Positions 1 through 64,000 of a stretch of 64,000 bases of DNA are shown here, piece by piece; the stretch's first letter is position 1, and each line of letters opens with the position of its first letter. Both the position numbers and the translations under genes were made by a program. Under the pieces are notes generated by a model that was not told the origin of the DNA, searched no databases, and saw nothing but the letters and a program-made list of their open reading frames with translations. Origin of the DNA: Desulfovibrionaceae bacterium (lineage in GTDB: Bacteria > Desulfobacterota > Desulfovibrionia > Desulfovibrionales > Desulfovibrionaceae); contig JAFLSV010000001.1 in the NCBI GenBank assembly GCA_022510785.1, positions 62,001 to 126,000 of the forward strand, in the 5' to 3' direction.

Positions 1-133
1 ATACCGTTGCCGGCCCGCAAAGTGCGGATGCTCCGGGCCTTGCCGGCCAGGCAGGCGGGGCGGCTTTCCCTGCCAGACGGGGCTGGGATTTCTGTTTGAG
101 TGAGGCCATATTTTTTCAAGGAGTCCAGCAATC

Positions 134-1189
134 ATGAGTTCGTCGCGTTCTCAAGCCTACACCGACGCCGGGGTGAATATCAATGCCGGCAATGAGCTGG
201 TAAGCCGCATCAAGGCGTTGGTAGCCAGCACGCACACGCACGGCACACTGTCGGACATCGGCGGCTTCGGAGGCCTGTTCCGGCCTGATGTGAGCGGCAT
301 GCAGGCCCCTGTGCTGGTGGCTTCCACAGACGGTGTGGGCACCAAACTCAAGCTGGCCGCCATGTTCAACAAGCACGATACCGTGGGCATTGACCTTGTG
401 GCCATGAGCGTGAACGATATTTTGGTTCAAGGTGCGAAGCCATTGTTTTTTTTAGATTATTTTGCAACCGGCTCGCTGGATGTGGAGCAGGCTGTCGAGG
501 TTGTCGGCGGCGTGGCCGAGGGCTGCCGGCGTGCGGGATGTACCCTGCTGGGCGGGGAAACGGCGGAAATGCCCGGCATGTACGCCCCGGGCGACTATGA
601 TTTGGCGGGCTTTTGCGTGGGACTGGTCGACAACGCCCAAATCGTGGACGGCTCGGGCATCAGCGTGGGGGATGTGGTCATTGGTCTGGCCTCGTCGGGT
701 ATTCATTCCAACGGGTACACCCTGGTGCGCAAATTGTTTGAGGCCAGCGGCGCGCGTCCCGGCGACATGGTTCCCGGCACGGATCGCAGCTTCCGGGATG
801 TGCTTTTGGAACCCACGATTATCTATACCGATCTTTTGCGCTCGTTGCTGCGCGATCTGCATATCAAGGGCATGGTTCATATTACCGGCGGCGGTTTTTA
901 CGACAATATCCCGCGTGTGCTGCCCCAGCCTGTGTGCGCCCGGATTCATTTCGGCTCGTGGGGCGTGCCGCCCGTGTTCTCGTGGCTGCGTGAGCAGGGC
1001 GGCCTGACCTGGCCCGAAATGCTCCAGATTTTCAACTGCGGCATTGGCTTTGTTCTTATTGTGGATCGCCCCACGGCCGATGAAATGATGGCCCGCCTGA
1101 AGCCTATGCAGGTGAATGCCTGGGAGATCGGCGTTATTGAACATCGCCGTGATGCGGAAAGCGAACAGGTTGAAATCGAATTTGAATAG
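134..1189 (+). CDS. purM: phosphoribosylformylglycinamidine cyclo-ligase
   Basis: 351-aa ORF with PurM motifs (ASTDGVGTKLKLA, GIDLVAMSVNDILVQGAKPLFFLDY, LGGETAEMPGMY); AAGGAG upstream. Confidence 0.97.
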   Translation: MSSSRSQAYTDAGVNINAGNELVSRIKALVASTHTHGTLSDIGGFGGLFRPDVSGMQAPVLVASTDGVGTKLKLAAMFNKHDTVGIDLVAMSVNDILVQGAKPLFFLDYFATGSLDVEQAVEVVGGVAEGCRRAGCTLLGGETAEMPGMYAPGDYDLAGFCVGLVDNAQIVDGSGISVGDVVIGLASSGIHSNGYTLVRKLFEASGARPGDMVPGTDRSFRDVLLEPTIIYTDLLRSLLRDLHIKGMVHITGGGFYDNIPRVLPQPVCARIHFGSWGVPPVFSWLREQGGLTWPEMLQIFNCGIGFVLIVDRPTADEMMARLKPMQVNAWEIGVIEHRRDAESEQVEIEFE

Positions 1190-1300
1190 GCCGGCCGCTT
1201 CGGCGGAATGTTCGCGCAATCCGGCGGCGGGAAAACGGGCGGCCCTGTTTTCCCGCCCCTGTGTTTCCGTCCTGTCCCGCCAGAGACAGAGGGTACCGAG

Positions 1301-1792
1301 GTGCAAGTCACCGGGAATACTGTGAAATATGTGGTCAGCGCATGTCTGGCGGGCATTGCCTGCCGCTATGATGGAGAAGCTCTCTCCCATCCCTTTGTCA
1401 TGGAGCTGGTGAACGGTGGCAAGGCGTTGCCGCTGTGCCCGGAACTTCTGGGCGGGCTTGGCGTGCCCCGCTGCCCGTGCGAACTGGTGAATGGGCGGGC
1501 ACGGAGCGCTGACGGCCGGGACTGCCACGCCGCCTACCAGGCGGGAGCGGCCGAAGCCTTGCGCCTGGCCCGGGCGGCGGGCTGCACCCATGCCGTGCTC
1601 AAGGCACGCTCACCTTCGTGCGGAGTGGGATGGGTGTATGACGGTACTTTTACGCATACCCGGGCCGGGGGAGACGGCGTGTTCGGCGGCCTGCTGCGAC
1701 AGGCGGGGTTTACCCTGATGACGGAAGAAGATGTGCCTTCCGGCGGCACAAGTTGCGCGGCCGGCCCGTCCCCGGGTGCGTCCGACCTATGA
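1301..1792 (+). CDS. DUF523 family protein
   Basis: VSACLAGIACRYDGE...LCPELLGGLGVPR...LKARSPSCG is typical of DUF523; start uncertain (GTG 1301 or 1322; ORF open from 1208). Confidence 0.85.
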   Translation: MQVTGNTVKYVVSACLAGIACRYDGEALSHPFVMELVNGGKALPLCPELLGGLGVPRCPCELVNGRARSADGRDCHAAYQAGAAEALRLARAAGCTHAVLKARSPSCGVGWVYDGTFTHTRAGGDGVFGGLLRQAGFTLMTEEDVPSGGTSCAAGPSPGASDL

Positions 1793-2589
1793 AACACGGT
1801 ATACTGCTGGTTGCGTTCGGAGCGGGCAACGCATGCGGCGCTGCCACATTGCGCCATATGCAGGCGCTGACGGAGAAGCGCTTCCGCCTGCCGGTGCGCT
1901 GGGCTTTCACCTCCGGCACCATGCGCGAACGTCTGGCCGTGGCCCGCACCAAATCCGATTCCGTGCTCAAGGCCTTGCGCCGTATGCGTTACGAACGTTA
2001 TACGCATGTGGCTGTGCAGTCGCTGCATATTATTCCGGGTCACGAATATTCCGGCGTGTGTGCCGATGTTCGCCTGGCCGGGGCGGAAGGCTCGCTGCGG
2101 CTGGCCGTGGGCGAACCGCTCCTGCGCGATGACGCGGACGCGGATGAAGCGGCCCGCGCCCTGCTGCGGCACCTGCCTCCCTCGCGTCTGCCCGGCGAGC
2201 CTGTGGTATGCATGGCGCACGGGACAGAGCGCGAGGCGCAGCGTTTGTATATTGGCTGGGGAAACGCCGTCTCACGCATGGATTCCGCCGTTCATGTGGC
2301 CTGCATGAAAGGGAGCCGTACCCTGGATTCGCTGCTGCCGGAACTGACGCGGCGCCCCGGCGGCAGACTGTGGCTGCTGCCGCTTTTGTCCGTGGTGGGC
2401 AGGCATAGCCTGGAGGACATGGCCGGAGATGGATCAGAGTCCTGGAAGTCTCGCCTGGAACGGGCCGGGTTTGCCTGTGTGACGGATTTGCGCGGACTGG
2501 CGGACGGCCCTTCGTTTGCGGAACTCTGGCTGCAGCGTCTGGCCGGAGCCGTGGCGGCACTTGACGTCCAGGGCCCGGCGGGGAAATAG
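1789..2589 (+). CDS. cbiK: sirohydrochlorin cobaltochelatase, CbiK type
   Basis: MKHGILLVAFGAGN...VPVRWAFTSGTMRERLA...HVAVQSLHIIPGHEY; ATGA overlap with the upstream gene. Confidence 0.85.
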   Translation: MKHGILLVAFGAGNACGAATLRHMQALTEKRFRLPVRWAFTSGTMRERLAVARTKSDSVLKALRRMRYERYTHVAVQSLHIIPGHEYSGVCADVRLAGAEGSLRLAVGEPLLRDDADADEAARALLRHLPPSRLPGEPVVCMAHGTEREAQRLYIGWGNAVSRMDSAVHVACMKGSRTLDSLLPELTRRPGGRLWLLPLLSVVGRHSLEDMAGDGSESWKSRLERAGFACVTDLRGLADGPSFAELWLQRLAGAVAALDVQGPAGK

Positions 2590-2670
2590 TGTGTGCGCGG
2601 AAAGTACCCGCCCGGCTCACGCCGGCGGTGGAAAGACAAAACCATACGGTATCCACAAGGAGCGGTTTCC

Positions 2671-3858
2671 ATGTCTGTTGTGTCAGAGCACATGGCCCGG
2701 TGCATAGCGCAGGGTTCCATGATCCGGCGTATGTTCGAGGCCGGTATTGAATTGCGGAAAAAATACGGCGCCGACGCCGTGTGCGATTTCAGCCTGGGCA
2801 ATCCGGATTTGGCGCCGCCGCCCGTGGTGGCGAAAGCCATGCGCGATCTGGCCGATCGTCTGCACGAGCCGGCCAGTCTTGGCTATATGCCCAACGCGGG
2901 TTTTCCGTGGGCTTTGGACAAGCTGGCAGCGTGGCTGAGCGAACAGCAGGGAGTCACTCTGACGCGCGCTGACGTCATGCTCAGCTGCGGTGCGGCCGGC
3001 GCCCTGAACGCTTTTTTGCACACCGTCCTCGAACCTGGCGACGAAGTGCTGGGAATTGCTCCCTATTTTGTGGAATATGGCTTTTATGCCGGCAATCACG
3101 GCGGCGTGTTTCGCGCGCTGCCCTGCCGTCCGGCGGATTTTGGCCCGGATTTTGCCGCCATCGAGGCAGCCATAGGGCCCCGCACCCGCGCCTTTATTGC
3201 CAATTCGCCCAATAACCCGTCCGGAGCCGTTTACAGCCTGGAGGACATGACCCGTCTGGCCGCTCTGCTGGATGAGGCCTCGCGCCGGAACGGCCGCCCG
3301 ATCTATCTGATTTCCGACGAGCCATACCGTTTTCTTGCCTACGACGGGCTGACCGTGCCGGGGGTGCTTCCCCTGTCGCCCCACGCCGTGGTGGTGGGCT
3401 CTTTTGCCAAAAATTACGGGCTGGCCGGGGAGCGTGTGGGCTATATCGCGCTGTCGCCTTCCCTGGAAGACAAGCACACCATGATGGCGGGGCTTATCCT
3501 GTCGAACCGCACCCTGGGCTTCGTCAATCCCCCTGTGGTGGGGCAATACCTTATGGCCGCCGCGCTGGGCAGCTCCACGGATGAGGCGCTGGCCGTCTAC
3601 ACCCGGCGGCGCGACCGCCTGGCTGGCATCCTGCGCGATGCGGGCTACGAGTTCACCCTGCCCAAAGGCACCTTTTATTTCTTTCCCAAGGCTCCTGGCG
3701 GCGATGATCAGGCCGCGGTGGCCCGGCTTACGGAACAGCGTATTCTGGCCGTGCCGGGCAGTGGCTTTGGGTATCCGGGGCACTTCCGCCTTTCCTTTGC
3801 CGTGGAGGACGCCGTTATTGAACGTTCGGCCGAGGGCTTCCGCAAAGCCAGGGGCTGA
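2671..3858 (+). CDS. pyridoxal phosphate-dependent aminotransferase (class I/II)
   Basis: FSLGNPDLAPP, NSPNNPSGAVYS, SDEPYRFLAYDG, GSFAKNYGLAGERVGY; AAGGAG before ATG 2671. Confidence 0.92.
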   Translation: MSVVSEHMARCIAQGSMIRRMFEAGIELRKKYGADAVCDFSLGNPDLAPPPVVAKAMRDLADRLHEPASLGYMPNAGFPWALDKLAAWLSEQQGVTLTRADVMLSCGAAGALNAFLHTVLEPGDEVLGIAPYFVEYGFYAGNHGGVFRALPCRPADFGPDFAAIEAAIGPRTRAFIANSPNNPSGAVYSLEDMTRLAALLDEASRRNGRPIYLISDEPYRFLAYDGLTVPGVLPLSPHAVVVGSFAKNYGLAGERVGYIALSPSLEDKHTMMAGLILSNRTLGFVNPPVVGQYLMAAALGSSTDEALAVYTRRRDRLAGILRDAGYEFTLPKGTFYFFPKAPGGDDQAAVARLTEQRILAVPGSGFGYPGHFRLSFAVEDAVIERSAEGFRKARG

Positions 3859-3898
3859 GGCCGGCATTGCCGGCTCCGCGCAAAGTCTGGCAATTTTC

Positions 3899-3925
3899 TT
3901 GACATAGAAACAGGCAGCTTATAAA
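3899..3925 (+). promoter_or_regulatory. putative sigma70-type promoter upstream of the DUF177/rpmF/plsX/fab cluster
   Basis: TTGACA (3899-3904) and TATAAA (3920-3925), 15-bp spacer. Confidence 0.45.
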
Positions 3926-3951
3926 TTGTCGCGTTCGCAGAGGACGCTGCT

Positions 3952-4503
3952 ATGGCCGTATCATGTCTCACGCTTTCCGAAATAGGCCCGGAGGGGCTGT
4001 CCCTGACTGTCGATGACCCCGCGGTCTGGGATATCCCTCTGGCGGAGTTTCGGGTGGCGTGCCGCGTGGTTCGCCCCCTGCGGGCGGAACTTTTCGTTGT
4101 GCCGCAGGACAATGGCTGCCTGCTGCGGGGCCGGATCACGGGTGAAGTCGCTCTGCCGTGCGATCGCTGTGCGGAAGAGACTTGTGTGGCACTGGATCAG
4201 GCCTTTGACGAATTCGAAGCGTATCCCGACCCGGGGGCCGCGGATGCAGAAAACTGCGACGAGCGGACACTGCTGGAAAACGGGAATGTGCTCCGCCTGG
4301 AACGCGGCGCGCCGGTGCTCGATGTTGCCGCTTTCCTGTGGGAGGAATTCTCACTGGCTCTGCCGCTGAAGCCTTTATGCTCGCCGCAGTGCCGGGGCGT
4401 ATGTCCCCTCTGCGGCAAAAACCTCAACGAAGGCCCCTGCGGCTGCCGCTCCGGCGGGAGCGATCCGCGCCTGGCCGCCTTGCGGAACCTGAAAGTATCC
4501 TGA
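3952..4503 (+). CDS. YceD/DUF177 family protein
   Basis: GEVALPCDRCAEE and CSPQCRGVCPLCGKNLNEGPCGC; directly upstream of rpmF as is usual. Confidence 0.88.
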   Translation: MAVSCLTLSEIGPEGLSLTVDDPAVWDIPLAEFRVACRVVRPLRAELFVVPQDNGCLLRGRITGEVALPCDRCAEETCVALDQAFDEFEAYPDPGAADAENCDERTLLENGNVLRLERGAPVLDVAAFLWEEFSLALPLKPLCSPQCRGVCPLCGKNLNEGPCGCRSGGSDPRLAALRNLKVS

Positions 4504-4532
4504 GGCTTCGCCCAGTTTTTAAGGAGATCATT

Positions 4533-4718
4533 ATGGCAGTTCAGCAAAACAAAAAATCCCATTCCAAGAAGGGTATGCGCCGTTCCCACGATCGGGTGGC
4601 GAAACCCACGGTCATTTATTGCTCCTGCGGCGCACCCACCGTGCCTCACAGTGTTTGCCCCTCCTGCGGCAAGTACAAAGGGCGCCAGGTTGAAACCGTA
4701 AGCGCCGATGAACAATAA
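4533..4718 (+). CDS. rpmF: 50S ribosomal protein L32
   Basis: MAVQQNKKSHSKKGMRRSHDRVAKP...CSCGAPTVPHSVCPSCGKYKGRQV; AAGGAG before ATG. Confidence 0.97.
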   Translation: MAVQQNKKSHSKKGMRRSHDRVAKPTVIYCSCGAPTVPHSVCPSCGKYKGRQVETVSADEQ

Positions 4719-5757
4719 CGACCTTGTTCTGGCCGTGGACGCCATGGGGGGAGATTTCGGGCCTCCCGTGGTGGTTCCCGGCGCCCTGAGCGCGGCCCGG
4801 TCAACCGGAGCCAGGGTGCTTCTTGTCGGGCAGGAACATGCCATCCGCGAAAGCCTGGACAGCTTGCCCGCCAGGGATCGTCCCGAAGCTTTGTACGACA
4901 TTGTCCCCGCCAGCCAGGTGGTGGAAATGGAGGAAAAGCCTTCGGAAATCCTGCGCACCAAAAAGGATTCCTCCATTCAGGTCGCCTGCCGCCTGGTAAA
5001 GCAGGGGCAGGCCCGCGGCATTATCAGCGCCGGGCATTCCGGCGCGGCCGTGGCCTGCGGCATGTTCATCCTGGGGCGTATACCCGGGGTGGAACGTCCC
5101 GCCCTGGCGACCATTCTGCCCACGGAAAAAGCGCCCATGCTTCTTCTGGATGTGGGAGCCAATGTGGAATGCCGCCCCCATCATCTGTTTCAGTTCGGGC
5201 TTATGGGCACGACCTTCGCGCAGGATATTCTGGGCTATGAAAACCCACGCCTGGGCATCCTCAGCATCGGTGAGGAGGAAGGCAAGGGCAATTCGCTGGT
5301 CAAAAGCAGCTATGAATTGCTCAAGATGGCACAACACCTGAATTTCCTCGGCAATGTGGAAGGAAGGGATCTGTTCACCGGCAATGTGGATGTGGTGGTC
5401 TGCGACGGTTTTGTGGGCAATGTGGCCTTGAAGCTCAGCGAAGGTCTGGGAACTTCTCTGACCAATGTGCTCAAGCGCGAACTGCTGAGCTCCGGCCTCT
5501 TACCCAAGGTCGGCACACTGCTGGCCAGAAGCGCCTTCCGCAAGTTCGGGAAAATGGTGGACTATGCCGAGTATGGCGGCGCGCCCCTCCTGGGCTTGCA
5601 GGCTGTGGCCATTGTGTGTCATGGCGCTTCCAACTCCAAGGCCATTTCCAGCGCGGTGGCCATGGCCGCGACCTATGTGGAAAAGGGCACGCATAAACGC
5701 CTGGTCAATGCCATCAGCGCCAATGAGGAACTGACCAGATACGCCCGTTCGGTATAA
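4708..5757 (+). CDS. plsX: phosphate acyltransferase PlsX
   Basis: LAVDAMGGDFGPPVVVPGAL, SAGHSGAAVACGMFILGRIPGVERPAL. Confidence 0.97.
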   Translation: MNNNDLVLAVDAMGGDFGPPVVVPGALSAARSTGARVLLVGQEHAIRESLDSLPARDRPEALYDIVPASQVVEMEEKPSEILRTKKDSSIQVACRLVKQGQARGIISAGHSGAAVACGMFILGRIPGVERPALATILPTEKAPMLLLDVGANVECRPHHLFQFGLMGTTFAQDILGYENPRLGILSIGEEEGKGNSLVKSSYELLKMAQHLNFLGNVEGRDLFTGNVDVVVCDGFVGNVALKLSEGLGTSLTNVLKRELLSSGLLPKVGTLLARSAFRKFGKMVDYAEYGGAPLLGLQAVAIVCHGASNSKAISSAVAMAATYVEKGTHKRLVNAISANEELTRYARSV

Positions 5758-5781
5758 TTTTTCCTCTTGCCATTTCGTTTT

Positions 5782-6786
5782 ATGAATACATACAGTCACA
5801 TCTGCGGCCTTGGCAGCTTTGTACCCACCCGAATCCTGACCAATCAGGATCTTGAAAGCATGCTGGATACTTCCGACGAATGGATTACCAGCCGGACAGG
5901 TATCCGAACCCGCCACATTCTGGACGACGACGCCAACGCCTCGGACGCCGGAGCCGCGGCCGCCGCCGCCGCTTTACGCGACGCCGGACTGGAACCTGCG
6001 GATATTACCCATATTTTTGTGGCCACCTGTACCCCGGATTCCCTGTGTCCCAGCGTGGCCTGCCTTATCGCGGACAAGCTTGGACTGTCCTCCACGCAGC
6101 AGCCGCGCTGCGGGGAGCTCATGTGCTTTGACTTTAACGGCGCGTGTTCAGGCTTTCTGTATGGGCTGGAACTGGCCCGCGCCACACTGGCCCTGCATCC
6201 TGACGCTGTGGTGCTGCTGGTCGGGGCAGAGGCCCTGAGCCGGCGCCTCAATTTTCATGATCGTTCCACCTGCGTCCTGTTCGGCGACGGCGCCGGAGCC
6301 GTGGTGTTGCGCAACGGCGGCGGGGCTCTGTGGGGTGTGCGCGATGTGTCTTGCTGTTCCGATGGTTCCTTCCACCAGCTCATCAACGTGGGTGGCGGCA
6401 CCTCCATGCGCGTCAGGGCGGGAGATCCGGTGCCTGACGAGTTTTTTATTTCCATGCAGGGGCGTGAAGTCTTCCGCCATGCGGTGCGCTGCATGACGGC
6501 GGAAAGCAAAAAAATGCTGGAACGCAACGGGCTGACCGTGAACGACATTGATCTGTTCATCGCCCACCAGGCCAATCTGCGGATTATCGAGGCCGTGGGC
6601 AGTCGCCTGGATATGCCGGAAGACAAAATTTTTGTGAACGTCCAGAAGTTCGCCAACACCTCGGCCGCCACCTTGCCTCTTGCTTTGGATGATGCCCGCG
6701 CCCAGGGACGCCTGAAGCCCGGCATGCGGGTTCTTTTGGCCACGTTTGGCGGCGGCATGACCTGGGGCGCCGCCCTTTTGGGCTGA
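5782..6786 (+). CDS. fabH: 3-oxoacyl-ACP synthase III
   Basis: FDFNGACSGFLYGLELA, IAHQANLRIIEAVGSRL, FANTSAATLPLAL; ATG 5782 preferred over 5767. Confidence 0.96.
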   Translation: MNTYSHICGLGSFVPTRILTNQDLESMLDTSDEWITSRTGIRTRHILDDDANASDAGAAAAAAALRDAGLEPADITHIFVATCTPDSLCPSVACLIADKLGLSSTQQPRCGELMCFDFNGACSGFLYGLELARATLALHPDAVVLLVGAEALSRRLNFHDRSTCVLFGDGAGAVVLRNGGGALWGVRDVSCCSDGSFHQLINVGGGTSMRVRAGDPVPDEFFISMQGREVFRHAVRCMTAESKKMLERNGLTVNDIDLFIAHQANLRIIEAVGSRLDMPEDKIFVNVQKFANTSAATLPLALDDARAQGRLKPGMRVLLATFGGGMTWGAALLG

Positions 6787-6896
6787 GCTTGAGTATATTT
6801 AGGTTCGTCCGGGATTGCGGCGGAAGCGGGGAAGCCTCAATTGAGTTTTCGCGCAAATGGGTATAAGGTGACGCATCAAGGAACAGGTGGTCTTTC

Positions 6897-7640
6897 ATGA
6901 ACGGTTTGACTCCCACGGCGCTGGTTACCGGCGCTTCGCGCGGCATAGGGCGGGCCATAGCCGTCACCTTGGGTGCGGCGGGATTTCAGGTCTATCTGAC
7001 CTATGTCAGCAAGCCAGATGAAGCCGAACAGACCGTATCGACCATTGAGCGGAACGGGGGCATGGCCCGGGCCTTTCGGCTGGATGTGGCCGACGCTTCC
7101 GCTGTGTCATCCTTTTTTCAGGATGAAATCAAGGATAAAGTAAGCCTTGAGGTGCTGGTCAACAATGCCGGCATTACGAAAGACGGTCTGGTGCTGCGCA
7201 TGAAGGACGAGGATTTTGATCGGGTTTTGGGCGTCAACCTGCGCGGCGCGTTCGTCTGCCTGCGCGAGGCGGCCAAAATCATGACCAGGCAGCGGCGCGG
7301 CCGGATTGTGAATATTGCGTCCGTTGTCGGGCAGATGGGCAATGCGGGGCAGATTAACTACGCGGCCGCCAAGGCCGGCCTTATCGGCATGACCAAATCG
7401 GCCGCCAAGGAACTGGCCAGCCGATCCATTACGGTTAATGCCGTGGCCCCGGGCTTTATCGAAACCGACATGACAGCCTCGCTCTCCGAGGAAGCGCGTC
7501 AGGCGTATGCCGCGGCCATCCCGCTGGGACGGCTGGGCACGGCGCAGGATGTGGCGGAGGCTGTGGCTTTTCTGGTCTCCGACAAGGCGGCCTATATCAC
7601 GGGGCAGATCCTGGCCGTCAACGGCGGTCTGTATTGTTAA
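6897..7640 (+). CDS. fabG: 3-oxoacyl-ACP reductase
   Basis: TGASRGIGRAIA, LVNNAGITKDGLVLRM, INYAAAKAGLIGMTKSAAKE. Confidence 0.96.
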   Translation: MNGLTPTALVTGASRGIGRAIAVTLGAAGFQVYLTYVSKPDEAEQTVSTIERNGGMARAFRLDVADASAVSSFFQDEIKDKVSLEVLVNNAGITKDGLVLRMKDEDFDRVLGVNLRGAFVCLREAAKIMTRQRRGRIVNIASVVGQMGNAGQINYAAAKAGLIGMTKSAAKELASRSITVNAVAPGFIETDMTASLSEEARQAYAAAIPLGRLGTAQDVAEAVAFLVSDKAAYITGQILAVNGGLYC

Positions 7641-7669
7641 CCTGAAACATCGGATCCTTTGGAGGGAAC

Positions 7670-7903
7670 ATGGCTGTTGAAGAAAAAATCAAGCAGATCA
7701 TCAAGGATCAGCTCGGCGTGTCTGAGGATGAAGTGAAGCCCGAAGCCTCGTTTGTGGAGGATCTGGGTGCGGATTCCCTGGATCTGACCGAGCTGATCAT
7801 GACCATGGAAGAGGAATTTGGGGTGGAAATCGCCGACGAAGACGCCCAGAAGATTCTTAAGGTTAAAGACGCCATCAATTACATCGAAAGCAAGCAGAAG
7901 TAG
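7670..7903 (+). CDS. acpP: acyl carrier protein
   Basis: 77 aa with [12 protein letters not shown] phosphopantetheine site; GGAGG upstream. Confidence 0.98.
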
Positions 7904-7988
7904 ACCTGATGCGCCGGTGCCGCCGACTGGTTTAGCGGCTCCGGCGCATCAGACCGAAGGGAACGCGCGTTCCTGTGAGGAGTGCAGC

Positions 7989-9236
7989 ATGAGCCGTAAA
8001 CGCGTCGTTATTACCGGCGTTTCCGCCATTACCCCCCTGGGGCTCGACGCGGCGGGCAGCTGGGAAGCCTTATTGGCCGGAAAGTCAGGTTTGGGGCCCA
8101 TCACCCACTTTGATTCCACCGAGTTTGACACTCATATTGCCGGGGAAGTCAAAAACTTCAATCCCGAAGCGCGTATTCCCGCCAAACAATGCCGCCGCAT
8201 GGATCGCTTTACGCAGTTTGCTGTGGACGGCGCGCTCCAGCTGCTTGAGGACGCCCGGCTGAGCATCGACGAAAAGAATGCCGATCGGACGGGCATTATG
8301 CTCGGGGTTGGGCTTGGCGGCCTGCAGACCATTGAAAATTTCCACTCAAAGCTCCTCGAAGCCGGCCCGGCGCGTGTTTCTCCTTTTTATATTCCCATGC
8401 TTATTTCCAACATGGCGCCAGGACAGGTGGCCATTTTCACCGGAGCCAGGGGCACGAACGTGGTTATGACCAGCGCCTGCGCTTCGGCCCTGCATGCCAT
8501 TGGCTATGCCTATACGGAAATTGTCATGGGGCGGGCCGACGCGGTGATTTCCGGCGGTATGGAGGCCACCATCACACCCATGGGTATTTCCGGCTTTACC
8601 TCCATGAAGGCGCTGTGCACCAGGTTCAACGATGAACCACACAAGGCCTCACGCCCCTTTGACAAGGATCGCGCGGGTTTTGTCATGGGTGAAGGCGCGG
8701 GCATGCTGCTTTTGGAGTCCCTGGATTCCGCCCTGGCCCGCGGAGCCCGCGTTTACGCGGAAGTGATCGGCTTCGGCGCGTCGGATGACGCGTATCATAT
8801 TGTGGCTCCGCTGGAGACGGGCCAGGGCATGGCCGCCTCCATGCAACGCGCCCTGGCGGATGCCGGAGTCAGGCCCGGGGACGTGGATCATATCAGCGCC
8901 CACGGCACCTCCACCCCGGCCAACGATGTGGGTGAAACCCGTGCCATTCATGCGGTGTTTGGATCACACGCGAAAAATATCGCCATTACGGCGGTGAAGT
9001 CCCAAATTGGACATTTGCTCGGAGCCTCCGGCGGGGTGGCCAGCCTTTTCGCCGCCAAAACGCTTGAAACCGGTATGGTGCCGGGCACCATCAATGTGGA
9101 GACGCCGGATCCGGAATGTGATCTCAATTACATGGCGGACGGCCCCAAGAAGCTTCATCCTCGCTGCGCCCTGATCAATTCCTTCGGGTTTGGCGGCACC
9201 AACGCAAGTTTGCTGTTGCGACGCTACGAGGCCTGA
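7989..9236 (+). CDS. fabF: 3-oxoacyl-ACP synthase II
   Basis: MSRKRVVITGVSAITPLG, TSACASALHAIGYA, HGTSTPANDVGE, KSQIGHLLGASG; start at ATG 7989. Confidence 0.97.
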   Translation: MSRKRVVITGVSAITPLGLDAAGSWEALLAGKSGLGPITHFDSTEFDTHIAGEVKNFNPEARIPAKQCRRMDRFTQFAVDGALQLLEDARLSIDEKNADRTGIMLGVGLGGLQTIENFHSKLLEAGPARVSPFYIPMLISNMAPGQVAIFTGARGTNVVMTSACASALHAIGYAYTEIVMGRADAVISGGMEATITPMGISGFTSMKALCTRFNDEPHKASRPFDKDRAGFVMGEGAGMLLLESLDSALARGARVYAEVIGFGASDDAYHIVAPLETGQGMAASMQRALADAGVRPGDVDHISAHGTSTPANDVGETRAIHAVFGSHAKNIAITAVKSQIGHLLGASGGVASLFAAKTLETGMVPGTINVETPDPECDLNYMADGPKKLHPRCALINSFGFGGTNASLLLRRYEA

Positions 9237-9284
9237 GTTTCCCTGTGTTTGCCCATTGCGTCACCCGTCAATCAGGAGAAGGTC

Positions 9285-10535
9285 ATGCAGGAACTGATGC
9301 TTCAGGATCCGCAGGTCGCTGAGGCTATCTGGCAGGAAAGCCGCCGCCAGGTTTCCAGACTGGAGCTCATTGCTTCGGAAAATTTTGTGTCCGCGGCTGT
9401 GCGTGAGGCACAGGGGTCGGTTCTTACCCATAAGTATGCCGAGGGCTATCCCGGCAAGCGCTATTACGGCGGCTGCGAGTTTGTGGACATTGCGGAAAGC
9501 CTGGCCCGTGACCGCGCCATGCGGCTCTTCGGTTGTTCGTACGCCAACGTGCAGCCCCATGCGGGCAGCCAGGCCAACATGGCCGCCTATTTCGCCTGCC
9601 TGAAGCCGGGCGATGTCATTCTGGGGATGGATCTCTCCCACGGCGGACACCTGACGCATGGCAGCCCCGTCAATTTTTCCGGGCGTCTGTTTCAGGTTGT
9701 TTCGTATGGCGTGGAGCGCGAAACGGGACGCATCGACTACGAACAGATGGAAAAACTGGCCAGAGAGCACAAACCGGCGGTCATCGTGGCCGGGGCCAGC
9801 GCCTATCCGCGCATCATCGATTTTGCCCGCTTCCGCAAGGCAGCCGACGAAGTGGGGGCCAGACTGATTGTCGATATGGCCCACATTGCCGGACTGGTCG
9901 CCACCGGCCTGCATCCGTCACCTATTCCCCATGCCTTCATCACCACCACCACCACGCATAAAACCCTGCGCGGCCCGCGCGGCGGCATGATTCTGGCCAA
10001 TGAAAAAGAAGGGGAAGATGCCGTCAGGCGTTTAAACAGCCAGATTTTTCCCGGTATTCAGGGCGGGCCGCTGATGCACATTATCGCGGCCAAGGCCGTG
10101 GCCTTTGGCGAAGCCCTGCGTCCCCAGTTCCGCGCCTACCAGCAGCAGGTGCTCAAAAACGCCGCCACTCTGGCGGCCTGCCTGCAGACAGCGGGGTATG
10201 ATCTGGTATCCGGAGGCACGGATAACCACCTCATGCTTCTGGATCTCACCCGGAAAAACATCACGGGCAAGGATGCCGAACTGGCGCTGGACAAGGCTGG
10301 CATCACCGTCAACAAGAATACCGTTCCCTTTGAAACCCGGTCGCCTTTTGTCACTTCAGGCGTGCGGCTCGGTACACCCGCCCTGACGACGCGCGGCATG
10401 AAGGAAACGGAAATGCACAAGGTGGCGGAATGGATTGTGGACGCTCTGGCTCATCCTGCGGATGAGGCGCGTCTGGCGGCCATCCGGCGGGATGTGGAGG
10501 TCTTTGCCACACAGTTCCCCCTGTTTGCCTGGTAA
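9285..10535 (+). CDS. glyA: serine hydroxymethyltransferase
   Basis: [60 protein letters not shown] before ATG 9285. Confidence 0.98.
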
Positions 10536-10700
10536 CATATTCGGAAACCCGCTCATCGGGAGCCTTTGTGCTGAAGGGGAGCCTGCGCGCCTGAAAGCCC
10601 TGAAAAAGGCATGAAAGACCGCTGAACCCCGCGGCAAGCATGTGCGGCACACCCTTTCCAAGACGGCGAGCGCGTGGTAAATTTGCGTGGACGGCAAAGG

Positions 10701-11207
10701 ATGCGTGACATGGCGGAACAGGGCGCGGAACAGGGCAGGGTCAGCTGGCCCCAGTATTTTATGCGCATCGCCTGGCTTGTGGCGGAACGCTCCACCTGCC
10801 TGCGCAGAAGGGTGGGGGCAGTGGCGGTTAAAGATCGGCGCATCCTCGCGACGGGCTATAACGGCGCGCCGGCTGGCGTGCGGCATTGTCTGGAGGTGGG
10901 GTGCCTGCGCCAGCAAATGGCCATTCCGTCCGGGCAGCGCCACGAAATGTGCCGGGGGCTGCACGCTGAGCAGAATGTCATTATCCAGGCCGCCATTCAC
11001 GGGGTATCCCTGGCCGGGGCCGAACTGTACTGCACAACGCAGCCGTGTCTGATCTGCACCAAGATGCTGATCAACTGCGGCATCAGCACGGTCTGGCATT
11101 CTGAAAGCTACCCCGATTCACTGGGCGAGGCTATGGCCGCAGAGGCTGGAATGCGCATGGAACTGTTGCCGCTGGAATCCGCTCCGCCCTATGGAGTAAG
11201 CCTGTGA
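10701..11207 (+). CDS. dCMP deaminase family protein (ComEB-like)
   Basis: [44 protein letters not shown]; start uncertain (10674-10710). Confidence 0.88.
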
Positions 11208-12340
11208 ACGAGTCCCCCTACGCCCCATTTATGCGCGAAGCTCTGGCCCTGGCTGAACAGGGCCGCTGGCGCGCCGCTCCCAATCCCACGGTGGGGGCGG
11301 TACTGGTACGGGACGGACACATCATGGCCCGGGGCTGGCATGCGGCGTATGGCAGGGATCACGCTGAGACTGCCTGTCTTAAGGATGCCGCCGCCCACGG
11401 TGTGGATCCGGCGCAATGCACGCTTGTCGTCACGCTGGAACCCTGCAATCACCAGGGACTGACCCCTCCCTGCACCGACGCCGTGCTCGCGGCGGGTATC
11501 CGCCATGTGGTGATTGGCATGGCCGACGTCAATCCCGGAGCCTCGGGCGGGGCGGAACGGCTGCGCGAGGCCGGCGTCACGGTGGATATGGGCGTTCTTG
11601 AAGAGGAATGCCGTGACTCGATGGCTGATTTTCTGGTGTGGCAGACCACGGAACGTCCCTATGTGGTGCTCAAGATGGCCGCCACACTGGACGGCCGTAT
11701 CGCCACGCGCTCAGGGCATGCCCAGCGCATTTCGGGCGAACAATCGCGGCAGCGGGTCATGGCCCTGCGTGAAGGGGTAGGGCTGGCCGGGGGGGCCGTC
11801 CTGGTGGGGGGCAATACCTTTGCCCTTGACAACCCGCGCCTGACCGCCCGCACCCCCACCGCCGCGCGCCAGCCGCTGGCGGCTGTGGCCACATCACGCC
11901 TGCCCGGCATGGTTCCCGCCTTTCATCTTATTCAGGAGCGCCCGCAGGACTGTGTTTTTTTCAGTTCCGCAGCGCAGGCCGCTTCACCCAGTGCCGTGGC
12001 GTTGAAGGCCCGTGGCGTTCGTGTGTATGGTCTGGACAGAGCGCCGTCGGGACGCGGCCTTGATGTAGGGCAGCTGCTTGCCACGCTGAGGGCCGAGGAG
12101 CACTGCTTGTATGTTCTGTGCGAGGGGGGCGCCCGAATGGGCTTTTCCCTGCTGGAGCAGGGGGTGGTGGACGAATTTTTGCTGCATCTGGCGCCGGTGG
12201 TTCTTGGCGACGAAGAAGCCAAGCCCCTGTTTGCCGGGCGTCATGTGGATTCCATCGAGGAGGGGCTGCGCATGCACCTGACCTCGATGGATGTCCTGGG
12301 CGGTGATGTGCGGCTCAGTTTTCGGCCGGTGCGGGACTGA
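11204..12340 (+). CDS. ribD: bifunctional diaminohydroxyphosphoribosylaminopyrimidine deaminase / 5-amino-6-(5-phosphoribosylamino)uracil reductase
   Basis: [50 protein letters not shown]. Confidence 0.96.
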
Positions 12341-12341
12341 C

Positions 12342-13031
12342 ATGTTTACCGGACTTGTGCACGGACAGGGTGAGGTGACCGCCCTGGAACGACACGGCGG
12401 GCAAATGCGCCTGCGCCTGCGTCCCTTGTTTGCGCTGCCGGATCCGCGCGTGGGGGAATCCATGGCCGTGAACGGCGCGTGCCTTACCCTTGAAAGCTGG
12501 GACGCCTCGTCGGGCAGCTTTGCCGTGTACGCTTCCATGGAAACTGTGAGCCGCACGTCACTGAATGGTCTGCGCGCTGGTGCGCGCGTCAATCTGGAAC
12601 GTGCTCTGGCCGTGGGAGATCGCCTGGGCGGGCATCTGGTCAGCGGGCATGTGGATACGGTAGCCCGTGTCAAGGGGCTCAGGCCGGCGGGTGATTCGCG
12701 CTGGTGCCGCCTGGTGTTTGACCCTGAGTGGAGCGCCCAGATCATTCCCAAGGGATCAGTGGCCCTGGACGGCATCAGCCTGACGGTCAACGCCTGCGGG
12801 CCAGGCTGGCTGGAAGTCAACGTCATCCCGGAAACCTGGCGGGTCACGACGGTGTCGGCCTGGGCGGAAGGCCATGCCGTCAACCTGGAAACGGATATGA
12901 TAGGCAAATATGTCCAGCATCTGCTGGCTCTTTGTACCCGCGGCGGAGCGGCGAAAGAACAGGAGGAACGCTCCGCTTCGGCGGGAGTCACGCTTGAGCT
13001 TTTGCGGGAGCATGGTTTTCTTGGTCTCTGA
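12342..13031 (+). CDS. ribE: riboflavin synthase alpha subunit
   Basis: MFTGLVHGQGEV, MAVNGACLTL, GGHLVSGHVD; start at ATG 12342. Confidence 0.95.
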   Translation: MFTGLVHGQGEVTALERHGGQMRLRLRPLFALPDPRVGESMAVNGACLTLESWDASSGSFAVYASMETVSRTSLNGLRAGARVNLERALAVGDRLGGHLVSGHVDTVARVKGLRPAGDSRWCRLVFDPEWSAQIIPKGSVALDGISLTVNACGPGWLEVNVIPETWRVTTVSAWAEGHAVNLETDMIGKYVQHLLALCTRGGAAKEQEERSASAGVTLELLREHGFLGL

Positions 13032-13043
13032 GGCCGGAACGAG

Positions 13044-14297
13044 GTGAGCGATATGCCTGTGTGCAGCATTGAAACAGCCATTGAGGATATACGTCAGGGC
13101 AAGATGATCATTCTGGTGGATGACGAGGACAGGGAAAACGAGGGTGATCTCACCATCGCCGCCCAGTTCGTCACACCGGATGTCATCAATTTCATGGCCA
13201 GATACGGTCGTGGGCTCATCTGCCTGCCCATGGCCCCGGAAATGGCGGATGCGCTCGGACTGCCGCTTATGACCCAGCGGAACGGATCGCGCTTTGGCAC
13301 CAATTTCACGGTGTCCATTGAGGCGCGCGAAGGCGTGACCACGGGTATTTCCGCGGCCGATCGGGCTCACACAGTCCAGACAGCCGTGGCCGACGGCGCG
13401 CGGCCTGATGATTTGGTGACTCCGGGGCATATTTTTCCCCTGCGCGCCCATCCGGGCGGCGTTCTGATGCGGGCCGGACAGACGGAAGGCAGTGTGGATC
13501 TGGCCAGGCTGGCCGGACTCAAGCCTGCCGCCGTCATTTGCGAGATCATGCGCGACGATGGCGAAATGGCCAGGATGCCGGATTTGGAACTTTTTGCGGA
13601 AAAGCACGGGCTGCACATTGCCGCCAACAAGGATATTATCCGCTACCGCATGGACAGGGGGCAGGTGGCGGTACGCCGGGTGGCCGAAGCCGACATGCCC
13701 ACGCGATACGGTCATTTCCATATCATCGCCTACGAAAATTCTCTCGACAACCAGACCCATGTGGCCCTGTACAAGGGCGATGTGGGCAATGGGGAACCTG
13801 TTCTGGTGCGAATGCACAGTGAGTGCCTTACAGGCGATGTGTTCGGATCACGCCGCTGTGACTGCGGCGGACAGCTGGCCGCCGCCATGCGCCGGATCGA
13901 GAGCGAGGGCCGGGGCGCCGTGCTGTATATGCGGCAGGAAGGGCGCGGCATAGGCCTGGCCAATAAGATCAAGGCCTACGCCCTGCAGGACGATGGGCTG
14001 GATACGGTGGAAGCCAACAGGCGGCTGGGGTTCCGCCCCGACTTGCGTGATTATGGTGTAGGCGCGCAGATGCTGGTGGATCTGGGTATTCATTCCCTCC
14101 GTCTTTTGACCAATAACCCGCGCAAGATAGTGGGTCTTGCGGGGTATGGACTGCGTATTGTGGAACGGATACCCATTGAACTGGAGCCCTGCGAGGAAAA
14201 CGAAGACTATTTGTGGACCAAAAAGGAAAAAATGGGGCACCTGCTTGAGCTGGTTCATCCCAGGCATGATGCTCCCCGCGAGAAATGCCGAGGTTAA
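13044..14297 (+). CDS. ribBA: 3,4-dihydroxy-2-butanone-4-phosphate synthase / GTP cyclohydrolase II
   Basis: [54 protein letters not shown]. Confidence 0.97.
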
Positions 14298-14333
14298 CGG
14301 ACACACTTTCCAGACAGGGGAAAAGGAACACAT

Positions 14334-14804
14334 ATGGAAGAAATCAGAACTCTTCAGGGGCGGATGGATGCCGCAGGTCTCAAAATTGTCCTGGTGGCTA
14401 CCCGTTTTAATGATTTTATGGTCGATCATCTCATTGGGGGCGCGGTGGATTATCTTACCCGCCACGGCGCCGCCAGGGAAAATTTGACCCTGGTGCGTGT
14501 TCCCGGAGCCTTTGAACTGCCGGTCGTGTGCAAGCGCCTGGCGGCTTCGGGAAAGTACAACGGCATTGTGGCCCTGGGCGCGGTTATCCGCGGGGCCACG
14601 CCGCATTTTGATTTTGTGGCCGCCGAGGCTGCCAAGGGCATTGCCCATGTGTCCCTGGAAAGCGGGGTGCCCATTGGTTTTGGCCTGCTGACCACCGATA
14701 CCATGGAGCAGGCCATAGAACGTTCGGGCAGCAAGGGCGGCAACAAGGGAGTGGAGGCCGCCTCCGCGCTTCTGGAAACCATCCGCGTGCTGGAACAGAT
14801 ATAG
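14334..14804 (+). CDS. ribH: 6,7-dimethyl-8-ribityllumazine synthase
   Basis: [46 protein letters not shown]. Confidence 0.97.
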
Positions 14805-14836
14805 ATTCTGGTTTCGCTGAAGTTCCAGGATCACTC

Positions 14837-15334
14837 ATGGCCTTCGCCCCGGGAGATATCATGCCGCAAAAAACACCGCCGCGCCGTGTGTCGCGCGGCC
14901 TGGCCTTTCAAACCCTGTACGGGCAGGAATTTGTGTCCAGCCCTGACAGCGCTGATTTACGCCGGGCGTTCATGGCTGTGCCCCGGCAGACGGACGTTCA
15001 GGATGAAGGAGCTCCGACGGGGGAAGCTGACGCTTTTGCCTGGGAGCTGGTGGAAGGTGTATGGCAAAGACGTGCCGAACTGGACGATATCATCGCCCGG
15101 TTTGCCCATAACTGGCGGCTGGAACGTGTGGGCCGCGTAGAGCTGGCCGTGTTGCGGCTGGCCGTCTACGAGATGCTCTATCGGCCCGATGTGCCCGCGA
15201 AAGCCGCTCTGAACGAAGCTTTGGAACTGGAGCGCCAGTATGGCGAAGAAAAGTCGCGTATCTTTGTCAATGGCGTTCTGGATGCCGTGGTCAAGGCTCT
15301 GGATAAGGGCGAGTTGCGTCCTGTGACATGCTGA
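14837..15334 (+). CDS. nusB: transcription antitermination factor NusB
   Basis: LAFQTLYGQEF, LAVLRLAVYEMLYRPDVPAKAALNEALELERQYGEEKSRIFVNGVLD; start may be 14861. Confidence 0.94.
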   Translation: MAFAPGDIMPQKTPPRRVSRGLAFQTLYGQEFVSSPDSADLRRAFMAVPRQTDVQDEGAPTGEADAFAWELVEGVWQRRAELDDIIARFAHNWRLERVGRVELAVLRLAVYEMLYRPDVPAKAALNEALELERQYGEEKSRIFVNGVLDAVVKALDKGELRPVTC

Positions 15335-15387
15335 AACGCGGGGCATCTCCTCTTTTTTCGATTTCTAGCAATGCTTGAGGATGTGGC

Positions 15388-17895
15388 ATGACTCTCTCTT
15401 CCCGTTATGACCCCCAACCCCTGGAAGAAAAATGGCAGAAGCGCTGGGCGGAGCGCGGCGAATTCAATGCGGATCCGGATGCTGTCAAGCCCAAGTATTA
15501 TGTGCTGGAAATGTTTCCCTATCCTTCCGGCAACATTCACATGGGCCATGTCCGCAACTATTCCATCGGTGATGTTGTTGCCCGCTTTCGCCGCATGCAG
15601 GGCTATAATGTTCTGCATCCCATTGGATGGGATGCATTCGGCCTGCCGGCGGAAAACGCGGCCATCAAGCATGGCGTGCATCCGGCCGAATGGACATACT
15701 CCAATATTGCCAATATGCGCACCCAGCTCAAGCGCCTGGGCTATTCCTATGACTGGCGGCGTGAAGTGGCAACCTGTCATCCTGAATACTACCGCTGGGA
15801 GCAGGCTTTTTTCCTGCGCTGGCTGGAAAAGGGCCTGGTGTATCGCAAAAAGGCCGCCCAGAACTGGTGCCCCCAATGCCACACGGTGCTTGCCAACGAA
15901 CAGGTGGAAGAAGGCCGGTGCTGGCGCTGTGACAGCCCTGTGGAGCAAAAGGATCTCACGCAGTGGTTTTTAAAGATCACCGCCTATGCTGATGAATTGC
16001 TGGAAGATTTGAAGCAGCTGGACGGCGGCTGGCCAGATCGTGTGCTGTCCATGCAGCGCAACTGGATAGGCAAGTCCGTTGGGGCGGAAATTCTCTTCCC
16101 CCTGGAGGGGCGCGAGGGCGAGGTTCGGGTGTTCACCACCCGCCCGGACACGGTGTTCGGAGTGAGCTTTATGACCCTGGCCCCGGAGCATCCTCTGGTG
16201 GAATCGCTGATTGCCGGACGGCCTGACGAACATGAGCTCCGAAGCTTTATCGAGAAGACCCGCAATATGGATCGCCTGGATCGGCAATCCGATCTGCTGG
16301 AAAAAGAGGGTGTCTTCACCGGAGCCTATTGCCTCAACCCCTTTACAGGCGAGCGTATTCCCATCTGGCTGGGTAATTTTGTGCTGGCCGAATACGGCAC
16401 CGGCGCGGTCATGGCCGTGCCCGCTCACGATCAGCGGGACTTCGATTTCGCCCGGAAATACGGGCTTGATATCCGGGTCGTCATCCAGCCTGAAGGGCAG
16501 ATCCTGAATCCTGACAGCATGGAAGCCGCCTGGACTGAACCGGGCACCATGGTTCATTCTGGAGAGTTTGACGCTTTGCCCAATGAAGAGGGCAAGGCCG
16601 CCGTGATTGCGGCTTTGGAGAAAATGGGCAAGGGCCGGCGCACAGTCAACTGGCGCTTGCGGGACTGGAATATTTCGCGCCAGCGTTACTGGGGCGCTCC
16701 TATCCCTGTGGTATACTGCGAGCAGTGCGGCATGGTGCCCGTTCCGGAAAGCGAGCTGCCCGTCCTGCTGCCGCTTGATGTTAAAACCTGCGACGATGGC
16801 CGTTCGCCTCTGCCCGATTTCACGTCCTTTGTGGAAACTGTCTGCCCGCGCTGCGGCAAACCCGCGCGGAGGGAGACGGATACCATGGATACCTTTGTGG
16901 AGTCGTCCTGGTATTTCGCTCGGTTCACCCATGCCCGTGATGACACGCAGGCTGTTGACAAGGACGCCCTCAGCTACTGGCTGCCGGTGGATCAGTATAT
17001 TGGCGGAGTGGAGCACGCCATCCTGCATTTGCTGTATTCGCGCTTTTTTACCAAAGTTCTGCGCGATCTTGGCTATTATCCGGCCCAGCTGAACGAACCC
17101 TTCACCAATCTGCTGACCCAGGGCATGGTTCTGAAAAACGGCAGCAAGATGTCCAAGTCCAAGGGCAATACGGTGGAGCCGTCGGAGATGATCGCCAGGT
17201 ACGGCGCTGATACCGTGCGTCTGTTCTGCCTGTTCGCCGCGCCGCCGGAACGGGATTTCGACTGGAGCGAAACAGGCATTGAAGGGGCGCATCGTTTTCT
17301 GGGCCGCGTGTGGCGTCTGTTTGCGGAGCTGCGTCCGGCCCTGTCTCCGGTTTCCGCCTGCTCCTCGGCGGCAAAAGCCGCAGTGGTGCCCGCGGCCCGT
17401 GAACTGCGTCTGCGGGAACACGCCACGGTCAAAAAGGTAGGCGAAGACATCGGCAACCGCTATCAGTTCAACACGGCTATTGCCGCGATTATGGAACTGG
17501 TCAATGCCCTGTATCTGACCAGGGACGAGCTGGCTCAGACTGACGCTGGCCGCAGTGTTCTTTCTTCGGCCATGGCCACGGTGCTGACCCTTCTTTTCCC
17601 CTTCACCCCTCATCTGTGCGAGGAATTGTGGGAAGATTTGGGGCATGAGGATTCTCTGGCCAGGGAAGGATGGCCGCAGTGGATGGAAGATGCCCTGCGG
17701 CGCGATGTGATGACGGTGGTGGTGCAAATTAACGGCAAGTTGCGCGGCAAGCTCGAAGCGGCCGCCGATACTTCCCGCGAGGAGCTGGAGAGGATGGCTT
17801 TGGCGGAACCCAACATTGCCCGGCATCTGGAGGGATTGACAGTGCGCAAGATCGTCGTGGTGCCCGGCAAACTGATCAATGTGGTGGCCGGATGA
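15388..17895 (+). CDS. leuS: leucyl-tRNA synthetase
   Basis: [41 protein letters not shown]. Confidence 0.98.
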
Positions 17896-18398
17896 TGGCA
17901 CGGGTCTGCGGCGTCCTGGTTCTCTGCCTGCTGATGGTGGCCTGCGGCTATCAGTGGCAGGGCTTTGACAATCCAACGGTGGACAGCGTGCTGGGTGACG
18001 GCTCCAGCACGCTGAAAATAGACAGCGTGGAGCAGGTATCCATGTACCCATGGGTACCGTATTATCTGCGTTCCGTCATCCGGGATGAGGTCAACCTGCG
18101 CAAGCTGGCCCGCTGGGTGGATTCGGGCTATGCCGACTATACCATGAGCGTGCGTATGCCGTCATTTCTGATTCGATCCTATGTGAGTGACGCGGAAGAT
18201 GTCACGCTGCTTAATGCCGCCACGGTACAGCTGGAGATAGTGATCGCCAAGGGCACCACAGGCGAGGTGGTCTGGCGTTCCGGAGTGATTTCATACTCTG
18301 AAAACTATGAAAACATGCAGGAAAGCGTAGCCATACGCGAAGTTTTGATCCAGGCTGTGAATCGGGGCCTGGAGCGTATGCAGCAAAAGGGCTTTTGA
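17892..18398 (+). CDS. lptE: LPS-assembly lipoprotein LptE-like
   Basis: lipoprotein signal [15 protein letters not shown]; position between leuS and holA. Confidence 0.75.
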
Positions 18399-18471
18399 GC
18401 ACACCCGCTCCTGTGCCAGACGGCCATGTGGGCCTGACCTGTGGAGAGAACGGAGATACGCGCGAGGACGC

Positions 18472-19461
18472 ATGAAGATTCCCGGTTTTTATTTCTGTCT
18501 GTGCCCGGACAGCGCCCTGGCCCGCGAACATGCGGACGGTCTTCTGGAACGGGTGGACGCTTCCGGGCATCATGAAACGGGCCGGAAAAGGGAAGTCCGC
18601 ATCTTCTGGGCGGATGACGGTCTGGACGGACGCTTTTGGGAAGCGCTGACCATGCGGGGCCTGACGGATTGTCCACGCGCTTTGCTGGTGCGGGGGGCGC
18701 AAAATCTGCCGGCCGAGGTATGGAAAAAGCTGTCGGCCGTCCTGGGGACACCCAGGCCGGATATACTCCCCATATTTTTTCTGGAAAGTCCCTGGGAAAA
18801 GGGGCAGCCCAGGCTGCCGGCCCATATTGCCAAATTGCGCTGCCTCAAGTTCGCAGAGGAACAGGGCTGGGTGTGGCGTTCGCCAGGATTGGACGCCCGC
18901 GCCCTGCGCCCCTATATTCAGCAGCACGCGGCCTCTCGGGGCTTACGCCTGGAAGCCGGCGCGCTGGATGCGCTGTGCGCGGTGGTGACGCCCGACGCCA
19001 CAGCCGTGCGCGGCGTTCTGGAGCAGCTTGCGCTGGCTTCCCCGGCTTCCGCGGAAGGCAGGATAGGAACTGAGCTCATCCGGGCTATGGGCGGAAGCAC
19101 TCCGGAAGTTCTGATTTTTGAATTTATCCGCCATCTTCAGGCTGGCAATACGGCGGAAGTGTGGCGAACTGTGCTGCGCGAAGGGGACGGCGGGGAATCC
19201 CTGCTCTTTCCCCTGCTGGCGTTGCTGATTCGCGAAGCCAGACAGCTGTGGCAGATTCAGGCGGGGGAAAGCATCTGGCTGCCGCAGCAGACGGCCCATC
19301 TCAAGCGGAGTCTGGCATCCCGGCTGGGTACTTCCGGTCTGGCGCATCTGTTTGCCGTGTTGCTGGATGCCGAATGGGCCGTTAAATCGGGACGGCGCCA
19401 ACCGGTTCAGGCGCTGGAAGAGCTGGTGGGCAGCCTGACCCGGGTGTTCGCCTCCGCGTAG
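18472..19461 (+). CDS. holA: DNA polymerase III delta subunit
   Basis: weak but characteristic HolA architecture and leuS-lptE-holA order. Confidence 0.75.
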   Translation: MKIPGFYFCLCPDSALAREHADGLLERVDASGHHETGRKREVRIFWADDGLDGRFWEALTMRGLTDCPRALLVRGAQNLPAEVWKKLSAVLGTPRPDILPIFFLESPWEKGQPRLPAHIAKLRCLKFAEEQGWVWRSPGLDARALRPYIQQHAASRGLRLEAGALDALCAVVTPDATAVRGVLEQLALASPASAEGRIGTELIRAMGGSTPEVLIFEFIRHLQAGNTAEVWRTVLREGDGGESLLFPLLALLIREARQLWQIQAGESIWLPQQTAHLKRSLASRLGTSGLAHLFAVLLDAEWAVKSGRRQPVQALEELVGSLTRVFASA

Positions 19462-19500
19462 CGGATGCGTGACGTGCGGTCACGCAGAGGGACGACCCGC

Positions 19501-20184
19501 ATGAGCACTGTGGATAAAAAATACTGTACCGGCCACCGCGCCCGCCTGAGAAAGCGCTTTTTAAACGATCCACAGAGCGTCTATGGCTATGAAATGATGG
19601 AGCTGCTTCTTGGCTACGTCATCCGGCGGGCCGACACCAAGCCTCTGGCCAAGGAACTGGTGGAACGCTTTGGCGGTATCGCCGGTTTGCTGGACGCTCA
19701 TCCCACCGAGCGGAGAACCATACCCGGCCTGGGGCCTTCGACGGAAGTGTTTTTGGTTCTCCTGCGGGAAATCATTGCCCGCTACTTTGAAGAAACCGTA
19801 AAGAAAAAAACGGCCGTTACCCTGAACGACATCGCTCAGCTGGGGCGCTGCCGGCTGGCGGGATGTCCGCATGAGGAAGTGTGGGCCGCGGTGCTGGACA
19901 ATGGCAACAGACTGCTTACCTTTGAACGGATACACACAGGTTCCGTTGACCAGGTGCTGATATCGCCGCGTGAGGCCGTGGAACTGACGCTGAAATATAA
20001 GGCCAGCGCCCTGGTGCTGCTGCATAATCATCCGGGCGGCAGTTCACGTCCTTCCACGCTGGACACGGAAACGACAAACCGTCTTCGTCAGGCCATGAAG
20101 ATGGTAGGCTTGCGTCTTTTGGATCATCTCATCCTTGCGGATGGGCAGTGTTACAGCCTGATGACAGATAATCTGCTCGCATAG
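19501..20184 (+). CDS. radC: RadC/JAB domain DNA repair protein
   Basis: HHPGG-like LLHNHPGGSSRPS, LLDHLILADGQCYSL; start at ATG 19501. Confidence 0.93.
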   Translation: MSTVDKKYCTGHRARLRKRFLNDPQSVYGYEMMELLLGYVIRRADTKPLAKELVERFGGIAGLLDAHPTERRTIPGLGPSTEVFLVLLREIIARYFEETVKKKTAVTLNDIAQLGRCRLAGCPHEEVWAAVLDNGNRLLTFERIHTGSVDQVLISPREAVELTLKYKASALVLLHNHPGGSSRPSTLDTETTNRLRQAMKMVGLRLLDHLILADGQCYSLMTDNLLA

Positions 20185-20220
20185 CCCTTATGGGCTGGGG
20201 CAGTTTCAAAGAGTTAGACC

Positions 20221-23016
20221 ATGAATGATGAACACAAGGTTTCCTTCTCTTCTTCCCGGCGAACCCGCAAGGCACAAGGAACAGGCGGGGTCATTTCCAT
20301 ACCGGACAAGGATCCTGGGGACAGCCCTGTGGCGCTGCCGGATTCTTCCTTTCCTGAAAATCAGGCCGAAGGCGGCGCCTTGTTTGATGATGCTATTCCC
20401 CTGCCGCCTGTTCCCTCGCCTGAGTATCCGGACAGCCAGGATGAGGAAAAAGACTCTGAGGAGACGGAAGAGCCCGCTGATGACTCCGACGCCAACGATA
20501 GACCTGACGATCAGGATACTCCGAAGCGGCCCCGGCGGCGTGTCCGCCGTCCGTCCGCGGTCACGGTCAGTCTGGAGCGGCCCAGCGGCATGGACAGCAC
20601 CCAGCAGATTCTTGCTGAAATTCCGTCCACGCTGCCCGTTGTGCCCCTCCGGGACAATGTGGTGTTTAATTCCATGATCGTGCCGCTGTACGAAAGCCGT
20701 GAAAGATCCATTCTGGCGGTGGACACGGCGCTGGGCAGCAATCGCTTTCTGCTTTTGTGCACCCAGAAGGATGCTTCGGTGGATGAGCCTAGCCCCGATG
20801 ATCTGTTTGCCGTAGGGTCGGTGGTGATGATTCTGCGGATGCTCAAATTGCCAGACGGCCAGGTGAAAATTCTGGTTCAGGGACTGGCGCGGGCACAGAT
20901 CAGGAGTTTTGTGGCCACCGAACCGTTCATGGTGGCGCGTGCGGAGATTTTGCGGGAAAAAGAGGCCGGGCCGCACGATGTGCGACAGGAGGCTCTGATT
21001 CGTTCCGCCCGCGAGCAGAGCGAAAAAATTTTAAATCTCCGGGGTATTCCTACCGGCGATATCATGGGCGTTTTGATGGCGGTGGACGACCCGGGCCGTC
21101 TGGCGGATCTTATCGCGGCCAACATGCGCCTGCGCGTGAGCGAGGCCCAGGCCCTGCTGGAATGCCTGGATCCCATGGAACGCCTGCGCATGGTCAACGA
21201 CCATCTTTCACGCGAGGTGGAAGTGGCCGACATGCAGGCCCGTATCCAGAATATGGCTCGCGAGGGCATGGACAAGGCACAGAAGGATTATTTCCTGCGT
21301 GAGCAGATGAAGGCTATCCGCCGGGAACTGGGTGACAACGCCGATCAGGAAGAGGAACTGGAAGAACTGGGCAAGGCCCTTGACAAGGCCGGTTTGCCGC
21401 CCGAAGCCCGCAAAGAGGCGGACAAGCAGCTGCGCCGTCTGGCCGCCATGCACGGCGATTCAGCCGAAGCCTCGGTTATCCGCACCTATCTGGACTGGCT
21501 GGCGGATCTGCCCTGGAAAAAAGTGTCGCGCGATCGTCTGGATATTGTGAAGGCCAAAGAAATTCTGGATGAGGATCACTTTGGTCTTGCCCGGATCAAA
21601 GACCGCATTCTTGAATACCTCAGCGTGCGCAAGCTCAATCCCGACTCCAAGGGCCCCATCCTGTGTTTTGTCGGCCCTCCGGGCGTGGGCAAAACTTCGC
21701 TGGGGCGCTCCATCGCGCGGGCCATGGGGCGCAAATTTCAGCGTATATCGCTGGGCGGCATGAGAGATGAAGCGGAAATACGCGGCCATCGGCGCACCTA
21801 TATCGGGTCAATGCCCGGTCGTGTCATCCAGGCCGTCAAACAGGCGGGAACGCGCAACCCGGTTCTTGTTCTGGACGAAATAGACAAACTGGGCAGCGAC
21901 TTTCGGGGCGATCCGTCTTCGGCCCTGCTGGAGGTGCTGGATCCCGAACAAAATTCCCATTTCAGCGACCACTACCTGAATCTGGAATTTGATCTGTCCA
22001 GAGTTCTCTTTCTGTGCACGGCCAATCAGCTGGATACCATCCCCTCAGCCCTGCTGGATCGCCTGGAGGTCATCTCACTGCCCGGCTACACGGAACAGGA
22101 AAAGCTGACCATTGCCAAAAAATATCTCGTGCCAAGGCAGCGGGGAGACAACGGACTCAAGGAGGCCGATATCACGGTGCGGGATGCGGCCATTGCCCGC
22201 ATCATACGCGAATACACACGGGAAGCGGGCTTGCGCAACCTGGAACGCCAGTTGGGTACGGTGTGCCGTAAATTGGCCCGCCGCAAGGCAGAGGGCCAGA
22301 AAGGCCCCTTTGTGGTGGCGGCCGCTCAGGTGCCCAAACTGCTGGGTGCGCCGCGCTATCTGGACGAAGAACGTGAAAATACGCTTATGCCGGGTGTGGC
22401 TCTGGGACTGGCCTGGACCCAGGCCGGCGGTGAAGTGCTGCATGTGGAAGTGAGCACCATGAAAGGTACAGGGCACCTGACGCTCACAGGCCAGTTGGGT
22501 GATGTCATGAAGGAAAGCGCTCAGGCTGCGTTAAGCTATGCCCGTTCCCACGCCGAGCATCTGGGTATTGAACCGGACTTTGCGGATAAACTGGATATCC
22601 ATGTCCATGTTCCCGCCGGAGCCACGCCCAAAGACGGCCCATCCGCCGGAGTAACCATGGTGACGGCCCTGGTTTCTGCGCTGACCGGCCGGCCTGCTCG
22701 CACCGATACCTGCATGACCGGAGAAATCACGCTGCGCGGCCGGGTTTTGCCCGTGGGAGGCATCAAGGAAAAAATTCTGGGCGCTGTGGCGCGTGGTCTG
22801 CAACATGCCGTTATTCCCAGCCAGAATGTCAAGGATCTGGAAGAGATCCCCGCCGATTTGCGCCGCCGGATTGACATCAGGTCTGTAGACAGTATTGATG
22901 AACTGCTGCCCCTGGTTCTGACCGACAAGGCAAAGGCCGCGCACAGGCAGTCCACGCCTGAGGCCAGAAAAGCCTGGCCCGCCGCAAAACAGAAAAAGAA
23001 AGCCGCCGCGCGTTAA
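20221..23016 (+). CDS. lon: Lon protease, ATP-dependent
   Basis: STLPVVPLRDNVVFNSMIVPL, GPPGVGKTSLGRSIARAMGRKFQRISLGGMRDEAEIRGHRRTYIG, DGPSAGVTMVTAL. Confidence 0.98.
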   Translation: MNDEHKVSFSSSRRTRKAQGTGGVISIPDKDPGDSPVALPDSSFPENQAEGGALFDDAIPLPPVPSPEYPDSQDEEKDSEETEEPADDSDANDRPDDQDTPKRPRRRVRRPSAVTVSLERPSGMDSTQQILAEIPSTLPVVPLRDNVVFNSMIVPLYESRERSILAVDTALGSNRFLLLCTQKDASVDEPSPDDLFAVGSVVMILRMLKLPDGQVKILVQGLARAQIRSFVATEPFMVARAEILREKEAGPHDVRQEALIRSAREQSEKILNLRGIPTGDIMGVLMAVDDPGRLADLIAANMRLRVSEAQALLECLDPMERLRMVNDHLSREVEVADMQARIQNMAREGMDKAQKDYFLREQMKAIRRELGDNADQEEELEELGKALDKAGLPPEARKEADKQLRRLAAMHGDSAEASVIRTYLDWLADLPWKKVSRDRLDIVKAKEILDEDHFGLARIKDRILEYLSVRKLNPDSKGPILCFVGPPGVGKTSLGRSIARAMGRKFQRISLGGMRDEAEIRGHRRTYIGSMPGRVIQAVKQAGTRNPVLVLDEIDKLGSDFRGDPSSALLEVLDPEQNSHFSDHYLNLEFDLSRVLFLCTANQLDTIPSALLDRLEVISLPGYTEQEKLTIAKKYLVPRQRGDNGLKEADITVRDAAIARIIREYTREAGLRNLERQLGTVCRKLARRKAEGQKGPFVVAAAQVPKLLGAPRYLDEERENTLMPGVALGLAWTQAGGEVLHVEVSTMKGTGHLTLTGQLGDVMKESAQAALSYARSHAEHLGIEPDFADKLDIHVHVPAGATPKDGPSAGVTMVTALVSALTGRPARTDTCMTGEITLRGRVLPVGGIKEKILGAVARGLQHAVIPSQNVKDLEEIPADLRRRIDIRSVDSIDELLPLVLTDKAKAAHRQSTPEARKAWPAAKQKKKAAAR

Positions 23017-23080
23017 TGGATCAATTTAATAGAATCGTGCCGCGAGTTCCTTCCGCGCGATTTCAAAGGGCAGATTCCGT

Positions 23081-23142
23081 AGCTTCCTTTTTCCCGGAAT
23101 CCCTGCTAGCTTCCATGACGTGGCTCCTCCTATCGGGTTGGG
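23081..23142 (+). repeat. degenerate dispersed repeat, copy A
   Basis: two blocks aligned by eye to 35574-35637: 23/25 identities (agcttcctttttcccggaatccctg) and 19/23 (gtggctcctcctatcgggttggg), same strand. Confidence 0.55.
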
Positions 23143-23154
23143 TTCGTTTGTCAC

Positions 23155-24230
23155 CTAGTCCCAAAATAAAATTTTGTCACGGCGCACCATAAACAGTTCT
23201 GTTTCTTTAAGTGAACAGGATATAGCGTGAGATTTTTCTTTATAATGCCTTCGTTTTTTTCCAAGAAGGATATAAGACAATATTAAACATCTTAAATAAT
23301 TAATTTTTCGTTTTTTATATCCAGAAACATCAAAATATTGCTGGCATATCTGCTTTAATTTATCTGCATAAGGAGATTTTGCTGCATATTTCCAAAAATA
23401 GATATCATACTCTCTGCCTTTAAGGATACCATTTTTTTTCCATGGTTTCATATTAGATCCACCATAATGAATGATGGCAGGATGCTTTAAAGCCTCTAAG
23501 CCGCCATCTACAAGAAAGTAAAATTTTTTGCTAGCTCTCATAAAATTATATTTAATTGGTAAAAATCGTACTTTTTTATAAAAAATGCTATTAAGAACGT
23601 CTTGATCATCATACATGATACCTCCTTTCTGTTCAATCTGTTCTAATAAAAATGGAAAAGAGAAGTCATGACGAATGAGATCAAGATTAAGGAGTAATAC
23701 TCCAGAATTAAAATATTCACTTGCATCCTTCATTAGCAAAGTATCTTGAATAAATTTCTTAAAATTTTCAGTCACAGAGCGAATAAAAAAATGAACTATG
23801 ACAGCTGCAGCATAGTAATTTGTTACATCTGTATGATATAAATTTGCTATATCTTCTAAAATAATAGTATCGCAATCAAGGTATAAGACTTTATGGTATT
23901 TTTTTAACAATTCTGGCAAGAAAAGTCTGTAGTATGCCGCAAATGATAGCCAATTTACATTTTTTATTTTACTCATATCCCACATTTTAAGAAATGGCTC
24001 AATATTATATACACGAATAGATATGTTCTTTTTATTTATAATCATTGATTGAAACATATAATTATAATTTTCAATAAATTTATTTGCTACAATAATAATA
24101 TCATATTTTTCTGAATTTGAAGTGTTATCTATTATTGATTGAATTGAAGCGAAAATGGGTATAATGATATTTTCATCACCACAAAAAACAATAGAGATAC
24201 CGTTATCAAAAGCGGGATAAATTTCAGTAT
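23155..24230 (-). repeat. second copy of an intragenic ~0.9-1.0 kb GT8 domain duplication
   Basis: EIYPAFDNGISIVFCGDENIIIPIFASIQSIIDN... parallels EIHPVSDNAVSIVFCADENYIIPLVASIQSIVDN... of copy 1; long nucleotide similarity too; boundaries approximate. Confidence 0.8.
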
Positions 24231-25141
24231 ATGCGTGACATATTTGCCTTAATTCTTCTGTGTAGGGACATTTTGCAGCGAATCTCCAAAAATAACTATC
24301 ATAGTTATTGTCAGTATTAAGTCCATCTTTTTCCCAGGGTTTGCTTTGTCCAGTATAGTGAATAATAGCTGGATTGTCTAAAGCATCAGAGCCATCCTTT
24401 ACAAGGAAATAAAAATCCTTGAGCTTCCATGAGAAATTATATTTTGGCGGCAAGAATGATACTTTTTGATAAAAAATGCTATTAAGAACATCTTGAGCAT
24501 CATACATAATTCCTCCTTTCTGTTTTGCCTGCTCCAGAAGAAACGGAAAAGAGAAGTTATGGCGGATGAGGTCAAGGTTAAGAAGTAATACTCCAGCATT
24601 GAAATATTCACTTACATCTTTCATTTGCAGGTTCTGCTGTATATGGCGTATAAAATCTTCATTTATGTCCTTCATTGTAAAATAATTTTTGACGGCTGCA
24701 ACGTAATAATTTGTTATATCTGTATGATATAAATTTGTTATGTCATCAAGAATAATGGTATCGCAATCCAAATATAACACTTTATGATATTCTTTCAGTA
24801 ATTCTGGTATAAAAATTTTGTAATATACAGCATGCGATAGACTTTTTGTGATTTTTATATTATTTATATCATATTGTTTGATAAACGGTTCAATATCATA
24901 TACGCGAATTGATATATTATTTTTGTTTATAGCAACTGATTGAAGCATAGAAATATATTTTTTGCAAAAATTATTGGCAATAACAACAATATCATAATTC
25001 TCTCTCTCTCTCTCTCTCTGAAATATTATCAACTATGGATTGAATCGAAGCAACGAGTGGTATGATATAATTTTCATCCGCACAAAAAACAATAGAAACT
25101 GCGTTGTCAGAAACTGGATGGATTTCGGTTGCAGGCAACAT
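23155..25141 (-). CDS. two-domain GT8 (LgtC-like) glycosyltransferase, SSR-containing, frame-disrupted (OFF) in this sequence
   Basis: AGGAG RBS and ATG at 25141 give MLPATEIHPVSDNAVSIVFCADENYIIPLVASIQSIVDNISERERERE-L-stop; the rest (VLYLDCDTIILDDITNLYHTD, HYTGQSKPW, then a second VLYLDCDTIILEDIANLYHTD copy) is in another frame after a (GA)10 tract. The ORF track starts at TTG 25032. Confidence 0.85.
24231..25129 (-). repeat. first copy of the GT8 domain duplication
   Basis: as for 23155-24230; boundaries approximate. Confidence 0.8.
24999..25018 (-). repeat. (GA)10 dinucleotide microsatellite (TC on + strand) inside the 5' end of the glycosyltransferase gene
   Basis: direct read of aattc-tctctctctc-tctctctct-g. 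Confidence 0.98.
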
Positions 25142-25189
25142 GTTATTTCTCCTGTCAGATTCACTAGATGTCAGTAGTCGTTATGTTTT

Positions 25190-26068
25190 TTAATGAGGAA
25201 TACGCCGCAGCAGGAGCAGATAGCCGTTACGCACGGCGATGTAGGGTTCCAGCGAGGCGGAGACCACCTGTTCATAGGGTTTGTAGAGCTTGTCCATATC
25301 ATTGAACCGGAACCCCACTGAACTGGCCAGATTGGTCTGCCAGTTCAGAAAGTAATTGTGGGGAGCGGCGAACAGGTCGCCGACCATGCCCACGCTCTCC
25401 CTCGCGGTGCTGGGCCCCACGAAGGGCCAGACCAGATAGGGGCCTTCGCCCATGCCCCACACAGCCAGCGTATGCCCAAAATTTTCCGTTTCCGGGTGGT
25501 AGGGATAGAGCGGTTTGCTCTGACTGGCCACATCCGCCAGTCCCAAGCTGGTCATGGTATTAATGCAGAAACGGCCGAATTCTACCCCCGCCTGGGTAAA
25601 CTTGCCCTGCAATACGCTGTTAAAAAAACGAACCGGGGCTCCCAGATTGTGGGCAAAATTGGATATGCCGCTCCGCATAGAGGCGGGAAGCACCTTGCTG
25701 TACCCCTCATGAACCGGCTTAATCACCTTCAGCAGCAACACGTCATTAAAGTCGAACCAGAAGCGGTTCCAGGATTCAAAGGGATCAGAGACGGCCACCG
25801 CGGGGCTGTCGTCGTCATAATCGTCCAGGCTGAAGTCATCCCCGGGGATATCCAGGCTGGCCCCTCCCTTGGCGGGGCCTGGGCCGGAGTCCGCATGGCT
25901 TGCCGGTGGAGCAGAAACGTCAGCCGCCGCTGCTTGTTCCATGTGCTGAAGCGCCCGCTCCTTTCCGGCGCCGGCATCGTGCCCGGCACAGGCGCAGAGC
26001 GGTAAGAGAGCGCTTACAACCAGGATGCGTAACGGCATCATGACGTGCCGCCTCAATGTGTTACCCAT
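25190..26068 (-). CDS. mlaA: MlaA/VacJ family phospholipid-binding lipoprotein
   Basis: lipobox LLPLCACAG; DPFESWNRFWFDFNDVLLLKVIKPVHEGYSKVLP..., GPYLVWPFVGPSTARESVG. Confidence 0.94.
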   Translation of the reverse strand: MGNTLRRHVMMPLRILVVSALLPLCACAGHDAGAGKERALQHMEQAAAADVSAPPASHADSGPGPAKGGASLDIPGDDFSLDDYDDDSPAVAVSDPFESWNRFWFDFNDVLLLKVIKPVHEGYSKVLPASMRSGISNFAHNLGAPVRFFNSVLQGKFTQAGVEFGRFCINTMTSLGLADVASQSKPLYPYHPETENFGHTLAVWGMGEGPYLVWPFVGPSTARESVGMVGDLFAAPHNYFLNWQTNLASSVGFRFNDMDKLYKPYEQVVSASLEPYIAVRNGYLLLLRRIPH

Positions 26069-26069
26069 T

Positions 26070-26699
26070 TCAACGCTCTTTGCTTTTGTTCAGCTGTTCC
26101 TGAGCTTTTGCCTGCACCCGCCTGATAAGATCATCCGGACTGCCCTTGCCCAGAATGTCGCGGAACTGATCACGATAGTTCTTGATCATGCTGATACCTT
26201 CAATGATAATGTCGTACACGACCCATCGATCATTTTTAACCAGCATGCGGAAGGCTGCGGGATAGGTTTTATCACGCCCCAGAAAGTCCATCTGAATTTC
26301 GACACGAGTTCCGTTATTGGAGCTTAATTCGCCGGTGAACTGAATTTGCTGTCCATCATAAGCATCCAGCGTATCAATATAGGTATTGCGCAAGAGCTCG
26401 GTAAAGGCCGTCTGAAAATCCTTTTTCTGCTCAGGGGTGAATTGGCGCCATTGCGGCCCTACGGTGCGTGTGGAAAATTCCTCGAAATCAAACAGGTCAA
26501 GAATGGCGTTTTCAATTTTCTGGCGCTGTGCGGCGCGGGTATCCGGATTTTTGAAAGCCGGATCGTTGAGCAGGCCCAGGATATTTTGCGCCCCCTGTTC
26601 CGCGGCGGCCCTGGCTGTGCCGGGATCCGCCCGGGCGGGAGCCGTCGCCAGCAGACAGAGGCACAGTGCCGAAACTATCCATGTATGCCATCGTACCAT
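26070..26699 (-). CDS. mlaC: MlaC/Ttg2D family ABC transporter auxiliary protein
   Basis: signal peptide; FDFEEFSTRTVGPQWRQFTPEQKKDFQTAFTELLRNTYIDTLDAY. Confidence 0.93.
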   Translation of the reverse strand: MVRWHTWIVSALCLCLLATAPARADPGTARAAAEQGAQNILGLLNDPAFKNPDTRAAQRQKIENAILDLFDFEEFSTRTVGPQWRQFTPEQKKDFQTAFTELLRNTYIDTLDAYDGQQIQFTGELSSNNGTRVEIQMDFLGRDKTYPAAFRMLVKNDRWVVYDIIIEGISMIKNYRDQFRDILGKGSPDDLIRRVQAKAQEQLNKSKER

Positions 26700-27142
26700 C
26701 AGACGCCTCCAAACACGACTTTGCCGATCAGGGATTCAAGATCAAGAGTGGGCTCGGTATCGGTAATGGTATCGCCGTTTTTCAGCAGGGTATCCGAGCC
26801 GCCCGGCGCAAGCGAAATATATTTGTCGCCGATAAGGCCGCTTGTCTTGACTGACGCCATCACGTCGTCGCTCAGGTTGACGCCGTCGTTAATGCGCAGA
26901 TCGACCTCGGCCATGAACGTGTCGGGATCAAGCCGTATGGAGCTTACCCTGCCCACGGCCACGCCCGCGATTTCCACGCTGGCGCCCATGCGCAACCCTG
27001 TCACGGATGAAAAGCGGGCGGTCACGGTATAGCCGCTGGAGTCGAACACTTCCATGCGCCCCAGCTTGATCGTGAGATATGCGACGCAGACAAGTCCCAA
27101 AACGACAAAAACGCCTACTATGGATTCCTTGGCGAATCTCAT
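26699..27142 (-). CDS. mlaD: MlaD family MCE-domain lipid transport protein
   Basis: ESIVGVFVVLGLVCVAYLTIKLG, FSSVTGLRMGASVEIAGVAVGRV; AAGGAAGG before ATG 27142. Confidence 0.93.
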   Translation of the reverse strand: MRFAKESIVGVFVVLGLVCVAYLTIKLGRMEVFDSSGYTVTARFSSVTGLRMGASVEIAGVAVGRVSSIRLDPDTFMAEVDLRINDGVNLSDDVMASVKTSGLIGDKYISLAPGGSDTLLKNGDTITDTEPTLDLESLIGKVVFGGV

Positions 27143-27156
27143 GACGACCTTCCTTA

Positions 27157-27987
27157 TCAATCATCCAGCCACTCGGCAAGCGCCGAACGGACAACCGCGT
27201 CCAGCGGCGGAGCGACCATGCGGCGGGCTTCTTCAGGTTTGCGATCCAGAAACTGGCGAATGTACGGGTCATCACTGGATTCCAGCGCTTGCCGGGAGCC
27301 GGAAAACACGGCCTGCCCCTTTCGGATTACCAGCACATGATCCGCGATATGCGCCACACTGCCGAGATCGTGGGTAATCACCACTGTGGTCATGTGGGGA
27401 TAATGGCGCTTCATGTCCAGCAGCAGTTGATCCATCTGTGCGGCGGTAATGGGATCAAGTCCTGAAGTTGGCTCGTCACAGAACAGAACCGGAGGCTCGG
27501 TGACAATGGCCCGCGCCAGCCCGGCACGCTTGCGCATGCCGCCGGAAAGTTCGCTGGGGTAAAAGTCGGCAAACGCTTCCAGCCCTACTAATTGCAGAGT
27601 GCGCATGGCGGCCTCGCGCAGCATGTTTTGGGGCAGAGTCGTGTGCTCCCTGAGGGGAAGTGCCACATTTTCGGCCAGGGTGAGCGCGCCCAGCAGCGCG
27701 CCATCCTGGAACAGAACGCCGAAACGACGGCGCACTTTATGAAACTGACGGCTCGACAGGGAAAAGATGTCGCGGCCTCCCAGCAGAATACGTCCAGAAC
27801 GTGGAGCGGTCAGGCCCAGAATAATGCGCAAAAGGGTGGTTTTGCCGCAACCCGATTCACCAAGAATAACGCTGATCGCCCCGCCGGGCAGGCAGGTTGA
27901 CAGATCGCTGAGGACAAGATGGTCGCCGTAGCCTCCATCCAGATGCTCAATGCGTATATCCCAGGCGTGGTCGGTGTGGGCAGTCAT
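27157..27987 (-). CDS. mlaF: MlaF ABC transporter ATP-binding protein
   Basis: LGESGCGKTTLLRIILGL, ELSGGMRKRAGLARAIVTEPPVLFCDEPTSGLDP; start 27987 likely. Confidence 0.94.
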   Translation of the reverse strand: MTAHTDHAWDIRIEHLDGGYGDHLVLSDLSTCLPGGAISVILGESGCGKTTLLRIILGLTAPRSGRILLGGRDIFSLSSRQFHKVRRRFGVLFQDGALLGALTLAENVALPLREHTTLPQNMLREAAMRTLQLVGLEAFADFYPSELSGGMRKRAGLARAIVTEPPVLFCDEPTSGLDPITAAQMDQLLLDMKRHYPHMTTVVITHDLGSVAHIADHVLVIRKGQAVFSGSRQALESSDDPYIRQFLDRKPEEARRMVAPPLDAVVRSALAEWLDD

Positions 27988-27995
27988 TCCGGGCC

Positions 27996-28787
27996 TCAAA
28001 GCAGGAAAGAAGTCAGCACATAGTCGCCCATGAGGGTCAGCACGCAGCTCATAACCACGGCGGATGTGGTGGCGTTGCCCACGGCTTCCGCGCCCTTGCC
28101 GTCCTTGCGCAGATGAGCGGTGTAGCCCTGATAGCAACATACGGTCACCACGAGAACCGCAAACACAAAGGCCTTGAGAAAGCCACCCGACACGTCGGTC
28201 ATGGTGACGCTTGATTCAATGCCGGAAAAATAGCGTCCGTCGTTCAGGCCAAGGAGAACACAGGCCGACAGATATCCGCCGAAAATGCCAATGACGTCAA
28301 ACAGGGCTGTGAGCAGGGGGAACGCAAGCAGTGAGGCGAGCAGCCTGGGAGTAACCAGATAGCCCACGGGGGCAATGTCCATCACGTCCAGCGCGTCGAT
28401 CTGATCCGTGATGCGCATGACTCCGATCTCGGCCGTCATGGCCGAGCCGGCACGGGCTGTAACCATGATGGCCGTAAGCACAGGGCCCAGTTCACGAATG
28501 AGGGTCAGGGAAATAAGCGAGCCCAGCATGCCTTGCGCGCCAAACATGGACATGGCGTAAAACGCCTGCAGCCCGAGCACCAGACCGGTGAAGAGACTGA
28601 ACAGCAAAATAACCAGCATGGACTGGGCGCCCACAGTGTAAACCTGTTGGAAAACTTTGGAAAACAGGCGCCGGGCGCGGAAGGTTTGCCACAGCGCGTC
28701 AAGCAAAAACAGGGCCATATCGCCCAGACGGTTCAGAACGGCGAGGACAGGCGCTGCCAGTGTGGTGGAACGTGTGTTTGTGCTCAT
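27996..28787 (-). CDS. mlaE: MlaE family ABC transporter permease
   Basis: LIRELGPVLTAIMVTARAGSAMTAEIGVMRITDQIDAL; start likely 28787 (ORF open to 28808). Confidence 0.94.
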   Translation of the reverse strand: MSTNTRSTTLAAPVLAVLNRLGDMALFLLDALWQTFRARRLFSKVFQQVYTVGAQSMLVILLFSLFTGLVLGLQAFYAMSMFGAQGMLGSLISLTLIRELGPVLTAIMVTARAGSAMTAEIGVMRITDQIDALDVMDIAPVGYLVTPRLLASLLAFPLLTALFDVIGIFGGYLSACVLLGLNDGRYFSGIESSVTMTDVSGGFLKAFVFAVLVVTVCCYQGYTAHLRKDGKGAEAVGNATTSAVVMSCVLTLMGDYVLTSFLL

Positions 28788-29022
28788 ACCATTAACCGGT
28801 ACTAGCATAGCGTATCAGCGAAGCCTTGGCAATCTCCGGAATGCGTCCATATGGGATCCACGCCATGAAAATACGCCTGGCAGCGCTAAGCGCGGCGGAA
28901 AGAACGGGCCTTTTGCGCGATACCGCGGGAGCGCGCGCCTGTGCGGGCTTTTCCGGGTTTCCCCTTGCGCGCGGGGCTTTTCTGACATATATGGGCGAAA
29001 AGCATGTCCTGAGGAGAGTATT

Positions 29023-29271
29023 ATGTGCCTTGCCATTCCTGTGTGTGTGACTGAATGCCCGGAGGAGGGCAGGGCCCGTGTCCGCGTGGGCAGCGGCGAA
29101 ACCTTTATGGACATCTCAACATTGCTTTTGTCTGAGCCTGTCAAGCCGGGCGATTATGTCATTGTGCATGCCGGATTTGCGCTGCGCGTGCTTGATCCGG
29201 AAGAAGCGCGCGAATCTCTCGCGTTGTTCCGGCAAATTGCCGAAATGGGCGGCATGGCTTCAACCCTCTGA
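29023..29271 (+). CDS. hypC: HypC/HybG/HupF hydrogenase assembly chaperone
   Basis: MCLAIPVCVTE...VKPGDYVIVHAGFALRVLDPEEARESLALF; AGGAG before ATG. Confidence 0.93.
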   Translation: MCLAIPVCVTECPEEGRARVRVGSGETFMDISTLLLSEPVKPGDYVIVHAGFALRVLDPEEARESLALFRQIAEMGGMASTL

Positions 29272-29511
29272 TTTTCTGCCGCCGCAGGGGCGGCCAGCGC
29301 GCGTTGTCACCGCATCCATACGTTTACCCTGCCATGCATGACGAAAGCGCGGCGCTCGCAGGCCGTCTCTTCCAGCCTTGCGCAATCCGCCTTTGTTTTT
29401 TATGACAGCGGCGTCGGCGCTCACACTTGATTGAGCGAAGGGCGGGCATCACACGGACGCTTCCAGGGCGAAGTGACAAACTTTTTCCCGCGTGCTCAAG
29501 GAACAGCCGTT

Positions 29512-30114
29512 ATGGACACCATATTCAGCGAATTTTTCAGTACCGCTCTTAAACTGTTCGCTCTGATGACGCCACCCGCCGTGCTGAGCGCGTTTTTGAG
29601 TGAAACCAAATCATATTCGGCCGAGCGCAAGCGATCCACCGCCATACATACGGGCGTAGCGGTATTTGTGATCGGCGTGGTTCTCTATTTTTTCGGAGAA
29701 AGTATTTTCGGCATATTTGGCTTCACCCTGGATGCTTTCCGCATAGGTTCAGGCGTGCTTCTGTTTCTTACGGCCGTTTCCCTGATGAATGAAACCATGG
29801 ATCACCAAGCCATGTCCGGTGACGAGGATATCAGCGTGGTGCCGCTGGCCATTCCCCTGTGCATGGGACCAGCCTCCATCGGTACCGTCATGGTTATGGG
29901 GGCTTCTGCCGTTTCCCTGCGGGAAAGGCTTATCGGGGCTTCCGCCCTGCTGGTGGCTTCAGGGGGAATTCTTCTTCTGCTGCTCATGGCCGAAAGTGTG
30001 GAAAAGGTCTTGCGCCGGACGGGCATTGCCGTGCTGTCCAAGCTGACCGGGCTGCTTCTGGCCGCCATAGCAGCCCAGGTTATTTTTACCGGTATTCATT
30101 CTTTTTTGCAGTGA
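29512..30114 (+). CDS. MarC family integral membrane protein
   Basis: LKLFALMTPPAVLSAFLSETKSYS...IAIPL-like PLAIPLCMGPASIGTVMVMGA; multiple TM stretches. Confidence 0.85.
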   Translation: MDTIFSEFFSTALKLFALMTPPAVLSAFLSETKSYSAERKRSTAIHTGVAVFVIGVVLYFFGESIFGIFGFTLDAFRIGSGVLLFLTAVSLMNETMDHQAMSGDEDISVVPLAIPLCMGPASIGTVMVMGASAVSLRERLIGASALLVASGGILLLLLMAESVEKVLRRTGIAVLSKLTGLLLAAIAAQVIFTGIHSFLQ

Positions 30115-30170
30115 GGACGCCTGACAGGACACAGCGGCAGCGTTGCTCCGATGCGGGAAAGCGGGCAGGG

Positions 30171-30476
30171 CTAAGCTTCAGCAGCCTTGCGGCGGCGCGC
30201 CCACCACGCCCAGTCCCTGCATTCCTCAGGCAGATTCGGATCGCGTGCCTGGGCCACCGCACAGCAAAAAACGTCGTATTGGCAGATATCCACGCTTTGC
30301 CCCGTGCGGCGGCACAGCTCGTCATACAAAAGCCGGGGATCGGAGGCGGCAAGCTTGGCCGGGGTATCGACTCCCAGCAGCAGCAAATCCCGGAGTGTGG
30401 CCGGCCCCACGGAACACAAATTCAGCAGGGGATGATTTTTGGGCGCAAGCTTGCCTGAAGAGGTCGATTGAGCCAT
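30171..30476 (-). CDS. helix-hairpin-helix 'pathogenicity locus' (Cdd1-like) protein
   Basis: LCSVGPATLRDLLLLGVDTPAKLAASDPRLLYDELCRRTGQSVDICQYDVFCCAVAQA; start approximate. Confidence 0.75.
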   Translation of the reverse strand: MAQSTSSGKLAPKNHPLLNLCSVGPATLRDLLLLGVDTPAKLAASDPRLLYDELCRRTGQSVDICQYDVFCCAVAQARDPNLPEECRDWAWWARRRKAAEA

Positions 30477-30642
30477 GCACATACTCCGTCAAGCGCGGCG
30501 TCACCCCTGCCTGAATCAGGTGATTTGCCTGCTTGGCAAAAAATAGTGCCTATACTATGAAAAGTCAAATCCACCGCCATACACTATATTTAAAATAAAG
30601 CATTGTATCATGATTCTGGTATGGCATAAGGAGCTCTAGCCT

Positions 30643-31797
30643 ATGACCGACGATAAGCAGCGTTTTGAATCCCGAGCCTTCTTAGTGCTGTTGGCCGTTG
30701 CCACTGGTCTGTTTGGGTGTTTGCTGTTTCCTTTTTTTGACGTTGTATTCTGGGCTGTTGTCATTGCCGTGCTTTTTGAACCGTTCAACGTCTTTTTGCG
30801 CGACCGGCGCGGGCTGCATCCCAATATGGCATCACTGCTGACGATTCTTTTCTGTCTGCTGGTCATGATTGTTCCCCTGGCGTGGATATTCTCGTCCTGC
30901 GCGCAGGAAGCGGCTGCCCTGTACGCGCGCCTGACGGCCGGTACAGCCAGTCTGGCCGATACGGTGGATAAGCTGCGGGAAACCTTTCCCTCTGTGCTGA
31001 AGTGGCTTGCCCGGTATGGATACGATGCCGCATACATCAAGGCGCAGCTCAGGCAGATGACCCTCGGCGCCGGAAAGTTCATTGCGGCCAATACTGTGGC
31101 CTTCGGGGGTGGCGCGGCGCATTTTCTGACCAGCCTGGCACTGGTGCTTTATATCGCATTTTTTCTGGTGCGTGACGGCGAACGCTTCAAGGCGCTGCTG
31201 ATTCTTGCCCTGCCTTTTGGCGATGAGCGGGAAAAACTGCTGCTTCGCAAGTTTGCGGAAGTCATGCGGGCCACGGTGAAGGGAAGCCTGCTGGTGGCTA
31301 TGGTTCAGGGAACATTGGGAGGACTGATTTTCTGGGCGCTGGATATTCACGCTCCGGTGATGTGGGGCGTTGTGATGACGCTGCTGTCGCTTATTCCTGT
31401 CGTGGGCGCGGCTCTGGTATGGGCGCCTGCCGCGCTGCTCCTGCTGGCAGCCGGGCATTTGTGGCAGGGACTCATTTTGATTGCCTATGGCTCCTGCGTT
31501 ATTGGGCTGGCAGACAACCTGCTGCGTCCCCTGCTTGTGGGGCGAGACACCAAGCTCCCGGATTTTTTGATTTTACTGTCCACCCTGGGTGGCTTTATCA
31601 TGTTTGGCATGGACGGCTTTGTATCCGGCCCCACCCTGGCGGTGCTGTTTGTCACCGTTTGGCAAATATTTATCGATGAACGCGAACCTCTGATCGCGGC
31701 GGACAATGCCCCGCGCGTGAATTCCGGGGCGAACGGACATACGTTGATCCGTCCGAAACGAGCAAACCGGCGGCCTCGGCGCCTGAGGGCACGGTGA
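30643..31797 (+). CDS. AI-2E family transporter
   Basis: polytopic; FPFFDVVFWAVVIAVLFEPFNVFLR, GVVMTLLSLIPVVGAALVWAPAALLLL, DNLLRPLLVGRDTKLPDFLILLSTLGG. Confidence 0.9.
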   Translation: MTDDKQRFESRAFLVLLAVATGLFGCLLFPFFDVVFWAVVIAVLFEPFNVFLRDRRGLHPNMASLLTILFCLLVMIVPLAWIFSSCAQEAAALYARLTAGTASLADTVDKLRETFPSVLKWLARYGYDAAYIKAQLRQMTLGAGKFIAANTVAFGGGAAHFLTSLALVLYIAFFLVRDGERFKALLILALPFGDEREKLLLRKFAEVMRATVKGSLLVAMVQGTLGGLIFWALDIHAPVMWGVVMTLLSLIPVVGAALVWAPAALLLLAAGHLWQGLILIAYGSCVIGLADNLLRPLLVGRDTKLPDFLILLSTLGGFIMFGMDGFVSGPTLAVLFVTVWQIFIDEREPLIAADNAPRVNSGANGHTLIRPKRANRRPRRLRAR

Positions 31798-31809
31798 GCA
31801 ATCCTGCCA

Positions 31810-31837
31810 TTGACAAAAATTATAAATAGAGTATGTT
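31810..31837 (+). promoter_or_regulatory. putative sigma70-type promoter for the TRAP operon
   Basis: TTGACA (31810-31815), 16-bp spacer, TATGTT (31832-31837). Confidence 0.4.
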
Positions 31838-31956
31838 CTAATAAATAAAAGGGAACTTGTGGGCCTGTTCGCCGTGAGAGCCGAAAAAAGTGTGAAACAT
31901 CCACTTGGCGCATCATGGAAAACATTCGGCCAATTTGGGAACCAAAGGAGTATGGT

Positions 31957-33027
31957 ATGTGCAAAAAGTTTGCAGGCATGGCTCTTGCCGCTTTGGTGGG
32001 CGGAGTTCTGGCGTTTGGGGGCGTGGCTGAAGCCAAGGGTTTTAAAGATCTTTCCTTCAACGGAAGCTATCTGCCCCGCCATCCAACCGTGGTGCATGTG
32101 TTCGAGCCCTTCTTTAAAGCCGCTGAAGAAAAATTTCCGGGCAAGAATGGCTTGAGCTTCCACTATTTTGCCAGTGGCGATTTGTATCCTGAGGCGGAAG
32201 GCATGACCGCCCTCACGGACGGCCGCGTGGACTTCGGATGCGTGCGTCCCGCAATTTTCCCCGGTAATATGAACCTGCTGGCCTCTGTGGCCATTCCCGG
32301 CATGTGCCCGAACGCCACCGTGGGTTCGCTGGTCACGCAGGAACTGCTGGATGAATTTCCCGAAGTGCGGGCCGAACTGCCGCAGAATTCTTTGCCCTTT
32401 GTGGGCTGGGCCTCCGCTCCCTATCAGATCCATACGATCACTCCCGTCAGGAATATGGAAGAACTGAAGGGCAAAAAAATCATCGTGTGGGACGCCACCA
32501 CCCTTGAAATTGCCAAGGCTCTGGGCGCGACCCCCATACGCATGGCCTCTCCCGATACCTACCTGGCCCTGTCCAAGGGTATGGGCGACGGCGTGCTGTG
32601 CCCTCTGGCGCCGCTGCGTTCTTACAAAATTACCGAAGCGACGAAGTATCACCTGATTCTGAACGTCGCGGTCAACACTTTCATCATCGATGTGCATAAG
32701 CCCCTGTGGGATGAAATGCCGCAGGATATGCGCGACTGGCTGAGTGCCGAGGGCGGAATCAAGATGGCCCGGGCCTGCGGCAAGAGCCTTGATGACGGCG
32801 CGGCCGCGGACACAAAGTGGATGGAAGATCAGGGGCATGAGTTCTTCTATCTTTCCGATGAAGAACGCGCCAAGGCACTGGAACCCCTGGCCGTGTTCAT
32901 CGACCAGTGGAAAACCGAGGAATGCAAGGGCATGGATCCCGCTCTGGTGGACAAGGTGCTGGCCTTTGTCCAGGAACGCAGCCGCTACCATACGGATCAG
33001 TGGAACGCCGGAGCTTACAAGGACTAA
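31957..33027 (+). CDS. dctP: TRAP transporter substrate-binding protein (DctP)
   Basis: signal peptide MCKKFAGMALAALVGGVLAFGGVAEA; DctP-like body; followed by fused DctQM. Confidence 0.88.
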   Translation: MCKKFAGMALAALVGGVLAFGGVAEAKGFKDLSFNGSYLPRHPTVVHVFEPFFKAAEEKFPGKNGLSFHYFASGDLYPEAEGMTALTDGRVDFGCVRPAIFPGNMNLLASVAIPGMCPNATVGSLVTQELLDEFPEVRAELPQNSLPFVGWASAPYQIHTITPVRNMEELKGKKIIVWDATTLEIAKALGATPIRMASPDTYLALSKGMGDGVLCPLAPLRSYKITEATKYHLILNVAVNTFIIDVHKPLWDEMPQDMRDWLSAEGGIKMARACGKSLDDGAAADTKWMEDQGHEFFYLSDEERAKALEPLAVFIDQWKTEECKGMDPALVDKVLAFVQERSRYHTDQWNAGAYKD

Positions 33028-33044
33028 GGCCTCAGTCCGATTTC

Positions 33045-33072
33045 ACGCCGCCCGCATCTGTGCGGGCGGCGT
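33045..33072 (+). terminator. strong hairpin (terminator or attenuator) between dctP and dctQM
   Basis: acgccgcccgca-tctg-tgcgggcggcgt, perfect 12-bp stem; only a short T run follows. Confidence 0.6.
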
Positions 33073-33152
33073 TTGCGTCCATAGCGCTCACTTCTGTCGG
33101 CTTTCCCGGATAACCGCGCATTTTTGCGCTGAATCGCGTCACTGAGGTTTGT

Positions 33153-35090
33153 ATGACAGACTCCACCACTCTCGGGCAGGGGGATCTCCCAAAGCAGGAC
33201 GGATCTTTGGCACGGCTTGCCTTCCTGCTTGATCGGCTGTGCTCCAAAGCCAACTGGCTGGCATACATTGCCGTGGCTATTATGCCTGTGCTCATTTGCG
33301 CGGACGTGGTAGGGCGGATTGTGGGAACCGGAGTGCCCGGGGCGCTGGAGCTGCAGCAAAATCTTCTGGTTCTGGCCACATATGGCATCATGGGCTGGCT
33401 GCAGTCGCGCGATCAGCACATGAGCATTGACTTTGTCTATAAGCACATGAAAGGCGGCGGCAAAGCCTGGGCTGATGTGTTTGTGATCAGTATGACCCTG
33501 GTGATTCTGTGTGTGCTGTCCTGGGAATCCGTGCATATCTTTATGACCAAGATAGGCACACTTTCCCTGGAACTGTATCTGCCCCTGGAACTCTATTACT
33601 GGATGCCCATATTCGGTCTGGCCCTTACCTTGATTGTGGTCGCCCTCCAGACGGTTCGCCACATCACGGGGGCATTGAGGGACGGACACGCCCTGAGCGT
33701 GGTGCTTGCCCTGATGCTGACCGCGGCTTTGGTATACCTTCCGTTCTGGTACCGGGAATCGGACTACGAAGTGTCCAATCTGGTGCTGGGCGGCATTGCC
33801 TTTTTGCTGCTCTTTTTCTTCCTGTTCATGAAAATGCCCATCGGATGGACCATGTGCACCATCGGCGCCATGGGCTCCATTGCCATCTACCGCACGGTCA
33901 ACGCCGCCCTGGCCGTGGTGGGCTCCACCCCCTACAGCGCCACGGCTTCCTATAGCCTGGTGGCGCTGCCATTGTTTGTGCTCATGGGCTGTCTCATCTT
34001 ATATTCAGGCATTTCCGTGGATTTGTTTAATTCCGCCAACAAGTGGATTGGTCACCTGCCCGGCGGCATGGGCATGGCGGGCGTGGCGGGCTGCACCGGC
34101 TTTGCGGCCGTATGCGGCGATTCTTTGGCCACCGCCGTGACCATGGGGTCCGTGTCGTTACCTGAAATGCAGAACCTCAAGTATGATCCGGCCCTGGCCA
34201 CGGGGTCTCTGGCGGCGGGCGGCACGCTGGGTATCCTCATCCCGCCGAGCGCCGGTTTTATTATCTACGGCATTGTCACTGAAGTTTCCATCGGTCGTTT
34301 GTTCCTGGCTGGTCTCATGCCTGGCTTGCTGCTGGCGGGCATGTTCATGACCTATATCTATATCACGGCCGTCCGCCATCCGGAAATGGCTCCGCGCGGC
34401 CCCCGGTACAGCCTGAGTGAAAAGGTGCGCTCCTCGTTGGGGCTGCTGCCTATTCTGGCTTTGTTTGTGCTGGTGCTGGGCTGCATTGTGAAGGGGATAT
34501 GCAGCCCCACGGAAGGCGGCGCCGTGGGCGTGGCCGGAGCATTCTTCTATGCTCTGGCACGCCGCAAGCTCACAAAAGAAAATTTGCTGGCATCCCTGGA
34601 TGAAACCGCTATCCTGACAGGGCGCATCATGCTTATCATGGTGGGGGTGGGGATGCTGAGCTTTTTCTTCGCCCAGTCGCGCCTTCCCTTCCTGCTGGCG
34701 GATTTTATCGCAGGGCTTGAGTTCAACAAGTTCGTCATTTTTGGCATTATCGTGGTTATATACGTCATTCTTGGCTGCATGATGAACGTCATTCCCATGC
34801 TGATGCTGACCCTGCCGTCCATCTTCCCCACCGTGCTGGCCATGGGCTTTGACCCTGTGTGGTTCGGCGTGGTTTCCGTCATGATTATGGAAATGGGGCA
34901 AATTACCCCGCCTGTTGGCGTGGTGGTGTTTGCCCTGTCCGGCGTGGCCAAGGGCATCCCCATGGAAACCATATTCAGGGGGATTGTCCCCTTTGTGGCC
35001 ATCATGATTGTGGGCGTCATTCTGGTGACCGTCTTCCCCGGCATCGCCACATGGCTGCCCTATTCCATCATGGGACCTGAGCTTATGTGA
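33153..35090 (+). CDS. TRAP transporter fused small/large permease (DctQM)
   Basis: N-terminal 4-TM DctQ region, then DctM (LVALPLFVLMGCLILYSGIS, GDSLATAVTMGSVSLPEM, GTLGILIPPSAGFIIYGIVTEVSIGRLFLAG). Confidence 0.93.
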   Translation: MTDSTTLGQGDLPKQDGSLARLAFLLDRLCSKANWLAYIAVAIMPVLICADVVGRIVGTGVPGALELQQNLLVLATYGIMGWLQSRDQHMSIDFVYKHMKGGGKAWADVFVISMTLVILCVLSWESVHIFMTKIGTLSLELYLPLELYYWMPIFGLALTLIVVALQTVRHITGALRDGHALSVVLALMLTAALVYLPFWYRESDYEVSNLVLGGIAFLLLFFFLFMKMPIGWTMCTIGAMGSIAIYRTVNAALAVVGSTPYSATASYSLVALPLFVLMGCLILYSGISVDLFNSANKWIGHLPGGMGMAGVAGCTGFAAVCGDSLATAVTMGSVSLPEMQNLKYDPALATGSLAAGGTLGILIPPSAGFIIYGIVTEVSIGRLFLAGLMPGLLLAGMFMTYIYITAVRHPEMAPRGPRYSLSEKVRSSLGLLPILALFVLVLGCIVKGICSPTEGGAVGVAGAFFYALARRKLTKENLLASLDETAILTGRIMLIMVGVGMLSFFFAQSRLPFLLADFIAGLEFNKFVIFGIIVVIYVILGCMMNVIPMLMLTLPSIFPTVLAMGFDPVWFGVVSVMIMEMGQITPPVGVVVFALSGVAKGIPMETIFRGIVPFVAIMIVGVILVTVFPGIATWLPYSIMGPELM

Positions 35091-35128
35091 CATAAGCCAA
35101 AATGGGCATCTGCATTCTTTGTGATGCG

Positions 35129-35155
35129 AAAAGGCCGGGATATTCCCGGCCTTTT
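35129..35155 (+). terminator. rho-independent-like terminator after dctQM
   Basis: aaaaggccggga-tat-tcccggcctttt, perfect 12-bp stem. Confidence 0.75.
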
Positions 35156-35573
35156 CCATGAGCGCCGCTCCCTTTGTCGGCACGCGCGTCCCCAGATGTC
35201 CTGAACACGGCCATGCCCGTCAACGTGCGCAACCGTGCCATCTGATACTGCAACGACCAGGTCATGGCCGGCCACCCGTCAGTGCGACGCCATTTCCCGG
35301 GCGCCGGGCCGGGCGCTCAGGGTAGGGCGACGGCAGCGCCTTGGGCAAGGTCATTGCGCTTTTGGGAAACAATTCGGGCAAGCTTCAGCGCGCGTCTCAA
35401 TCTTTCCGTTGCCGGAACCCCTGGCGCAATATTCACGGGCCAAAGCGGTGTTTCGGGAAACAACATGGCTTAAACGGGAAGAAAGGTTGCCATCCGGCAC
35501 GGGCGGCTCACGTCTTCTCCCTGGAAATGGAGCGGCTGGAAATCGGGGGACTGATCAATCAGGTCAAAAGTGA

Positions 35574-35637
35574 AGCTTTCTTTTTGCCGGAATCCCTGAT
35601 ATCTGTTCAAGGTGGTGGCTTCTTGCATCGGGTTGGG
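35574..35637 (+). repeat. degenerate dispersed repeat, copy B
   Basis: see copy A at 23081-23142. Confidence 0.55.
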
Positions 35638-35759
35638 CGCTTTTACCACAATTCTAGCCAATGTGGCGGGCCGCTTCCATTTCCTGGGCGTGTGAAACGT
35701 TTTCCGCCAGGCATTTCTTTCTGTCTTTCAGAAGATTTTTGTGAGAAGGGGGGGATTTC

Positions 35760-36002
35760 ATGTTAAACTTTAAGTATTTGAAAGAAATTGAAACCTACAT
35801 GAAATCCGGTGAGATGGAAAAGGACTTCACATGGTCGGTGGAAGAACGCCGCCACGAAATGCTGGATTTTTTGGATAAACTCATGGATCTTGGGGAACTG
35901 GCCGATCAAACGGCCACGGCCATTATTTTTAAAGGCTCGGCCCTGGGGGCGCTGATGGGCACGCCCAAATCCCAGAAAGGTTCCCCGCCTGAGGCCGGGT
36001 AA
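35760..36002 (+). CDS. hypothetical small protein
   Basis: 80-aa ORF, MLNFKYLKEIETYMKSGEMEKDFTWSVEERRHEMLDFLDKL; purine-rich stretch with G7 just upstream of ATG. Confidence 0.6.
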   Translation: MLNFKYLKEIETYMKSGEMEKDFTWSVEERRHEMLDFLDKLMDLGELADQTATAIIFKGSALGALMGTPKSQKGSPPEAG

Positions 36003-36018
36003 CACATAGCCAGGCCGC

Positions 36019-36744
36019 TCAATCCCGCTCCGTTGTCAGGGCATAGAAGCGGCGCATGTCCGCGCCCACCCGGTAGCGGGCGGATGCTCGTATGCGCCAG
36101 CCGGTTGCCGGGCCGGGGGCGTTCCGTGTACCTGGCTCTATATCCTCTTTTGTTAGGAGGATGACATATCCCCCCGGCGCCAGGTACGGACGCACCAGCC
36201 GCAGAAGTTTCGGCCAGGGCATAAAGGCCCGGCTGATGACACAATCAGCCTGTCTGCCCGGCATAAAGGCTTCGGCCCGCCCCCGGAAAACATGAGTACC
36301 GGGCAGAGCTATGCGCGTCAGCACCGTGGACAGAAAAATCGCCCGCTTTTCCCTTGCCTCCACCAGCCAGTATTCACCGCGCGGCCATACGATGCGCAGA
36401 GGTATGCCGGGCAGTCCCGCCCCGGCGCCCAGATCCCAGAGGCAGGGAGATGCCGTATGCGTGCCCTGCGCGCTGGCGCCGGCCTCAGGCAGGATGTCAG
36501 CGCTGAGAAAACGGGCCAGCTCAAAGCTGTCGAACACCAGTCGATCGAGCGTTTCCGCCCAGGAATGCGTGCCCACCAGATTCATGGCCCCATTCCATCG
36601 CATGAGCAGGCCGAGGTACGCAGCCAAGGCATTTGCCTGATCCGTTTTCAGTTCCCAGCCGGCCCCGCGGCAGCGTTCGGCAAGCGCGGTGGCTGTGCAG
36701 GGCGTTTCCTTAGAATTGATCGTCTTCACTGCGCCATGCGTCAA
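36019..36744 (-). CDS. rsmG: 16S rRNA (guanine527-N7)-methyltransferase
   Basis: RWNGAMNLVGTHS, WDLGAGAGLPGIPLRIVWPR, RGRAEAF, VISRAFMPWPKLL. Confidence 0.92.
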   Translation of the reverse strand: MTHGAVKTINSKETPCTATALAERCRGAGWELKTDQANALAAYLGLLMRWNGAMNLVGTHSWAETLDRLVFDSFELARFLSADILPEAGASAQGTHTASPCLWDLGAGAGLPGIPLRIVWPRGEYWLVEAREKRAIFLSTVLTRIALPGTHVFRGRAEAFMPGRQADCVISRAFMPWPKLLRLVRPYLAPGGYVILLTKEDIEPGTRNAPGPATGWRIRASARYRVGADMRRFYALTTERD

Positions 36745-37489
36745 AGGTTTTTCTGATAAAGCTTACCACTGCGGCATGTTCTTCCCTGCCGTTGCCCGTT
36801 ACGGGCACGGGAGATCCGAAACGAAAGCGGATGGGCAGCCGAGGCCGGATGAAGCCGATATCCTTGACAAGAAAACCCGTGCCCCAGGCGTCACTTTTGA
36901 GGGCCAGCGGCATTACGGGCACCCCTGCCTTGCGGGCCAGCTTAATACCCAGACTGCTGAACTGGCGCTCGTCCACCGTATGGGAGCGCGTGCCCTGAGG
37001 AAAAATAATGACCGAACGGCCGGCATCCAGATGGCGTTGTCCGCCGTCCAGCACCGAGGCCAAGTCCTCGCGGGGATTGGCACGCCCTACCACAATCGGT
37101 TCGCGTGAGCGCAGCACGGGGCCGAGAAAGGGATATTTGAGCAGCGAATTTTTGACCACAAAGGTCACGTCCCGCACGGGCTGAATGATTCCTGGCAGAA
37201 CAAAGGTTTCCAGCGTGCTCATGTGATTGGCCACAAAAACACAGGGGGTGTTCAGACTGCGCACATGGTCGAATCCGTCAATGCGGATATCCGCCCCCAC
37301 CGCTTCCAGGGCATGCCCCACCGCTTCACTGCTCAAAATCCAGTCGTCGGCTGAGTACACGCCGGCCGCGGCCTGCTTGCCGGCCTGGTATAAGAGCGCG
37401 AGCAGGCGTGCATAGAAGCGCAGGCTGGGGAATAAGCGGGAAGCGGGGGATGGCGTCCGGTAATTGCCGGCGTAGGGGTGTGTATTCAT
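36710..37489 (-). CDS. plsC: 1-acyl-sn-glycerol-3-phosphate acyltransferase
   Basis: VANHMSTLETFVLPG (HxxxxD), IIFPQGTRS; start 37489. Confidence 0.92.
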   Translation of the reverse strand: MNTHPYAGNYRTPSPASRLFPSLRFYARLLALLYQAGKQAAAGVYSADDWILSSEAVGHALEAVGADIRIDGFDHVRSLNTPCVFVANHMSTLETFVLPGIIQPVRDVTFVVKNSLLKYPFLGPVLRSREPIVVGRANPREDLASVLDGGQRHLDAGRSVIIFPQGTRSHTVDERQFSSLGIKLARKAGVPVMPLALKSDAWGTGFLVKDIGFIRPRLPIRFRFGSPVPVTGNGREEHAAVVSFIRKTFDAWRSEDDQF

Positions 37490-37517
37490 AGGCTCTTGCC
37501 TGCAGCAATGTGCTCCG

Positions 37518-38810
37518 TTAAGAGTTTTTGTTTGGGCTGTCCGGCTCATCCTGATGCAGGCTTCGCCACCAGGCCGCCAGGCGGGGTTCCTCGCCCTGGT
37601 CTTTGGGTTGATAGTAACGTTTGCTTGCCACTTCAGGCGGCAGGTAATCCTGCTCCACCCAGGCTCCGGGAAAATTGTGCGGGTACTTGTACGTTTCGCC
37701 GTACCCCCATTCCTTGTGCAGTCTGGTGGTGGCATTGCGAAGATGGAGGGGAACCGCTTGGGGCCCGTTGGTCTTCACTTCGCGCAGCGCGTTGTGATAG
37801 GCCGCGTACGCGGCATTGCTCTTTTTGGACAGAGCGAGATAGACCACGGTTTCAGCCAGCGGAATATAGCCTTCGGGCATTCCCACAAATTCTACGGCCT
37901 GCTGACAGGCCACGGCCAGCGGCAGCGCATGAGGATCCGCCAGGCCGATATCCTCCGAAGCGGAAAGAATGAGACGGCGGCAGACAAAGCGTGGGTCTTC
38001 TCCTCCTTCCAACAGGCAGGCCAGGTAATAGAGCGCGGCGTCAGGGTCGCTGCCCCGGATGGATTTTATAAGCGCCGAGGCCAGTTCATAATGGCTGTCA
38101 CCGTCTTTGTCGTGACGGGTGAGCGCTTCGGGCATGGACTGCCGCACGCCGTCAAGATGGCGCTTATCCTCCGGCAGGGCTGCTGCGTGTTCCACCAGAT
38201 TGAGCAGGGTTCGCCCGTCGCCGTGAGCCATGCTGCTCAAAAAATCCAGGACATCAGGGCTCAGGTCTATGCCCGCCCTGGCCGTTCCGCGTTGCCCGAG
38301 CGTGATCAGGTCGGTTTTGCTCAAAGGACGCAGGCGCAGCACATGCAGGCGGGAGAGCAGCTGGCGGGTAACACTGAAAGAGGGATTTTCCGTCGTCGTG
38401 GCCAGCATGGTGATATCGCCATTTTCCAAAAGGGGAAGGAAAAAATCCTGCTGCGCTTTGGAAAATCGGTGCAATTCGTCCAATACCAGCACATCCACAC
38501 CGGAGAGCTGGCGCCTGAGCTGCTGCAGACCCACCTCCGGGGCGCTCAGGCGCAGAACATTGCGGCCCCGCGCTTTGGCCAGAAGCAGCGCCAGGGTGGA
38601 TTTGCCGCAGCCCGGCGGCCCAAACAGCAAAAGACTGGGAAGACGCGGCGAATCCAGCAGGGCCTGAATACGATCTTTAAGGTGGGGCTGCCCCACAAAG
38701 TCCGCCGTCTCCGAGGGGCGCAGACTTTCAGCCAGGGGCTGGGAAAGGGGCATGGCGCTTTTCTCATGCGTCCGCACATCCGGCATTGTTCGCATATCTC
38801 CCTGCCGCAT
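37518..38810 (-). CDS. rarA: replication-associated recombination protein A (MgsA/RarA AAA ATPase)
   Basis: LLFGPPGCGKSTLALLLA, LVLDELHRFSKAQQDFFLP, EDIGLADPHAL, YKYPHNFPGAWVEQDYLP. Confidence 0.94.
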   Translation of the reverse strand: MRQGDMRTMPDVRTHEKSAMPLSQPLAESLRPSETADFVGQPHLKDRIQALLDSPRLPSLLLFGPPGCGKSTLALLLAKARGRNVLRLSAPEVGLQQLRRQLSGVDVLVLDELHRFSKAQQDFFLPLLENGDITMLATTTENPSFSVTRQLLSRLHVLRLRPLSKTDLITLGQRGTARAGIDLSPDVLDFLSSMAHGDGRTLLNLVEHAAALPEDKRHLDGVRQSMPEALTRHDKDGDSHYELASALIKSIRGSDPDAALYYLACLLEGGEDPRFVCRRLILSASEDIGLADPHALPLAVACQQAVEFVGMPEGYIPLAETVVYLALSKKSNAAYAAYHNALREVKTNGPQAVPLHLRNATTRLHKEWGYGETYKYPHNFPGAWVEQDYLPPEVASKRYYQPKDQGEEPRLAAWWRSLHQDEPDSPNKNS

Positions 38811-38824
38811 ACGCGGTATCTCTG

Positions 38825-39562
38825 TCAGCGTTTGTCAGCGGCGTGTTCCTGGCGTTTCCACCAGTGCAGGCCCAGAGCCATGACGGCAGCTGTTTCCCAG
38901 CGCAGAATGCGCGTGCCCATGCTCAGCGTCTTAAACCCCGCGTTCTCCAAAGTGTGAACCTCACGAGGGCTGAAGCCTCCTTCCGGGCCCACCACGCAAA
39001 CCGTATCACCGGGCAAGCCAAGGGCTTCGTCATCAAGAAACGCCTGATGCGCATAATCGCTTTCCACAAGCGCCTGTTTATGGGCGCAATCTTTGGCAGC
39101 GGCGATTAATTCATCCACCCCTCCGGGCAGGGTGCGCAGCTCTGGCAGCCAGGGATTTCGGCATTGCTTGGCTCCGGCGATCAACTGTCCTTCCCATTTG
39201 GCGTGGATATCACCGGGCACGGGGAACTGGCTGCGATCAGCCTGCCAGAACCACAGGGCGGAGGCTTCCAGTTCCACAGCCTTTTCCAGAATCCATCCCC
39301 GCCGGGCGGCTTTGCCCCAGCCCGCCGCCAGAATGACCCGCGACCCGGGTTCAGGGTGCGTGCGTTCGCGGAGAATCGCAAGCTCCACGCTCTGCCTAGA
39401 TGTTTTAACTATGCGGCACACGGCTTCCCGGCCCCGTCCGTCCAGCAGTGTCACGTCCTCACCGGGCTTCAGCCGCAGCACGCGCAGCAGATGATGGGCC
39501 TCGCTTCCTTCGAGAAAAAGATGCTGTGCCCAGGCGTTCGGGGGCAGAAAAAAGCTGTGCAT
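38825..39562 (-). CDS. rsmE: 16S rRNA (uracil1498-N3)-methyltransferase
   Basis: HHLLRVLRLKPGEDVTLLDGRG, VVGPEGGFSPREV, LSMGTRILRWETA. Confidence 0.95.
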   Translation of the reverse strand: MHSFFLPPNAWAQHLFLEGSEAHHLLRVLRLKPGEDVTLLDGRGREAVCRIVKTSRQSVELAILRERTHPEPGSRVILAAGWGKAARRGWILEKAVELEASALWFWQADRSQFPVPGDIHAKWEGQLIAGAKQCRNPWLPELRTLPGGVDELIAAAKDCAHKQALVESDYAHQAFLDDEALGLPGDTVCVVGPEGGFSPREVHTLENAGFKTLSMGTRILRWETAAVMALGLHWWKRQEHAADKR

Positions 39563-39604
39563 GGGAAGTCTCCCTGTCCGGGCTTTGCGTATGGAGCGGG
39601 CCAG

Positions 39605-41359
39605 TCAGGCAGCCGCCTCATCGCTGGCCTGATGAGTTTTGCGTATGGCGTTGAAATCATCGAGCAGCACCACCAGGCGGCCATATTTGCGCCGTACCTC
39701 CTGCCCGGCCCTGGTCAGAGACTGTTCCGCCTTTTCCACATAATGGCGTCGCAGATAGCGATCGTTCAGCATGGCTTCAATATGGTGAATAGTGGCCGCT
39801 ACCAAATCGTCGAAGTAAACGGAAACCTCAAATTTTAATTCCTGCAGAAGGGTCAATGCTTCAGACAGCATACGATCATAATTGAGGTGCTCATTCCGAT
39901 ACACACGGGTTCGTATTTCTTCCAGGCAGCGAATTTTACGGGCTTGCTGAATATAACGATAGCGTTTGCGCACTTCCTGTTTGAGGTCAGCCAGTTCATC
40001 CAGACTGTCAGAATGATCAAGATTGGCAAAATAATTGTCAAGAACTTTGCCCGTATTGGTAAAAAACTCCTCACTATAGCCTATAATGCGCCGCTGATGC
40101 TTGGTCAACCAGACGTACAGGAATTTGAGGCGTTTTTCATCGGTATCGGTATTTTCTACAATCTCCGTGCGTTTGAACACGACACGGCCCGTGTATTCGC
40201 CGCGAACAATATCGTTGAGGCGCAAAATGAGGTTGGTGGAATCACGGATGATATTCAGCCCGTCGATATTTTCACCGGTCAACGGGTGGATGATCTGCTG
40301 AGACAGGACAGACAGGGCGCGATCCTGGCGCACGTTGTCCGGATCATAGGAGTGCTGGCGATAGCATACCCGCAGCAGGGCCACCCTGTTTTTTTCATCC
40401 ACAAAGGCGCTGCTTTCATGCAGGGTATCCAGCACCTCTTTCTGATCTTCATCGATACGGATAAGAGCGATTTTTTCCACATGGGGGTAGCGGGTGGCCG
40501 TGCCGTCGTTCCAGATGGACGTGATCACTCTGTCCGACTGGCCCAGCACCCGGATAAGAAAACGCTCGCCCATCTTATGAAGCCGTCTTGCGAAAAGCGC
40601 GGCAGACGAACGCCGCTCAGACGCCACGGGGAAGCCATACAGTTCCATAAGAAACTGCATGACAAAAGAACGGTTGCGTTCGTACAGGTCGTTGTTGCCC
40701 ATCTGGAATTTTCCGATACGCATGCCAAATCGTTTGAGTTCACCATCAATATCAGAGGGCAGTGATGCGAAGACCCCGGCCATCTGGAAGTGATCATAGG
40801 CATTTTTGGCCAGGACATGAGCGCGATCCATGCATAATATATAGGGCAATAGTGAAGGGTATAATTCCAAAGCTGTTGTATCAAGGCGCTGAAATTCTTT
40901 CCTGAACTGATCATGGAGAGTACGTGGCAAACGTGTCAGCAGTGTTTGCATATTAGAACCAAGTATAGTGCTTTCAAGAGGACAACATGGCCCACGCGCT
41001 ATATCCAGTAAATCAGTGACAGGGTGAATAATATCATACTGAAAAATTTCATTAAATGACAAAAGAGGACGATCAAACACTAAAAGAGAAAAACCTGGGA
41101 GGTTGTGATATTCGTATACATCAGGCTCAAAAGAAGGTAATAAGGAGCGAGGCTCTACAAGTGGGTATTCTTTCCATTCAGAAAACGGTCTGATAAGACA
41201 TTCTCTTATATGAACAAAGTCAAGAAAAAGTTTAAGTTCCATCATGCTTGTGATAGAAAGCCCGTCACAAAAGATGGCTTCGTCCGCAAAAAACGGCCAT
41301 TTTCCCGAAGAAAAGGCTTTTTTCCAGTCAATCACGACGTATATTCCCCTTCGCAGCAA
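39605..41359 (-). CDS. hypothetical protein, 584 aa, family not recognised
   Basis: long uninterrupted minus-strand ORF; the opposite strand has only shorter ORFs; charged helical C-terminus. Confidence 0.75.
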   Translation of the reverse strand: MLRRGIYVVIDWKKAFSSGKWPFFADEAIFCDGLSITSMMELKLFLDFVHIRECLIRPFSEWKEYPLVEPRSLLPSFEPDVYEYHNLPGFSLLVFDRPLLSFNEIFQYDIIHPVTDLLDIARGPCCPLESTILGSNMQTLLTRLPRTLHDQFRKEFQRLDTTALELYPSLLPYILCMDRAHVLAKNAYDHFQMAGVFASLPSDIDGELKRFGMRIGKFQMGNNDLYERNRSFVMQFLMELYGFPVASERRSSAALFARRLHKMGERFLIRVLGQSDRVITSIWNDGTATRYPHVEKIALIRIDEDQKEVLDTLHESSAFVDEKNRVALLRVCYRQHSYDPDNVRQDRALSVLSQQIIHPLTGENIDGLNIIRDSTNLILRLNDIVRGEYTGRVVFKRTEIVENTDTDEKRLKFLYVWLTKHQRRIIGYSEEFFTNTGKVLDNYFANLDHSDSLDELADLKQEVRKRYRYIQQARKIRCLEEIRTRVYRNEHLNYDRMLSEALTLLQELKFEVSVYFDDLVAATIHHIEAMLNDRYLRRHYVEKAEQSLTRAGQEVRRKYGRLVVLLDDFNAIRKTHQASDEAAA

Positions 41360-41606
41360 CTTTTTTTATTTTTTGGTTTTGTGCCTCGTGTTCCTGCCTC
41401 ACTCATATTTCGGTTTTTTTTCTAGCACAAAAAAGGACGATATTCCAGTACCTGAATCGCATCTTTCCCCAGCGGGAAGGGTAAAAATATACGAAAGCGC
41501 ATTATCAGCGACTTAATTTTCTGATCGAACCCTTGGGAAACGGCTTGCCCCAAACCCGCCTGCTTGGTACAAGAAAACACCCAAACCCCTTAGCCAGGCT
41601 GTTCCC

Positions 41607-42650
41607 ATGATTGCCCAAACTCCTGCACAATCCCTGCTTGCCCTGGTGGCCAGTGTTTTTGATGCGTATTCCGTCGTGCTGTTTCAAACCGATGACGAAA
41701 GCGGGCAAAGTGAGGCCCGCCTGAGTGCGTGTTTCAGCCAGGGCGGGCAGATTGCCCACGGCGCGTCTGTGCCCCCCGGAAAGGGTCTGGTTGGCTGGAT
41801 ACTTCGCAACAAGGCTCCGCTTCTGGTGGATTCCATTGACCAGAACCAGGCTTTTTTGGGGTATTATCAGGAAGGAGACGAGCCGGACATCCGTTCCTTT
41901 ATGGGCTGCCCCGTGCCCGGCGGGGGCGCCTTGTGCGTGGACAGCACCCGGGCGGGCGCTTTTGCGGGCAGCCGCCAGAAGCTTCTGCCCCTGTTTGCGC
42001 ACATGATTCCGCAGTTGCAAAATCTGGCCCTGCACAGCGATCATAACCGGGAAGTCAGCGTATACTTCCATGCCCTGGAACGCATGGCCGAGCTGCGCAC
42101 CTCGTATGCGGGCTGGGGTGAATATCTCGACAGGCTGCTGGCGCTGCTCAAAGAGGTCACAGATTTTGACTACGCGGCCTTCACGTCACGGGTGGAGGGC
42201 AGCGCGGAGTATATTGTGGAAGGTGAATGTCCGCCCCTGCTCACCAAAGACGGCAATCGCGCGGAATTGCCGGTTAACAGCGGCATCGTGGGCTGGGTGT
42301 TCCGCAATGAGGAAGGAGTGCATAATGATGGCGTCGGCGGGCAGGGCGCCACTCCCATATTCGGCAAAAATCCATTGGTGCCGGACTTTGCGGCCGCCAT
42401 CTGCCTGCCGGTGACCGTGGAGGGCTGCACATGCGGCGTATTGTGTCTTGCCGCGTTAAAGCCGCATCCCGTAAGTCCTGAACTGCGTTCCTTCCTGCAT
42501 ATGACGGCGGATGAGATGGCGCGGCAGCTGGATTGTATCGCACTGCGCTACCGAATCCACAATCTTCTGCCCCGGGCCTCGCTGCAGCGGAGCGGGGCGG
42601 TGCCTTTTGATCCGGACGCGCCGCCCGTGCCCGGAACCGACGCCGATTAA
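41607..42650 (+). CDS. tandem GAF-like domain protein
   Basis: GKGLVGWILRNKAPLLVDS and SGIVGWVFRNEEGVHNDG repeats, GAF-like; no output domain recognised. Confidence 0.75.
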   Translation: MIAQTPAQSLLALVASVFDAYSVVLFQTDDESGQSEARLSACFSQGGQIAHGASVPPGKGLVGWILRNKAPLLVDSIDQNQAFLGYYQEGDEPDIRSFMGCPVPGGGALCVDSTRAGAFAGSRQKLLPLFAHMIPQLQNLALHSDHNREVSVYFHALERMAELRTSYAGWGEYLDRLLALLKEVTDFDYAAFTSRVEGSAEYIVEGECPPLLTKDGNRAELPVNSGIVGWVFRNEEGVHNDGVGGQGATPIFGKNPLVPDFAAAICLPVTVEGCTCGVLCLAALKPHPVSPELRSFLHMTADEMARQLDCIALRYRIHNLLPRASLQRSGAVPFDPDAPPVPGTDAD

Positions 42651-42710
42651 TAGCGGAAATATTGCCGCCATCAAGGGGTGTCTCCGCGCATGGAACGGCG
42701 GAGTACCCGT

Positions 42711-43298
42711 TCACACCCCGCTGGCAAACAGGCGGCGCGTCTTGCCGAATACCCAGCCCGACCGGACGGCCCATATCAGTTCAGGCGTCAGCAAGTCCGG
42801 CTGATGGCGAACCAGACCCTGCAATTCATCGGCGTCAACGAACATGCCGTCGCACACAATTTCAGGGGCAGGGGACGGGGGTGACGAGCCTGCCCCGGTC
42901 AGAAAAAAGGTGGCGGACAGGCTGGCTCCGCCGCTGTCTGTATACGGGAGGGAGGCCACGGAACGAATAGTGGCGACCTCAATGCCGAGCCGTTGGCGCA
43001 ACTCGCGCAGGGCCGCTCCCTCCAGCGATTCCCCGGCCAGCACGTCACCGGTGACGGAAATATCCCATAAGCCCGGATGACGAGCCAGGCGCGGGGCGCG
43101 CCGGGTCAAAAAAAGCTGGCCGCGACTGTCCCGCACACCCACAAGCACAATACGCCGGGGCAGTTTGCGGCGCAGGGCGGCACTCAACGGAGTAAGCATC
43201 AGGGGACGGTCATACCCGTCGGCAATCTCCACCAGAGACCCCAGGTCAGGAGGGGGATTGATATACGGGCAGTCGGACAGAGAACGGACAAAGCGCAT
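42711..43298 (-). CDS. NUDIX hydrolase
   Basis: LWDISVTGDVLAGESLEGAALRELRQRLGI matches a (degenerate) Nudix box. Confidence 0.85.
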   Translation of the reverse strand: MRFVRSLSDCPYINPPPDLGSLVEIADGYDRPLMLTPLSAALRRKLPRRIVLVGVRDSRGQLFLTRRAPRLARHPGLWDISVTGDVLAGESLEGAALRELRQRLGIEVATIRSVASLPYTDSGGASLSATFFLTGAGSSPPSPAPEIVCDGMFVDADELQGLVRHQPDLLTPELIWAVRSGWVFGKTRRLFASGV

Positions 43299-43344
43299 GC
43301 GGATACCGGTATGGCGTCAGGCGGACTTGCCCGGCGGAGGAAAG

Positions 43345-43839
43345 ATGAAAACGGCAGTCTTTACGAGGCTGGGGCCAGACGATATGGCCGCTGTGGCTGA
43401 ACTGGAAGCACGTTGCTTTTCATCCCCATGGCGGGAGGATCAGCTGCGGGCGGCTCTTCTTTCGCCTCATTTCAGCGCGTATGGCATGAAAGGTCAAGAC
43501 CGGCTGTTCGCCTATATTTCTTTGAATCTGGTTCCCGGTGAAATCGAGGTGCTGAATATTGCCACCCATCCGGAATACAGGCGGCGCGGTCTGGCGCGGG
43601 CCCTGCTGCGCTGCGCCCTGAAGGCTGCGGCGCCCGTTGTGGAGCGGGGATACGGCGTGCGCGCCTTTCTGGAAGTCAGGGTTGGCAATGTCCCGGCTCT
43701 GGGCTTGTACCGATCGCTGGGCTTTGCCCGTGTGGGAGCGCGCAAAGGCTATTACCGCGATACAGGCGAAGATGCGCTGATTCTCCGTGTCGATCTGAGC
43801 GCCGTACCTGCCGCGGCGGAAAATGACGCCACACTGTGA
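43345..43839 (+). CDS. rimI: ribosomal protein S18-alanine N-acetyltransferase
   Basis: ATHPEYRRRGLARALLRCAL, FLEVRVGNVPALGLYRSLGFARVGARKGYY. Confidence 0.9.
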   Translation: MKTAVFTRLGPDDMAAVAELEARCFSSPWREDQLRAALLSPHFSAYGMKGQDRLFAYISLNLVPGEIEVLNIATHPEYRRRGLARALLRCALKAAAPVVERGYGVRAFLEVRVGNVPALGLYRSLGFARVGARKGYYRDTGEDALILRVDLSAVPAAAENDATL

Positions 43840-43892
43840 TGCCGGGTGACGGACATCCCGACTTGGGGGAGGGCACGGTGCGCGTTCCATGG

Positions 43893-43928
43893 CAAAAAGC
43901 GCCGCCTCTGAAATACGGGGCGGCGCCT
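43893..43928 (-). terminator. rho-independent-like terminator after secG
   Basis: minus strand ggcgccgcc...ggcggcgcTTTTTgcc. Confidence 0.65.
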
Positions 43929-43963
43929 TGATTCATGCGATGTATGCCTGGGGCGTCAGAGGG

Positions 43964-44467
43964 TCAGGATGTGGAACCGCTTTCGTTCTTTGGCGCTTCG
44001 GATACTGGCGCCGTCTCGGCTTCGTCTGGGACTGGGGCCGCCGCTTCGGAACCTGGCGTGACTGCTGCGCCGGCCGGGCTTTCCGGGGTTGATGGTTCCG
44101 AGGCCTGGGTGACATCAGCCTGGGGAGCCCCTGCCTGTGGCGCGGCCTCAGTTCCGGCGGGCGCTGTGGTCACCGGCGCGGGGGGCGGCATCACTTCGTC
44201 TCCGAAGCGCACATCCAGGATGCTTGAGCCCTTATCATGACCTGTACTGGTCATGATGTTGTAAAACAGTGAGGTGGCGATGAACAAAACGGCCAGAACG
44301 GTGGTGAGCTTGACCAGAATACCGCCCGCCCCGGCACTGCCAAAGACAGAGCTGTTGCCACCGCCGCCGAAAATGACGCCCATGCCTTCACGCCCGGCCT
44401 GCAACAGCACCAGTATGACCAGCACGACACAGACAATAACATGAAGGGTCAGAATGGCTGTCTGCAC
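43964..44467 (-). CDS. secG: preprotein translocase subunit SecG
   Basis: VQTAILTLHVIVCVVLVILVLLQAGREGMGVIFGGGGNSSVFGSAGAGGILVKLTT; GTG start 44467 with AAGGAG. Confidence 0.93.
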   Translation of the reverse strand: MQTAILTLHVIVCVVLVILVLLQAGREGMGVIFGGGGNSSVFGSAGAGGILVKLTTVLAVLFIATSLFYNIMTSTGHDKGSSILDVRFGDEVMPPPAPVTTAPAGTEAAPQAGAPQADVTQASEPSTPESPAGAAVTPGSEAAAPVPDEAETAPVSEAPKNESGSTS

Positions 44468-44483
44468 GTTTCGCTCCTTGCTT

Positions 44484-45239
44484 TCAGGCCGTGACAATCC
44501 TGATAAAATTTTCAGCCTGCAAAGAAGCACCACCTACCAGCACTCCGTCAACATTGTCAAGAGCCAGAATGGCCGCCGCGTTGTCAGGTTTGACACTTCC
44601 GCCATACAGCACCCTGATGTTCTGCGCCTGTGAACCGAGAAAGTCCTTCAGCAGGCCGCGAACCAGGCCATGGGCGTCCGCAATATCCTCAGACAGGGCG
44701 GTTTTTCCCGTGCCTATGGCCCATACGGGCTCGTAGGCCACGGCCAGGGCATCGGGGCTGAAGCCCTCAGGCAGATCAGCCAGGCCTTCGCGCAGCTGTT
44801 CCGTCAGCACGTCTTTCAGTTTACCCGCTTCGCGTTCGTCCAGGGTTTCCCCGACGCACAGGGTTACACGCAGGCCGTGCCTGAGGGCAAAGCCGGTTTT
44901 TTGTCCCACAAAGGCATTGCTTTCACCCAAAATGTGCCGGCGTTCCGAGTGGCCGGTCAAGACCCATGTCGCGCCGCAGGCGCTGATCATGCGCGCTGAA
45001 ATTTCGCCGGTAAACGCGCCCTCCTCGGCGGGGTACAGATTCTGCGCGCCCACCATGGCGCCGGATAAGGCGTTCATGGCTCTGGCAACGGCTTCCAGTG
45101 CGGTGAAGGGCGCAAAAACCAGCACGTCGCGCCCGGCGGGACAGGCGCCGCCCAGTTTTTCGGCAAGGCTCGTCACTGTGGCGGCAGCTTCAGGGCCAGT
45201 TTTGAACATTTTCCAGTTAGCGGCAATCAATGTTTGCAT
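44484..45239 (-). CDS. tpiA: triosephosphate isomerase
   Basis: IAANWKM, LTGHSERRHILGE, AYEPVWAIGTGKTA, VLYGGSVKPDN. Confidence 0.97.
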   Translation of the reverse strand: MQTLIAANWKMFKTGPEAAATVTSLAEKLGGACPAGRDVLVFAPFTALEAVARAMNALSGAMVGAQNLYPAEEGAFTGEISARMISACGATWVLTGHSERRHILGESNAFVGQKTGFALRHGLRVTLCVGETLDEREAGKLKDVLTEQLREGLADLPEGFSPDALAVAYEPVWAIGTGKTALSEDIADAHGLVRGLLKDFLGSQAQNIRVLYGGSVKPDNAAAILALDNVDGVLVGGASLQAENFIRIVTA

Positions 45240-45359
45240 ACCATGCTCCTGACAAGCGGAAATTGTCTGTTTTTATCCTTGCTGGCTCCAAAAGACAAGA
45301 CATTTTGCCTCCAGGAACTCCGCCAGGCGGATACCTGCGCCTCTGTCTGCCGGGAGCTT

Positions 45360-46172
45360 TCAGAGTCGCACCGCAGAGGGGCAGGCGTCCTGGAACAGGC
45401 GGATGGATCTGGCCAGACCGCTTTCCTCATCAATGTCAAGCAGCGCGCCGTTAAGGCAGGCACGGCCCCTGGCTGGTTTAAAGGCTGCGGGCCGCTGGCT
45501 GAGAAAGCGGGACAGCACGGCGTCGGCATCCATGCCCAGGGCCGACGGCTCCACGCCGCACATGCCCAGATCGCTCAAAAAGGCTGTGCCCTTGGGCAGA
45601 ATTTGCGCGTCGGCCGTCTGCACATGGGTATGCGTGCCCAGTACGGCGCTCACCCGGCCATCCAGGGCCCAGCCAAGAGCTTTCTTTTCGCTGGTGGCTT
45701 CGGCATGGAAGTCCACCAGGCGCACAGGGGGGGCCTGCATCTCGTCCCACTGCCTGACATGCTCCAGGGCGACAGCAAAGGGATTGGGAAGGGGCTCCAT
45801 GAAGGTGGTTCCCTGAAGGTTCAGGATGAGCAGCCGGCGTCCGTCCGGCAGCGTCAGATCCGTGTGTCCCCGCCCCGGCGCGGGAAAAGGGATATCCGGA
45901 TAATTGGCGGGACGCACAATACGCCGATCCGACTCCAGACGGGCATAGACTTCGCGGTGTTTCCACACATGGTTGCCCGAGGTCACCACATCCACCCCGG
46001 CGGCGAAGACTTCGTCCAGTGTGTCCGGTGTCATGCCCGTGCCGCCGGCCATATTTTCACCGTTGATCAGCACACAATCCAGGCGAAGCTCCCGCCTGAG
46101 CGCGGGCAGTCGTTCCTTGAGAGCCAGCCGCCCGGGCTTGCCCACCACATCGCCCAATGCCAGTATGTTCAT
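45360..46172 (-). CDS. YmdB-type metallophosphoesterase
   Basis: MNILALGDVVGKPGR, LINGENMAGGTGMT, VVTSGNHVWKHRE, VDFHAEATSEKKALGWALDGRVSAVLGTHTHVQTAD. Confidence 0.92.
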   Translation of the reverse strand: MNILALGDVVGKPGRLALKERLPALRRELRLDCVLINGENMAGGTGMTPDTLDEVFAAGVDVVTSGNHVWKHREVYARLESDRRIVRPANYPDIPFPAPGRGHTDLTLPDGRRLLILNLQGTTFMEPLPNPFAVALEHVRQWDEMQAPPVRLVDFHAEATSEKKALGWALDGRVSAVLGTHTHVQTADAQILPKGTAFLSDLGMCGVEPSALGMDADAVLSRFLSQRPAAFKPARGRACLNGALLDIDEESGLARSIRLFQDACPSAVRL

Positions 46173-46984
46173 GCCTGTTCCCGGTTGGTTTGAGGACTAA
46201 GTGCGGGATGCAGCAAAGTCCGCAGATAGAGAACGGCCTTTTCTATTTCCGGAAGCCGGGGCAGGCCGTCCAGTATCGTGTCCATCACCCCGCTGTGCGC
46301 CAGGGCTGAACGGGTGGCGGGAAAATTCAGCTCGTGCAGCCAGGTGCCAAGCAACAGCCGGAAGTCATTGACGTAGCGCAGATCGCTGTAACGGATGACC
46401 CGGCCCGCCAGCACATCCGCCACAACGGAAGCTGTCCAGGCCTGCGGCTCGTCGCGCACATGCAGAAGCACCGAATCCTTTTCCGGCAGTGCGTTGTCCA
46501 GATGTCCCGCTATAATCCGCAGGATATCAAGCTTATCCGCCTCGCGCACCATGTCGGTGATCAGGCGGGCTCCAGGCGTCAAGTCCGGGGGCAGGGTATG
46601 CTGGTTGTGCAACCCGATGGCTGTTTCCGCAAGTGTCCGCACCCGATCCGCCTCGTGCCGGAAAAAGCCCTGTTCGTGAATAAGCTCTAGCCCAAGTTGG
46701 GCGTGGTTGACAGAGTGGGCGTCCACAAAGGTGTGGTAATCGCGGAACTGGGGAAAACGTCCGCAGTCGTGGTACAAGGCCGCGAGCACAGCCGCCCGGG
46801 CCAGATCCTTGTCCTTGGCAAGCTCAGAGGAAGGACGCTCCAGCGTGACCAGAAGCTCCACATGTTCAAGCACCTGAAACGAGTGTTCCACCTTAAGGCG
46901 CAAGGGGCCGTTTTCCACGCCCACGGTATAGGGCTCCACAAAGGCCAGGAACTGCTCACGATGTCCTGTAATATCAATGTTCAT
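46169..46984 (-). CDS. HD domain protein
   Basis: VEHSFQVLEHVELL...LYHDCGRFPQFRDYHTFVDAHSVNHAQLGLELI. Confidence 0.85.
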   Translation of the reverse strand: MNIDITGHREQFLAFVEPYTVGVENGPLRLKVEHSFQVLEHVELLVTLERPSSELAKDKDLARAAVLAALYHDCGRFPQFRDYHTFVDAHSVNHAQLGLELIHEQGFFRHEADRVRTLAETAIGLHNQHTLPPDLTPGARLITDMVREADKLDILRIIAGHLDNALPEKDSVLLHVRDEPQAWTASVVADVLAGRVIRYSDLRYVNDFRLLLGTWLHELNFPATRSALAHSGVMDTILDGLPRLPEIEKAVLYLRTLLHPALSPQTNREQA

Positions 46985-47252
46985 GCGTATCCCCGGCGCT
47001 CTTCAGGCCGTTTTCGGCACTGTCCGCGCGTTTTTCCTCAGTCAAAGCGTATTTGCTGCGCCACGCATGCAGCCGGGCCTCACGGGCGGCGGCTTCCCCG
47101 GCGCGTATTTCCTGGTTGCGCCGATCCCAGGCGGGATCGCGGAACAGGCCCCGCGGGCCGAACAGAGCGCGCAGCAGGAGAACCACAGCCCCGCATATCG
47201 CCAGCATGACGACATAGCCGCCCCAGCGGCTCAAGAACAGACTTTCCAGCAT
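46974..47252 (-). CDS. small membrane protein, function unknown
   Basis: single N-terminal TM segment YVVMLAICGAVVLLLRALF; overlaps the HD gene. Confidence 0.55.
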   Translation of the reverse strand: MLESLFLSRWGGYVVMLAICGAVVLLLRALFGPRGLFRDPAWDRRNQEIRAGEAAAREARLHAWRSKYALTEEKRADSAENGLKSAGDTHEH

Positions 47253-47478
47253 AATATACTGATTTTATTAAAAATAACTTCAGGATGGCCAGGGTCACGG
47301 CGTGAATCCTGCCCCATCCAGGCACTGAAAGCAAGACTCGCCTTTCTTCAGACGGGCCGCACGGCTTCGCACGTCATCGGGGATACCTATTTAAATGGTT
47401 GCCTCCCGGGCTTTGCGCAGGTATTCTGATTAAGTCTGCCTTCCTTCCTCCGGCTTTCTAACTGGGAAAAACACCGTT

Positions 47479-50400
47479 ATGTCCAACTTTGTCCATCTTC
47501 ACTGCCACACGGAATACAGCCTGCTTGACGGAGCCATACGCATCAACGACCTGGCCGCGCGCGCGAAAGATTTTGGCATGCCGGCCGCGGCCATCACCGA
47601 TCATGGCAATATGTACGGAGCGGCCTATTTCTATATGGCGTGCAAAGATGCGGGGATTGAGCCCATTATCGGGTGCGAGGCCTATGTCACCCGCGATCAT
47701 ACCGATACCACGTCCGATGTGGCGAGGGTGCGGCACCATCTTATTTTGCTGGCGCAAAATCTGACCGGCTATAAAAATCTCCTTAAGCTGGTCAGCAGAA
47801 GCTGGCTGGAAGGCTTCTATTCCAAGCCGCGCGTGGATAAGGCCATGCTTCGTGAGCACAGCGAAGGCATCATCGCGCTGTCGGCGTGCCTGGCTGGGGA
47901 AATTCCCCGTACCTTGCTTGGAGCCAACAATTTTATCACCGGCGGCGGCACCTTTGACGATGCCATCCGCCTGGCTGAAGAGTACTCTTCGTTTTTCCCC
48001 GGACGTTTTTATCTGGAAATCCAGTCCAACACCCTGCCTCAGCAGGGGCTGCTCAATACCAGGCTGCTGGAACTGGCCGAGGCCACCAAGCTGCCCCTAG
48101 TGGCCACCAACGACTGTCATTACCTGGAAGCGGCCGATGTGGAGGCGCACGACATTTTGCTGTGCATTCAGACCCAGAGACGGGTGGATGACGCAGATCG
48201 TATGCGCTTTGAGGCCAAGGATTTGTATTATAAGTCCGCTGATGAAATGGAAGCCGCGTTTTCCCATGTGCCGGAAGCGCTGGAAAATACCATGAAAATC
48301 GCGGAGATGTGCTCGGGGCTTGAAATCCAGCTGCACGCGCCGCCCTATCATTTTCCCGTCTATGATCTGCCCGAGGGCATGACCCTGGAGACGGAATTCC
48401 GCCGTCTGGCGCGCGAAGGTCTTGAGCAGCGCCTGGCCAGACATCCCGACCGGGACTCCATCAACCATGACGAATACCGGGAACGCCTGGAAATGGAACT
48501 CCAGGTCATCTGCGACATGGGCTTTCCGGGATATTTCCTCATCGTGCAGGACTTCATCAACTGGGCCAAAAACAAAGGCATTCCCGTGGGGCCGGGGCGC
48601 GGCTCGGCGGCGGGTTCGGTGGTGGCCTGGTCATTGCGCATTACCAACCTTGACCCGCTGCCGTACCATTTGTTCTTTGAACGTTTCCTGAACAGCGAAC
48701 GTATCAGCATGCCTGATATTGACGTGGACTTCTGTGAAAACCGGCGCCTGGAAGTGCTTGAGTATGTGACACAGAAATATGGCAAGGACAAGGTTTCACA
48801 AATTGCCACGTTTGGAACCATGAAGGCCAAGGCCGTGGTACGCGACGTGGGGAGGGCCATGGGCCTCTCCTTCAACGAAACATCGCGCATCGCCAAGCTC
48901 ATTCCCTTCGACCTCAAGATGACCCTGCGCAAGGCACTGGATACCGTGCCCGAACTGGCGGAACTGTACAGAAACGATGCCGTCATTCACAAGCTCATAG
49001 ATATTTCCATGCGGCTGGAAGGGCTGGTGCGCCACGCATCGACTCATGCGGCCGGAGTGGTGGTGTCTGACCAGCCCATGGACGAGTATCTGCCCTTGTT
49101 TAAAGGAAAAAAGGGCGAACTTGTCAGTCAGTTTGACATGAAAATTGTGGAAAAGGTCGGTCTGGTGAAATTTGACTTTCTGGGTCTGCGCACCATGACC
49201 CTTATCCACAACACTCTTGAAAACATCCGCAGCCAGGGCAAAGAGGCGCCCGACCTTGACACGTTGCCCCTGACCGACCCCAATGTGTACGATGTGTTTA
49301 CCAGGGGCGACACGGACGGCGTCTTTCAGGTGGAAAGTTCGGGCATGCGGAAATACCTGCGCATGCTCAAGCCCAACTGCTTTGAAGACCTGATAGCCAT
49401 GCTCGCCCTGTACCGGCCCGGCCCCCTCAATTCGGGCATGGTGGACGAATTTATCAAGCGCAAGCATGGTGAAATCAAGGTAAGCTATCCCTTGCCCGAC
49501 CTGGAGAAATGCCTGCGCGATACCTATGGGGTTATCGTCTACCAGGAACAGGTGATGCAGATTGCGCAGATTGCGGCCCGCTACACCCTGGGCGGGGCCG
49601 ATCTGCTGCGCCGGGCCATGGGCAAGAAAAAACCCGAGGAAATGGCCAAACAGCGCTCCATCTTCCTGAAAGGCGCCCTGGAACGGGATGTTCCCGAAGC
49701 CACGGCCAACGAAATTTTCGACCTGATGGAAAAATTCGCCGAATATGGCTTCAACAAGGCCCACAGCGCGGCCTATGCCCTCATTTCTTACCACACGGCA
49801 TATCTCAAGCTTTACTATAAGGTTGAGTTTATGGCCGCGCTGCTGAGTTCGGAAATCGGCGACCAGGATAAAATTCTCAAGTATGTGTCCGTGTGCCGGG
49901 ATATGGGCATCGAGGTGCTGCCCCCCAGCGTGCAGGAAAGTTCCGAGGATTTTTCCGCGCATGGCGAAGCCGTGATGTTCGGGCTGGGCGGTATCAAAAA
50001 TGTGGGAAAGGAAGCCATCAACGAAATCGTCCAGGCCCGCGGGGAGGGCGGCCCGTATCAATCCCTGTATGATTTGTGCCAGCGGGTCAGCCTGCGCAAG
50101 GTCACCAAGCGCGTGCTCGAAAGCCTGATCAAGGGCGGAGCCTGTGATTCGTTCGGAGTCAGCCGGGCCGCCCTGCTGGCCGCCCTGGACACAGTCGTGG
50201 CACGGGCTCTGAAAAAGCAAAAAGATAAGCAGTCCAATCAGGCGTCTTTGCTGATGTTCGCCACGGCGGTGGAGGAAAAGCCTCTGGGCGGCATCGGCTT
50301 TGAGTGCCCGGAGCAGGCCACGCCGGAATGGGATGATGATCAGAAGCTTGCCTTTGAAAAGGAATCGCTGGGCTTTTATCTGACCAGCCATCCCTTGCAG

Positions 50401-51030
50401 CCGTTCCGGCACGACATGCAGCGCCTGGGCCTCATGTCTCTGGAAGATGTGCGCGAAGGCCAGGTACGGGCAGGTGTGCTCGTGACCGGGGTGCGCGAAA
50501 CCCTGACCAAAAAGGGTGAACGGATGGCCTTTGTGCAGATTGAAGACCTTACCGGTCACGGCGAGGTGGTGTTTTTCCCAAAAACATACGGCCCGCTGAG
50601 GGAAATACTGCAGGGCGAGCGCGCCTTGCTGGAACTGGAGGCCACGGTGGACACCACGGACGACGCCGCCGTGTACGACGATGAAAACGAAGAGCAGGAG
50701 GCGTCGCGGGAGGTCAAACTGGTGGGGATTTCGGCACGCCCTCTGCTGGAGGCCTGTCAGGACAGCAATCATCCGGTGCCTGTGCCCTATCCGGTGGACT
50801 GTCTTTCCGAAGCTGACGCGGCGGAATTCAAGGCCATTTTGGAAAAGCATCCCGGCACGTCGCCCGTCCATCTTCAGTTTGAGCTGGAGGGAAAACACTG
50901 CGTCATGGAACTCGGGCCCCGCTGGCTCGTCCAGTCGAGCCCGCAATTCCATAAAGATATCGAAGACTGGATCGGGCTTCATCGCATTCCGGCACGGGCC
51001 GGTGACGTTGCCGGGGGTGGAGCGGCATGA
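47479..51030 (+). CDS. dnaE: DNA polymerase III alpha subunit
   Basis: PHP domain FVHLHCHTEYSLLDGA, PDIDVDFCENRR, YGFNKAHSAAYALISYHTAYLKLYY. Confidence 0.98.
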   Translation: MSNFVHLHCHTEYSLLDGAIRINDLAARAKDFGMPAAAITDHGNMYGAAYFYMACKDAGIEPIIGCEAYVTRDHTDTTSDVARVRHHLILLAQNLTGYKNLLKLVSRSWLEGFYSKPRVDKAMLREHSEGIIALSACLAGEIPRTLLGANNFITGGGTFDDAIRLAEEYSSFFPGRFYLEIQSNTLPQQGLLNTRLLELAEATKLPLVATNDCHYLEAADVEAHDILLCIQTQRRVDDADRMRFEAKDLYYKSADEMEAAFSHVPEALENTMKIAEMCSGLEIQLHAPPYHFPVYDLPEGMTLETEFRRLAREGLEQRLARHPDRDSINHDEYRERLEMELQVICDMGFPGYFLIVQDFINWAKNKGIPVGPGRGSAAGSVVAWSLRITNLDPLPYHLFFERFLNSERISMPDIDVDFCENRRLEVLEYVTQKYGKDKVSQIATFGTMKAKAVVRDVGRAMGLSFNETSRIAKLIPFDLKMTLRKALDTVPELAELYRNDAVIHKLIDISMRLEGLVRHASTHAAGVVVSDQPMDEYLPLFKGKKGELVSQFDMKIVEKVGLVKFDFLGLRTMTLIHNTLENIRSQGKEAPDLDTLPLTDPNVYDVFTRGDTDGVFQVESSGMRKYLRMLKPNCFEDLIAMLALYRPGPLNSGMVDEFIKRKHGEIKVSYPLPDLEKCLRDTYGVIVYQEQVMQIAQIAARYTLGGADLLRRAMGKKKPEEMAKQRSIFLKGALERDVPEATANEIFDLMEKFAEYGFNKAHSAAYALISYHTAYLKLYYKVEFMAALLSSEIGDQDKILKYVSVCRDMGIEVLPPSVQESSEDFSAHGEAVMFGLGGIKNVGKEAINEIVQARGEGGPYQSLYDLCQRVSLRKVTKRVLESLIKGGACDSFGVSRAALLAALDTVVARALKKQKDKQSNQASLLMFATAVEEKPLGGIGFECPEQATPEWDDDQKLAFEKESLGFYLTSHPLQPFRHDMQRLGLMSLEDVREGQVRAGVLVTGVRETLTKKGERMAFVQIEDLTGHGEVVFFPKTYGPLREILQGERALLELEATVDTTDDAAVYDDENEEQEASREVKLVGISARPLLEACQDSNHPVPVPYPVDCLSEADAAEFKAILEKHPGTSPVHLQFELEGKHCVMELGPRWLVQSSPQFHKDIEDWIGLHRIPARAGDVAGGGAA

Positions 51031-51419
51031 GTCGCGCAATCTGGCGTCTGACGGTGCGCGGCGAGTTTTCCGCGGCCCACGCTTTGCGGCATTATCAGGG
51101 CAAGTGCGAAAATATGCACGGCCACAACTACACGGCGGAAATGAGCGTGGAAGGCGAAACCCTGACCCCGGATACCGAGTTTATTGTGGATTTCAGTGAA
51201 CTGAAAAACTTGCTCCGGGCGGAACTTGCCAGGCTCGATCACAAGAATCTCAACGTGACGCCCCCTTTTGACCGTATCAACCCATCCTCCGAAAATCTGG
51301 CCCGCCATCTGTGGCAGCGGCTGGAACCGCAACTGCGAGATCGGCCCGTGCGCCTGATCGGAATCACCGTCAGCGAAACAGGCGCCCAATCCGCCACATA
51401 TTGCGAAATATCGGAGTAA
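51027..51419 (+). CDS. queD: 6-carboxytetrahydropterin synthase
   Basis: GEFSAAHALRHYQGKCENMHGHNYTAEMSVEG, DHKNLN, PSSENLARHLW. Confidence 0.9.
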   Translation: MSRAIWRLTVRGEFSAAHALRHYQGKCENMHGHNYTAEMSVEGETLTPDTEFIVDFSELKNLLRAELARLDHKNLNVTPPFDRINPSSENLARHLWQRLEPQLRDRPVRLIGITVSETGAQSATYCEISE

Positions 51420-52000
51420 TGCCGGTGTGGTTTCGGGTCAGCTCTCGCGTTGCCCGGCTCGCGGCAACCTGTCTGCGCACGGGGGCGCGGGTTCTTGTCA
51501 TAGGCCCGGATTCTTGTCATGCCCTAATCACAGCTCTGAAAAAGCGCGGACTGGATGTTACGGGCATGACCTCCCTGCCGTGGCGCGCTCACCATGCCGG
51601 TGCCAGTCAGTCGCCTGATGCTCCATGGGATATGCTTATCCTGTTCATGGCCCTTTCAGGCACTGAGGGGGCGAATCGCAACGCCATGGCGGAAGCGGCC
51701 CGGGGATTGGCTCCTCTGGCCCTGCTTGTGGATTGGAAGAGGGCGGAGCGCAATTTGGAGGTGCCCGCTGATGTCGTGCGGCGCTTTTTTTTCTTTGTGA
51801 CTCAACCCCGTGCCTGGCGCTGCGCCATGGCGGGCTATGACAAGGCCGGCGGACTGAATGCCGTGCTCTATGCCTGGCGGCGGCGGGGCAGGGTGGTGGC
51901 GCAGCAAGCGTGCCTGGCCGGCTGTGTCGGCCTGGCGCTTGTCGCCTGGGAGCAAGGCCTCGCAGAGACAAAGGGAGAGCGGAGCGGTTTGGCTGCCTAA
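51419..52000 (+). CDS. hypothetical protein, possibly degenerate methyltransferase-like fold
   Basis: ARVLVIGPDSCHALITALKKRGLDVTGM...WDMLILFMAL; TAATG overlap with queD. Confidence 0.5.
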   Translation: MPVWFRVSSRVARLAATCLRTGARVLVIGPDSCHALITALKKRGLDVTGMTSLPWRAHHAGASQSPDAPWDMLILFMALSGTEGANRNAMAEAARGLAPLALLVDWKRAERNLEVPADVVRRFFFFVTQPRAWRCAMAGYDKAGGLNAVLYAWRRRGRVVAQQACLAGCVGLALVAWEQGLAETKGERSGLAA

Positions 52001-53130
52001 CGCGGCGCGACTCCGTCACCCATGACCAGGGCGCTGTCAGGCACCACAGTGGGGCCAGGGACAAGTTCGGTTTCCGGATTAAAGGCCGCCCAGGCGAACC
52101 AGAAAGCATAAATGCCAAATTTCTGTTCCATGGAGGCGCCCTCCAGGTTGCCCCTGACACAGCGGCCGTCCATATCCCATTCGCTACGGGTTTGGATGTC
52201 GCGCAGAACGCCGTCCTGCCATACGAAAAGGGCAGGACTGTGACCTTCCCATACCGAACGTTCAAAAACGCGGGCCACATCCAGGCGGCTGTCGTATATG
52301 GCTACCAGTGGCGTCAGGCCAGAATAAAAATTTGCCACTTTGACTTTGCGTATGTAGTTGACGTCCACCGCCATGAAATTATTGTCTATTTCCAGACCCA
52401 ATATTTGCGTTTTGGCAGGAAGACGGCTGTCAAGGCGGGTGAGTGGGTAGAGGATGCGTTCATCATCATAGTAATTATCTGGCGTAAGATATGAACCATA
52501 CGGATCGCGATTATAATTGCGCCAGCCCCCGCGGGGTGTTTGAAGAACTTTGGCATCAGAATAAAATTCCCGAGCATGTCCCCAATTGGACCAATAGCAG
52601 GGAAGAATGCGCAGGCCTGTGCCCGTCAACGGGCCATCAATGGCCACTCCAAGCATTTGCGACCATAAGCTTCCGGTATTTCTGTCAATAAGAACAGCAT
52701 TGCTGTTAAAGAGGCGGCCCTCAGCATCCAGAATCAGGTTCTGATTATTCGCCCGTGCGGCATACACAGCCAGGCAACCACTGAGAGGGCAATAGGAAAT
52801 GCAGAACGGCTCACCTTTTATCACTTCATTGACCACTTCATGCCAGACCAGAATTTTTTGCGGATAAATACGCACTCCATCAGGCAGTGGCACGACAAAA
52901 ACAGGATCATTGGCCTCAAGGCCCATACTGGCTTCCCGAACCTCCACAAAAGCGGGGCTGTTCAGCGAAGGAATATCGCCGTGCACCAGACCTGTTTTAA
53001 TCAGTTGGTCGGTCATGGCGCGTAATTCCTTGAGAGTATGAGGCATGGCATCTGCGAACTGCGGAGCCATGACAGAAGCGAGGACAATCAGCGCGGCAAG
53101 CGCAAAACGGCTGAAGCGGGACTTTTTCAT
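51997..53130 (-). CDS. DUF3179 domain protein, secreted
   Basis: signal peptide; ISYCPLSGCLAVYAA...GRLFNSNAVLIDRNTGSLWSQMLGVAIDGPLTGTGL. Confidence 0.85.
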   Translation of the reverse strand: MKKSRFSRFALAALIVLASVMAPQFADAMPHTLKELRAMTDQLIKTGLVHGDIPSLNSPAFVEVREASMGLEANDPVFVVPLPDGVRIYPQKILVWHEVVNEVIKGEPFCISYCPLSGCLAVYAARANNQNLILDAEGRLFNSNAVLIDRNTGSLWSQMLGVAIDGPLTGTGLRILPCYWSNWGHAREFYSDAKVLQTPRGGWRNYNRDPYGSYLTPDNYYDDERILYPLTRLDSRLPAKTQILGLEIDNNFMAVDVNYIRKVKVANFYSGLTPLVAIYDSRLDVARVFERSVWEGHSPALFVWQDGVLRDIQTRSEWDMDGRCVRGNLEGASMEQKFGIYAFWFAWAAFNPETELVPGPTVVPDSALVMGDGVAPR

Positions 53131-54006
53131 GCGAGCATATCCGAAATTTGGTCAAAGGCAGTATGGTTTCATGACACGCCGGACATTTTCTCCCTGAAAT
53201 TATCTTGGGAGAGCTCCCGAAAAAAACCAAACAAAATCAAAAAGATAGCAAGAGACGGGCACGCCAAACAAACAAAACCAACTGCAATAAAAGACAAAAA
53301 CCTAAGCATTAATGCCACCTGCCATAACCTAAAGATGAATCTGACACCGTTTTTTCAGCAGCCTCCAAAAAAACAAAAGGGGAGGGTGCGCCATGAAGAG
53401 AAGAACCAAAAAACAACCCGGCAACCCGTCAGGAATTCTAGGCATACAGTTCTTTTCCTATCAACGATGATATAAACCAGTCAGAGGAGCAAGCACAACG
53501 GAGAGTATTGTTCATGAATGTTTCCCGGCTGGTTCAACCCCTGTGATTGTTTTACCGGAAAACTGAACGAGGAGCAAGGGCCTGTTGTCTTCATTTCGCA
53601 CGATTTCGGGGTTTCCGCTGATCAGGCTGTACCCTGGGCTCCCTGCGCAGCGAGATAAAAGTTTACATAATTTACATTATGGGACAAAAATATTCCCTCT
53701 TTCTCCACGCCTGATGGCGTGCTCCCCCGCATGCCTTTATGGTACTTGCCGTCCTTTCACAGGGTTCCGGAATTCCCCGTCAATTCCCTCACAGCGTCCG
53801 CTGCGCCGGCGCAGGCATCCTGATTTTTCCGGAGCGCCCTCATCCCGCGCCACAGCGCGATCACCATGCCGGTGCCAGCCGGTCGCCGGATTTCGGTTTT
53901 GCCGCGCGGAAAAAGGCCCGAGGCTTGCGCCTCAGCCCTTCATGGCGTAATGTCAGCATTGTTTCACAAGGCTTGGCCTCTCGGCCCTGATGGAAAGGAT
54001 TCCCCT

Positions 54007-54621
54007 ATGAGTTTTCTGAAATCCAGCACGACCTTTACACGCTTTCGCGTGATTGACGAGGTGCCTGCCGGTTTGTGGGCGCGCATCCCGGACAAACTCA
54101 GGCAATTCGCGTTTCAGGATATTGACGATATTCCACAGGAGCGCAGCTTCGGCTGGACGAATTTTGACGATATGCTCGACACATCCTGGCGGATCAGCCC
54201 GCCGGAAAAAGCCGACTATATCGCCTTTACGCTCCGCCTGGATACCAGGCGCCTTCCCCCGGCTGTGCTGAAAAAACATACCCGCATCGCCGTTCAGGAG
54301 GAGGAAGCCCGTATCCGGGAACTGGGCAAAAAGTTTGTGGCCCGGGAACGCAAAAAGGAATTGGCCGAACAGGTCAAATTGCGCCTTATGGGCCGCTTTT
54401 TGCCTATTCCGGCCGAGTTCCAGGTGCTTTGGGCCACCCAGCGCGGTCGCGTGTATCTGGCTTCCACCCAGACCAAGATTATTGAACTTTTCCTTGAGTA
54501 TTTTGTGCGCACTTTTGATGTGCATCTGGAACAGCTCCTGCCGTATGGCCTGGCCCTGTCCTTGCTGGGAGACGATGCCTCTGCCCGCCTGGATGCCGTG
54601 GAAGCCACCAGGTTTCTATAA
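54007..54621 (+). CDS. RdgC-like recombination-associated protein (short form)
   Basis: FRLDTRRLPPAVLKKHTRIAVQEEEARIRELGKKFVARERKKELAEQVKLRLMGRFLPIPAEFQVLWATQRGRVYLASTQTKIIELFLEYFVRTFDV resembles the central region of RdgC. Confidence 0.7.
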   Translation: MSFLKSSTTFTRFRVIDEVPAGLWARIPDKLRQFAFQDIDDIPQERSFGWTNFDDMLDTSWRISPPEKADYIAFTLRLDTRRLPPAVLKKHTRIAVQEEEARIRELGKKFVARERKKELAEQVKLRLMGRFLPIPAEFQVLWATQRGRVYLASTQTKIIELFLEYFVRTFDVHLEQLLPYGLALSLLGDDASARLDAVEATRFL

Positions 54622-54704
54622 TGTCTTCCGGCAAAGCCGGAAGCGCGGGAAGACGGCTGCCTCTCTTTTTTTGCTGACCTGCTTAACAAGCCAAGGATAT
54701 ATTC

Positions 54705-55265
54705 ATGGCAGATGCCGCATACATAGGCGAAAATACGGATGTGGTGCTGGGGCGGGAATTTCTCACCTGGCTGTGGTTCCGCAGCGAGACTTCCAACGGG
54801 CTCTTCCGTATGGGCACGCAGTCGGGCCACGAGGGCGAACCCTTCAGCGTCAACATAGAGCAAAGGGTTGTGGTTCGCGGTGGCGAGGGCCAAAATCTGG
54901 AAATGGCCTCGGTATCCGGCTCTTTGTCTCCACTGCGCGAGGCCCGGCTTGGCCTTCAGACCGGCAAGCTGGTGGTGCGCGCCCTGGTTCGGCTGGAAAA
55001 GGACGGCCTGGCCTGGCAGGTTACGCTGAAGGCCGAGGACTTGGGCCTTGGCTCCCTGCGTACACCGGCCATAGCCAGAAATGACGAGGGCGATGACCCT
55101 GACGCGCTGTTTCTGGAAAAGATGTACCTCATCGAAAGCAGCCTGGACATGCTGGATGACCTGTACCGCCAGTTTCTGGAACTGCGGCTCGCTCCCGCCT
55201 GGGAAGCCGAGGCCGCAGCCGTGGCCGACTGGATGCGGCACGACATCAGCCAGGGCGCCATGTAG
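54705..55265 (+). CDS. hypothetical protein, putative partner of the RdgC-like protein
   Basis: 186-aa ORF ([20 protein letters not shown]...) 83 bp downstream in the same orientation. Confidence 0.65.
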
Positions 55266-55285
55266 GACACAAGGGAACCGGGGCA

Positions 55286-56338
55286 ATGCAGAGCGCACCT
55301 GTGGATAGTGCCCGGCGCTCGCGGGCGGGCGCGCTGGCTTTGCGCTTTGTGCGCAAGCTGGCGTGGATGCTCATCGTCCTGTGGGGTATCACGGTGGTGA
55401 GTTTCTTTGTCATCCACCTGGCGCCCGGCACACCCACCGACATGCAGGTCAGCCTGAATCCCCTGGCCGGAGATACGGTTCGCGAGCGTCTCAACGCCCT
55501 GTATGGACTGGATCGCCCTCTGCCGGTTCAGTATATGGACTGGCTGAACAGGCTGGTTCATCTGGATTTCGGGCACTCCCTGTCCAGCGACGGGCGTCCC
55601 GTCATGGACAAGATTGTGGAGCGCCTGCCCCTGACGGTGGGCATGAATGTGGCTGTCCTGCTCCTGACGCTGCTCATCGCCGTGCCCATCGGCGTGGTGT
55701 CGGCCGCCAGGCAGGGTTCGCTTCTGGATAAGACGCTGACGGTTCTTGTCTTTCTGGGCTTTGCCATGCCCAGTTTCTGGCTGGCCTTGCTGCTTATGCT
55801 GCATTTCAGCATCAACCTTGGCTGGCTGCCCCTGTCCGGTCTGACGTCACTCAATTTCACCCATCTCGGCGCTCTGGAAAAAATTATGGATGTCGCCCGC
55901 CACCTGGTTCTGCCCATTCTGGTAGGGGTGGTGGGCGGTGTGGCCGGAACCTCCCGCTATTTGCGCTCATCCATGCTGGAAGTCCTGCGCCAGGACTATA
56001 TTCTGACCGCGCGCGCCAAAGGCTTGCCGGAACGGAAGGTTATTTTCCGGCATGCGCTGCGCAACGCGCTTCTGCCGGTTATTACCCTCCTCGGGTTGTC
56101 CGTGCCCGGCCTTATTGGCGGCAGTGTCATCATTGAAAGCATTTTCGCCCTGCCAGGCCTGGGGCAGCTGTTCTACATGGCCGTCATGGCCCGCGATTAT
56201 CCGCTGATAATGGGCAATCTGGTGCTGGGGGCCGCCCTGACCCTGCTCGGCAATCTGCTGGCCGATGTCGGGTATGCCCTGGCCGACCCGCGCATCAGGG
56301 CCGGAGCCCGGTTCGGGGGCCCGGGAGGCGGCCTGTGA
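55286..56338 (+). CDS. peptide/nickel-type ABC transporter permease (DppB/OppB family)
   Basis: [60 protein letters not shown]. Confidence 0.93.
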
Positions 56339-57204
56339 ATCTCAGGCGTCACGGCATGCTGCTTGCCGGGCTTGTCATTGTCCTCGGCATGAGTCTGCTG
56401 GCTTTGCTTGCGCCATGGATAGTTCCCTACGATCCCACGGCCTTTGATCTGGATGCTGTGCTCATGGCACCCTGCTCCGCTCACTGGCTTGGCACCGATG
56501 CCCTGGGGCGCGACGTGCTTTCCCGTCTGCTCTATGGCGCGCGGGTTTCCCTGTGGGTTGGCTTTGTGGCCGTGGGCATTTCCGTGATCATAGGCATGTT
56601 TCTCGGTTTGCTGGCCGGGTATTTTGGAGGATGGATCGACGAAATTATCATGCGCGGCGTGGATGTCATGCTGTGTTTTCCGTCCTTTTTTCTCATCCTG
56701 TCCGTGATTGCCTTTCTGGATTCCAGCCTGGTCAATATCATGGCCGTCATAGGGCTGACCTCATGGATGGGCGTGGCCCGTCTGGTACGGGCCGAAACCC
56801 TGTCCCTGCGCGAACGCGATTTTATCGCGGCTTCCAGGCTGGCCGGGGCAAGCCCTGCCCGTGTGCTGGTCATCCACATTTTACCCAATGCGCTCACGCC
56901 TGTGCTGGTATCGGCCACGCTGGGTGTGGCGGGGGCCATTCTGGTGGAATCCTCTCTCAGTTTTTTGGGACTGGGCGTCCAGCCCCCGTATCCCAGCTGG
57001 GGAAACATGCTCATGGAGGGGAAAGCCACCCTGGAAATTGCCCCATGGATGTCCCTGTACCCGGGACTGGCCATTCTCATCACCGTGCTGGGCTACAACC
57101 TTTTGGGTGAAAGCCTGCGCGATCTGCTCGATCCCCGGCTGCGGCAACGCATCGACGCCGGCCGCCCCAGGCCTTTTCGCGGTCGTATCCGCTTGCGCGC
57201 GTAA
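56335..57204 (+). CDS. peptide/nickel-type ABC transporter permease (DppC/OppC family)
   Basis: [61 protein letters not shown]. Confidence 0.93.
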
Positions 57205-57274
57205 GCCGCACAGAGTATGACCTTCTGCAGACGCCGAACGGCAGCTTCGACACCCCAACAGGGAAACGACTGAT

Positions 57275-58855
57275 ATGTTGGAATATCTGCGAATCCGCGA
57301 TCTGGCCCTGATTGAGGACATGGAACTGGAATTCGGGCCGGGCATGAATGTTCTGACAGGTGAAACCGGCGCGGGTAAAAGTTTCATTCTCAAAGCCATC
57401 AACTTTCTGCTGGGCGACAAGCTCAGTGTGGATATGGTGCGGCCGGGCCGTGAACGCGCCCAGGTGGAAGCCCTGTTTGCCGGAAATGACGGCGCTCTTG
57501 TGTTGCGCCGCGAGCTGATGGCCGAAACAGGGCGCAGCCGCTTTTTCCTAAACGGCAATCTGAGTTCGCAGGATGTCGTGCGCGATCTGCGCCCATCGCT
57601 GGTGCTCCATGCCGGTCAGCACGGCCAGCAGCGCCTGCTGCAACCCGCGTATCAGGCCTTTCTGGTGGATTCCTTCATGGCCGCACCGGAATTGCTGGAA
57701 CAAAAGGATATGGTTTTAAAGAGCCTGCGCGCATGCGCCGACCAGCGGCGCGACCTTGAGGCAAAAGTGACAGTCTTGCGCGAACGGCGCGACCTGCTCG
57801 AAATGCAGCAAAAAGAAATTGACCGCGTGGCGCCTGAAGCGGGCGAGGAAGAACGCCTGGAAGCGCAGCGGGCCGAATTGCGGAGCGTGGAACGCTTACG
57901 CGAGCAATATGACCGGGGGCTCGGACTTTTGCGCGGTGAAGACGGGCACGGACTGCTGGAATTTTTGGGTGGTCTGGAACGTGTTCTGGAAACGTTGGGC
58001 CATGATGACGACACACTGACCCCGTTTCTGGACTCGCTTCTCAGCTTCCGGGAAGAAATGCAGGAACTGGATCGGCTGTTTCGCCACCCTCCCCTGCCCG
58101 CCGGCACGGGGGATCCGGATCAGCTGGAAGCCCGCCTGTACGCGCTTGCCCAGCTCAAACGCAAGCTGCACAGAACCCTTCCGGAAATCTTATCCCTTAA
58201 AGAAGAAGTTGAACAAAATCTTTCCTTTCTTGATTCCTGCGGCCTGGATATCCACCGCCTGGAAAAACAGGAAAGTGAACTGGCCCAGACTTTGTCCGGC
58301 TTGCTGGACAGGATCAACAGCGAACGCAGAACGGCGGCCGCACGTTTTTGCCGCGCTCTGGAAGGGGAATTGGCCGGGCTGGGCTTTTCCGACCGCGTGC
58401 ATGTGGAGCCGGACATGACGCTTTATGAGCTATGGCCCGCTGTCGGCGCCGTCCCGGCCTGCCAGGAGGAACGTGTGCGCCTCTTGTGGGCGCCCAACCC
58501 CGGCCAGCCTCCGCAACCCCTGGATCGTATTGCCTCAGGCGGGGAACTTTCGCGTTTTCTGCTGGCCGTGGTCGGCCTGCAGGCCCAAAGCGAGGGAGCC
58601 ACGCTCATTTTTGACGAAGTGGACGCAGGCGTGGGCGGTCTTACCCTCAACCGGGTGGCGGAACGCCTTGAGCGGCTGGCAGGGCGGCGGCAAATGCTGC
58701 TCATCACCCACTGGCCGCAGCTGGCGGCACGGGCTGGGCGACATTTTCGCGTCACCAAGGAAGTTCTGGACGACGAAACCTTTACCCGATGTCAGCGCCT
58801 GCGTGACGACCAGCGCGATGCGGAACTTGCCCGTATGGCCGGACAGGAAGACTGA
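57275..58855 (+). CDS. recN: DNA repair protein RecN
   Basis: MLEYLRIRDLALIEDMELEFGPGMNVLTGETGAGKSFIL, IASGGELSRFLLA, LIFDEVDAGVGG. Confidence 0.93.
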   Translation: MLEYLRIRDLALIEDMELEFGPGMNVLTGETGAGKSFILKAINFLLGDKLSVDMVRPGRERAQVEALFAGNDGALVLRRELMAETGRSRFFLNGNLSSQDVVRDLRPSLVLHAGQHGQQRLLQPAYQAFLVDSFMAAPELLEQKDMVLKSLRACADQRRDLEAKVTVLRERRDLLEMQQKEIDRVAPEAGEEERLEAQRAELRSVERLREQYDRGLGLLRGEDGHGLLEFLGGLERVLETLGHDDDTLTPFLDSLLSFREEMQELDRLFRHPPLPAGTGDPDQLEARLYALAQLKRKLHRTLPEILSLKEEVEQNLSFLDSCGLDIHRLEKQESELAQTLSGLLDRINSERRTAAARFCRALEGELAGLGFSDRVHVEPDMTLYELWPAVGAVPACQEERVRLLWAPNPGQPPQPLDRIASGGELSRFLLAVVGLQAQSEGATLIFDEVDAGVGGLTLNRVAERLERLAGRRQMLLITHWPQLAARAGRHFRVTKEVLDDETFTRCQRLRDDQRDAELARMAGQED

Positions 58856-58983
58856 GACCGGTACGGCGTATGGCGGTATTTCCGCTTTCACGGGCTTCGT
58901 GAACGGTTCTTCGCGGCGCCTCGCTCATCCATGATGTTGTGCCAGGCCAGCGGCGTTGTGCGGTCAGAAAGCCGTGAACCTGT

Positions 58984-59460
58984 CTATTCGTGATGATAAG
59001 GGGTGTTGCGCAACAGGGACTCTGCCCTGTATAGTTGCTCAAGCAGCAGCACCCGGGCCAGCTCGTGGGGCAGTGTTTGCGGGCCGAAGGCCACCAGGTG
59101 GCGGGCCCGCGTCCGCACGGCCTCGTCCAGGCCGAAGGGGCCGCCCACCACAAAGCAGGGGCGGCGCGTAGCGTCAGCGGATATTTCGTCCAGCCAGCGC
59201 GCAAAATCGCGCGACGTGCGGGAGCTGCCGCGCTCGTCCAGGCAGATGACAATGTCGCCTGGCGCAAGAATGCGCAGGATATTCCTGCCCTCTTCCTGAA
59301 CTTTACGCTCCGGGGGCAGGGCCGGGTCGGCATCGCGGACGACGCTTTCTGTCACGGTGCGCCAGCGGGCAAGCCGTTCCAGATAGTGGTTCGCGGCATC
59401 GCGCCAGAACCCTGCGCGCGGACGCCCCACAGTGATAAGGCGTAAAGGTTTAAGGCTCAT
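58984..59460 (-). CDS. rlmH: 23S rRNA (pseudouridine1915-N3)-methyltransferase
   Basis: ICLDERGSSRTSRDFARWLD, FVVGGPFGLDEAVR, LLEQLYRAESLLRNTPYHHE. Confidence 0.94.
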   Translation of the reverse strand: MSLKPLRLITVGRPRAGFWRDAANHYLERLARWRTVTESVVRDADPALPPERKVQEEGRNILRILAPGDIVICLDERGSSRTSRDFARWLDEISADATRRPCFVVGGPFGLDEAVRTRARHLVAFGPQTLPHELARVLLLEQLYRAESLLRNTPYHHE

Positions 59461-59502
59461 GCGGGCAGGCTACCCCGCGCAAGCCACGGAGGCAAGGCAT
59501 AC

Positions 59503-60132
59503 ATGCGGCGGATTTCCATGCATGAGGCGGCAACCCGTTTGAAAAACGGGGGGCTTGTGCTGTACCCCACCGAAACATTTTTCGGCATAGGATGCCGCGT
59601 GAGTGATGAGGATGCCATTGCCCGTGTTTTTCAGGTGAAGCGCCGACTGCTCGCCATGCCCCTGCCCGTTATTCTGGCGGATGCGGAGCAGCTGCCTCTG
59701 GTCGCGCAGGTGGAGCCGAGCCTCACTGACGATGTGAGGCGGCTGACGAGCCTGTTCTGGCCTGGCCCCTTGTCAGTCATTCTGCCCGCGCGTATGCATA
59801 TTTCTCCCCTGCTGACAGGGGGAACCGGCCATATTGCGGTGCGTGTCAGTCCCCATCCGGTGCCGGGCGAGCTGGCCGCGCTGGTCGGCGAACCCATTGT
59901 GGCCAGCAGCGCCAATATCAGCGGACAGCCGGCTGTGACCCGGGCCGAAGCCCTGAATGCTGAACTTGTTGAAGCGGTCGGGGCCGTGCTGGATCAGGGC
60001 CCGGCGCCTTTGGGCGGCGCGCCTTCCACTCTGGTGGAGCCGCTGGGCAAGGGCCGGCTGCATATACACCGTTCTGGCGCTGTCACTGAGGATCACCTTC
60101 AGGCCGCCGCTTTTCTGCCCGAAAGGCCCTGA
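59503..60132 (+). CDS. tsaC: L-threonylcarbamoyladenylate synthase
   Basis: LVLYPTETFFGIGCRVSD, FQVKRRLLAMPLPV, WPGPLSVILPA, VASSANISGQPAVT. Confidence 0.92.
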   Translation: MRRISMHEAATRLKNGGLVLYPTETFFGIGCRVSDEDAIARVFQVKRRLLAMPLPVILADAEQLPLVAQVEPSLTDDVRRLTSLFWPGPLSVILPARMHISPLLTGGTGHIAVRVSPHPVPGELAALVGEPIVASSANISGQPAVTRAEALNAELVEAVGAVLDQGPAPLGGAPSTLVEPLGKGRLHIHRSGAVTEDHLQAAAFLPERP

Positions 60133-60198
60133 AGCATCCAGGGTTTTGGTGTCGCCGTCTTTGAAATCCCGGCGACTGAATCTACAAGGAGAAGAAAC

Positions 60199-61056
60199 GT
60201 GGAAAAAGCGACACACGAGACGCTGCGGCATGAAATAGAGGACGCTGTGCGCCTTGCGCGGGAAAAAAATCCCCTGGCGCCGTCCATTACCAATACGGTG
60301 ACTGTCAATGTGGTGGCCAATGCGCAGCTTGCCGTAGGCGGATCGGCGGCCATGATTTATCTGCCGGATGAAGGGGAAACCATGGCTGAAGTGGGCGACG
60401 CCATGTATATCAATATGGGCACGCTGTTTCCCGTTTACGCGGAAACCCTGCCGCGCACGGCAAAGGCGCTTTCACGGCAGGGAAAGCCGTGGGTTGTGGA
60501 TCCCGTGGGCATCGGAACCGGCGGTCTGCGCACGAGCCTTTTGCTGGGGTTTCGCGCGGAGAAGCCGACGATTATCCGGGGCAACGCGTCGGAGATCATC
60601 GCGCTGGCAAGGCTGTGGGAGCTGTGTGGCGGCAATGCGGGCGTTCGCGGCGTTGACGCCACGGATACGGTGGAGGAGGCGCGCCCCGCGGCGATAGCCC
60701 TTGCGCGTCATACGGGTGGGGCGGTGGCCGTGTCGGGGGTCGTGGATCTCGTCACGGATGGGAAAGTCATGGCGCGGGCAGAGGGCGGATCGAAATTTTT
60801 ATCCATGATTACGGGAGGCGGCTGCTCCCTGGGCGGCGTGACGGCGGTGTATGCGTGCGTGGCGGCGCCTTTTGTCGCGGCGCTGACGGCCACGGCAATT
60901 TATAATTTCGCTGGGGTCAAGGCGGAAAAACGCGCCGAGGGGCCGGCAAGCTTTCAGACGGCGTTTCTTGACACGCTCTACCGGGCGACGCCGGAGGATG
61001 TAAGCGCCCAGCCCTTCACGCTGGAATCTGTCGAAAAAGAGGAAGGACACAGATGA
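60199..61056 (+). CDS. thiM: hydroxyethylthiazole kinase
   Basis: NPLAPSITNTVTVNVVANAQLAVGGSAAM, WVVDPVGIGTGGLRTSLLL, GNASEIIAL, MITGGGCSLGGVTA; GTG start. Confidence 0.92.
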   Translation: MEKATHETLRHEIEDAVRLAREKNPLAPSITNTVTVNVVANAQLAVGGSAAMIYLPDEGETMAEVGDAMYINMGTLFPVYAETLPRTAKALSRQGKPWVVDPVGIGTGGLRTSLLLGFRAEKPTIIRGNASEIIALARLWELCGGNAGVRGVDATDTVEEARPAAIALARHTGGAVAVSGVVDLVTDGKVMARAEGGSKFLSMITGGGCSLGGVTAVYACVAAPFVAALTATAIYNFAGVKAEKRAEGPASFQTAFLDTLYRATPEDVSAQPFTLESVEKEEGHR

Positions 61057-61358
61057 ATGTTCTGGTTGCGTTGGCGATAGCGCCCTATGGAACAGGCGAG
61101 GAACTTTCGGCGGAGGTGGCGGAGGTCATCCGCGTGATTCGCGCCTCGGGGCTCAAAAACAGGACAAATTCCATGTTTACCGAAATTGAGGGCGAGTGGG
61201 ATGATGTCATGCGTGTGGTGAAGGATGCGACGTTCGTTCTGGCGGGCAAGGGCATACGCACGGAAGTCGTTTTAAAGGCGGATCTGCGGCCCGGCTATAC
61301 CGATATGATGACCACAAAGACGGCGCGTGTCGAAAAAATATTGGAAGGCGGGCAATGA
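61053..61358 (+). CDS. MTH1187-family thiamine-binding protein
   Basis: MNVLVALAIAPYGTGEELSAEVAEVIRVIRASGLKNRTNSMFTEIEGEWDDVMRVVKDA. Confidence 0.85.
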   Translation: MNVLVALAIAPYGTGEELSAEVAEVIRVIRASGLKNRTNSMFTEIEGEWDDVMRVVKDATFVLAGKGIRTEVVLKADLRPGYTDMMTTKTARVEKILEGGQ

Positions 61359-62068
61359 AGACCATGCGGGAGGCGTTGGATATTTCTGCCTATCTGGTTG
61401 TAGGCCCGGAGAACACACAGGGGCGTCCCGTCCGTGACATTGTCCGCGCGGCGCTGAGGGCGGAATTCACCTGCGTGCAGATCCGCTCGAAGGAAGCAAG
61501 CGCCCGGGAGATGATCGACCTGCTCCGCGGCGCGGCGGAGGAAATTGCGGCGGCAGGCGCGTCGGAGCGTGTGGCTCTTCTGGCGGATGATCGGCTGGAT
61601 GTCGTTCTGGCGGCGCGAAACCTTGGTGTCAAGGTGGACGGCGTGCATGTCGGACAATCGGATATTCCGCCGGAGATTTGCCGCGCGTATCTGGGACAGG
61701 CCGCCGTGGTCGGCCTTTCCGCGCGGACGGATGAACTCATCAGCTATGTGCGGGACACCGATACCGGCGCCATCGATTATTTCGGCGCGGGGCCGCTTCA
61801 CGAGACAGCGACGAAGCCGGACTGCGGGCGCGACGCTCAGGGAAATATTATCACGCGCAGCTTTGCAGAGCTTGAAGAACTGGCCGCGTCAAGCCCCATA
61901 CCGGTCGTCGTCGGGGGCGGCGTTAAAGTTTCGGACATCCCCAACCTGGCAAAAACAGGCGTGGCCGGTTTTTTTGTCGTCAGCGCCGTGGCGGGCGCGC
62001 CGGATCCGGAAAAAGCGGCGGCGGAGCTTGTTGCCGCCTGGCGGAAAAACAGGGAGCATAATTCATGA
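61355..62068 (+). CDS. thiE: thiamine phosphate synthase family protein
   Basis: VQIRSKEASAREMIDLLRGA, LLADDRLDVVLAARNLGVKVDGVHVGQSD, VVGLSARTDE, YFGAGPLHETATKPD, VVVGGGVKVSDIPNLAKTGVAGFFVVSAV. Confidence 0.9.
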   Translation: MKTMREALDISAYLVVGPENTQGRPVRDIVRAALRAEFTCVQIRSKEASAREMIDLLRGAAEEIAAAGASERVALLADDRLDVVLAARNLGVKVDGVHVGQSDIPPEICRAYLGQAAVVGLSARTDELISYVRDTDTGAIDYFGAGPLHETATKPDCGRDAQGNIITRSFAELEELAASSPIPVVVGGGVKVSDIPNLAKTGVAGFFVVSAVAGAPDPEKAAAELVAAWRKNREHNS

Positions 62069-62559
62069 AAAAGAGTGCCAGATGTCCTCACTGCGGGGCG
62101 GAAATCGGCAAATACCGCAATCCCTTTCCCACGGCGGATGTTGTCATCCATGACCCCGATCGGGGTATCGTCCTGGTAAGGCGGGGGCATGAACCCCTGG
62201 GCATGGCGTTGCCCGGAGGCTTTGTGGAAGAGGGAGAAAGCGTGGAACAGGCCGCCGTCCGGGAAATGCGCGAAGAAACAGGCCTTGATGTGGAACTTGC
62301 GGGTATTCTTGGCGTCTATTCCGCCCCCGGGCGCGATCCGCGATTTCACACCATGACCGTCACCTTTGTGGGAAAGGTGGCTGATCCCGATGCATTGTGC
62401 GCCGGCGACGATGCGGCCGACGCCTCTTTTTACCCCCTGGACGCCCTGCCTGAGCCTTTGTGTTTTGATCATGCGAGGGCCGTGGAGCATTTTCGCCAAT
62501 ATCTGGCCGGGCAGCGGCCTCTTCTGCCCTGCTGTGAGCCTGTCCCTTCGCCTGCCTGA
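62065..62559 (+). CDS. NUDIX hydrolase with N-terminal zinc-ribbon-like motif
   Basis: CPHCGAEIGKYRNP; GGFVEEGESVEQAAVREMREETGLDVE Nudix box. Confidence 0.93.
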   Translation: MKKSARCPHCGAEIGKYRNPFPTADVVIHDPDRGIVLVRRGHEPLGMALPGGFVEEGESVEQAAVREMREETGLDVELAGILGVYSAPGRDPRFHTMTVTFVGKVADPDALCAGDDAADASFYPLDALPEPLCFDHARAVEHFRQYLAGQRPLLPCCEPVPSPA

Positions 62560-62765
62560 TTCGGGAAAATTTTTTCACGCCGTCCGCATGTTCCACACTG
62601 CCCGGGAAAAGCGGAAATCCAGGCCAGCCGGCACCTTTCAGGCCTTTTCGGAATCTTTCTTGAGAATATCTTGAGTTTTTGACAAATTCCATGTACAGCA
62701 AAAAGCATACATGACCGGGACGGACAGCAGGGTCGGAATTTTCAGACCCCAACGAGGAATGCCGC

Positions 62766-63188
62766 ATGCCACAAGTCGCCGCGCGCATAAGCGATGAACA
62801 GGAAAAATGGCTCAAGGACTATTTTCGCACCAAAAGCGCCGGTGCGGAGTTCATTCTGCCGTGGGCTGTGGATACCTTTTTCCGGGCCATCAATTCGCTG
62901 AAAGCCATGTTTACCGGGCCGGAACTGAAAACCATCGTCGAAGCCCACAAGGATATGCGCCTCATGCCCGATCACACGCGTCTTTCCTATCTCATGCTGC
63001 GGGTTCTGGATGCATGCGATACCAACAGCCTGCATATCCGGAACGGCGCCAGCCGTTCCAGCCTGGAAGCCAAGCTGAAGCGGCTGGATGACACTCAGGC
63101 AACGGCTCTTATGGTGTGGGCCTCGGCGTTCTGGGTCAGCCGCAACTGCTCGGCGGAAAATCTGGATGAATACATCAAGGCCTATTGA
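62766..63188 (+). CDS. hypothetical protein
   Basis: 140-aa ORF in a GC-appropriate frame; family not recognised. Confidence 0.6.
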   Translation: MPQVAARISDEQEKWLKDYFRTKSAGAEFILPWAVDTFFRAINSLKAMFTGPELKTIVEAHKDMRLMPDHTRLSYLMLRVLDACDTNSLHIRNGASRSSLEAKLKRLDDTQATALMVWASAFWVSRNCSAENLDEYIKAY

Positions 63189-63212
63189 GAGATTTTTTAT
63201 GCGCGCGCCAGA

Positions 63213-63240
63213 GGGGCGGCGGGCATAAACCCGCGGCCCC
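63213..63240 (+). terminator. hairpin terminator after 62766-63188
   Basis: ggggcggcggg-cataaa-cccgcggcccc (one mismatch) followed by tttgtttttc. Confidence 0.7.
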
Positions 63241-63260
63241 TTTGTTTTTCGGGGTACTGT

Positions 63261-64000
63261 ATGGCGGTATATGTCCGCAGCCGCATGTTTTTTTCCGTAA
63301 GCATCCTCGTCATGCTGGCAGCTGGCGCCTATGTCTCATGCCGCCTGCTTGCGGGGCGTCAGCTTCCTCTGTGGCTGATCATCGCGCTGACCTGTTTCAT
63401 TCTGCTGATTTCCCAGACCATTTCCCTGATGCGGCTCCTCATTATTTCCGCGGCAAAGATACCCTTTGCCTGGCTGCGGGTGGGGGGATTCATGGCCTGC
63501 CTGTTCACAACCGCGGTCAGTCTGCTCGTTGTCCGCGACCTTGTTCTCATCCTGTTGTGGATTGGGCAGCGCATGCCCGGAGCGGCCGCGACGGCCGCAC
63601 TGGCAGCCTGGCTGAACACGCCGCGTGCGGATGCCTGTCTGCTGGGCGGCAGTGTGCTTGCAGCCGCTTTTTTCATGTGGCGTACCCTGAGGGTACCACG
63701 CATCCGCGAAGTGGAAATTTCCATGGACGCTCTGCCGCATGAACTTGACGGACTGCGGCTTGCCCAGCTCAGTGATTTGCATATGGGGTCAACCTTCAAC
63801 GGCCAGTGGCTGCGCGAGGTTGTGGAACGCACCAACGCCATGCAGCCGGATTTTGTGCTGCTTACCGGCGATCTGGTGGACGGCAGGCCCGCCGTGCTTG
63901 GTGAGGACATGAAAGCGCTTGGCACGTTGAAGGCCCGATATGGCGTGCTGATAACCGTGGGCAATCATGAATATTATTCCGGCCTCATGCCCTGGGTGCA
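63261..64000 (+). CDS. membrane-anchored metallophosphoesterase, truncated by the window edge
   Basis: ATG 63261 open to the end; TM N-terminus, then LDGLRLAQLSDLHMGSTFNG, DFVLLTGDLVDG, GVLITVGNHEYYSGL; absent from the ORF track because it has no stop. Confidence 0.88.
   Translation, partial: MAVYVRSRMFFSVSILVMLAAGAYVSCRLLAGRQLPLWLIIALTCFILLISQTISLMRLLIISAAKIPFAWLRVGGFMACLFTTAVSLLVVRDLVLILLWIGQRMPGAAATAALAAWLNTPRADACLLGGSVLAAAFFMWRTLRVPRIREVEISMDALPHELDGLRLAQLSDLHMGSTFNGQWLREVVERTNAMQPDFVLLTGDLVDGRPAVLGEDMKALGTLKARYGVLITVGNHEYYSGLMPWV

Follow-up and report, generated by a model that had tools for sequence, protein, structure and literature searches.

A GA repeat breaking the frame of a two-domain GT8 glycosyltransferase gene as a probable phase-variation locus in a Desulfovibrionaceae genome

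The window, a stretch of 64,000 nucleotides, carries on its minus strand a glycosyltransferase gene whose frame is broken exactly within a GA repeat, and the question that it raises is whether this marks a gene under loss, an error of the assembly or a switch. The features of the locus and its surroundings are as follows.

23155 to 25141, minus strand: gene for a GT8 glycosyltransferase of two domains, its frame broken in the assembly (49 aa followed by ~610 codons in another frame)
25149 to 25153, minus strand: AGGAG ribosome-binding site, 7 nt before ATG 25141, assigned from the sequence
25019 to 25141, minus strand: codons 1-41, N-terminus of GT8 domain 1 ahead of the tract (61% identity to the start of domain 2; dN/dS ~0.12)
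24999 to 25019, minus strand: A(GA)10 simple sequence repeat, frame-breaking, in the predicted loop that joins helix 1 to strand 2 in the first GT8 domain
24992 to 24994, minus strand: TGA stop met in the present frame, read from the sequence
24246 to 24996, minus strand: GT8 domain 1 past the tract, read in another frame, with the LDCD motif and HYTGQSKPW
23158 to 24234, minus strand: GT8 domain 2 and C-terminal tail, intact and repeat-free, with DNTSNSEKYD at the site equivalent to the tract
24505 to 24517, minus strand: in-frame ATG 24507 preceded by AAGGAGG, within domain 1; either a candidate start for a domain-2 product in the OFF state or only coding sequence of a conserved KGG motif
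25190 to 28808, minus strand: mlaE-F-D-C-A genes, directly upstream (MlaA by profile; mlaE, mlaF, mlaD and mlaC from ORF sequences and gene order)
20221 to 23016, plus strand: lon protease gene, convergent neighbour (ORF and profile match)

On the minus strand the gene begins with ...CTGACAGGAGAAATAACATG, in which AGGAG occupies 25153-25149 and the A of the ATG is position 25141. Codons 1-41 (MLPATEIHPVSDNAVSIVFCADENYIIPLVASIQSIVDNIS, minus strand) run into A(GA)10, 21 nt at 25019-24999, which is read as ERERERE-L and followed by the TGA at 24994-24992, giving the 49-aa product. These assignments of the initial annotation were confirmed to the base. The ~610 codons past the tract, which hold the rest of both GT8 domains, form an open stretch in another frame, and a 625-aa ORF (TTG 25032 to 23155) occupies a frame other than that of ATG 25141, in agreement with the ORF coordinates given earlier. 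This TTG ORF is unlikely to be the true gene, since it is without an SD-like sequence and would lack strand 1 and the greater part of helix 1 of the fold. From ATG 25141 to 24999 there are 142 nt. The arithmetic of the annotation, by which 8 or 11 units restore an ORF of ~660 aa, holds: GA unit numbers of 2 mod 3 (8, 11) allow read-through to a protein of 660 or 662 aa, and the other two classes of unit number meet a stop 1 or 23 codons past the tract. Re-initiation at the ATGA overlap that follows the OFF stop was considered and rejected, because that ATG is outside the ON frame.

Tandem Repeats Finder reports TC x10.5 with 100% matches at this tract, and the second-longest GA/TC run of the 64-kb window has 8 nt. 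The number of such runs expected by chance is 2e-10 under the first-order statistics of the GT8 gene, and ~4e-7 for both strands of the 2.2 Mb genome. The probability of 610 open codons at 28% G+C without constraint is ~1e-23. The tract is therefore an intragenic repeat well above chance length, its unit is not a multiple of three, and a change in its length shifts an otherwise intact ORF in or out of frame.

The assignment as a two-domain glycosyltransferase is borne out by the PF01501 (GT8) profile, which matches in two stretches with E = 4.9e-76 and 256 bits, against a cut-off of 24.3. Domain 1 has LDCD (the DxD metal-binding motif) and HYTGQSKPW (the C-terminal HxxGxxKPW motif), and domain 2 has LDCD and HYGGSNMKPW. 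The 49-aa product alone matches the start of the GT8 profile weakly (E = 0.0077, under the cut-off), and it is 61% identical to the N-terminus of domain 2 (E = 2e-11). A comparison of domain 1 with domain 2 over 289 codons gives dN of ~0.24 and dS of ~1.07, an overall dN/dS of ~0.2, and the stretch ahead of the tract taken alone has a dN/dS of ~0.12. Together with the identity to domain 2, this value substantiates the earlier view that codons 1-41 are genuine coding sequence. The low ratios, including that of the pre-tract piece, imply that both sides of the break were kept as protein, and they indicate that purifying selection acted on both sides of the GT8 tract. Among solved structures, the relatives nearest by sequence are WbbM (6u4b, E = 5e-47) and LgtC (1g9r, E = 9e-27), and the enzyme probably modifies LPS or another surface glycan. 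The G+C content of the gene is ~28%, versus ~59% in its flanks. The gene follows mlaEFDCA immediately and in the same orientation, 48 nt past the mlaA stop; no terminator-like site was found between mlaA and the GT8 gene, so that co-transcription with the mla genes is possible.

Orthologs of the GT8 gene are present in eight genomes of the genus, all of them intact, single-domain and repeat-free. Their identity is 40-51% over the best-matching stretches, and 38% over domain 2 for the most distant one. No lon or mla genes are found near them, and the site of the locus is thus not common to them. A comparison of tract length in homologues from related genomes had been proposed as a check; these orthologs are repeat-free, and 48 GA tracts were found elsewhere in the genus, as described below. 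At the tract site the orthologs read, for example, ENASDDECYDIIV or ENASSTENYDIVV, where this gene reads DNIS-ERERERE-NYDIVV. A structure model of domain 2 places a helix at 21-37 and a strand at 44-50 with locally moderate confidence; as the model is weak overall (mean pLDDT 48.5), it served only for the locally better position of this loop. From the homologs and this model, the tract would thus fill the short loop that connects the first helix of the GT8 fold to its second strand. A hypothetical (GA)5 allele would read S-EREN-Y, which is the loop length of the orthologs, and this hints at a way in which the tract could have expanded from a short run of purines. A first search for named relatives with the 625-aa protein returned no matches. 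An alignment contains seven homologs from records labelled Mailhella or Desulfovibrionaceae and, because the closest named homologs bear these labels, the genus is probably Mailhella (Desulfovibrionaceae).

Only two places in the genome of the window (G000, 2.2 Mb) have at least six GA units, the A(GA)10 of the GT8 gene and a (GA)21, and no GA tracts of six to nine units were found elsewhere in it. Two long GA tracts are fewer than in classic phase-variable species, and we count this against a switch. The (GA)21, at G000:C13:25151-25192 (L009:5151-5193, corresponding to G000:C13:25150-25192), also breaks a frame. The gene concerned (ATG at 4240 of L009, second frame to 9106) looks complete apart from the break. 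Ahead of the tract it encodes an Mrr nuclease and the beginning of a helicase and, past it in the other frame, the end of the helicase, an ISP coupler, an Eco57I-type methylase and a Type ISP specificity domain. The profiles PF13156, PF04851, PF22240, PF07669 and PF18135 are thus found across the two frames, the domain set of a Type ISP restriction-modification (R-M) enzyme. The ortholog in genome G015 is 70% identical before and 79% after the position of the G000 tract, and 69% over the C-terminal part. It is tract-free at the G000 position and has a tract of its own at the linker between helicase and coupler. Two separate origins of GA tracts in one R-M gene argue for selection, and these comparisons indicate that the acquisition of a tract by the GT8 gene and by the ISP gene was independent of the orthologs. 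Glycosyltransferases as well as R-M enzymes count among the classic phase-variable classes.

In the genus, represented by one genome per species, 48 GA tracts of at least 8 units are distributed over 7 of the 19 genomes; the other 12 have none. CA tracts of at least 8 units number two in the same genomes, and a general expansion of dinucleotides was rejected on this count. Genes affected by or abutting the GA tracts encode FkbM methyltransferases, an acyltransferase, GT1 and GT92 glycosyltransferases, a formyltransferase and a pyruvyltransferase, and further tracts concern an Eco57I-type methylase, an autotransporter and radical-SAM genes. Inspection by eye of all three frames flanking each tract, left and right, distinguished ON from OFF cases, and both occur. 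An acyltransferase 3, a formyltransferase and an Eco57I methylase are OFF. Those in ON frame include an FkbM gene in G017, a radical-SAM gene beginning ATG-(TC)n and an autotransporter with (TC)n read as Leu-Ser within the signal peptide (L129:3948-3994). A 35-nt GA tract directly after the start codon of an exported-protein gene occurs in both G008 and G018 (L132:4002-4036 and L133:3984-4018), ON in both, with flanks that are 96-98% identical between the two genomes. In G015, three neighbouring FkbM methyltransferase genes (L141:3968-8621) each carry a GA tract close to the N-terminus; one gene is OFF and the other two are ON, and two of the three begin ATG-(AG)n and have nearly identical upstream flanks. 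Many tracts of the genus are located between genes or at gene ends, and these need not switch anything; like the absence of such tracts from 12 of the 19 genomes, this too counts against a switch.

Family-wide, GA tracts counted with one of two end patterns are found in 20 of 149 genomes and 12 of 44 genera. They are frequent in some other genera of the family too (G113, G181, G173, G019 and G134), with 28 GA tracts in G113 by one end pattern. Loss of mismatch repair as the cause of the tracts was rejected, as G000 and all eleven genomes of good quality in the genus possess MutS1; with MutS intact, tract instability need not mean repair loss. Regarding other repeat classes, which were sampled in the genome by pattern only, poly-G was rejected as a further class of switch: there are 15 G9 places and none longer, which is below a rough expectation from base composition, so that poly-G is not enriched.

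The low G+C content of the GT8 gene, a site that is not common to the orthologs, with no lon or mla genes near them, and a frame that is broken in the sole genome examined for the species would all fit a recent pseudogene, that is, a foreign AT-rich gene under loss in which the repeat slipped once and no restoration followed. We regard this as improbable, because the ~610 codons have no other stop or frame break and dN/dS is low on either side of the break. Moreover, the break falls exactly in a long GA tract, the genome's other long tract interrupts a gene from a class that is typically phase-variable, and related tracts of the genus are found in ON frames too. It is highly improbable that an error of assembly or sequencing conceals a tract that is truly in frame. 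Repeats are prone to such errors, and the GA tracts of sister genomes coincide with swapped flanks and contig ends, where the assemblies may be chimeric. However, the window tract, at 21 nt, is much shorter than any read and lies inside a 186-kb contig, so short a dinucleotide run is no typical error site, and for both tracts of G000 the two flanks belong to the same gene. Even with a wrong unit count, the tract would be a slippage site.

Alternatively, the repeat could tune rather than switch, if an internal start in the OFF frame turned a change of tract length into a toggle between a two-domain and a one-domain enzyme. The in-frame ATG 24507 has the strongest SD-like sequence of the gene, and single-domain GT8 enzymes exist in the relatives. 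Its product would begin in the middle of domain 1, however, and the KGG-coding sequence recurs in domain 2 and partly in the orthologs, so that AAGGAGG is explained by a conserved protein motif. To this toggle we give a small though appreciable probability. The OFF state proposed initially stands as to the frame break and the stop after 49 aa; owing to ATG 24507 behind AAGGAGG, it could leave part of the gene expressed and may be partial.

We consider it very probable that the locus is a simple sequence repeat (SSR) contingency locus with an OFF length in the sequenced genome, as first put forward in the initial annotation. This reading is supported by a frame-breaking tract with a chance expectation of ~4e-7 per genome, by the fact that both long GA tracts of the genome break frames, that of the GT8 gene and that of the Type ISP R-M gene, and by the recurrence of GA tracts in genes of phase-variation type across the genus. 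It draws further support from tracts that appear independent of the orthologs and from purifying selection on either side. Coding constraint is thus seen on both sides of the tract, and the same repeat class is seen in other genes of switch type. Slipped-strand mispairing would add or remove GA units and so change the frame of the GT8 gene, and daughter cells would flip at random between the full-length enzyme (2 mod 3) and a stub of ~49-71 aa. We infer a useful slippage rate, reversibility and a role in a surface glycan.

SSR phase variation is textbook knowledge, and slippage-based systems are known mostly from small-genome pathogens. LgtC of Neisseria and Haemophilus is phase-variable via other repeats. 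In Helicobacter pylori, the enzymes of HP0208 and jhp0820 are single-domain, and the repeat of HP0208 is a GA dinucleotide. Both genes are phase-variable homologues of RfaJ (GT8), and the present locus resembles them as a GT8/RfaJ-type glycosyltransferase gene with an intragenic repeat. Unlike these genes of the Campylobacterota, it is a two-domain, AT-rich and foreign-looking gene in a Desulfovibrionaceae genome. From LgtC, which together with Klebsiella WbbM is the nearest solved GT8 relative, it differs in the type and position of the repeat. In the mod gene of Mycoplasma mycoides, an (AG)n repeat of 12 units leads to a stop just past the repeat, and one of 10 units is in frame (PMC3498834); that gene encodes a Type III methyltransferase, whereas GT8 and Type ISP genes are concerned here. 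Given the phase-variable HP0208 and jhp0820 and the AG switch in Mycoplasma, the initial remark that no such switch was known for this gene type was too strong. Dinucleotide switches also operate in Haemophilus pilus promoters. The Type ISP enzymes LlaGI and LlaBIII have the order Mrr nuclease, helicase, coupler, methylase and specificity domain (PMC4666363); this full order is also found in the genome's second tract-bearing gene, but (GA)21 interrupts the helicase part of that gene. Frameshifts that are not caused by repeats have been reported from an H. pylori Type ISP locus. Like the phasomes of Neisseria, Haemophilus and Campylobacter, the genus has SSRs in glycan, R-M and surface-protein genes; those phasomes rely mainly on poly-G or tetranucleotide tracts, whereas GA is used here. 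No report of SSR phase variation in Desulfovibrio or Mailhella was found in a literature of which coverage was partial. SSR phase variation, phase-variable GT8 genes and AG switches are thus known, and what is new is the clade and its GA-dominated repertoire. If the reading is true, clonal populations of these gut relatives of sulfate reducers would be mixtures of surface types and, via the Type ISP enzyme, also of restriction and perhaps methylation types, which bears on phage resistance and immune recognition. It would also bear on the reading of metagenome-assembled genomes, whose OFF copies can easily be mistaken for pseudogenes during annotation.

When the flanks of the tracts were clustered, some tracts proved to have only the left or only the right flank in common. 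The common left end encodes a tyrosine integrase (PF00589) whose gene begins ~140 nt from the tract, and the common right end leads into an HTH_36 gene and DotI/IcmL- and TrbI-like conjugation genes. Inverted sequences are found at the ends, where (GA)n either follows ATGTGACC or ATGTGAGG or precedes TCCCTCACAT or CCCCTCACAT. Some GA tracts of three sister species form junctions with an element of this kind, which carries the integrase and conjugation genes and has the inverted end sequences ATGTGAGG / CCTCACAT. The junctions are at the following positions.

L191:2620-3999, element junction in a sister species
L193:8381-9782, element junction in a sister species
L194:5442-6813, element junction in a sister species
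L190:19913-19929, element junction in a sister species
L196:19789-19811, element junction in a sister species
L195:10375-10413, element junction in a sister species

No integrative element was seen at the two GA tracts of the window's own genome. The junctions suggest that an integrative conjugative element enters GA tracts. There is about an even chance that the tracts are doubly used, as slippage switches in surface-glycan, R-M and exported-protein genes and as attachment sites of this element. The junctions may instead reflect chimeric assembly at repeats, although the finding of identical ends in three species argues against random chimeras. In G015, the ISP gene itself is divided between two contigs; at the GA tract, the left half of the gene adjoins the right end of the element and the right half adjoins the left end.
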